The notes under the pieces are model-generated. The model was given only the letters and a program-made list of their open reading frames with translations. It was not told the origin of the DNA and ran no database searches. This document shows positions 1 through 35,239 of a stretch of 35,239 nt of DNA, piece after piece (the stretch's first letter is position 1; the number at the start of each line of letters is the position of its first letter). Source of the stretch: Acidimicrobiia bacterium (GTDB lineage: Bacteria; Acidobacteriota; Vicinamibacteria; Vicinamibacterales; CAVVIG01); contig VFZL01000041.1 in assembly GCA_016871175.1 (NCBI GenBank), positions 1 to 35,239 of the forward strand. The letters are read 5' to 3'. The position numbers and the translations under genes are program-made.

Positions 1-52
1 CGCTCCAGTGTGGGGTAGCGTCCGTAAGTCCTTGCCTTGATTGACTTTCTAT

Positions 53-139
53 TGGTGCGGAAGAGAGGACTCGAACCTCCACGGTATTGCTACCGCCAGC
101 CCCTCAAGCTGGTGCGTCTGCCAGTTCCGCCACTTCCGC
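53..139 (-). tRNA. tRNA-Leu (anticodon GAG)
   Basis: On the minus strand the acceptor arm GCGGAAG pairs with CTTCCGC, followed by discriminator A and an encoded CCA. The anticodon stem CCAGC/GCTGG encloses the loop TTGAGGG, so the anticodon is GAG and it reads CUC leucine codons. The 87-nt length and long variable arm fit a class II leucine tRNA. It lies just downstream of secG on the same strand. A TACAAT sequence (minus, 162-157) about 18 nt upstream could be its own -10 box. Confidence 0.97.
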
Positions 140-156
140 GTGGTGCGATGAGAGCC

Positions 157-162
157 ATTGTA
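157..162 (-). promoter_or_regulatory. candidate -10 box for tRNA-Leu
   Basis: Minus-strand TACAAT lies between the secG stop and the tRNA-Leu 5' end, predicting a start about 10 nt before the mature tRNA. No convincing -35 element is visible at 17-18 nt, so this is a weak call; co-transcription with secG is the alternative. Confidence 0.35.
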
Positions 163-173
163 TCCCCAGCGCG

Positions 174-677
174 TTAGCGCGCGGGTGGCGCGGCCGGTTG
201 GGGCGTCGCCGGCGTCGGTGCCGATGATCCCGACCCCTGTGCTGGCGACGAGGGAGTCGAAGCCGCCGGCGCGGACTCCGGGTTCGGCGTGGCCGTCACG
301 CCGGTGACTGGGCCCGGCGCGGCTGGTGCGGGGGGCGCCGTCTCCGACGTCGACGGGGTGCCCGTTGCAGGGGTCGTGGCGCCCGACGGCGCCGCTGGCT
401 TCGGTGCCGGAGGCGCGGGTGTGCCGCTCATCAACGATCCGCTGCTGCGCTGTCCCATGATCGCGAGCGCGATCGCGCCGATCATGAAGGCCACGGCGAA
501 TCCCGAGGTGATCTTCGCCAGCAGCGTGGCGCTGCCGCGCGCGCCAAACGCCGCCTGGCTATTGCCCCCGCCGAACGCCGCCGCCATATCGCCGCCCTTC
601 CCCTGCTGCAGCAGGATGACGGCCAGCAGGGCCAGGCAGACGAGCACATAGAGGGCGGTGATCAAGAAGTACAGCAT
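174..677 (-). CDS. secG: SecG, protein-export translocase subunit
   Basis: SecG is the small accessory subunit of the SecYEG inner-membrane channel. Residues 1-75 show the family layout: an N-terminal membrane helix, a cytoplasmic loop beginning LLQQGKGGDMAAAFGGG with the characteristic GGG and SQAAFGARGS segment, and a second helix around 52-74. After that the 167-aa protein carries a tail of roughly 85 residues made almost only of Pro, Ala, Ser, Thr and Gly. A typical SecG is about 75-110 aa, so the tail is an extension; its role is unknown. The ATG has AGGAA about 8 nt upstream. It follows tpiA by 64 nt on the same strand, a common gapA-pgk-tpiA-secG arrangement. Confidence 0.93.
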   Translation of the reverse strand: MLYFLITALYVLVCLALLAVILLQQGKGGDMAAAFGGGNSQAAFGARGSATLLAKITSGFAVAFMIGAIALAIMGQRSSGSLMSGTPAPPAPKPAAPSGATTPATGTPSTSETAPPAPAAPGPVTGVTATPNPESAPAASTPSSPAQGSGSSAPTPATPQPAAPPAR

Positions 678-703
678 GGGACCGTTCCTGACAAGAAATT
701 CGG

Positions 704-709
704 ATTATA
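704..709 (-). promoter_or_regulatory. candidate -10 box upstream of secG
   Basis: A perfect TATAAT lies on the minus strand in the tpiA-secG gap and would give a leader of about 20 nt before the secG ATG. No good -35 hexamer is seen 17-18 nt upstream, so secG may have an extra promoter inside the glycolytic operon, but this is tentative. Confidence 0.4.
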
Positions 710-741
710 GCCCATGATCTCGATTCATGGTCGCGCACCGG

Positions 742-1512
742 TCATGAACGTTTGCTGACCTGACTCCTGATCACGATGTCCGAGAAGCCCCGGACGTCGA
801 CGCTGGCGCCTCCAACGAGCGCGCCGTCGACGTCCGGCTCGCGCATCAGCTCGGCGATGTTATCGGGCTTCACGCTCCCGCCGTAGACGACGTGGCAGTG
901 GTCGGCGGCGTTGGCGCCAAACCACTGCCGTAGCCGACTGCGGATGTGCGCGTGCGCTTCTTCCGCCTGCACCGCAGTCGCCACCTTCCCAGTGCCGATC
1001 GCCCACACGGGCTCATAGGCAATGACGAGGTCTGCGATCTGTTCGGCCGTTAACCCGTCCAGCCCAACCTTCACCTGCCGGTCCAGCACATCGAGCGTTC
1101 GATTGGCTTCGCGCTCCTCCAGCGTCTCACCGACGCAGACGATGGGACCGAGATTCGCGGCGAGCGCGGCGAGCAGTCTTCGATTGACGGTCTGGTCCGT
1201 TTCGCCGAAGAGCCGCCGCCGCTCGGAGTGGCCAATGATGACCAGCTCCGCGCCAGCTTCCTTGATCATCGGTGCCGAGACCGCGCCCGTGAACGTCCCT
1301 TCCTTCTCCCAGTAGACGTCCTGCGCCGCCACGGCCACATTCGAGTTCCGCAGGGCGTCGGCGACCGCGTGCACGGCCAGGAAGGGCGGCGCGACGACGA
1401 TCTCGACACCCGTGATGTCTTTCACCACGGATCGGAACTCCTTGGCGAAGGCGACCGCCGCATGGACGGTCTTGTACATCTTCCAGTTCCCGGCAACGAA
1501 CGGAGTCCGCAT
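742..1512 (-). CDS. tpiA: Triosephosphate isomerase
   Basis: Cytoplasmic glycolytic enzyme interconverting dihydroxyacetone phosphate and glyceraldehyde 3-phosphate. All catalytic signatures are present in the 256-aa protein: NWKM with N9 and K11, the electrophilic His95 in GHSERR, the catalytic Glu167 in AYEPVWAIGTGK, and the phosphate-binding YGGSV and GGAS loops near the C-terminus. The length is normal for the family. Its ATG directly abuts the pgk stop codon (no intergenic base), so it is probably translated by coupling; an AGAAG purine stretch about 9 nt upstream, inside the end of pgk, can act as the ribosome binding site. Confidence 0.98.
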   Translation of the reverse strand: MRTPFVAGNWKMYKTVHAAVAFAKEFRSVVKDITGVEIVVAPPFLAVHAVADALRNSNVAVAAQDVYWEKEGTFTGAVSAPMIKEAGAELVIIGHSERRRLFGETDQTVNRRLLAALAANLGPIVCVGETLEEREANRTLDVLDRQVKVGLDGLTAEQIADLVIAYEPVWAIGTGKVATAVQAEEAHAHIRSRLRQWFGANAADHCHVVYGGSVKPDNIAELMREPDVDGALVGGASVDVRGFSDIVIRSQVSKRS

Positions 1513-2805
1513 CTATTGAGCTTCTCTGGTGTAAGTGATTGGGTTCACTATAGTTCCAGGGCTCCAGGGTTCCAGGGTTCGCGGGTCTTGCGCCCCCGCC
1601 GCACCCGATCCTCGGCCGGCTTCCGTCAGTGCAGCGACACCCGGCAACGTGCGACCGCCCAAGAACTCGAGCGAAGCGCCGCCGCCAGTCGAGATGTGCG
1701 TGATCCGATCCGCTACCGACGCCTTCTCCACCGCCGCGATCGAATCGCCGCCACCGATGATCGTCGTCCCGTTGACCGCGGCGACCGCCTGTGCCACGGC
1801 CCTGGTCCCGGCTGCGAACTGATCGATCTCGAACACGCCCAGCGGGCCATTCCACACGACCGTCCTGGCCGCCGCGATGGCAGCCGAGTAAGCCGTGAGC
1901 GTCTCGGGTCCGATGTCTACGCCCAACCGATCCCCGATCGCGGCGTCCCCGACGGCGAGCACGGCGCTGGGCGCACCCGCCTCGAGCTTGGTCGTCACGA
2001 CGTGGTCGACTGGCAGCAGCAGCGCCACACCACGCGCCGTCGCATCGGCCTCGATGCGGCGCGCCTCATCCAGTTTGTCGTCCTCGACGAGCGATTGGCC
2101 CACCGCCACGCCCCGCGACTTGAAGAACGTGTACGCCATGGCGCCGCCGATGATCAGGCGGTCCACCTTGCCAAGCAGATTCTGGATCACCTCGATCTTA
2201 TCGGACACCTTGGCGCCGCCGAGGATCGCCACAAACGGCCGCTCTGGCGCCTCGAGCGCCTGACCCAGATACTTGATCTCCTGCTCCATCAGCAGACCTG
2301 CGGCCGCGCGAGGCACATGATGCGTGATGCCCTCGACCGACGCATGTGCGCGGTGTGCCGCGCCAAACGCATCGTTCACGTACACGTCGGCCAGTGAGGC
2401 CAAGCTGCTCGCAAAGGCGGGGTCGTTCTTCTCCTCTTCCGAATGGAATCGCAGGTTCTCGAGCAGGACGAGGCGCGAGCCATCCGTCTGCGCGTTCGCC
2501 ACAGCTTTCGCGGCCACCGGGCCGATGCAGTCGGCCGCGAACACGACTGACCGTCCAAGCAACATCGACAACCGGTCCGCGACAGGTTTCAGCGTGAACT
2601 CCGGATTCGGTCTACCCTTGGGGCGACCGAGGTGGCTCGCGAGCACCACCGTCGCGCCCTGATTCAGCGCGTACTGGATCGTCGGCAGCGAGGCGCGGAT
2701 ACGGGTGTCGTCGCCCATGGCGCCGCCCTTGATTGGCACGTTGAAGTCGACACGCACGAAGACGCGCTTGCCCTTCAGATCCAGTTCACGAATCGACAGC
2801 TTCAT
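1513..2805 (-). CDS. pgk: Phosphoglycerate kinase with C-terminal extension
   Basis: Cytoplasmic enzyme transferring the acyl phosphate of 1,3-bisphosphoglycerate to ADP. Family motifs are clear: [11 protein letters not shown] near the N-terminus, ASHLGRPKG for substrate binding, LGGAKVSDK in the hinge region, and [11 protein letters not shown] / [11 protein letters not shown] near the C-terminus. The normal family end, LPGVAALTE, is followed here by about 34 extra residues that are not PGK-like. Part of that tail is the translation of a tandem CCCTGGAA repeat (plus strand 1554-1579). The gene lies 6 nt after gapA and runs straight into tpiA, so the tail also carries the tpiA translation signals. 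Confidence 0.97.
1554..1579. repeat. short tandem TCCAGGG repeat inside the pgk 3' end
   Basis: Three imperfect head-to-tail copies of an 8-9 bp unit (TTCCAGGGC, TCCAGGGT, TCCAGGGTT on the plus strand) lie inside the last part of the pgk reading frame. They are translated there as the LEPWSPG portion of the tail. Such units look like intergenic repeat material rather than ancestral coding sequence. Confidence 0.6.
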
Positions 2806-2811
2806 CGCCGA

Positions 2812-3834
<1,023 letters not shown>

Positions 3835-3941
3835 TCACGAACGGGGGCGCTGCCCGGATCGCCCGCCTCGCCCAGCCTCGACGAAGCACGCCGAAGGGAC
3901 GGACCCATGACAGCGGCGAGCCGGACCAGACAAAACGACTC

Positions 3942-3971
3942 ATTCTAGTGAAGCGGCTTGCGGATGGTCAA
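3942..3971 (-). promoter_or_regulatory. gapA operon promoter (sigma70-like)
   Basis: On the minus strand TTGACC (3971-3966) and TAGAAT (3947-3942) are separated by 18 nt, five of six matches to each consensus hexamer. Transcription would begin near 3935 and read gapA-pgk-tpiA. The site interleaves with the waaA promoter on the other strand. Confidence 0.65.
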
Positions 3972-3987
3972 ACTGCACGGCTATACT
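3958..3987 (+). promoter_or_regulatory. waaA operon promoter (sigma70-like)
   Basis: TTGCGG (3958-3963) and TATACT (3982-3987) are separated by 18 nt. The predicted start near 3994 leaves a leader of about 35 nt before the GTG at 4029. It lies back-to-back with the gapA promoter, with the two -35 boxes only 2 nt apart. Confidence 0.6.
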
Positions 3988-4028
3988 CATCTTTTCGTAA
4001 TCGATACCTCAATCAGGACTTACGCCCC

Positions 4029-5360
4029 GTGTACGTGGCCTACAGCCTGCTGATGTTCTGCGTCTTCGTCGTGGTGTCGCCGTACTTCGTGTATCAGGTG
4101 ATCCGCTACCAGAAGTACGTCGGGAGTCTTCGCCAACGTCTCGGGTACCTGCCTATCAGCTTCAACATCGATGGCGAGGAGTCGATTTGGATTCACGCGG
4201 TGTCGGTCGGCGAGGCCCTGACGGTCCGTGCGCTGGTGACCGACCTCCGCGCGAGCTATCCGCGCCTGCGGCTGTACCTCTCCACGACGACCATCGCCGG
4301 CCATCAGGTCGCCCGCAAAAGCGTGCCGCACGTGGACGGCGTCTTCTACTTTCCTTTCGACTGGACGTTCATCGTCAGACGGACGCTCGGCATTGTGAAG
4401 CCGCGCGTCTTCGTGATGATGGAAACGGAGATCTGGCCCAACCTCCTGCGCGAGTGCGCGGAACGCGGTGTGCAAACGGTGCTTGTGAACGGTCGGATTT
4501 CGGCACGGTCCTTTCCACGCTACAAGTGGGTGCGACCGTTCTTCAGGCGAGTCCTGCAGCACATCGATCGGTTCTGCATGCAGAGCGAGGAGTCGGCCCG
4601 CCGCATCATCGAGCTCGGCGCGGACGCCGGGCGCGTGACCGTCACCGGAAGCCTCAAGTTCGACTCGCTGCCCATGCCGACGATCGCGCACGGGAAGCCG
4701 CGCGAGCGCGTCCTCCGCTACTTCCCGATTGGGGCATCTCGACCCGTGGTGATCGCGGGGAGCACGGTCAAGGGCGAAGAACCGGCGATTCTCAGGGCGT
4801 TTGCGCGCGTGAAGCTCACGACGCCGCACGCGCTCCTGATCGTGGCGCCTCGGCAACCCAAGCGGTACTCGGACGTCGAACGGCTCTCGAAGGAGGCCGG
4901 GTTCACGACGGTCCGACGATCGAACCTGCCGATCGACGTCGAGCCCAAAGCAGACGTGGTCGTGCTCGATACGCTCGGGGAGCTGGCGCAGCTGTATCAG
5001 CTCGCCACGACTGTGTTCGTGGGTGGCAGCCTGGTGGACCACGGCGGGCACAACATCCTCGAGCCGGCGGTCTTCGGTAGACCGATACTCTTCGGTCCGT
5101 TCATGCACAACTTCACGGAGATTGCGGAGACCTTCCTCAGCAACGGTGCCGCGATGCAAGTGGCCTCGGACCGCGAGCTGGAGGAGGCGGTGCTGGCGCT
5201 TGTGACCGATCCGGTGCGTCGCGCCCGCTTGGGCGCGGCTGCCAAGGCGCTGGTCGAAGCCAATCGCGGCGCCAAGGACAAGACGCTCCGCGTGTTCGCC
5301 GATCTCTTGCCCTCCCGATCCATCGGCGGCGTGGTCCGCCCGTTTCGAGTGGTCCACTAG
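4029..5360 (+). CDS. waaA: 3-deoxy-D-manno-octulosonic acid transferase
   Basis: Inner-membrane-associated GT-B glycosyltransferase (GT30) that moves Kdo from CMP-Kdo onto lipid IVA. From the chosen GTG the 443-aa protein starts with a hydrophobic anchor (residues 5-22), then the family motif WIHAVSVGEA containing the catalytic base Glu62. METEIWPNLLRE follows, then TGSLKFD, and the CMP-Kdo-binding HGGHNILEPAVFGRP region near residue 340. An earlier in-frame GTG at 3948 would put coding sequence across the promoter and add 27 unlike-family residues, so I prefer 4029. An AGGA lies about 10 nt upstream. It is the first gene of waaA-lpxK-lpxL. Mono- or bifunctional transfer cannot be told from sequence. 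Confidence 0.93.
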   Translation: MYVAYSLLMFCVFVVVSPYFVYQVIRYQKYVGSLRQRLGYLPISFNIDGEESIWIHAVSVGEALTVRALVTDLRASYPRLRLYLSTTTIAGHQVARKSVPHVDGVFYFPFDWTFIVRRTLGIVKPRVFVMMETEIWPNLLRECAERGVQTVLVNGRISARSFPRYKWVRPFFRRVLQHIDRFCMQSEESARRIIELGADAGRVTVTGSLKFDSLPMPTIAHGKPRERVLRYFPIGASRPVVIAGSTVKGEEPAILRAFARVKLTTPHALLIVAPRQPKRYSDVERLSKEAGFTTVRRSNLPIDVEPKADVVVLDTLGELAQLYQLATTVFVGGSLVDHGGHNILEPAVFGRPILFGPFMHNFTEIAETFLSNGAAMQVASDRELEEAVLALVTDPVRRARLGAAAKALVEANRGAKDKTLRVFADLLPSRSIGGVVRPFRVVH

Positions 5361-5375
5361 GGCGGCGGCAGCCCG

Positions 5376-6470
5376 ATGGCACCGCTGCTCCTCTCGGTGG
5401 CCAGCTCCGTCTACGGTGCCGTCGCGCGCCAGCGACGTGCTTGGTACACCCGCGCGCCGGACCGACAGCGCCGGCTCCGCTGTCCGGTCATCAGCGTCGG
5501 CAACCTCTCGGTGGGCGGAAGCGGCAAGACGCCAGTGGTCGCGTACCTCGGGCGCCTGCTGCTCGCGGCAGGCGAACGACCGGCGATCCTCTCGCGCGGC
5601 TACGGTCGTCGCATCCGCGATGAGGGCGTGACGGTCGTCTCCGATGGCACTCGCGTCCTGACCGATGTCGGGCACGCCGGCGATGAACCGCTCATGCTGG
5701 CGCGCGATCTACCCGGCGTGGTCGTCGCGGTCGCGTCGGAGCGTTACCTGGCCGGTCGCCTCGCCGAGACCCGTCTCGGGGCCACGGTCCATCTCCTGGA
5801 CGATGGGTTTCAGCATGTGCGGTTGGGGCGGGACGTGAACCTGCTCGCGCTGCACGAGGCGGATCTGCGCGATCATGTCCTGCCGGCGGGTCGGCTCCGC
5901 GAGCCACTGTCCGCGGCGAGCGCAGCCGACGCCCTCCTCCTGTCGGCAGCCACTGGCGACGACGCGGCGGAGAGCGTGTCCGCGCTTCGCAGCCTGATGT
6001 CCCTTCAGCCGAAGCCGGTCTTCGCGGTACGGCGAGCGGTTGCGCCCGTGCGGCTGGTGGCGAGCGGGACGGTGATCACGCCGACGTCGGTCGGTCCCGT
6101 GTTCGCGGTGGCGGGCATGGCCCGGCCCGAACGCCTCTTCACGGACCTGTCGGCCGCCGGGTGGAAGGTTGCCGGGACCCTGACCTTCCCGGACCACCAT
6201 CGATATCGCCAGGCGGACGTCGCACGCATCGCCGCGGCCGCGCGCGACGCCCGGACGCACGTGGTCGTGACCACCACCAAGGACGTCGTGCGGCTCGAGC
6301 CGCTCGACTGCTCGTCGATGGCACTCGCGGTGGCGCCCCTGGAACTGGCGATCGAACCGGTCGACGCCGCGGTGGATCTTCGGAGCTGGATCCTCGAGCG
6401 GCTGGCGGCCACGCGTGATCGGCAGTCGGCCACCGACCGCTGTGCGCACGTGGAGACCGCGTCGCGGTGA
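5376..6470 (+). CDS. lpxK: Tetraacyldisaccharide 4'-kinase
   Basis: Inner-membrane enzyme that phosphorylates the 4' position of tetraacyldisaccharide 1-phosphate to make lipid IVA, the step before Kdo addition by WaaA. The Walker A motif SVGGSGKTP is at about residues 45-53. The family signature LLDDGFQH is near residue 142. HVVVTTTKDVVRL lies in the C-terminal domain. A hydrophobic N-terminus (APLLLSVASSVYG) fits membrane association. The 364-aa length is slightly above E. coli LpxK. The gene begins 15 nt after waaA and overlaps the next gene by GTGA, suggesting translational coupling within a lipid A operon. Confidence 0.95.
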   Translation: MAPLLLSVASSVYGAVARQRRAWYTRAPDRQRRLRCPVISVGNLSVGGSGKTPVVAYLGRLLLAAGERPAILSRGYGRRIRDEGVTVVSDGTRVLTDVGHAGDEPLMLARDLPGVVVAVASERYLAGRLAETRLGATVHLLDDGFQHVRLGRDVNLLALHEADLRDHVLPAGRLREPLSAASAADALLLSAATGDDAAESVSALRSLMSLQPKPVFAVRRAVAPVRLVASGTVITPTSVGPVFAVAGMARPERLFTDLSAAGWKVAGTLTFPDHHRYRQADVARIAAAARDARTHVVVTTTKDVVRLEPLDCSSMALAVAPLELAIEPVDAAVDLRSWILERLAATRDRQSATDRCAHVETASR

Positions 6471-7357
6471 CCGTTCGCCACGGTCTCGAGTACGCGGCCA
6501 TGCGTTCGGCGGCTGCGCTCGTGGGACGCCTGCCGGACCGTCTCTGCGACGCTTGTGGCACCGCGGTCGGTGCTGCCTTCTATACTGTCGACCGCCGCCA
6601 TCGGCGGATCGCCTTGGAGAACGTCGCGCAGGCGTTCCCCGGCCGCGGCGCTCGCGATTGCGAGACCATCGTGCGCGGCTCGTTCCGGCATTTCGGCCGG
6701 CTCCTCTTTGCGGTTCTCAAATTCAACACGCTCGCGCAGTCCGCCATGCTGGCTCGCGTCGAGTTCGAAGGCGAGGATCGTGTGCGGCTCGCCCACGCGC
6801 AGAACAAAGGCGTACTGTTCGTCACCGGGCACTTCGGATTCTGGGAGATCCAGGCGCTCGTCCACGCCCTACGATTTCCGCCGATGGCCGTGCTGGCACG
6901 TGCCCTCGACAACCCGGCGCTGCACGAGGCACTCGAGCAGATCCGCACGCGCACCGGGAACGCCGTGATCTACCGCCAAGGCACGATGCGCCGCGTCATG
7001 CGAACGTTGCACGCCAACCAGGGCGTTGGCGTGCTCATCGACCAGCACACGCTCAGCCGCGACGCGCTCTCCATCGAGTTCTTCGGACGCCCAGCGGCGA
7101 CGACGGCCATTGTCGCGGCGCTCGCCTATCGCACTGGCGCGCCCGTGGTGCCGCTGTTCGCCTTGCCGCTCGGACACGGGCGCTATCGGATGATCTACGA
7201 ACATCCGGTCGAGCCGCCAACGTCAGACGATCCCGAGGCCCTCCGGGCATTCACTCAACGCTGCACCGATGTGTTGGAGACCTACGTCCGCCGCCATCCC
7301 GAGTTGTGGTTGTGGATGCATCGGCGCTGGCGCACCCAGGCCGGGTCAGCCCGGTAA
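6467..7357 (+). CDS. Lysophospholipid acyltransferase-family lipid A acyltransferase (LpxL/HtrB-like)
   Basis: Member of the LpxL/LpxM acyltransferase family, which adds secondary acyl chains to Kdo2-lipid IVA at the inner membrane. The catalytic HX4E box is intact: His122 to Glu127 in TGHFGFWE. The downstream IDQHTLSRD and EFFGRPAAT segments match the family's substrate-binding blocks, and the C-terminal PELWLWMHRRW is diagnostic. At 296 aa it is normal length. It starts at GTG 6467 overlapping the lpxK stop (GTGA), so the lpxK product pathway and this acylation are co-expressed. Whether it is LpxL, LpxM or a related acyltransferase of other lipids cannot be settled. Confidence 0.9.
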   Translation: MTVRHGLEYAAMRSAAALVGRLPDRLCDACGTAVGAAFYTVDRRHRRIALENVAQAFPGRGARDCETIVRGSFRHFGRLLFAVLKFNTLAQSAMLARVEFEGEDRVRLAHAQNKGVLFVTGHFGFWEIQALVHALRFPPMAVLARALDNPALHEALEQIRTRTGNAVIYRQGTMRRVMRTLHANQGVGVLIDQHTLSRDALSIEFFGRPAATTAIVAALAYRTGAPVVPLFALPLGHGRYRMIYEHPVEPPTSDDPEALRAFTQRCTDVLETYVRRHPELWLWMHRRWRTQAGSAR

Positions 7358-7364
7358 GCCGGGC
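7349..7364. terminator. hairpin between convergent lpxL and nadE
   Basis: GCCCGG (7349-7354) and CCGGGC (7359-7364) form a 6-bp GC stem with a 4-nt loop spanning the lpxL stop codon. With only 24 bp between the convergent genes it could serve both, but there is no T-run, so an intrinsic terminator role is tentative. Confidence 0.4.
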
Positions 7365-7381
7365 CGCCGGCCGACCTGCCC

Positions 7382-9019
7382 CTATTTCGCGGCAATCGGC
7401 ATCCGCCATCCGGTGCCGAACGCGCGGTCGGTGACTTTCAGGCCGGGGGCGGCTTGCTTTCGCTTGAACTCCGCGGTTCGCACCAGCTTGATCACGCGCC
7501 GGACGGTTCCGGGCTCGAATCCAGCGGCGATGATGGCATCGACGGGCTCGTGCCGCTCGATGTAGCGTTGGAGGATTTCATCGAGCACGTCGTACGGTGG
7601 CAGCGAGTCTTGATCCGTCTGGTTGGGCCGGAGCTCGGCCGACGGTGCCTTGGTGAGAATGGGTTCGGGAATGACCGCCGAGCCGCGGGTGGCGTTCAAC
7701 CAGCGCGCCACGCGATACACCATGGTCTTGGGAACGTCGGCGATGACGCCGAGTCCGCCGGACATGTCGCCGTAGAGCGTGCAGTAGCCGACCGCCAGCT
7801 CCGACTTGTTGCCCGTCGTGAGCAGAAGCGCGTGGCGCTTGTTGGAAAGCGCCATCAGCAGATTGCCACGGATCCGCGCCTGAATATTCTCCTCGGCGAC
7901 GTCACGTGGCGCTCCGGCGAACGCTTCGCGCAGGGTCTCCTCCATCGCGGCCATCGCCGGCGCGATGGGCAGCGTCACGGTCTGGATCCCAAGATTCGCG
8001 GCGAGCTGCAGCGAGTCGTCTATGCTGCCTCGGCTCGAGAACGGGGAGGGCATCAGCACGCCGAGGACGCGTGCGGGTCCCACGGCCTCTGCCGCGAGAG
8101 CGGCCGTCAACGCCGAGTCGATCCCGCCGGACAGCCCGAGCAGACAGTGCGTGAATCCGCATTTTCGTGCGTAATCGCGGGTCCCCAAGACGAGCGCGCG
8201 CCAGATCTCGGATTCGGTGTCGAGATCGGCCGCGGGAGCGACAGGGGTCGCGTCCGACAGATCGCAGATGATGACGTCCGCGTCGAACGAGCGACCGCGC
8301 GCGATCACCGCACCTTGCGCGTCGAACACACAGCTTCGCCCATCGAACACAAGATCGTCGTTCCCCCCGAACTGATTGACGTACGCCACCGGCACGTGGT
8401 GACGCTGCGCCATACTGCCGAGCATCTGCTCTCGAAAGCGATGCTTGCCGGCCACGAAGGGCGACGCCGACATGTTCACGATTGCTCGCGCTCCCGCGGT
8501 GACGAGCTCTTCGATGGGATCGTGGTGATAGCGACGTCGCTTCCAGAAGTCTCGATCGTTCCAGACGTCCTCGCAGATGCTGACCCCAATTGGTGTATCG
8601 TTCAACCTGAACACCTGTGGACCGCGGAAGGGCTCGAAGTAGCGATCCTCGTCGAAGACGTCGTAGGTCGGGAGGAGCGACTTGCGAAACCGATGCTCCA
8701 CACGGCCGCCGCGCACCAGCGCCGCCGTATTGAAGAGTGGTCGACCCTGGTCCGCCTGGTTCGGTTCGGGCAGGCCGACGAGGGTCGGCGGCCCGTCGGC
8801 CACCGCATCGGCCAGCGCGGCCAGCTCGCCCCACGCCCGCCCGACGAACTCCTCACTGAGCAACAGGTCGCGGGGCAGATAGCCCACCAGCGCGAGCTCG
8901 GGGGTCACGGCGAGGTCGGCGCCGGCTGCCCGTGCGGTGTGGGCTGCGTCGGCGATGAGCCGGGCGTTGCCGGCGAAGTCACCGACCGTCGGATTGATCT
9001 GGAGCAGAGCAATGCGCAC
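7382..9019 (-). CDS. nadE: Glutamine-dependent NAD+ synthetase
   Basis: Two-domain cytoplasmic enzyme making NAD+ from nicotinate adenine dinucleotide, ATP and glutamine. The N-terminal nitrilase-type glutaminase domain has the full catalytic triad: Glu41 (TPELALVGYLPRDLL), Lys113 (FRKSLLPTYDVFDE) and Cys149 (GVSICEDVW). The C-terminal synthetase domain has the ATP pyrophosphatase P-loop SGGIDS at 297-302, then NLLMALSN and TTGNKSELAVGYCTLYGDM. At 545 aa it is the usual length for the bacterial short glutamine-dependent type. It is monocistronic and convergent with lpxL. A promoter-like pair, TCGACC (9065-9060) and TACAAC (9041-9036), is visible upstream. Confidence 0.97.
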   Translation of the reverse strand: MRIALLQINPTVGDFAGNARLIADAAHTARAAGADLAVTPELALVGYLPRDLLLSEEFVGRAWGELAALADAVADGPPTLVGLPEPNQADQGRPLFNTAALVRGGRVEHRFRKSLLPTYDVFDEDRYFEPFRGPQVFRLNDTPIGVSICEDVWNDRDFWKRRRYHHDPIEELVTAGARAIVNMSASPFVAGKHRFREQMLGSMAQRHHVPVAYVNQFGGNDDLVFDGRSCVFDAQGAVIARGRSFDADVIICDLSDATPVAPAADLDTESEIWRALVLGTRDYARKCGFTHCLLGLSGGIDSALTAALAAEAVGPARVLGVLMPSPFSSRGSIDDSLQLAANLGIQTVTLPIAPAMAAMEETLREAFAGAPRDVAEENIQARIRGNLLMALSNKRHALLLTTGNKSELAVGYCTLYGDMSGGLGVIADVPKTMVYRVARWLNATRGSAVIPEPILTKAPSAELRPNQTDQDSLPPYDVLDEILQRYIERHEPVDAIIAAGFEPGTVRRVIKLVRTAEFKRKQAAPGLKVTDRAFGTGWRMPIAAK

Positions 9020-9035
9020 GGGCTCGTAGGCTTCA

Positions 9036-9065
9036 GTTGTACATCACTGGAGCGGCCGCGGTCGA
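9036..9065 (-). promoter_or_regulatory. candidate nadE promoter
   Basis: On the minus strand TCGACC (9065-9060) and TACAAC (9041-9036) with 18-nt spacing resemble sigma70 -35 and -10 boxes and would start transcription about 11 nt upstream of the nadE ATG. It lies in the divergent nadE-waaF gap. Confidence 0.4.
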
Positions 9066-9099
9066 TGAGGCGGCGTGCTACCCTCAGACGTCAGGCACG

Positions 9100-10164
9100 A
9101 TGAATGAGCGCGATTCTCAGGCACGCGACCCGCTGCGAGACGCTCGCGTCGAGCGTCTCGTGGTGGTCGCACCCAACTGGCTGGGCGATGCGGTCATGGC
9201 GTTGCCGGCCCTTGCGGATGTCCTGCACGCCAGCTCCGGCACCACGGTGACCATCGCGGCCAGACCCTCCGTGGCGCCGCTCTTCCGGCTTGTTGGCGGA
9301 GTGTCTGATGTCTTGGAGCTGGCAAGAGGTGCGGCGTGGCGCGAGGTCGCTGGGCTGTTGCGTGGCCGCGGATTCGATGCCGCCCTCTTGTTGCCCAATT
9401 CATTTCATGCCGCGTGGACTGCGGCGCGCGCCGGCATCAGAGAACGGTGGGGCTACGTCGCGGACTGGCGTGGTCCGTGGTTGACACGTCGTGTGGCGCG
9501 CCCTGGTCGGGTTCACCAGGCCGCGTACTACCAGCATCTCACGTCTGCGCTGGGATTCACGGCGGGCCCGCTGTTCCCATCCCTCGAGGTGTCGGATGCG
9601 GATCGCGAGCGGAGCGCGGAGCTGCTCCGGTCCGCCGGCTGGGATGGCCGCGCGCCGATGGTGGTGCTCGCGCCTGGTGCGGCCTACGGGGGCGCGAAGA
9701 GGTGGCCGGCGGCGTCGTTTGGGGCCGTTGCCGCGGCAATGGCGCGCGACGGCCTGGTGCCGGTCCTCATCGGCACTGCCGCCGACGCTCAGGCTGGACG
9801 GGAGGTGTGTGCCGCGGCGGGCGGTGACGTGCCCGTGCTCGATCTCATCGGACGGACCGACTTGCCAACGCTGACGGCGGTTCTGGCTGTCTCGCGCGGT
9901 CTCATCACCAACGATTCCGGCGCCATGCACCTCGCAGCCGCGGTCGGCGTGCCGGTGACGGCCATCTTTGGTCCCACCGACGAGACCGCCACGTATCCGC
10001 TCGGTCGCGCGCCACACACGATCCTCACGCACAACGTGTGGTGCCGCCCGTGTATGCTCCGTGAATGTCCCCTCCGTCACCGCTGCATGCGCGGCGTGAC
10101 GCCAGAGGCCGTCACCGAGGCCGCACGACGACACGTCGCGGCCTCGGCGAACAACGACCAATGA
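9100..10164 (+). CDS. waaF: ADP-heptose:LPS heptosyltransferase (WaaF-type)
   Basis: GT9 glycosyltransferase adding L,D-heptose from ADP-heptose to the LPS inner core on the cytoplasmic face of the inner membrane. Motifs: APNWLGDAVMALPAL near the N-terminus, LAPGAAYGGAKRWP in the middle, and TNDSGAMHLAAAVGVPV followed by IFGPTDE in the nucleotide-sugar site. The WCRPCMLRECPLRHRCM cysteine-rich end is typical of WaaF. I start at the ATG 9100 (354 aa); an earlier TTG at 9037 adds 21 residues that do not look like the family. It is the first gene of the heptose operon and overlaps gmhB by ATGA. Confidence 0.93.
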   Translation: MNERDSQARDPLRDARVERLVVVAPNWLGDAVMALPALADVLHASSGTTVTIAARPSVAPLFRLVGGVSDVLELARGAAWREVAGLLRGRGFDAALLLPNSFHAAWTAARAGIRERWGYVADWRGPWLTRRVARPGRVHQAAYYQHLTSALGFTAGPLFPSLEVSDADRERSAELLRSAGWDGRAPMVVLAPGAAYGGAKRWPAASFGAVAAAMARDGLVPVLIGTAADAQAGREVCAAAGGDVPVLDLIGRTDLPTLTAVLAVSRGLITNDSGAMHLAAAVGVPVTAIFGPTDETATYPLGRAPHTILTHNVWCRPCMLRECPLRHRCMRGVTPEAVTEAARRHVAASANNDQ

Positions 10165-10176
10165 CCAACGACCAAG
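10150..10176. repeat. degenerate GACCAA tandem repeat at waaF/gmhB junction
   Basis: Successive units AACGACCA, ATGACCA and ACGACCA run across the waaF stop and the gmhB start. They encode the last residues of WaaF and the first residues of GmhB (MTNDQ). The unit resembles intergenic simple repeats rather than protein-conserved sequence. Confidence 0.45.
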
Positions 10177-10748
10177 CGGCGGTCTTTCTCGACCGCGACG
10201 GCACCCTGATCGACGAGGTCGGCTATCTGGATCGGCCCGAGCGGGTCACCTTGTACCCATTCACCACGGTCGCCATTCGCGCGCTGAATCGCGCCGGGTT
10301 TCGCGCGATCCTCGTCACGAACCAGTCCGGGATCGCGCGAGGCTTCTTCGACGAGGCCGCCGTCGCCGCTGTTCACCGGCATCTGGCCAGCTTGCTGGCC
10401 CAGGGAGGCGCCTACCTCGACGCGTATTACTATTGTCCGCACCACCCGGACGGACACGTGGCGCCGTACGTCGGCTCGTGCGAGTGCCGAAAGCCGGGAC
10501 GCGGTCTCGTGGATCGCGCCGTACGGGAGCTGTCGATCGATCCCACGCGCTCGTTCGCGGTGGGCGATCGCTGGTTGGATGTCCGGCTGGCGCAGAACGT
10601 AGGTGCGCGAGGCATCCTCGTGCGCACGGGCTACGGCGCGGTGGAGGTATCGCGCCGACCAACCGATCTGATCGTGGATGCCGTGGTGAACAATCTCGTC
10701 GAAGCGGTAGGCCACATTCTGGCGACCGGCGCTGGTCCCACGCGATGA
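10161..10748 (+). CDS. gmhB: D-glycero-D-manno-heptose 1,7-bisphosphate phosphatase
   Basis: HAD-family cytoplasmic phosphatase removing the 7-phosphate from heptose 1,7-bisphosphate in ADP-heptose synthesis. The catalytic Asp pair D11/D13 is in FLDRDGTLIDEVGYL. HAD motif II lies in LVTNQSGIARG. The structural zinc ligands characteristic of GmhB are C92, H94, C107 and C109 (CPHHPDG...CECRKPG). FAVGDRWLDVRLAQNVG gives the last HAD motif. The ATG at 10161 overlaps the waaF stop (ATGA), giving 195 aa, normal for the family; the frame is open further upstream inside waaF, but that part is shadow. The next gene again overlaps by ATGA. Confidence 0.95.
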   Translation: MTNDQAAVFLDRDGTLIDEVGYLDRPERVTLYPFTTVAIRALNRAGFRAILVTNQSGIARGFFDEAAVAAVHRHLASLLAQGGAYLDAYYYCPHHPDGHVAPYVGSCECRKPGRGLVDRAVRELSIDPTRSFAVGDRWLDVRLAQNVGARGILVRTGYGAVEVSRRPTDLIVDAVVNNLVEAVGHILATGAGPTR

Positions 10749-11806
10749 CGCGTCACGCGAGACCCACGACCGGGCACCAGGATTCCTCCATCCGTGTCAA
10801 CGATCGCAACCGGCTGCTGGCACTCGTTGAGGCATTCGCGAATCGAACCGTGCTGGTCGTCGGCGACTTGATCGCCGACGAGTTCATCTACGGCCGCGTC
10901 GCGCGCGTCTCGCGCGAGGCGCCGGTGCTCATCCTGCAGTACGATGCAACCCAGGTTATCCCGGGCGGGGCCGGCAACGCCGCCAACAACGTGGCGGCAC
11001 TCGGAGGACGCGCGAAGTTGGCTGGCCTCGTTGGCACCGACGTCGAGGGTCGGCGGATGCTGGCGGCGTTTCCTCGAGGCGTGGACTGTTCAAACGTCAT
11101 GCGCGAGGCGACATACCAGACGCCCGTGAAGACGCGCATCCTGGCGGGCGGCGCTCACTCCGCGAAGCAGCAGGTCGTGCGGATCGACCGCGCAACCGGG
11201 TGGCCGCTTGCGGCACGAATCGGTGCCGCATTCCCCCCGCACGTCGCCGCGGCCATCGGTCGCGCGGACGCGATTCTGCTCTCCGACTACGGATCGGGCT
11301 TCGTCTCGCCTCGCCTCGCGCGCACGATCCTGGCGATGGTCGCGCGTGGCCGGCGACGGGCCGTGCCGGTGTTGGTCGACAGCCGCTATCGGTTGCTCGA
11401 GTACCGTGGCTTGACCACCTGCACGCCGAACGAATCCGAGGTCGAGCAGGCGCTCGGCGTCCGCATCGGCGACAACGTCCGCGCGTTGGAGGATGCGGGG
11501 CGCACGCTCTTGTCCCGCACGCGGTCACAAGCGGTGCTGATCACACGGGGAAGCAGAGGGATGGCCCTCTTCGAGCCAGAGCGCCCGACCGTGCATATTC
11601 CCATCTTCGGCTCCGACGAAGTGGCAGACGTCACGGGCGCCGGTGACACGGTCATCGCCACGTTTGGCCTCGCGCTCGCCTCGGGGGCGACGTTCGTGGA
11701 GGCCGCGCGGCTTGCGAACTATGCTGGTGGTCTCGTCGTGATGAAACGCGGCACCGCCACGGTGTCCGCGCGTGAGCTCACGGATGCGATCCGCCTTGAC
11801 CTGTGA
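10745..11806 (+). CDS. hldA: D-glycero-beta-D-manno-heptose-7-phosphate kinase (HldE N-domain type)
   Basis: PfkB/ribokinase-family kinase phosphorylating heptose 7-phosphate at C1. It aligns with the first domain of HldE: VLVVGDLIADEFIYG then VSREAPV, the substrate-binding PGGAGNAANNVAALGG, CTPNESEVEQALG, and the ATP-binding anion hole DVTGAGDTVIATF near residue 300. In enterobacteria this domain is fused to the adenylyltransferase; here they are two genes 54 nt apart. I use ATG 10745, which overlaps the gmhB stop (ATGA), giving 353 aa. The order waaF-gmhB-hldA-hldC-waaC is a consistent heptose operon. Confidence 0.94.
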   Translation: MTRHARPTTGHQDSSIRVNDRNRLLALVEAFANRTVLVVGDLIADEFIYGRVARVSREAPVLILQYDATQVIPGGAGNAANNVAALGGRAKLAGLVGTDVEGRRMLAAFPRGVDCSNVMREATYQTPVKTRILAGGAHSAKQQVVRIDRATGWPLAARIGAAFPPHVAAAIGRADAILLSDYGSGFVSPRLARTILAMVARGRRRAVPVLVDSRYRLLEYRGLTTCTPNESEVEQALGVRIGDNVRALEDAGRTLLSRTRSQAVLITRGSRGMALFEPERPTVHIPIFGSDEVADVTGAGDTVIATFGLALASGATFVEAARLANYAGGLVVMKRGTATVSARELTDAIRLDL

Positions 11807-11860
11807 ACGCGACTCCGTTGGCTACCATCGAGCCATGATCGTCAGCTGAAACGCCGGGCC

Positions 11861-12364
11861 ATGGGACGCGTGCTTACCGAATCACAGTTGTCCGACGCGC
11901 TCGCCGCTGATCGTGCAGCCGGCCGGACGATCGCATTCGCCAACGGCTGCTTCGACGTGCTGCACGTTGGACACGTCCGATACCTGCAGGCTGCCGCCGC
12001 CGAGGCGGACCGTTTGGTCGTGGCGATCAATGACGACTCTTCGGTGGCGGCCCTGAAGGGCCCGGGACAACCGGTGCTCTCGGCCGCAGACCGCGCAGAG
12101 TTGGTCAGCGCGGTGCGAGGGGTGGACTACGTCGTGGTGTTCGGCGACACGACGGTCGAGCGACTCCTGCTCGCGCTCCGACCCGACGTGCACTGCAAGG
12201 GGACGGACTACACGGTAGAGAGCGTACCCGAACGCGCGGTCGTGGCGGCATACGGCGGGCGGACCGCCATTGTCGGCGACCCCAAACAGCACAACACTCG
12301 CGAGCTGCTCGCGCGCATCCGCGGTGAGGCCGCGCCGACGGCACCACGGCCCCAGGACCGCTGA
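11861..12364 (+). CDS. hldC: D-glycero-beta-D-manno-heptose 1-phosphate adenylyltransferase
   Basis: Cytidylyltransferase-like nucleotidyltransferase that makes ADP-D,D-heptose from heptose 1-phosphate and ATP. The 167-aa protein has the signature GCFDVLHVGHVRYLQ with the HxGH nucleotide-binding motif, then LKGPGQPVLSAADRAEL and CKGTDYTVESVPE. It corresponds to the second domain of HldE as a stand-alone protein. It lies 54 nt after hldA and 6 nt before waaC. The epimerase (HldD) and the first isomerase (GmhA) are not in this window, so the pathway must be completed elsewhere. Confidence 0.95.
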   Translation: MGRVLTESQLSDALAADRAAGRTIAFANGCFDVLHVGHVRYLQAAAAEADRLVVAINDDSSVAALKGPGQPVLSAADRAELVSAVRGVDYVVVFGDTTVERLLLALRPDVHCKGTDYTVESVPERAVVAAYGGRTAIVGDPKQHNTRELLARIRGEAAPTAPRPQDR

Positions 12365-12370
12365 CATCCT

Positions 12371-13405
12371 GTGCCCCGGTTCCTCATCGTCAGGCTAGGC
12401 GCCCTCGGCGACATCGTCCATGCGGTGCCGGTCGCGGCCGCGCTGCGGGACGCGTTCCCACGGGCGCATATCGATTGGGTGGTCAGCGCGAGGCACGAGG
12501 AGATCCTCACGTTCGTGAAGGCCGTGACCTCTCGCATCGTCGTACGCCCGTCGGTCGTCGGCCTATCCATCGCGGCCGCGATCCGAGCCATCCGGCGCAC
12601 GAAGTACGACGTCGCGCTCGATTTGCAGGGCTTGTTGAAGTCCGCGGTGATCGCGAGAGGATCCGGCGCAGCTCGAGTCATCGGCTTCGTCGCGCGGTAC
12701 CTCCGCGAGCCGCTCGGGGCCCTGTTCTACACAGAGCAGTACGACCCGGGAGGCGAAGGCCTTCATGCGCCAGCCGAGCGGCGTCACGTGACGACCATCA
12801 ATCTCGGGATGCTTCGTTTGCTCGGGGTCCCTGACAGCCCACCCACGTTCCCGTTCGAGCTTCCGGCATCGCCGATCGCGACGCATGCGCGCGAGATGGC
12901 GGCGGGACCGTATGCGCTGCTCAACCCAGGTGCGGCGTGGCCGAACAAGCGGTGGCCAGCGGAGCGGTTCGCGGCGCTCGCCTCCGGGCTCTTCGAGCGA
13001 CGTCGTCTTCGGTCGGCGGTGCTGTGGGGGCCGGGCGAGCGTGGCCTGGCCGAAGAGATCGCCGCCAGGGCCGGCTCCGCGGCGTTCGTGACGCCTGAAA
13101 CGCGCATCGGCGACATCATGGTGCTCGCTCGCGGAGCACAGGTGATGGTTTCCGGAGACACCGGGCCCACGCATATCGGTGCGGCGATGGGCGTGCCGAT
13201 CGTCGGCCTCTACGGACCGACGCGCCCCGAGCGCAATGGTCCGTGGGACCCGGCCGACATTAGCGTGTCGCGCGCAACGATGTGTCAGTGTCAACACCGG
13301 CGCCGCTGTCATGCGGCACGCTGGTGTCTGCTCGACATCCCCGTGGAGGATGTGCTCGGCGCCGTCGAACGCCGACTCGACGCCGGACGCGCCCTTCATG
13401 GCTGA
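12371..13405 (+). CDS. waaC: LPS heptosyltransferase I (WaaC-type)
   Basis: GT9 glycosyltransferase adding the first heptose to Kdo of the LPS inner core. It starts with RFLIVRLGALGDIVHAVPV, then DLQGLLKSAVIARGSGA, LLNPGAAWPNKRWP and SGDTGPTHIGAAMGVPIVGLYGPT. These are the WaaC/WaaF family blocks, and the DLQGLLKS segment points to WaaC rather than WaaF. The GTG start lies 6 nt after hldC; length 344 aa is slightly above E. coli WaaC (about 320 aa). The end overlaps the next gene by 8 nt. Confidence 0.92.
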   Translation: MPRFLIVRLGALGDIVHAVPVAAALRDAFPRAHIDWVVSARHEEILTFVKAVTSRIVVRPSVVGLSIAAAIRAIRRTKYDVALDLQGLLKSAVIARGSGAARVIGFVARYLREPLGALFYTEQYDPGGEGLHAPAERRHVTTINLGMLRLLGVPDSPPTFPFELPASPIATHAREMAAGPYALLNPGAAWPNKRWPAERFAALASGLFERRRLRSAVLWGPGERGLAEEIAARAGSAAFVTPETRIGDIMVLARGAQVMVSGDTGPTHIGAAMGVPIVGLYGPTRPERNGPWDPADISVSRATMCQCQHRRRCHAARWCLLDIPVEDVLGAVERRLDAGRALHG

Positions 13406-13952
13406 CCGGCCGTCGCGACCATCAGCGTCGTCAATAGTGACGGGCCTTGCGCGGTTTCGAGTGCCGCTCGGGTTCTTCATGGCGGTGATCGTGTGGGTGC
13501 TGGCGCTTCCCACGCGCCGTTCGATGTTCATCGGGACCGCTATCGCGGCGATGGGTGAGGCCCTCCGCGTCTGGGCGGCCGGCCATCTACGGAAGTCTCG
13601 CGAAGTGACGACATCCGGACCCTATCGATTCTTGGCGCATCCGTTGTACGTCGGGTCGGCCATCATGGGCCTCGGGGTGGCGATAGCGTCCGGAAGCCGA
13701 TGGGCGTGCGCGCTCGTCGTCGTCTACCTGGCGACGACGGTCACGGCCGCTATACGCGAGGAAGAGGCGTTTCTGCGGCAGAAGTTCGGCGCGGCGTACG
13801 AGGCCTACAAGCGCGAATCATGGCAGCGGGCATCGGCGACCCGCTTCAGCTTCCGTCAGGCGCTGGCTAACAGAGAACACCGCGCGATGCTGGGTTTCGT
13901 GGTCGCCCTGTTGCTGCTCCTTTGGAAGGCTACCTATAATCGACTTCCCTAG
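13398..13952 (+). CDS. Isoprenylcysteine methyltransferase-like membrane protein
   Basis: Integral membrane protein of the ICMT/PEMT-like methyltransferase family. Hydrophobic helices lie near residues 17-40, 75-115 and 160-180. The family SAM-binding signature TSGPYRFLAHPLYVGS is present, followed by EEEAFLRQKFGAAYEAYKRE. At 184 aa it is typical. Bacterial members methylate small or lipid-like substrates that are mostly unknown; isoprenylcysteine itself is not implied. I start it at ATG 13398, overlapping the waaC stop by 8 nt; this coupling suggests an envelope- or lipid-related role, which is inference. Confidence 0.85.
   Translation: MADRPSRPSASSIVTGLARFRVPLGFFMAVIVWVLALPTRRSMFIGTAIAAMGEALRVWAAGHLRKSREVTTSGPYRFLAHPLYVGSAIMGLGVAIASGSRWACALVVVYLATTVTAAIREEEAFLRQKFGAAYEAYKRESWQRASATRFSFRQALANREHRAMLGFVVALLLLLWKATYNRLP
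13911..13940 (+). promoter_or_regulatory. candidate promoter for the tRNA-Val/tRNA-Asp unit
   Basis: TTGCTG (13911-13916), an 18-nt spacer and a perfect TATAAT (13935-13940) lie inside the last codons of the methyltransferase gene. A start near 13946 would transcribe through tRNA-Val and tRNA-Asp. Confidence 0.55.
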
Positions 13953-13971
13953 GCCGTCCGTCGGGCGGCCT
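13951..13971 (+). terminator. hairpin after the heptose operon
   Basis: AGGCCGTCC and GGGCGGCCT form a 9-bp stem (one G-T pair) with a 3-nt loop just after the methyltransferase stop codon. There is no T-run. It could end the waaF operon, although the candidate tRNA promoter lies just before it, so tRNA transcripts would have to pass it. Confidence 0.5.
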
Positions 13972-14013
13972 CGGTGCGTGAGGCTCGCGCTCGCGGAGCC
14001 CCGCGTGGTTAAC

Positions 14014-14086
14014 GGGCGGTTAGCTCAGTTGGTAGAGCACCGGCTTTACACGCCGGCTGTCACAGGTTCGAGTCCTGTACCGCCCA
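14014..14086 (+). tRNA. tRNA-Val (anticodon TAC)
   Basis: Acceptor GGGCGGT pairs with ACCGCCC and is followed by discriminator A; the 3' CCA is not encoded. The anticodon stem CCGGC/GCCGG holds loop TTTACAC, anticodon UAC, reading GUA/GUG valine codons. D-loop AGCTCAGTTGGTAGAGC and T-loop GGTTCGAGTCC are canonical. Confidence 0.97.
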
Positions 14087-14119
14087 ATCTGCGATAGGGA
14101 AACGCGATGCGTTTGGACC

Positions 14120-14162
14120 GAGGGCCCAAAATCTTCAATCGTCAGTCTGTAATCTGCAATAT
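14120..14162. repeat. degenerate AATCT/CAATC repeat between the two tRNAs
   Basis: The tRNA spacer holds a run of imperfect 7-10 bp units (AATCTTCAAT, CGTCAGTCTG, TAATCTGCAATA) much richer in A and T than the surroundings. It looks like a decayed intergenic simple repeat. I see no gene in this spacer. Confidence 0.4.
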
Positions 14163-14176
14163 GATCGGAAGTCCCT

Positions 14177-14253
<77 letters not shown>

Positions 14254-14260
14254 ACCTTTG

Positions 14261-14285
14261 CTCGCCCTGCGCGCAAGCGCGCGAG
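14261..14285 (+). terminator. hairpin after tRNA-Asp
   Basis: Outer stem CTCGC/GCGAG and inner stem GCGC/GCGC with a GCAA tetraloop and a CCT bulge form a strong hairpin 8 nt after the tRNA end. No T-run follows, so termination is likely but not certain. Confidence 0.45.
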
Positions 14286-14591
14286 CCTCGGTTTGGTAAG
14301 CCCCAGAGGCCGTCCGGCGGCACACATCCTCATCCCGCGTGGCTTGGGTTTGCCCGCTCGGCTCAGCTCGAGGCGGCAGCCCCCGAGTCGACCCTGGTGG
14401 GTTCTCTTTCACACCATTTCGATGGCGGCACGGTCTACAGTGTCGTGATCCGCTGACTGAAAAGGTACCCGTCTAGGTATGTCGCCGTACCGTGTCCGTC
14501 CCAATTATCGACGGCAATGACGAGGATCGACGGTGTCAGCGGCGGGTACACGGCTTGCCGCTCGGCTCAGCAATCGTTACAGGTCTTTTCA
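14286..14591. other. gap between tRNA-Asp and the TPR gene
   Basis: No supported gene lies here. In-frame extension of the downstream TPR protein back to 14517 is possible but would place about 25 residues before a clear signal peptide. A weak TTGCCG (14555-14560) with TTACAG (14577-14582) could be promoter-like, but it would leave almost no leader before the ATG. Otherwise I see nothing in it. Confidence 0.4.
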
Positions 14592-15668
14592 ATGCGCTTT
14601 TCCAGCACTGCCTCCATCGCGCTGCTCGCGGTTGCACTCTCGGCGTTCGCAGCTGGCGCGCAGGATCGCCACTCAGACCTGGCGACGGCCGGGTGGAATG
14701 CGATCCTGAACGACCAAGGGGCAGAAGCGCTGCGCCTGTTCGAGTCCGCGTTGTCCATCCGGCCTGATGACGCCGTACTCCTGCTCGGGTCGGGCGCCGC
14801 CTTACACCGGTTGGGTCGCGAATCTGACGCGATCCGTGCCCTCGCTCGAGCGCTCGAGCTGAATCCGACCTTGGCGGTCGCGTCTCGCCTCCTAGCCGAA
14901 ATTGCCATCAAGGAGGGTGATCTCGCGCTTGGCATCGCGACCTACGAACGAGCTCTGGTGCAAGCACCCGATAACGTCGAGATGGCATCCCGCTTGGACC
15001 AACTGAATGATGAGGTTGCTCGCCGTGGAGCGGCCGCCAGGTTGACGGTCGCGTTCGCCGGGGAACGACATCAGGCGCTCGGCGAACACGCCAGTCGCGT
15101 CCTAAACGGCACGTATTGGCAGGTGGCGAAGCTCGTTGGTGCGTATCCTGCGGGCGCGATAACTGTCGAGCTGAATACCTCCAGGCCGTTTCGCGCAGGC
15201 GAGTCCGGCTCGACGGCCACGCCAGCCTCGAATCAGGGTCGCATCTCCATCAATGCCGAAGGCGCGCTGGAGGACGTCGACGCCTTCAACCATGCGCTGA
15301 CCCTTGAATTGGTCCGCGCCATGGTGATTGAGATGGCACCGACTGGAGTGCCCGTGTGGTTCGCCGACGGGCTCGCGCAGATCGTCGCGAGCGCCGACGC
15401 CGCCGTGGCGAGACGTCGCCTGCGCGAGACGGCCGAGATCCCCTGGACGCGGTTCGAAACCGTCGGGTCCCGGTGGCAGGCAGACGCGCAGCTCCGAGCG
15501 GATGCGAGCCTACTCATCGTCCATACGTTGCTCGCCCGCATCGGGTCTCGATCGACGCAGTTCCTCGATGATCTCGCCGAGGGGCTGTCGCTCGACGAGG
15601 CGCTCGCCCCGTTCGGGTTCTCGTACGCAGATCTGAAAACCGACGTCGCTCGGTCGCTCGAGCCCTGA
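14592..15668 (+). CDS. Secreted TPR protein with degenerate gluzincin-peptidase-like domain
   Basis: Starting at ATG 14592 the 358-aa protein has a signal peptide (SIALLAVALSAFAAGAQD), so it is exported. Residues 25-130 form about three TPR-like helical pairs (GWNAILNDQGAEALRLFESAL, then LGRESDAIRALARALELNP). The C-terminal part looks like the peptidase MA-like domain often joined to TPRs. At the expected HExxH the sequence is LTLELVRAM, with Leu238 and Arg242 in place of the two histidines and only Glu239 kept. The usual third-ligand segment WxxEGLA reads WFADGLA. It is therefore probably not an active metallopeptidase and may be a scaffold. I do not recognise a specific function. An earlier start at 14517 is open but would bury the signal peptide. 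Confidence 0.75.
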   Translation: MRFSSTASIALLAVALSAFAAGAQDRHSDLATAGWNAILNDQGAEALRLFESALSIRPDDAVLLLGSGAALHRLGRESDAIRALARALELNPTLAVASRLLAEIAIKEGDLALGIATYERALVQAPDNVEMASRLDQLNDEVARRGAAARLTVAFAGERHQALGEHASRVLNGTYWQVAKLVGAYPAGAITVELNTSRPFRAGESGSTATPASNQGRISINAEGALEDVDAFNHALTLELVRAMVIEMAPTGVPVWFADGLAQIVASADAAVARRRLRETAEIPWTRFETVGSRWQADAQLRADASLLIVHTLLARIGSRSTQFLDDLAEGLSLDEALAPFGFSYADLKTDVARSLEP

Positions 15669-15772
15669 TCGTGAGGAGCGCCTGAGCCGCGGGTGTCGTT
15701 CTCGCGATTGATCCCGGCCGGCGCCAGGGCGCAGCCCTCGACCGTCTCACCCGTGAGTTCGACAAGCACGAG

Positions 15773-17461
15773 GTGGTCATTGCCACGTCGGGCGACGAGG
15801 CGCTTGCCGTCCTCGATGGCTTCCTGCCCGATCTCATCGTCTTTCCGGTGTTCCTCGCTCCTGGCGACGAGAGCAAGCTGCAGGTTCGGTTGGAAGCGCT
15901 CCTCAGTCCGGGAGACCGCCGAGCGCTGACCATCCCACTCGGCGCGTTCTTCGACGGTGAATCACACGCGACGCGTCCGACAGCGGTGCCGCCGCGCTGG
16001 TTCTATTGGTTCAAGCCGCAGGCGCTCGAACCGGAGATGGCGGACCCGCAGAGGTTCGCCGACGCCGTCCGCGCGGACGTGCACCGCCCGCGCGCGACGC
16101 GGACGTCGGTGTCCGCCGACGTGGAGCCAAGCCCGCTGCAACGGCCCACGCCAGTCGTTCACCCCGCGCCTGCGCACGCCGGATCGCCTTCCCTCGCGTC
16201 CACCCGTCAAGACGCGCAAGCCGCGTTTCGCGCGCCGGGCGATGCGCTCGAATCGGCTGCGGCGATGGTCTCGGAGCGAGTGGGGGAATCCGCAGCGTTG
16301 CGCGCGGGACAGGTCGGCGGGGAGGCGGGTGAGCCCTTCGCAGCCGAGTCGACCGACGAGGACCGCTCGGACAGAGGCGCTCGAGCGGCCGCGTTTGTCG
16401 CAGCTCTGGGCACGGCCTTCCGGGCGATGAGTCGGATCGTGGAGACCGTGGGGTCTGTCCTTGGGGCCGTGTGGCGGGTGTCCCGGGGCCTCCCGCGTCC
16501 GGTGCAGGTCGGCGTGCCGGCGGTCGCCGTCCTCCTGACGCTGGGCGTGACCGGCCAGGTCGGGAGGTTGATCGGATCACCGGTGCGATGGGCGACCGCA
16601 GCGCGCGAGCGCTGGTTCCCTGCGAAGCCGCCGAGCGGGATCGCCGAGATTCAGACGGTTCCCGAGGGCGCGCAGGTCTGGTATCAGGGCCGCCAGCTAG
16701 GGGTGACGCCGCTGCGAACCGAACTCGCCGTCGGGTCCCACGAAGTCGAGCTGAGCTACCGGAACACCACACGTACCCTCACACTCGACGTGACGCCGGG
16801 GAACACGATTGTGCAGCGCATCGAGTGGGCCGCGCCCCGTGTTGCCGGCGCGCTTCGCGTCGAGTCTGATCCACCCGGCGCGGCGGTGGCGGTCGACGGC
16901 AAACCACGCGGTGTCACGCCGCTGACCGTGGAGGACCTCACGGCGGGGCAACACGACGTCGACATCGTGATGAATGGGAACACCGTGCGTGAGACCGTCG
17001 ACGTCAGAGGTGGCAAGACCGTCACGCTGCGCCCGTCGATCTACCGGGGCTGGCTCGCTCTCTTCTCGCCGATCGACTTGACGGTGGCCGTCGACGGTCG
17101 AGCCGTCGCGCTCGATGACCAGCATCGCGCGCTGTTGCCATCCGGTTCCCATCAGTTGACGGGGCAGAATCGCTCCCTCGGATATGAGTACTCGCAGACC
17201 AGCGAGATCAAGCCGGGTGACACGACGCCCGTCTCCGTCGTGCTCCCGAAGACCACTCTCTCGATCACGACGTCGAGCCCGGCCGAGGTGTGGATCGACG
17301 GCGAGCGCATCGGAGACGCCCCGATCACCGACTATCCTGTCGACATCGGCACGCGCTCGGTGCTGGCCCGCTCTGCCGAGCATGGCGAGCGCCATACCAG
17401 CGTCACGGCCACGGTGAACCCCGCGCACGTGTCATTCAATTTCGCGAGCGCCGCGCCCTGA
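15773..17461 (+). CDS. Membrane PEGA-repeat protein with degenerate receiver-like N-terminus
   Basis: The 562-aa frame contains, in order: the later part of a receiver-like fold (ATSGDEALAVLDGFLPDLIVF, residues 4-24); a Pro/Ala-rich linker (about 105-205); one membrane helix (about 246-262); and four PEGA-type beta repeats (near 289-345, 358-415, 427-490 and 495-555). The repeats carry hallmarks such as PEGAQVWYQGRQLGVTP and DPPGAAVAVDGKPRGVTP. PEGA domains are usually extracytoplasmic surface-layer or carbohydrate-facing modules. The phospho-accepting Asp expected after PDLIVF is Pro. Coding-like sequence in this frame continues upstream to about 15686 (VVLAIDPGRRQGAALDRL), but no start codon precedes it and a TGA lies at 15683. 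GTG 15773 is the first available start and cuts off the first part of the domain. Confidence 0.72.
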   Translation: MVIATSGDEALAVLDGFLPDLIVFPVFLAPGDESKLQVRLEALLSPGDRRALTIPLGAFFDGESHATRPTAVPPRWFYWFKPQALEPEMADPQRFADAVRADVHRPRATRTSVSADVEPSPLQRPTPVVHPAPAHAGSPSLASTRQDAQAAFRAPGDALESAAAMVSERVGESAALRAGQVGGEAGEPFAAESTDEDRSDRGARAAAFVAALGTAFRAMSRIVETVGSVLGAVWRVSRGLPRPVQVGVPAVAVLLTLGVTGQVGRLIGSPVRWATAARERWFPAKPPSGIAEIQTVPEGAQVWYQGRQLGVTPLRTELAVGSHEVELSYRNTTRTLTLDVTPGNTIVQRIEWAAPRVAGALRVESDPPGAAVAVDGKPRGVTPLTVEDLTAGQHDVDIVMNGNTVRETVDVRGGKTVTLRPSIYRGWLALFSPIDLTVAVDGRAVALDDQHRALLPSGSHQLTGQNRSLGYEYSQTSEIKPGDTTPVSVVLPKTTLSITTSSPAEVWIDGERIGDAPITDYPVDIGTRSVLARSAEHGERHTSVTATVNPAHVSFNFASAAP

Positions 17462-17504
17462 TCGGCGAACAGCGTCCACACATTCTCAGCCGCGAGCGAC
17501 GCGC

Positions 17505-19829
17505 ATGACACGACCATCACCCGCTCTAGACCAACGGCCTGTCGTCCGCGGCAATGCGACGACCGCTGCGCCCAGCTCCACAGCGCCAGACGGGCACGCG
17601 ACCGAGTGGCGACCGCCCGACTTGGCGGCGGTGCAAGAGTGCTTGACGCTGCTCGCGCGAGCGGTGCGACAGTTCCACACGTATCCGGACACCAGCCCGC
17701 TCTGCCTCGAGGCGATGGTCGCCTGTCAGAAGGCGCTCGTCGGTCTGCACGCGCGCGAGCATCTGGCGTTCAGGGTGATACCGAACCATCTGGTGGTCGA
17801 CGAGATCGCGCTTGGTGCCGGCACCGTTGTGGCCTAGGAGCTGGCGCACCGGCTCCACCGTGCGCACGTGGCCAGCGTGGAGATCGCGCGCGCGATCCGC
17901 ACGCGCGATCTGACCCGGTTCTGCAAGGACCTGAGCGGCCTCGGTGAGGCGCGGCAGGCGGCGCATGCCTTCCCCGAGCTGCTGGCCGAGCACGGTGTCT
18001 GCGACATCACCGTGCACCCGGCGCACCGACCGGAAGTGCTCGACGTCGGTCCCCTGCACCCGCCTGTCCAGCGCCTGGTCGATCACGAGAAACAGCGACG
18101 CCAGGCGCTCTTCGCCTCGGGTGGGCCGGTGCACCATCTGTATCCGCCCGACAAAGGGTGGGTGCGCGTCGACCCGTCGGCGACGCACGACTCGTTCTCG
18201 CTGGTGGACCTCGCGGTCCTCATCGACAATCCGGCCGAGATCGCGGTCGCCCTCATGCGGTTGACGGGGGACGAGACTCAGGCAGCCCACGATTCCCGTG
18301 CGGCGTTCGAGCACAAGTTCTCCGATCTCACGGCCATCTTCTCCGCCGTCGACCCGCGCCTGGCGCGCCAGCTCTTCTCGAAGCTGTCCCGCGCCGTCCT
18401 CGAGCTCGACCCCGATCGGCACTCCCGCTTGCTCAAGCGCACGGTGTTGCCCGGCCTGCTCGACGGCAAGCTCGAGGGGTCGGTCCTCGGCGATTTCCCG
18501 GATGTTGAGCTCGCCGAAGCGCTGTGCCTGCTGCTGGACCTCGAGACCGCCTCACCTGACGTCCTGACGACTGCGCTCGACCGATTGGGCCTGCCGCCCG
18601 AACGGCGGCAGAACATCGTGCCGCTGCTCGAAGCGCGCCTGAACCGCACGGCCCCACCTCGGCCGGACGCCTACGGCCACGACCACGCCATCGAAAGCTA
18701 CGCGCGCCGGCTCGTGGCGCTCAAGCCCGGCGAGGCCCGCAGCTTCGCGGAGTACACGGCGTTCGATCTCTCCGTCACCGAGGACACGAAGTCGCTGGTC
18801 GGTCAGTTGGTCGACGCGATTGGCACCACCGACCTGGGGACCTCGCAGCTCGAGACACGGTTGCGACTCGTGCGGCTGGAGCCGAACCCGGAGCTGGTCG
18901 CGGCGTTCATGGAGCTGACCCTCAAGCTCTTCGAGGACCTCGAAGGCCGGCAGCAATGGAGTCCACTCGCCGAGTGGGCCGCCAAGTTCAATGGCCTGGC
19001 GGTGGCGCTCCGTGACACGCGACCTGACGCGGCGGATGCTGTGTGCACCGGGCTCGCGCGCTTCGGCACCGTCGCCCGCGCTGTGGCGATCGCGGACCTG
19101 TACAATGCGGGCGGCGAGCCTCGCGCGCGGGCACTCGCGCTGGCCGACGGGTTCGGCGCGGCGCTCGCTGACGCCTTTCTGTCGGCGGTCGACGCTCCCG
19201 CAGCCGGCGGGGCGGCGCGGCCACTGGTGGCCCTGATGACCGAACGTGCACAGACGTTCGCGCCCGTGCTGGCCGGGCGGCTGCGCGACTGCGGCACCGC
19301 AGCCCGTCACGCGATAGTGAGAGTGCTCGGCGCCGCAGGAGCGATGCACGCGCCGGCCGTCATCGCCCTCTTACCGCCGCAGGACCGCGAGTGCGACGAG
19401 GCCACCGGCCGCGAGGCGCTGCGCGCGCTCGCGCGGATGGCGACACCGACAGCGGCCGCCGCGGTCGCGGCATGTCTCACGAGCGATGTCGCGTGGCTGC
19501 AACTCGCGGCCGAAGAAGCCCTGTGGCATTTCCCCGCACCGATGGCGTCGGCGCAGGTGCGAACGCTCTTGGCCGATCGCGAGTTCGCCCTGAGCCACCC
19601 AGACGTCGCCGGACGCCTGCTCGAGCGCGCCGCACAAGCGGGCATCAGCGGGCTTGCTCCCGTGCTCCAGGCGCTCGCGCCGCTGCGGTTCCGCTTTTGG
19701 AATCCCGCGCTCGTCCGTGTTACTCGGAAAGCCCAACACCTGTTGCTCTCAGGACGAAGCATCCCGTGTCCCCGACATCTCCGTCCGAATCACCGGCACA
19801 CGCGCTCCTGGATCCGCTGCCGATGCTGA
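17505..19829 (+). pseudogene. HEAT-repeat-like protein interrupted by in-frame TAG
   Basis: ATG 17505 opens a frame that runs 110 codons to a TAG at 17835-17837 and then, in the same frame, continues for about 660 codons to 19829. The residues on both sides belong together. They align with the N-terminal domain of the HD-GYP protein at 19766: HTYPDTSPL against GTYPTGHPM, and LVVDEIALGAGTVVA then ELAHRL against VHLESVAFATDSQTTGQLVEDL. The TAG falls inside that shared domain. The rest is alpha-helical and HEAT-like (IVRVLGAAGAMHAPAVIALL, MATPTAAAAVAACL). I read it as one gene with a single nonsense substitution, perhaps CAG to TAG, but a sequencing error or read-through cannot be excluded. No enzymatic motif is recognised. 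Confidence 0.7.
17868..19829 (+). CDS. Downstream open part of the interrupted HEAT-like gene
   Basis: From GTG 17868, 30 nt after the amber codon, an uninterrupted 653-residue frame remains that could be expressed by re-initiation. It lacks the first two thirds of the N-terminal domain. Helical repeat sequence fills most of its length, with no signal peptide or membrane segment seen. The last 20 or so residues overlap the start of the HD-GYP gene and look poor in coding character, so the functional end may be earlier. Function unknown. Confidence 0.5.
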   Translation: MASVEIARAIRTRDLTRFCKDLSGLGEARQAAHAFPELLAEHGVCDITVHPAHRPEVLDVGPLHPPVQRLVDHEKQRRQALFASGGPVHHLYPPDKGWVRVDPSATHDSFSLVDLAVLIDNPAEIAVALMRLTGDETQAAHDSRAAFEHKFSDLTAIFSAVDPRLARQLFSKLSRAVLELDPDRHSRLLKRTVLPGLLDGKLEGSVLGDFPDVELAEALCLLLDLETASPDVLTTALDRLGLPPERRQNIVPLLEARLNRTAPPRPDAYGHDHAIESYARRLVALKPGEARSFAEYTAFDLSVTEDTKSLVGQLVDAIGTTDLGTSQLETRLRLVRLEPNPELVAAFMELTLKLFEDLEGRQQWSPLAEWAAKFNGLAVALRDTRPDAADAVCTGLARFGTVARAVAIADLYNAGGEPRARALALADGFGAALADAFLSAVDAPAAGGAARPLVALMTERAQTFAPVLAGRLRDCGTAARHAIVRVLGAAGAMHAPAVIALLPPQDRECDEATGREALRALARMATPTAAAAVAACLTSDVAWLQLAAEEALWHFPAPMASAQVRTLLADREFALSHPDVAGRLLERAAQAGISGLAPVLQALAPLRFRFWNPALVRVTRKAQHLLLSGRSIPCPRHLRPNHRHTRSWIRCRC

Positions 19830-21178
19830 AGGGCCTGGCCACGCTGCGTCGGCTGACCGGGACGTACCCGACGGGCCACCCAATGGTGGAGCAGCGCCTA
19901 AAGGAGCTGGACGAAGCCGTTCGCGCGCATCTCCAACATGGCTCTCCCGTCCGCATTGATATCGTCCGCGGCGAGGTTCATCTGGAATCGGTCGCGTTCG
20001 CGACCGATTCGCAGACCACGGGACAGCTCGTCGAGGATCTGGTCTCGCTCGGCGTGCAGAGCATTCATGTCCACGCGGGGGTGACGTCCGCAGAGCTCCT
20101 GACGCTGGCGCAGTTCCTCTGGCAACTCAAAGATGTCTCGCCGGGTGCGCCGCTCGGCGACCAACTGATCGAGCGCGGCGTCCGTCACGTGACCGTCGGG
20201 CGCCTCGTCCCGCTCGATACGCGCTGGCGGGCGCACCAGTGGCCCGAGGATCCGACCGGTCCGCTTGACCCCGACTACGCCGAGTTGATCATGCGCGCGC
20301 AGCAGACCTTCGAAGATGTGAGCGCCGGAAGGGCGCTGAAGCCATCGACGGTTCGCGATCTCGTGCAGTTGCTCATGTTCAAGGTTGCGCGCAGCCACGC
20401 GGCCTTGAGCCAGATTCTCACGGTGAAGCAGTACGAGAACCTGACCTACACCCACTCGGTCAACGTGTCGATGCTGAGCCTGCTCCTCGGTCGTCAGATG
20501 GGACTGGACGAGGACACGCTCGCGTCGCTGGTCGAGGGTGCGCTCCTGCGCGACATCGGCAAGACCAAGATCCCGCTAGAGGTCGTCAAGAAGCCGGGGG
20601 CGCTCGACAAGCAGGAGCGGCGCCTGATGGAGATGCACACGACGCTCGGATCGGAGATCCTCGTGCAGATCGACGGACTCCGCCCGCTGACGCCACTCAT
20701 CGCGCTCGAGCATCATCGCACGGTGAAGGGCTTCGGCTATCCCGACCTCGGTGACTGGGTGATTCCGCATCCCATGAGTCAGATCGTGTCCGTCGCGGAC
20801 ATCTACGAGGCGGTGACCGGTGCGCGGACCTACCAAGTACCCGCGTCACCCGAGCGCGCCTGCCTCATCCTCGCGCGGATCGCCGGCGACAAGTTGAACA
20901 CCGCGCTCGTCAAGACCTTCGTGAACGCGATCACGTTCTTCCCCATTGGGTCGGTGGTCCGCACGAGCCTGGAGCACCTCGCGGTGGTGGTCCGCACGAA
21001 CCCGCGGGACCCCCTTCACCCGGTCGTGGTCCCGGTGGACGACAGGCTTCATCGTCTGGCGGACGAGATCGACACGAGCGCTCGCGACGAGCGAGGTGAT
21101 CAGTGTCATGTGCTCGAGACGGTGAGGCCGGAGGCCGCGTTCGACGTGCGTGAGTTCCTGCCCCCGCAAGCCGCCTGA
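19766..21178 (+). CDS. HD-GYP-domain protein with altered metal-site residues
   Basis: The 470-aa protein has an N-terminal domain (about 20-130) shared with the neighbouring interrupted gene, a helical linker, and an HD-GYP domain from about 215 to 430. HD-GYP enzymes hydrolyse cyclic di-GMP. Present are His230 (YTHSVNVSMLSLLLG), His291 (MEMHTTLGSEIL), His316-His317 (EHHRTVKGFGYP) and Asp345 (VSVADIYEAVTG). However the HD pair itself is Arg262-Asp263 (GALLRDIGKTKIP) and the usual HHE is HHR. Loss of the metal-binding His suggests it binds rather than hydrolyses the nucleotide, which is inference. GTG 19766 has AGGA about 11 nt upstream and overlaps the previous frame by 64 nt; ATG 19823 (overlap 7 nt) is a good alternative start. 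Confidence 0.82.
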   Translation: MSPTSPSESPAHALLDPLPMLKGLATLRRLTGTYPTGHPMVEQRLKELDEAVRAHLQHGSPVRIDIVRGEVHLESVAFATDSQTTGQLVEDLVSLGVQSIHVHAGVTSAELLTLAQFLWQLKDVSPGAPLGDQLIERGVRHVTVGRLVPLDTRWRAHQWPEDPTGPLDPDYAELIMRAQQTFEDVSAGRALKPSTVRDLVQLLMFKVARSHAALSQILTVKQYENLTYTHSVNVSMLSLLLGRQMGLDEDTLASLVEGALLRDIGKTKIPLEVVKKPGALDKQERRLMEMHTTLGSEILVQIDGLRPLTPLIALEHHRTVKGFGYPDLGDWVIPHPMSQIVSVADIYEAVTGARTYQVPASPERACLILARIAGDKLNTALVKTFVNAITFFPIGSVVRTSLEHLAVVVRTNPRDPLHPVVVPVDDRLHRLADEIDTSARDERGDQCHVLETVRPEAAFDVREFLPPQAA

Positions 21179-21250
21179 GCCATCTCGAGCTCGACGCGTT
21201 TCACACATCCGCGCGTGCTGCACACGCCGCTTGGCGTATGCTGTTGAAGG

Positions 21251-23653
21251 ATGCGTGTTCTTGTCCAGGTGTTCCGTCGTGAGCTGACCGCGGCGCGCGC
21301 GCGTTACCCGATCGGCGTGCCCGTGGTGGCGACTGCCTTCCTGATCGCCGCCCTCGTACCGCCGGCGCTCGGCAGTTGGGGCATCCTGACGATGTTCACG
21401 GGCCTGCCCGACGAAGCCGCGATTGGGCGCATGGGCGAAATGGATCAGGCGACGGCCGTCTACGACACACGCGATCGCCTGGTGTTCACGATCTACAAAG
21501 ATCGGGGGATGGAAGTACCGCTCGACCGGGTGTCGCCGCACCTGGTACAGGCGATGCTGGCTATCGAAGACCAGCGCTTCTACCAGCATCGCGGCTTCGA
21601 CCTCGTGCGCATCGCGTCGGCGGTGCTGGCCAACGTGCGGCGTGGGTATCGCGCCCAAGGAGGCAGCACGATCACCCAGCAGTTGGCGCGGCAGAGTTTC
21701 CTCACGCCCGACAAGACCATACGCCGCAAGCTGCAGGAGCTGGTGCTCGCCGCGCGCATCGAGCGGAGGTATTCGAAGGCGGAGATCCTTCAGCTCTATC
21801 TGAACAAGTTGTACTTCGGCGACGGCTTGTACGGGATCGAGGCCGCGTCGCAAGGCTTCTTCGGCAAGCATGCGTCGGAGCTGCTGATCGAAGAAGCGGC
21901 GCTGCTGGCGGGCCTCGTCAAGTCACCCTCGTCGTACACGCCCACGATCAGCGTCGAGCGCGCGATCGCGCGGCGCAATGTGGTGCTGCAGGTGCTGCTC
22001 GACAACGGCACCATCGACAGCGCCGCCTTCGAGCGTGCTCGGCAGACGACGGTCAGCCTGCAGAATGGCCTGCGGATCGATGAGCCGACGGGGCAGTACT
22101 TCAAGGAGCAGGTGCGGCGCGAGCTCGTCGACCGGTTCGGCTGGGAGGCGGTGTATCAGGGCGGCTTGAAGGTCTACTCGACCATCGACATGACCATGCA
22201 GGAGGCCGCCGAGGAGGCCGTCGCGGAGCAGTTGAAAGCGCTCGACGCTCGCCGCGCGAGGCTTCCGGGCGCGCCCAAGGCGGTGTCGGACCAGCCGGCC
22301 GTCGATCCCAATCCGCTGCAGGCGGCCTTGATGGCCATGGATCCGCGCACCGGGGAGGTGCGCGCGATGGTGGGCGGACGCGACTTCGACCGGAGCACGT
22401 TCAATCGTGCCGTCCAAGCCAAGTGGCAGCCCGGGTCGGCGTTCAAGCCGTTCGTCTACGCAGCGGCGCTCGAAGCGGGATTCACCCCTGCATCCATCGT
22501 CGATCGTCTGAACGAACCCATCGACACGATCGAGGGCGCTTGGACGCCTGAGGAGGAGCACGAACCCGGCGAGAGCATCAGCCTGCGCGCGGGCCTGAGA
22601 ACCTCCAGCAACCGAGCGGCCGTTCGCCTGCTGCAGGACGTGGGGATCGGCAAGGCCGTCGGATACGCGAAAGCGATGGGCGTCGGCAATGTGCCGGCCG
22701 TCCCCTCCTTGGCACTCGGGTCTGGCGAAGTGACGCTGGAGTCCATGACGGCCGCCTACGCGGCGTTCGCCAACGGCGGACAGGTGCCGCATCCATTCGT
22801 GATTCGCCGGGTCGAAGATCGCAGCGGGCAGGTCCTGTTCCTCGAGAAGCCGCGGGTGTCGAAGGCGGTGAGCGAACAGACGGCGTTCATGATGTCGAGC
22901 ATGCTGTCCGACGTCATCAACGCCGGCACCGGCGCCCGTGCACGCGGCCTGGGCTTCACCTTGCCGGCGGCCGGGAAGACCGGCACCACCAACGACTTCA
23001 ACGACGCTTGGTTCGTCGGCTTCACCCCGAAGCTCGTGGCGGGTGTGTGGGTGGGTTTCGATACGCCGCGGACCATCATGCCGCGTGGCTTCGCCAGCGA
23101 CGTCGCCGTCCCGTTGTGGACGGCCTTCATGAAAGCCGCGACCTCCGCCGACAAGGCGGAGTGGATCAAGATGCCTGGCGACATCGTCACCGCGACCATA
23201 TGCCGCTTGTCGGGCCGTCTGGCGGTTGAAGGGTGCGAACACGCAGAAGTGCTCTCGGAGGATGGACGCGTGACGCGGCGCTCGGTGGTGTACACGGAGT
23301 ATTTCCGCGCGGGTACGCAGCCAACCACCTCGTGCGCTTTACACCAGTCGGGCCATCTGTTCGCGACTGTCGCCTCGGTCTTCGGGCAGGCGACGTCCGA
23401 GCTCGAACCGCCGCCAGAGCCGGCCGTCGTTCCGCCTCCGGCGGCACCCGCCGCTGCACGTGCTTCCACTGCCGAAGTGGCCGCTGCCGCACCGGCGCCC
23501 GCGGCGGCAGAGCCCGCGCCGAAGCGCCGCGGGTTCTGGGGGCGCGTGTTCGGCCGTCGCGACAGGCCCGAGCCCGACGATGCCGGCGACCGCGGTCGCC
23601 GCGGTCGTGATCGCGACAACGACCGTAACCGGTCACGCGACGAGAGGCGGTAG
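21251..23653 (+). CDS. Penicillin-binding protein 1A family, bifunctional peptidoglycan synthase
   Basis: Class A PBP polymerising and cross-linking peptidoglycan in the periplasm. After a short cytoplasmic start, a membrane anchor (about 20-42) leads into the GT51 transglycosylase domain, with catalytic Glu106 in IEDQRFYQHRGFD, then GGSTITQQLARQ and RKLQELVLAARIERRYSK. The transpeptidase domain has the nucleophile Ser396 in GSAFKPF (SxxK), SSN at 452-454 and KTGT starting at Lys576. The C-terminal 100 residues are Pro/Ala-rich then very basic (RRGRDRDNDRNRSRDERR) and probably disordered. At 800 aa it fits PBP1A. A TATGCT close to the ATG suggests a very short leader, but the promoter is unsure. 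First of a cluster with holB, pdxA and smpB. Confidence 0.95.
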   Translation: MRVLVQVFRRELTAARARYPIGVPVVATAFLIAALVPPALGSWGILTMFTGLPDEAAIGRMGEMDQATAVYDTRDRLVFTIYKDRGMEVPLDRVSPHLVQAMLAIEDQRFYQHRGFDLVRIASAVLANVRRGYRAQGGSTITQQLARQSFLTPDKTIRRKLQELVLAARIERRYSKAEILQLYLNKLYFGDGLYGIEAASQGFFGKHASELLIEEAALLAGLVKSPSSYTPTISVERAIARRNVVLQVLLDNGTIDSAAFERARQTTVSLQNGLRIDEPTGQYFKEQVRRELVDRFGWEAVYQGGLKVYSTIDMTMQEAAEEAVAEQLKALDARRARLPGAPKAVSDQPAVDPNPLQAALMAMDPRTGEVRAMVGGRDFDRSTFNRAVQAKWQPGSAFKPFVYAAALEAGFTPASIVDRLNEPIDTIEGAWTPEEEHEPGESISLRAGLRTSSNRAAVRLLQDVGIGKAVGYAKAMGVGNVPAVPSLALGSGEVTLESMTAAYAAFANGGQVPHPFVIRRVEDRSGQVLFLEKPRVSKAVSEQTAFMMSSMLSDVINAGTGARARGLGFTLPAAGKTGTTNDFNDAWFVGFTPKLVAGVWVGFDTPRTIMPRGFASDVAVPLWTAFMKAATSADKAEWIKMPGDIVTATICRLSGRLAVEGCEHAEVLSEDGRVTRRSVVYTEYFRAGTQPTTSCALHQSGHLFATVASVFGQATSELEPPPEPAVVPPPAAPAAARASTAEVAAAAPAPAAAEPAPKRRGFWGRVFGRRDRPEPDDAGDRGRRGRDRDNDRNRSRDERR

Positions 23654-23659
23654 CGCGTC

Positions 23660-24685
23660 ATGCCGTTCCGCGACTGCGTCGGCCATCGGCCGCTGCTGGC
23701 CGTGCTGGCGCGCTCGATCACGCGCGGCTCGCTCCCGCCGAGCCTGTTGTTCGCCGGTCCCGAGGGCATCGGCAAGCGATTGGTGGCTGTCGCCGTGGCC
23801 CAGGCCCTGAATTGCCCACAGCCGCGGATCGGCGGTCCCGCCGATCCCGACGCGCGCCTCGAGGTCGATGCCTGTGGCACCTGCCCGTCCTGCCTGCGGA
23901 TCGCGCGCAGCGTGCATCCCGACGTCGCGATCGTCGAACCGGGCTCGAGCGGCAGCATCAAAGTGGAACAGATCCGCGACATGGTCGATCGCGCCGCGTT
24001 TCGCCCGTTCGAAGGGAAGCGCCGTGTGGTGATCGTCGACGATGCGGACGCGATGGTGGATCAAGCGCAGAACGCGCTTCTGAAGACGCTCGAGGAACCA
24101 CCACCGGCGTCGGTGTTTCTCCTCGTCACGGCGCGCCACGACGCGCTGCTGCCGACGGTCCGGTCGCGGTGTCCGCTGCTGCGGTTTCGACCGTTGAGCC
24201 CCCAGGAAGTGGCTGACGCGCTCCTGCGGGCGGGACTCACGGAATCCGAGGCGCGCGCCGTGGCCGCCACCGCCGACGGGAGCGTCGGGCAGGCACTGCA
24301 GGCCTCGGCTGGCGACCTCGTCGAGTCGCGTGAGGTGGCGGCCCGGGCACTGCTCCAGGCCTCAAGGTCTGACGCTGTGCGCGCGCGGTTGGACGCCGCA
24401 AAGGAGCTCGTGGCCGGCGCCGGGGCGGGCGCGAGCGAGCGAGATCACCTCTCGCGGCACCTGCGCGCCATGGCGTCGCTGCTCCGCGACATCGAGCTCC
24501 TCGAGAGCGGCGGCGATGTCGGCGCGTTGGCCAATGTCGACGTGCGAGCCGAGCTCGGTCGATTGGCCGCGTTCGGAGGCGAGCGGGGCGTTCGCGCGTT
24601 CGCTGCGGTAGACGAGGCGCTGGTGGCGCTCGATCGCAACACGAGCGCGAAAGCGGTCGCCGACTGGCTGCTGCTCAGGTTGTGA
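23660..24685 (+). CDS. holB: DNA polymerase III delta' subunit
   Basis: AAA+ clamp-loader subunit that helps open the sliding clamp. The 341-aa protein shows GHRPLLAVLARSI at the N-terminus, a P-loop GPEGIGKR, and a zinc-binding module whose visible cysteines are in ACGTCPSC. VVIVDDADAMVDQAQNALL is the Walker B-like region, and KTLEEPPPASVFLLVT with TVRSRCPLLRF contains the sensor and SRC motifs. It starts 6 nt after the PBP gene and ends 12 nt before pdxA, so it is embedded in the operon. DnaX (gamma/tau) shares some motifs, but the size and lack of a long tail favour HolB. Confidence 0.92.
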   Translation: MPFRDCVGHRPLLAVLARSITRGSLPPSLLFAGPEGIGKRLVAVAVAQALNCPQPRIGGPADPDARLEVDACGTCPSCLRIARSVHPDVAIVEPGSSGSIKVEQIRDMVDRAAFRPFEGKRRVVIVDDADAMVDQAQNALLKTLEEPPPASVFLLVTARHDALLPTVRSRCPLLRFRPLSPQEVADALLRAGLTESEARAVAATADGSVGQALQASAGDLVESREVAARALLQASRSDAVRARLDAAKELVAGAGAGASERDHLSRHLRAMASLLRDIELLESGGDVGALANVDVRAELGRLAAFGGERGVRAFAAVDEALVALDRNTSAKAVADWLLLRL

Positions 24686-24697
24686 GGGCGCGCGGGT

Positions 24698-25582
24698 ATG
24701 GGCGGACGTCCTCGGGTGGCGATTACGGTCGGCGATCCGTCGGGGATCGGTCCGGAGATTGCCGCGCGTGCCGCCGAGGACCCGTCGGTTCTCGACGTCT
24801 GTGATCCCGTGCTCTACGCGCCGACCGACCCGGCTTCGTTCGCGCCCGGCGAGCTCAGCGCACGGGCCGGCCGCGCGGCCTACGATCAGATCGTGCGCGC
24901 GACGGCGGATGCCCAGCGGGGAGGTGTCGACGCCATCGCCACCGCCCCGGTCAGCAAAGAGGCGTTTCGCCTCGCCGGTCTGCCGTGGACCGGCCACACC
25001 GATCTGCTCGGCCACCTGACCGGTTCGACGCACGTGGCGATGATGTTCGACTCGGACGTGCTGCGCGTCGTGCTGGCCACGGTGCACGTCGCGTTGGCGG
25101 ACGTGCCGCGGCTGTTGACACAAGCATCGCTCGAGGCGACGATCACACTCGCAGCCTTGGAGCTGCCCCGGTTTGGAGTGCCGACGCCGCGCCTGGCCGT
25201 CGCGGGTCTCAACCCGCACGCAGGCGAACATGGGCTCTTTGGTCACGAGGAACGGGATGTCATCGAACCCGCGATCGCGGCCTGTCGACACCGTGGCGTC
25301 GACGTGGCGGGACCGTTCCCGGCGGACACGATCTTCTTGCGCGCGACGCGCGGGGAGTTCGACGTGGTCGTGGCGTGCTACCACGATCAAGGACTGATAC
25401 CGGTGAAGCTCGCCGCGTTTGGGCGCGCCGTCAACGTCACGTTGGGTCTGCCCATCGTCCGGACGTCGGTGGACCATGGCACGGCGTTCGACATCGCGGG
25501 GCTGGGCAAGGCCGACGCGGGCAGCATGATCGCCGCCGTGCGCCTGGCCGCCCGGCTGGCACCTCGGACGGTGTCACCCTGA
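24698..25582 (+). CDS. pdxA: 4-hydroxythreonine-4-phosphate dehydrogenase
   Basis: NAD-dependent cytoplasmic enzyme of pyridoxal 5'-phosphate synthesis (DXP-dependent route). The 294-aa protein has ITVGDPSGIGPEI at the N-terminus, TAPVSKEAF, GHTDLL with a metal-binding His, LNPHAGEHGLFGHEE, and CYHDQGLIPVKL plus TSVDHGTAFDIAGLGKAD toward the C-terminus, covering both metal-binding and substrate sites. It is about 35 residues shorter than the E. coli enzyme, mainly in the early N-terminal domain after DPSVLDV. All recognised active-site blocks remain, so it is probably functional. A paralogue with other specificity (PdxA2 type) cannot be excluded. Confidence 0.92.
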   Translation: MGGRPRVAITVGDPSGIGPEIAARAAEDPSVLDVCDPVLYAPTDPASFAPGELSARAGRAAYDQIVRATADAQRGGVDAIATAPVSKEAFRLAGLPWTGHTDLLGHLTGSTHVAMMFDSDVLRVVLATVHVALADVPRLLTQASLEATITLAALELPRFGVPTPRLAVAGLNPHAGEHGLFGHEERDVIEPAIAACRHRGVDVAGPFPADTIFLRATRGEFDVVVACYHDQGLIPVKLAAFGRAVNVTLGLPIVRTSVDHGTAFDIAGLGKADAGSMIAAVRLAARLAPRTVSP

Positions 25583-25602
25583 GGGCCCCTCGCGGCGCTG
25601 CC

Positions 25603-26286
25603 ATGACTGACCGAACCGCGCGTGAGCTCGCGCAGATCAACATCGCCGAGAACCGCAAGGCGTTCCACGACTATCACATTCTCGATACGTACGAGGCGGG
25701 TGTCGCGCTGCTGGGCACGGAGGTGAAGGCCATTCGCGAGGGTCGCGTCAACCTGCGCGACAGCTACGCGAGCATCGAGCGGGGCGAGGCGTTTCTCCAT
25801 CACGTGAACATCAGCCCGTACAGCCATCGCGGCTACGCCGATCACGAGCCGCTGCGTGCGCGGAAGTTGCTGCTGCACAAACGAGAGATTCTGAAGCTCA
25901 CCACGCAGGTGGCCGAGAAGGGTATGACCCTGGTGCCCCTGCGGATGTACTTCAAGGATGGGCGGATCAAGGTCGCGGTAGGCGTGGCGAGGGGGAAGAA
26001 GGCATACGACAAGCGCGAGGCCATCAAGCAGCGCGACGCGGATCGTGAGGCTCGTGCCGTGATGAAAACGGCGCGCCGCACGCGAGAGTCATGTCCCCAG
26101 TACAATAGCCCGCGCAGGAAACCGAGGGTGTCATTGCTCCAAGTTGGGCCGGGGGACGAGGTGATCACGTCGACCGACTCGTTCTTTGCGACGGCTGGCG
26201 TCACCGTTCGTGTAGACGCGCCACCGGTGTTCGTCGACCTCGATCCGGTCACCTACAACATCGAGCCGGCCGCCGTGCGGGCTTGA
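25603..26286 (+). CDS. smpB: SmpB, tmRNA-binding protein, with in-frame C-terminal read-through
   Basis: SmpB binds tmRNA and brings it to stalled ribosomes for trans-translation. Residues 1-158 are a complete SmpB: NRKAFHDYHILDTYEAGV, LLGTEVKAIREGRVNLRDSY, the tmRNA-binding core, then KGMTLVPLRMYFKDGRIKV and the basic tail KKAYDKREAIKQRDADREAR. Normal SmpB proteins end about there (about 150-160 aa). Here no stop follows, and the frame adds about 70 residues ending at a TGA at 26284. The last 50 or so match a sugar aminotransferase of the DegT family, not SmpB. A TACAAT at 26101-26106 lies inside the added part, hinting at former intergenic sequence. ATG 25603 lies 20 nt after pdxA. Confidence 0.9.
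   Translation: MTDRTARELAQINIAENRKAFHDYHILDTYEAGVALLGTEVKAIREGRVNLRDSYASIERGEAFLHHVNISPYSHRGYADHEPLRARKLLLHKREILKLTTQVAEKGMTLVPLRMYFKDGRIKVAVGVARGKKAYDKREAIKQRDADREARAVMKTARRTRESCPQYNSPRRKPRVSLLQVGPGDEVITSTDSFFATAGVTVRVDAPPVFVDLDPVTYNIEPAAVRA
26131..26283 (+). pseudogene. Relic of a DegT/DnrJ/EryC1-family sugar aminotransferase
   Basis: The translation VGPGDEVITSTDSFFATAGV followed by VFVDLDPVTYNIEP matches the N-terminal cofactor-domain stretch of PLP-dependent nucleotide-sugar aminotransferases (roughly residues 60-110 of a 370-aa enzyme). Both ends of the enzyme, including the PLP-binding lysine region, are absent. It lies in frame with smpB, so it is translated as its tail. Presumably a deletion removed the rest; the neighbouring nucleotide-sugar genes are a plausible original context. 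Confidence 0.7.
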
Positions 26287-26297
26287 AGACGCGCCGC

Positions 26298-27593
26298 ATG
26301 CAGCTCGAGTCCGCTTCAGGCGGGTCGCCGCGCGTAGAGCCCGCGAGCCGTTTTCCCAGTGTCACGACGCAGATCTTCATCGGGCTCGTCGCAGGCGTTG
26401 TCGTCGGATACCTGTGGCCCTCGTTCGGTCTCAACGTGCGACCGCTGGCAGACGCGTTTCTGCGCATGATCAGGATGATCATCGCGCCGCTCCTCTTCTC
26501 GACGTTGGTCATCGGCATCGCAGGCACCGGCGATCTCAAGGCGATGGGGCGCATCGGGCTCAAGGCCATCGTCTATTTCGAGATCGCCACAACGATCGCG
26601 CTGGTGCTCGGTCTCGTGCTGGTCAACGTGTTTCGGCCGGGCAGCGGCCTGACGCTGCCGACCGGTGACACGAGCGCGGTGAGCGCGCTGTCCCAGAACC
26701 AGCAGCACGCGTGGGATATCTTCTTGCACCTGTTCCCGACGTCGGTCGTCGACGCCATGGCGAGAGGCGACATCCTCCAAATGGTGGTGTTTGCCACGTT
26801 CTTTGGCGTGGCCGCCGCCGCGATCGGCCCGCGCGCGAAGCCAGTACTCGACGCGCTCGACAGCGTGGCGCACGTCATGTTCCGCGTCACCGCCTACGTG
26901 ATGCGGTTCGCGCCGTTCGGCGTCTTCGCCGCGATCGCCGCCACCGTCGGCGGCCACGGACTCTCCGTGCTCGTCACCCTCGGCAAGCTGGTCGCCGTGA
27001 TGTACCTCGGGTACATCGTGTTCGTCGCGCTCGTCATCGGAGGCGCGGCGGTGCTCGCGCGGATCCCGTTCGGCACCTTCGTGACCGCCATCCGTGAGCC
27101 GATGCTGATTGCGTTCACGACGGCGAGCTCGGAAGCAGCGCTGCCGAAGGCGCTCGACATCATGGAGCGGTTCGGCGTGCCGAAGAACATCGTGTCGTTC
27201 GTGCTGCCAACCGGCTACAGCTTCAACCTCGACGGCTCGACACTCTATCTCGCGCTGGCCAGTCTGTTCGTTGCTCAGATCGGTGGTGTCACGCTGACAC
27301 TCGGGCAGCAGATCTTCATGATGCTCACGCTCATGCTGACGAGCAAGGGCGTGGCCGGCGTGCCTCGGGCGGCACTCGTGGTGCTCACCGCTACGGCGAC
27401 ACAGTTCGGGCTGCCGCTCGAGGGTGCTGCGATGCTGCTGGGCATCGACCAGCTGCTGGACATGGGACGCACGGCCGTAAACGTCATGGGCAACTGCATC
27501 GCCACCGTCGTTGTGGCTCGATGGGAGGGCGTGTTCGACGACGGGCGGATGCGCACGTTCGCACCGGTGGCGATCCAAGGTCAGGAGATCTGA
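26298..27593 (+). CDS. Dicarboxylate/amino acid:cation symporter (DAACS family)
   Basis: Inner-membrane secondary transporter of the GltP/DctA type, driving uptake of glutamate, aspartate or C4-dicarboxylates with H+ or Na+. Eight or so hydrophobic segments are interspersed with the family hallmarks: PLADAFLRMIRMIIAPLLFS, the serine-rich re-entrant loop TTASSEAALPKAL, SFVLPTGYSFNLDGSTLY (NMDGT-type motif) and MGRTAVNVMGNCIAT. I prefer ATG 26298 (431 aa); a TTG at 26283 overlapping the previous stop (TTGA) is an alternative. Substrate choice cannot be read from the sequence. It ends overlapping rmlD by one base. Confidence 0.92.
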   Translation: MQLESASGGSPRVEPASRFPSVTTQIFIGLVAGVVVGYLWPSFGLNVRPLADAFLRMIRMIIAPLLFSTLVIGIAGTGDLKAMGRIGLKAIVYFEIATTIALVLGLVLVNVFRPGSGLTLPTGDTSAVSALSQNQQHAWDIFLHLFPTSVVDAMARGDILQMVVFATFFGVAAAAIGPRAKPVLDALDSVAHVMFRVTAYVMRFAPFGVFAAIAATVGGHGLSVLVTLGKLVAVMYLGYIVFVALVIGGAAVLARIPFGTFVTAIREPMLIAFTTASSEAALPKALDIMERFGVPKNIVSFVLPTGYSFNLDGSTLYLALASLFVAQIGGVTLTLGQQIFMMLTLMLTSKGVAGVPRAALVVLTATATQFGLPLEGAAMLLGIDQLLDMGRTAVNVMGNCIATVVVARWEGVFDDGRMRTFAPVAIQGQEI

Positions 27594-28429
27594 TGCGGAT
27601 CGTCGTGACCGGCGCCCGAGGGCAGCTCGGGATGGCAGTGACGGTCGCCGCGAAGGCGCGCCACGACGTGCTCGCGCTCGACCGCGCCGCGCTTGACGTT
27701 CGCGATCCCGCCTCCGTCCAGGTGAGGCTTCGAGACCTTCGGCCGGATGTGGTGATCAACTGCGCGGCCTACAACGCGGTGGACGGCGCCGAGGACCACG
27801 TCGCCGATGCCGTGCGGACCAACGCCCTCGCGGTTCGCAACCTGGGACGCGCCCTCGATGGCGCGACGCTCGTGCACTACAGCACGGATTTCGTGTTCGA
27901 TGGCGAGGGCAGCCGACCCTACGTCGAGACGGATCGTCCGAATCCGCTGAGCGTGTACGCGATGTCCAAGCTGATGGGAGAGTGGTTGGCCCTTGACACC
28001 GCTCGTGCGTACGTCCTGCGGGTCGAGAGCCTGTTCGGCAATGCGCCAGGCGGCCCCTCCAAAGGCAGTGTGCAAGCGATCGCCGACGCGCTCCTCACCG
28101 GACAGACTCCGCGCGTCTTCGAGGACCGCACGGTCACGCCCACGTCGGTGCATGACTGCGCGCGAGCCACGCTCGCGCTGCTCGGGCGCGATGCAGCGCC
28201 CGGCTTGTATCACTGCGTGAACAGCGGCGTGTGCACATGGCTCCAACTGGCGCGCGAAGTGGCTCGGATTCTTCGCGTCCCTCCGCGGTTCGACATCGCG
28301 CGGTTCGCGGACGTCAAGTTGCGTGCGCAGCGCCCCCGATACTGCGCGCTCTCGAACGTCAAGATCGTCTCGGCCGGCTGTGTCATGCCGACGTGGCAGG
28401 AGGCACTCGAGGCCCATCTGAACCCTTGA
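27593..28429 (+). CDS. rmlD: dTDP-4-dehydrorhamnose reductase
   Basis: Extended short-chain dehydrogenase reducing dTDP-4-keto-L-rhamnose to dTDP-L-rhamnose with NADPH. The Rossmann glycine motif is GARGQLG (7-13). VVINCAAYNAVDGAE and HYSTDFVFDGEG are family signatures, and the catalytic pair Tyr122-Lys126 is in VYAMSKLMGE. The ATG shares one base with the previous stop (TGATG) and has a good AGGAG at 27583-27587; the 278-aa length is normal. rmlA and rmlC are about 4 kb away on the other strand, and rmlB is not in the window. Confidence 0.9.
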   Translation: MRIVVTGARGQLGMAVTVAAKARHDVLALDRAALDVRDPASVQVRLRDLRPDVVINCAAYNAVDGAEDHVADAVRTNALAVRNLGRALDGATLVHYSTDFVFDGEGSRPYVETDRPNPLSVYAMSKLMGEWLALDTARAYVLRVESLFGNAPGGPSKGSVQAIADALLTGQTPRVFEDRTVTPTSVHDCARATLALLGRDAAPGLYHCVNSGVCTWLQLAREVARILRVPPRFDIARFADVKLRAQRPRYCALSNVKIVSAGCVMPTWQEALEAHLNP

Positions 28430-28432
28430 CCC

Positions 28433-29527
28433 ATGCTGGCTCGCATTGACGTAGCCGTGATCGGGGCCGGCGTCACAGGCCTGGCGGCGGCGTGGCACAT
28501 CGCCCAGACCGGCCGTTCGGTGTGCGTCATCGAACGCCACGCTCGCCCGGGCCTCGAGGCCAGCACGCACAACAGTGGCGTCGTCCACGCGGGTCTGTAC
28601 TATCCATCCGGGTCGCTAAAGGCGCGGCTGTGCGTCGAAGGGCGCGATCGTCTGTACGCGTTCTGTCGGAACTACGATGTTCCGCATGCGCAGTGTGGCA
28701 AGCTCGTGGTCGCGCACGATGCCGAGGAAACCGCCCGTCTTCTTGCCATGAAGGCGACCGGAGAGGCGAACGGGGTGCGCGGTCTGACGATTGTCGATCG
28801 CGGGTTCATCCGCGAGCGAGAACCCCACGCGTCGGGTGTCGCCGCCCTCTTTTCTCCCGTGAGTGGGATTGTTGACGCGGATGCCCTCGTCAGGACCCTG
28901 CTCCGAGTCGGCGAAGCGGCTGGTGTCGCGTTTCTTCCTGGCGCGGCGCTCATCGCCGCACACACGAGCGCGAACGGCATGCGCCTCGTCACGGCCAGAG
29001 AGGAGCTCGTGGCAGGTGCCGTCGTCAACGCTGCAGGGCTGTATGCCGACGAGGTGTCGCGACTGTTGGGAGGGGAGACGTTCACCATCCATCCCTGCCG
29101 TGGTGAGTATGTCGAGCTGGCACCCGCAAAACGGCATCTGGTCCGGGCGCTGATTTATCCGCTGCCCTACACCCACGGTCTCGGCGTGCACACCATCAAG
29201 ACCGTGCACGGGTCTGTCTGGCTCGGTCCCACCGTGCGCTTTCAGGTCCGCAAGGACGACTACGAGGATGATCGTGCGCCGGTGGAAGCGTTCTTCGAGC
29301 CGGCGCGCAGAGTACTCGATGGCATCACGCTCGAGGATCTGCGCCCCTCGGGCTCTGGCATCCGGGCGAAGCTGCACGGACCCGACGTTCCGTACGCAGA
29401 CTTTCTGATTCGTCGCGATGTCTGCAACGCGCGCGTCATCCATGCCGCGGGCATCGAGTCGCTCGGCCTCACCTCGTGCCTCGCCGTGGGACGGCTGGTC
29501 GCGCGGATCCTTGGAAAGATCGCGTAA
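28433..29527 (+). CDS. lhgO: FAD-dependent oxidoreductase, L-2-hydroxyglutarate dehydrogenase/oxidase family
   Basis: Member of the DAO superfamily that oxidises L-2-hydroxyglutarate to 2-oxoglutarate, passing electrons to the quinone pool or oxygen. FAD binding is shown by DVAVIGAGVTGLAAAWHIA with the distal Glu at VCVIERH. The LhgO signature EASTHNSGVVHAGLYYPSGS is present, as are GVHTIKTVHGSVWLGPT and the C-terminal IHAAGIESLGLTSCLAVG. At 364 aa it is slightly shorter than E. coli LhgO. It begins 3 nt after rmlD and is probably co-transcribed, though the metabolic link with rhamnose synthesis is unclear. A related glycine- or glycerol-type DAO is less likely. Confidence 0.85.
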   Translation: MLARIDVAVIGAGVTGLAAAWHIAQTGRSVCVIERHARPGLEASTHNSGVVHAGLYYPSGSLKARLCVEGRDRLYAFCRNYDVPHAQCGKLVVAHDAEETARLLAMKATGEANGVRGLTIVDRGFIREREPHASGVAALFSPVSGIVDADALVRTLLRVGEAAGVAFLPGAALIAAHTSANGMRLVTAREELVAGAVVNAAGLYADEVSRLLGGETFTIHPCRGEYVELAPAKRHLVRALIYPLPYTHGLGVHTIKTVHGSVWLGPTVRFQVRKDDYEDDRAPVEAFFEPARRVLDGITLEDLRPSGSGIRAKLHGPDVPYADFLIRRDVCNARVIHAAGIESLGLTSCLAVGRLVARILGKIA

Positions 29528-29565
29528 AGAGCGTCCGTGCGGAGCGGCTCGCCTGCGCAAGCTCC

Positions 29566-29595
29566 TTGACCCGACGTCGACTCGACCCCTACAAT
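29566..29595 (+). promoter_or_regulatory. gmd promoter (sigma70-like)
   Basis: TTGACC (29566-29571) and TACAAT (29590-29595) with an 18-nt spacer, five of six matches each, lie in an A/T-richer stretch. Transcription would start near 29602, about 25 nt before the gmd ATG. Confidence 0.65.
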
Positions 29596-29626
29596 TCAAA
29601 GATTCCTCCAACAGATTTGAGACTCC

Positions 29627-30619
29627 ATGGCTAAACGCGCTCTGATTACCGGGATCACCGGGCAAGATGGGTCGTATCTCGCCGAGTTGTTGCTCGACCA
29701 GGGCTACGACGTGTACGGGATGGTGCGTCGGCTCAGCGCGCCGAATATGTGGCGGATCGAGCACCTGCTGGATCGCATCACGCTGAGGCCGGCTGACTTG
29801 CTCGACCAGCTCTCGCTCTTGCGGCTCATCGACGACATTCGGCCTCAGGAGGTCTACAACCTCGCGGCGATGTCGTTCGTGCCGGCGTCCTGGGACCAGC
29901 CGATGTTGACCGGCGAGTTCAACTCGCAGGGCGTCACGCGCATACTGGACGCCATCCGTCGCGTCGATCTAAAGATCCGCTTCTACCAGGCCTCCTCGAG
30001 CGAGATGTTCGGGAAGGTGCGCGAGGTCCCCCAGACCGAGCTGACGCCCTTCTATCCGCGCAGCCCCTACGGCGTGTCCAAGGTGTTCGCGCACTACATC
30101 ACGGTCAACTACCGTGAGAGCTACGATCTCTTCGCAGTCTCCGGGATGCTCTTCAACCATGAGTCGCCGCGCCGAGGCCTCGAGTTCGTCACGCGGAAGG
30201 TGACGGACCTGGTGGCGCGGATCAAGCTGGGATTGGCGGATACGCTGCCCATTGGCAATCTGGACGCGCATCGCGACTGGGGCTTTGCCGGCGACTACGT
30301 CCGCGCGATGTGGCTGATGCTCCAGCAGGATCACGCCGAAGACTACGTGATAGCCACCGGTATCAGCCATTCGGTACGCGAGCTGATCGAAATTGCGTTT
30401 GCGCACGTGGACCTGGAATGGCAGAAGTACGTTCGCCAGGACCCCGCGCTCCTGCGCCCGGCCGAGGTGGACCACTTGCTCGGCGACGCCTCGAAGGCCA
30501 AGCGCGAGCTCGGCTGGACACCGCAAGTCGATTTCAAGCACCTCGTCGAGATGATGGTCGACGCCGATCTCGAGCGCCTGGAGAAGGCCCCGGCCAAGCA
30601 GCGCGCGACGGACCGCTGA
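29627..30619 (+). CDS. gmd: GDP-mannose 4,6-dehydratase
   Basis: Cytoplasmic extended SDR converting GDP-D-mannose to GDP-4-keto-6-deoxymannose, precursor of GDP-fucose, GDP-D-rhamnose or GDP-perosamine. The NADP motif [12 protein letters not shown] is at 9-20. [28 protein letters not shown] (catalytic Ser and Glu126) and Tyr148/Lys152 in [11 protein letters not shown] are characteristic, as is [18 protein letters not shown]. The 330-aa length is close to family norm. It has its own promoter. No GMER/fcl or RMD gene is next to it, so the final sugar is unknown. Confidence 0.93.
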
Positions 30620-30703
30620 CGGTCCATTGGCGCGCTGGCGAACGCGACTCACCTCGCCGCGGTGCCTTGTGAGAACGTAGTGGCCGTTCCCCGATGAATC
30701 ACT

Positions 30704-30735
30704 GCCGATTGCGGGAGCGCAGCGCCCGAATCGGC
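30704..30735 (+). terminator. hairpin between gmd and the nucleotide-sugar dehydrogenase
   Basis: GCCGATTgCGGG (from 30704) pairs with CCCGAATCGGC (to 30735) around a 9-nt loop, an 11-bp stem with one bulged G. No T-run follows and the next gene's ATG is only 14 nt away, so it could be a terminator, attenuator or mRNA processing site. Confidence 0.4.
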
Positions 30736-30748
30736 CCGCGGAGTTGTC

Positions 30749-32044
30749 ATGTCGTCAACGCTCGATCGCATCAAGAACAAGCAAGCCAAGATCGGCATCA
30801 TCGGCCTCGGCTACGTCGGTCTGCCGCTCGCCGTGGAGTTCGCGCACGCTGGGTTCACCGTGACCGGATTCGACGTCGATGAACGCAAGAACACCGCGAT
30901 CAACGCCGGTGAGAGCTACATCCCCGACGTGCCCGCCGCGGACATTGCGGTCCAGGTCAAGGCAGGCCGCCTGCGCACCACGTCGGACATGTCGAAGCTC
31001 TCCGACATGGACGTGATTGACATCTGCGTCCCGACACCCCTTCGCAAGACGAAGGATCCCGACCTCTCGTACGTCGTCAAGGCCGTCGAAGCGGCCGCCG
31101 CCTCGTTGAAGAAGGGTCAGCTCGTCATCCTCGAGTCGACCACGTATCCGGGCACGACGGATGAAGTGGTGCAGCCGATGCTCGAAGAGCGGGGGCTGAA
31201 GGCTGGAGTGGACTTCTTCCTGGCGTTCTCGCCCGAGCGTGTGGACCCGGGCAACGCGCAGTTTCCCACGAAGAACATCCCGAAGGTGGTCGGCGGTCAC
31301 GGTCCCGCGAGCACGGAGATGGCCGCCGCCCTCTACGGATCGGTGGTCACACAGGTCGTGCCCGTCAGCTCGACACGAGTCGCCGAGATGGTGAAGCTGC
31401 TCGAGAACACGTTCCGAGCGGTGAACATCGGGCTGGTGAACGAGATCGCGCTGATGTCGAACAAGATGAACATCGACGTGTGGGAGGTCATCGACGCGGC
31501 GAAGACCAAGCCGTTCGGCTTCATGCCGTTCTACCCAGGACCAGGGCTCGGCGGGCACTGTATCCCGATCGATCCGTTCTATCTCTCGTGGAAGGCACGT
31601 CAGACCGGCTTCGAATGCCGTTTCATCGAGCTGGCCGGCGCCGTCAACTCGTCGATGCCGGAGTACGTCGTGACCCGGGTCGCCGATGCGCTCAACTCCG
31701 TGAAGAAGCCGATTAACGGTTCGCGGATTCACTTGTTCGGTATTGCGTACAAGCGTGACGTGAACGACATGCGCGAGTCGCCGGCGCTCGACATCATGGA
31801 GCTCCTCATCCGACGCGGGGCGAAGGTCACCTATACCGATCCGTGGGTGCCGTCCTTTACGCATCGCGGACACTCGATGGATGAAGTGCCGTTCGCCCAG
31901 GCCATCGAGGCCAACCACGACTGCGTGGTGATCGCGACCGATCACGCGAAGTTCGACTACGCCGCGATCGCGAAGCTCGCGCTCGTCGTCGATACGCGAA
32001 ACGCCATCAAGGGGCACAACGGGTCGAACGTGTTCAAGCTCTAA
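30749..32044 (+). CDS. UDP-N-acetyl-hexosamine 6-dehydrogenase (WbpA-like)
   Basis: Nucleotide-sugar dehydrogenase of the UDP-glucose/UDP-GlcNAc/UDP-ManNAc dehydrogenase family, oxidising C6 to a carboxylate with two NAD+. Domains in order: NAD-binding (KIGIIGLGYVGLPLAVEF), CVPTPLRKTKDPDLSYV, ESTTYPGTTDE, SPERVDPGN, then the substrate/catalytic segment with Cys271 in GLGGHCIPIDPFY, and a C-terminal GIAYKRDVNDMRESPA domain. GHCIPIDPFYLSWKAR and ESPALDIMELL resemble WbpA/WbpO (UDP-GlcNAc(A) type) rather than Ugd; substrate not certain. GGAG lies 6 nt before the ATG. Length 431 aa is normal. Confidence 0.87.
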   Translation: MSSTLDRIKNKQAKIGIIGLGYVGLPLAVEFAHAGFTVTGFDVDERKNTAINAGESYIPDVPAADIAVQVKAGRLRTTSDMSKLSDMDVIDICVPTPLRKTKDPDLSYVVKAVEAAAASLKKGQLVILESTTYPGTTDEVVQPMLEERGLKAGVDFFLAFSPERVDPGNAQFPTKNIPKVVGGHGPASTEMAAALYGSVVTQVVPVSSTRVAEMVKLLENTFRAVNIGLVNEIALMSNKMNIDVWEVIDAAKTKPFGFMPFYPGPGLGGHCIPIDPFYLSWKARQTGFECRFIELAGAVNSSMPEYVVTRVADALNSVKKPINGSRIHLFGIAYKRDVNDMRESPALDIMELLIRRGAKVTYTDPWVPSFTHRGHSMDEVPFAQAIEANHDCVVIATDHAKFDYAAIAKLALVVDTRNAIKGHNGSNVFKL

Positions 32045-32053
32045 CGGGGCCAG

Positions 32054-32122
32054 CCTCGAGGCGAAGCGCACCTCGCGTGCCGGTGTCGCGACACGCCGGC
32101 GGCTCGCACCGAGGCCTCGAGG
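32054..32122. terminator. inverted-repeat region between convergent genes
   Basis: A GCCGG-TGT stem (32079-32086) pairs with ACG-CCGGC (32093-32100) around a hexaloop. It is flanked by two copies of the palindrome CCTCGAGG (32054-32061 and 32115-32122) that could pair with each other. This 127-bp gap lies between the convergent dehydrogenase and rmlC; a bidirectional terminator is the likely role. No gene is seen. Confidence 0.4.
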
Positions 32123-32171
32123 AAAGCCCTGCAGCGATGGACTCTCTTGGCGGGAGCCCGACGGCGTAGGT

Positions 32172-32732
32172 TTACGAACGAACCTTGACGCCGATACGCC
32201 GTCTGTACTCGGCAAACGTCGGCAGCGACTGATCGCGTTGAGAGACGATGGGTTGGGCGATGGGCCACGGAATCGCCAGCTCGGCGTCGCACCAGAGAAT
32301 CCCGCCCTCGCTCGACTTGTTGTACGGTCGATCGACTTTGTACACGACGTCTGCCGGTTCGTTCCCGATCACGCAGAATCCATGCGCAATGCCTGCAGGC
32401 AGCCAGAGGAGCCGGCCATCGTCTCCGTTCAATTCGACGTCGACGCGCGCGCCGAAGGTGGGCGAGTCAGGTCGAATGTCCACCGCGACGTCCCAGATGC
32501 GGCCACGAACGACGCCGACCAGCTTCCCTTGTGCCGGATCCGTCTGGTAGTGCAGGCCGCGGAGCACGCCCGGCTTCGACCGAGAGTGATTGTCCTGGCA
32601 GAACTCCGTCGGAACACCAGCGGCCCGAAATGACTCCACGCTGAACCGATCCAGGAAGAAGCCGCGCTCGTCGGTGAAGACCTGGAGCTCGATCGTGAGC
32701 ACGCCTGGGATCCGCTCCTGCACGACTCTCAT
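32172..32732 (-). CDS. rmlC: dTDP-4-dehydrorhamnose 3,5-epimerase
   Basis: Cupin-fold cytoplasmic enzyme epimerising C3 and C5 of dTDP-4-keto-6-deoxyglucose in L-rhamnose synthesis. Signatures: [29 protein letters not shown] with catalytic His61, AQGKLV (Lys70), WDVAVDIR, and the Tyr of [13 protein letters not shown]. The length of 186 aa is normal. The ATG overlaps the rmlA stop (ATGA) and is preceded by GAGG, so it is coupled to rmlA; RmlD is encoded elsewhere in the window and RmlB is not seen. Confidence 0.95.
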
Positions 32733-33646
32733 GGCCTCGCCTTCGATTCAGCGCCGGTCCGCGGGCGGCGAAACGGCGTGTGCTCCGTGGCCACACGCCG
32801 GAGGTACGTCCCGTAGGTGCTGTTGGGATACTCGTCCGCGAGCGCCAGGAGCTGTGCGGAGTCGATGTAGCCCTTCCCGAACGCGATCTCTTCGATGCAG
32901 GCGACCTTTAGCCCCTGACGAAGCTCCAGCGTCTGCACGAACTGTGATGCGGCCAGCAGCGAGTCGTACGTCCCGCTGTCGAGCCACGCGACGCCGCGGC
33001 CGAGCACATCCACGTTCAGCTGACCCCATTCCAGATAGCGGCGGTTCACGTCCGTGATCTCGAGCTCGCCTCGCGCCGATGGTCTCAGCGTGCGCGCGAC
33101 GTCGACGACCCGGCTATCGTAGAAATACAGTCCCGTGACGGCGTAGTTCGATCGGGGCGCCTTCGGCTTCTCCTCGAGGCTGACCGCTCGCCTTTGGCTG
33201 TCGAACTCGACGACGCCGTACCGCTCGGGATCCTGCACGTGATAGGCGAAGAGCCTCGCACCGATGGTCAGCGCGACCGACCGCTCCAACGCGTCGACCA
33301 GCTCGTTGCCGTAGAAGATGTTGTCGCCCAGGATCAGGCAGACCGGATGGCCGTCGATGAACTCCGCGCCGATGATGAAGGCCTGGGCGATGCCGCCCGG
33401 CCGCGGCTGCTCCCTGTACGACAAGCGGAGGCCGAGCGTCGAGCCGGTGCCCAAGAGCCCCTCGATCATTGGCAAATCTCTCGGCGTGCTGATGATCAGG
33501 ATGTCGCGCATGCCACCCAGCATCAGCGTCGCCAATGGGTAGTAGATCGTCGGCTTGTCATAGACGGGCAACAATTGCTTGCTGATCGTCCGGGTCAGCG
33601 GGTAGAGGCGAGTGGCGCTGCCGCCCGCCAGAATGATCCCTTTCAT
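32729..33646 (-). CDS. rmlA: Glucose-1-phosphate thymidylyltransferase
   Basis: Nucleotidyltransferase making dTDP-glucose from glucose 1-phosphate and dTTP, the first step to dTDP-L-rhamnose. [20 protein letters not shown] is followed by [73 protein letters not shown] and [14 protein letters not shown] start at ATG 33646 (305 aa, family norm); the open frame upstream to 33691 is not family-like. No strong ribosome binding site is seen. It is followed by rmlC with an ATGA overlap and preceded by a glycosyltransferase on the same strand. Confidence 0.95.
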
Positions 33647-33680
33647 CGCACAGGAAACCTGATGACGATGCGCTCGCGGC

Positions 33681-34544
33681 TCACGCCTCACCGCTTGGCG
33701 ATTGTGTCTTCAAGAGCTTCCACCGACACCGTGCCGACAACAGAAGTCGGCCGATCGCGCGTGTGACGGGGTCGTGGGCCAGATGCGTAGCATAGTATAC
33801 GTAGGCGCTGCGGTGGAAGGCGCGGATCGACACGGCGCGCGCCGACCCGCTCGACACGCCTCCGGTGTGAACAACCGTCGCATTCGAGACGTAGCGAATC
33901 GTCCATCCGGCTTGACGCAGCCTGAGACACAAGTCCGCGTCCTCCCAGTAGAGGAAGAACCGCTCGTCGAACCCATTGATCGAGGCGAGTCGATCGCGGC
34001 GCGCCAGCAGACACGCGCCCGAGATCCAATCCGCGGTGAAGCTGCGTTCGCTTCTCCCGGCCAGGGTTTGAACGTTGCGCCGCGCAATCGCGCTCCGCGG
34101 AAACCAACGCGTCAGCAGGGACGTGCGGCCAAACAGCCCGGTGAGCAGCGTCGGATCCCCCCGGACGCTGCCTTGTAGGCTGCCGTCATCATTCACGACG
34201 CGTGGGCCGACGACGGCACACTCCGGGTGAGCGGCAAGCTCAGCCTCGAGGGGACCCAGGGTGTCCTCCCGCAGAAGGCAGTCAGGGTTCATGAGGAGGA
34301 CCGTTTCGCTGCGCGCCAGCCGGAGCGCCCTGTTGACCGCCGCGCCGAACCCGACGTTGGCCTCGTTTCGGACGAGCGTCAGGTGCTCGCCCGCACGCTC
34401 GGCAGCCGCCTCGCTGCCATCTGAGGACGCGTTGTCGACAACGATGGCCCTGGATCCCGGGGCGTGCGCCCGCACCGACTCCAGGCAGGCCCTGAGGTGA
34501 AGGCCGCTGTTGAAATTGACGATAAGAATGTCTGGCGCGGGCAC
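33681..34544 (-). CDS. GT2 family glycosyltransferase (rhamnosyltransferase-like)
   Basis: GT-A fold transferase adding a sugar to a lipid-linked glycan at the inner membrane. The N-terminal [35 protein letters not shown] and metal-binding LMNPDC blocks are followed by the acceptor-side [14 protein letters not shown] and [15 protein letters not shown], as in WbbL-type rhamnosyltransferases. Its position beside rmlA and rmlC fits a rhamnosyltransferase, by inference. I choose GTG 34544 (287 aa). The frame is open further upstream, but that part is not family-like and crosses a promoter-like TACACT at 34591-34586. The C-terminal end is short and has no membrane helix. Confidence 0.85.
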
Positions 34545-34585
34545 GGGTTGACAGAGGACCGAACGGTTGTGGTTGGTGCCGACAC

Positions 34586-34614
34586 AGTGTACCCTGCCTC
34601 GATCTGTGCCGGAA
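34586..34614 (-). promoter_or_regulatory. candidate promoter for the glycosyltransferase-rmlA-rmlC unit
   Basis: Minus-strand TTCCGG (34614-34609) and TACACT (34591-34586), 17 nt apart, predict a start near 34579 and support the GTG start at 34544. The -35 box is weak. Confidence 0.4.
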
Positions 34615-34628
34615 GGTGAAGAGTACTC

Positions 34629-34856
34629 ATGATGCTCGTGATGAAGCGCTCCTTCTTGATGTCGGCGTGCCTCCTCGTCAGTGTTCTCGCGACGCCCGCC
34701 CTGGCGCAGCGCGATGCCATCGACCTCAGTCAAGCGATCGTTCACAATTCACCGCGGGACGTGGCGACGTGGCGGCGAACACCGCTCCGAACGCTGACGA
34801 TGCGTCCCGAAGGCGGGGCACGCCCTGGCCTGTCGTTTGACTTCCCAACCAACTGA
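34629..34856 (+). pseudogene. 5' fragment of a secreted-protein gene
   Basis: The 75-aa frame begins with a convincing signal peptide (KRSFLMSACLLVSVLATPALAQ) and a purine-rich ribosome binding site (GGAAGGTGAAGAG). The mature part has only about 48 residues (DAIDLSQAIVHNSPRDV, then TPLRTLTMRPEG and GLSFDF) before a stop at 34854. The sequence reads like the start of a larger exported protein cut off near 34845, where base composition changes. It is divergent from the glycosyltransferase gene. Function unknown. Confidence 0.55.
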
Positions 34857-35123
34857 ACGGCCTTCTGCCAGTCGATAGGGTTCTCGCTGGAGATGAATCG
34901 CTGAATCGCTTCTTCACTGAACGAGCTAGCGACCATGAAGCGGTCGAACTTCGTGTTCAGCCAGCCGCGTGCCAGCTCAAGGTCGTCAGTCGTGATTGAA
35001 TCTGTTGGAAGTAGGCCCAACATTTCCGCAAACTTCTTGAAAGTGCGGAAGTTGTCCGGACCCGTCCCGAATCTTGTGGAAATTAGCCAGGGTGGCGTAA
35101 CCAGCCTGCTGAACGGTTGACAC
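34849..35123 (-). pseudogene. Unrecognised gene remnant, apparently frameshifted
   Basis: On the minus strand a GTG at 35123 with AGGAAG upstream starts a frame (MSTVQQAGYATLANFHKIRDG) that becomes poor after about 23 codons. A frame one base later carries protein-like sequence from there (NFRTFKKFAEMLGLLPTDS, then ITTDDLELARGWLNTKFDRF and FSEEAIQRFISSENPIDWQ) to about 34850, where the truncated secreted-protein gene begins. It looks like one gene with a one-base shift near 35060 and a lost C-terminus. I do not recognise the family. Base composition is less GC-rich than the rest of the window. Confidence 0.4.
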
Positions 35124-35132
35124 TCTACTTCC

Positions 35133-35239
35133 TTACGCGACTTTCTCCCATTCCTTGGCAATGAACGACGGCAGCTGTTTGTGGCCGTCGATCTTCCGCA
35201 GCTGGATCTGACCGAAGGCGACGAGCCCGTACAGGATGA
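35133..35239 (-). CDS. C-terminal end of an unrecognised protein (partial at window edge)
   Basis: From the window edge the minus strand reads 34 codons (ILYGLVAFGQIQLRKIDG, then HKQLPSFIAKEWEKVA) to a TAA at 35135-35133. The gene extends beyond the window. The ending is vaguely like the C-termini of some transposases, from memory only. It lies 9 nt upstream of the GTG of the remnant at 35123, as in an operon. Confidence 0.4.
   Translation of the reverse strand, partial: ILYGLVAFGQIQLRKIDGHKQLPSFIAKEWEKVA

Follow-up and report, generated by a model that had tools for sequence, protein, structure and literature searches.

An extended smpB reading frame that ends in a degT relic in a Vicinamibacterales draft genome

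In Escherichia coli, the mRNA channel of the ribosome accommodates SmpB residues 142-160 as a helix (PMC4151336), and the very end of the protein contacts helix 5 of tmRNA where that channel opens; tagging does not depend on the last five residues, and a C-terminally His-tagged E. coli SmpB was used, and worked, in a cryo-EM study (PMC8363625). In the excerpted text of a survey of 4542 SmpBs, the longest extension is that of Tropheryma SmpB with 44 extra residues, for which the survey raised the question of what the channel tolerates, and the few multi-domain cases are explained as artefacts, including stop codons read as sense codons through sequencing error (PMC4131195). Proteins lengthened at the C-terminus by recent loss of a stop codon have been catalogued in yeast and fly, one of the fusions described there being an assembly error (PMC4494051, in excerpt). 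Here, we report an smpB frame that continues about 65-70 residues past the usual end of SmpB, i.e., with a tail longer than the 44 residues given for Tropheryma in the excerpts of that survey. The case resembles those in the excerpted yeast and fly catalogue in that the stop is lost and downstream sequence becomes the C-terminus; it differs in that the host is a bacterium and the added part is the relic of a neighbour gene, read in its own old frame. Since the survey, as excerpted, treats multi-domain SmpBs as artefacts and has 44 residues as its longest extension, the case is unusual and error must be excluded first. No SmpB extension or fusion of this kind was found in the open-licence PMC literature, as far as its excerpts go, which is not proof of absence.

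The extended smpB frame

The window is the whole contig VFZL01000041.1 (35,239 nucleotides), one of 85 contigs of a draft genome that is 96.8% complete. On its forward strand the smpB frame is open from 25603 to 26286 without an internal stop, giving 227 codons and a translated protein of 227 amino acids that contains GKKAYDKREAIKQ. Residues 1-159 (25603..26079) are the SmpB body with its own C-terminal tail: residues 14-155 match Pfam SmpB (PF01668) over profile positions 1-142 of 143 (E 6e-60, 201.8 bits, cut-off 27), and the protein scores above the cut-offs of both NCBIfam SmpB equivalogs (NF003843, 207.2 against 130; TIGR00086, 188.1 against 119.1), which places it in the SmpB family. The conserved GKK and DKRE (DKR) motif are present. 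The genome holds one smpB, together with a tmRNA (RF00023, contig C3, 190.4 bits, gathering score 47). The window protein therefore shares with other SmpBs the whole body, the DKR motif, the helical tail, the single copy and the tmRNA partner; its length of 227 residues departs from the usual length and single-domain build, which are typical of the family and not defining.

Beyond the SmpB tail, four pieces follow on the same strand. Residues 160-171 (26080..26115) are the former border between smpB and degT and include the word TACAAT (26101-26106, in frame as codons 167-168); residues 172-179 (26116..26139, RKPRVSLL) probably represent the first eight degT codons; residues 180-227 (26140..26283) are 48 surviving internal degT codons; and the frame closes with TGA (26284..26286). 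Residues 178-226 match Pfam DegT_DnrJ_EryC1 (PF01041) at E 1.8e-12 and 47.6 bits (curated cut-off 19.8). Searched alone, the last 51 residues reach E 8.9e-14 against the same family and hit 39 distinct sequences of solved structures at E <= 0.1, the best being WbpE (7.9e-10); chance similarity to aminotransferases is rejected because of these Pfam E-values and structure matches. Only profile positions 58-106 of 360 are covered, so the extension is a relic and not a member of the DegT/DnrJ/EryC1 family as a full-length enzyme, most of which is gone. The initial annotation had claimed that the frame runs on for some 70 residues and that the last 50 of these come from the N-terminal domain of a PLP sugar aminotransferase; the added length and the origin from such an aminotransferase gene both hold.

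The extension is confined to one genome. SmpB was detected in 38 of the 40 genomes searched, and in 25 of the 27 genomes of the family (own genome included in both counts); relatives that carry a name are Acidobacteria and Vicinamibacterales bins. As the initial annotation had suggested looking for, relatives do stop at the end of SmpB: in 28 of the 29 loci read, the stop falls at 157-162 in query numbering, the remaining locus (L024) running off its contig. Within the 27 family genomes no SmpB match except the window's own goes beyond query residue 176. In a set of 105 distinct SmpB sequences that includes the window's own, with tails measured from the aligned end of each, the window protein extends 72 residues beyond query residue 155, and no other extends more than seven.

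In the AlphaFold model of the window protein, a helix spans residues 132-163 and pLDDT is below 50 for residues 164-221. Please note that the alignment behind the model has 16 rows, none of which covers the extension, so low pLDDT is to be expected there. By analogy with the E. coli structures, and taking the model as it stands, the added chain would be expected to leave at the mRNA channel entrance.

The degT neighbour and its remains

The surroundings of smpB were read in 19 other genomes, out of the 37 others with SmpB, and pdxA-smpB-degT-symporter-rmlD is common among them. The window keeps this order on its forward strand: pdxA upstream (24698..25582, Pfam PdxA, E 6.9e-101, in the same place in relatives), a sodium:dicarboxylate symporter gene downstream (26283..27593, listed from TTG 26283 with an alternative start at ATG 26300; Pfam SDF, E 2e-120, residues 28-414), and then an rmlD-like gene (27593..28429, listed as an ORF from 27521; Pfam RmlD_sub_bind, E 9.5e-70). 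The next recognised gene after smpB is an intact degT in 14 of the 19 loci, including the genus mate and one locus (L048) in which about 850 bases separate the two genes; the symporter gene comes after degT in 11 of these 14. The remaining five loci (L037, L042, L045, L050, L054) lack an adjoining degT, all keep the SmpB stop, and no degT remnant was found in the gaps downstream of their smpB. In L054, roughly 600 bases (3168-3779, G012) separate smpB from the symporter gene and seem by eye to carry, instead of degT, a YefM/Phd-like antitoxin. Three record titles deserve a remark: CALQBJ020000069.1, titled Bifidobacterium breve, has the same acidobacterial gene order and an SmpB 72% identical, so that the title looks wrong, and two others, titled Acidimicrobiia (L071) and Cyanobacteria (L072), may be wrongly titled too.

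In the genus mate (contig CADEDC010000100.1) the five genes stand in the common order with an intact degT of 385 codons, and protein identity to the window is 86% for pdxA, 86% for smpB, 85% for the symporter and 69% for rmlD. Compared with this locus, the extra SmpB residues are the relic of smpB's normal downstream neighbour, degT, still lying between smpB and the symporter gene. The segment 26116-26139 reads AGG AAA CCG AGG GTG TCA TTG CTC and aligns with the first eight codons of the genus-mate gene (MSPRVPLL); AGG stands opposite the first codon, hence the degT start codon is gone. Residues 180-227 align with genus-mate residues 74-122, one codon fewer, and are followed by TGA. About 65 codons near the 5' end have thus been lost in frame between the two retained pieces, the joint lying at a GCTC that the retained 5' piece shares, and about 263 codons have been lost at the 3' end. 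The global alignment of the two degT sequences scatters small pieces across the deleted parts, and we used the long blocks alone. DegT/DnrJ/EryC1 aminotransferases are PLP-dependent enzymes with an active-site lysine, and what remains here, about 56 of some 385 codons, has neither its own start codon nor the region of that lysine.

The initial annotation proposed that a deletion had joined smpB to the relic. Deletions did make the relic, but a single one does not account for the locus: there are at least two separate losses, the start codon reads AGG, and the TACAAT word and the probable first degT codons still lie between SmpB and the relic. The same annotation would have taken it as refuting if relatives had a complete aminotransferase gene with a start codon of its own; literally this is what the genus mate has, but the window carries the derived state, and the fusion stands.

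The surviving degT codons are decaying: over 44 columns, eight of their residues are private, occurring in none of 25 full-length degT proteins, whereas each of those 25 has 0-4 private residues. Some of the eight are drastic, e.g., D in place of F/Y or of an invariant G. Pairwise values are dN 0.154 and dS 1.03 between the relic and the genus-mate degT, 0.135 and 0.860 between the relic and a full-length degT on contig C2 of the same genome, and 0.094 and 0.731 between the two full-length genes. The relic thus corresponds in position to an intact gene of relatives and shows a lost start, two losses and an excess of private residues, as a pseudogene would, though its pairwise dN/dS is low. The low ratio means that the decay is recent or that some constraint is left, and that most of the divergence is older than the decay. 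The SmpB body is still constrained while the relic decays: it has eight private residues of 157 (range 0-11 in 22 family members), and against the genus mate NG86 gives dN 0.084 and dS 0.854 over 154 codons.

The genome has 14 DegT-family matches, relic included, of which two are strong full-length genes, at C2 and C9, and the rest weaker. The C2 gene (L036, 6980-8134) is 73% identical to the smpB-side degT of the genus mate, compared with 45-53% for other degT copies in relatives. It belongs to the 14-row family clade (support 97/95); one tree groups it with the genus-mate gene at 87/90, and the other gives it no resolved place, so that it may be a copy moved away from smpB; the relic, which fills 13% of the columns, falls outside the family clade with weak support (29/51). 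For neither full-length gene was a named NCBIfam family found above cut-off. By eye, the C2 gene has ORFs for a Wzc-like kinase, a sugar isomerase and a sugar kinase as neighbours, and is therefore probably part of a polysaccharide locus. Judging from these sequences, a spare copy at C2 is a plausible reason why degT at smpB could die.

The border and the lost stop

The alignment of the border to the genus mate is modest, its score being reached by 13 of 5000 mononucleotide shuffles, and it is backed by the TACAAT word, since TANAAT recurs between smpB stop and degT start in nine of 13 relatives examined (absent there in four) and is scarce in the window, with seven occurrences on both strands. 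The boxes at 13935, 29590, 709 (minus strand) and 162 (minus strand) stand shortly 5' of a tRNA or ORF start, and the one at 19101 falls inside a gene. As a rare word in a window of 66.6% GC, sited 5' of tRNA and ORF starts, TANAAT is probably the -10 element of this genome. No promoter came out of a sigma-70 scan over 25500-26500, so TACAAT is called promoter-like only from its place in relatives. The same interval holds two terminator-like sites (0.5 in shuffles), both on the minus strand, and an Rfam search of 23500-28500 returned no family at gathering score.

In three relatives (G015, G020, G005) the smpB stop TAG is itself the first three bases of a TAGAAT box, and in two others (G007, G008) TAG directly precedes the box. 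At that box the smpB frame of the window has the codons CAG TAC AAT, so that a single base change in CAG or in TAC could have removed the stop, as could a small indel. The genus mate does not fix the ancestral position, because its smpB already ends before the box is reached, and its box is not in the smpB frame. Since the box and the probable first degT codons remain between SmpB and the relic, the stop loss sits in the old border and needs no large deletion.

Sequencing or assembly error at the smpB stop is the main rival: the degT relic would be real, smpB would end in the border, and a wrong base or indel in the draft contig would have erased its stop. The TAG found at or directly before the box in five relatives is one base away, another TAG stands at 26106 in a different frame, and the excerpted survey attributes multi-domain SmpBs to artefacts (PMC4131195). 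We nevertheless hold this to be unlikely, at roughly one chance in five. The relic, its private residues and the two losses are real regardless, and several changes agree with decay; the genus mate offers no in-frame stop at the box to restore; and a misassembly joining unrelated loci is itself unlikely, both flanks keeping the gene order of the relatives.

Origin and meaning of the long SmpB

We consider it likely, with confidence well above even, that the long SmpB is a decayed degT relic captured by loss of the smpB stop. From an ancestor with pdxA-smpB-degT-symporter-rmlD, degT would have become dispensable in this lineage, plausibly through a further full-length gene of its group elsewhere in the genome, and would then have lost its start codon, the front codons in frame and the back of the gene. 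The smpB stop would have gone in the border region by a point change or small indel, after which the frame would read through the promoter-like box, the probable first degT codons and 48 more codons to the TGA before the symporter gene. The product, if made, would be an ordinary SmpB with about 65-70 extra residues and no predicted fold. Most likely this is a neutral by-product of gene decay that is tolerated, with no sign of new function. The initial annotation suggested that the added residues could matter in trans-translation; none of the present observations points to such an effect. Some observations sit less easily with decay plus stop loss: the whole stretch is stop-free and the internal degT deletion is in frame, neither of which decay requires; the five loci without adjoining degT keep their stop and show no relic; and the relic has a low dN/dS and a weakly supported place outside the family clade.

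The first of these would be natural if the extension were selected, either as a useful long tail acting in the mRNA channel or at its entrance (where it would alter the timing of tmRNA-SmpB engagement) or by coupling symporter translation to smpB. The frame is open through border, first codons and relic, its TGA overlaps the symporter TTG at 26283 and lies 13 bases before the ATG at 26300, and an AAGGAG that precedes the symporter start in the genus mate is, read by eye, seemingly lost in the window. We regard selection as quite improbable, given the excess of private residues in the relic, the lack of any similar SmpB among the distinct sequences compared (one genome alone has the extension) and the absence of a confident fold in the AlphaFold model. 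That smpB itself is on its way out, with the extension a symptom, we hardly credit: the tail (residues 130-157) has dN 0.131, somewhat above whole SmpB, with dS 1.33, but the body has a normal number of private residues and low dN/dS, the GKK and DKRE motif is conserved and the genome has its tmRNA.

Decay plus stop loss, our preferred reading, would make this locus a clear and datable case of a neighbour gene that, while dying, has turned into the tail of a protein whose C-terminus sits in the ribosome. Were the tail selected instead, it would be the longest SmpB tail among the sequences compared, beyond the 44 residues in the excerpted survey (PMC4131195). If the long SmpB is made and works, it would be a natural test of how much added chain is tolerated at the mRNA channel entrance in trans-translation.
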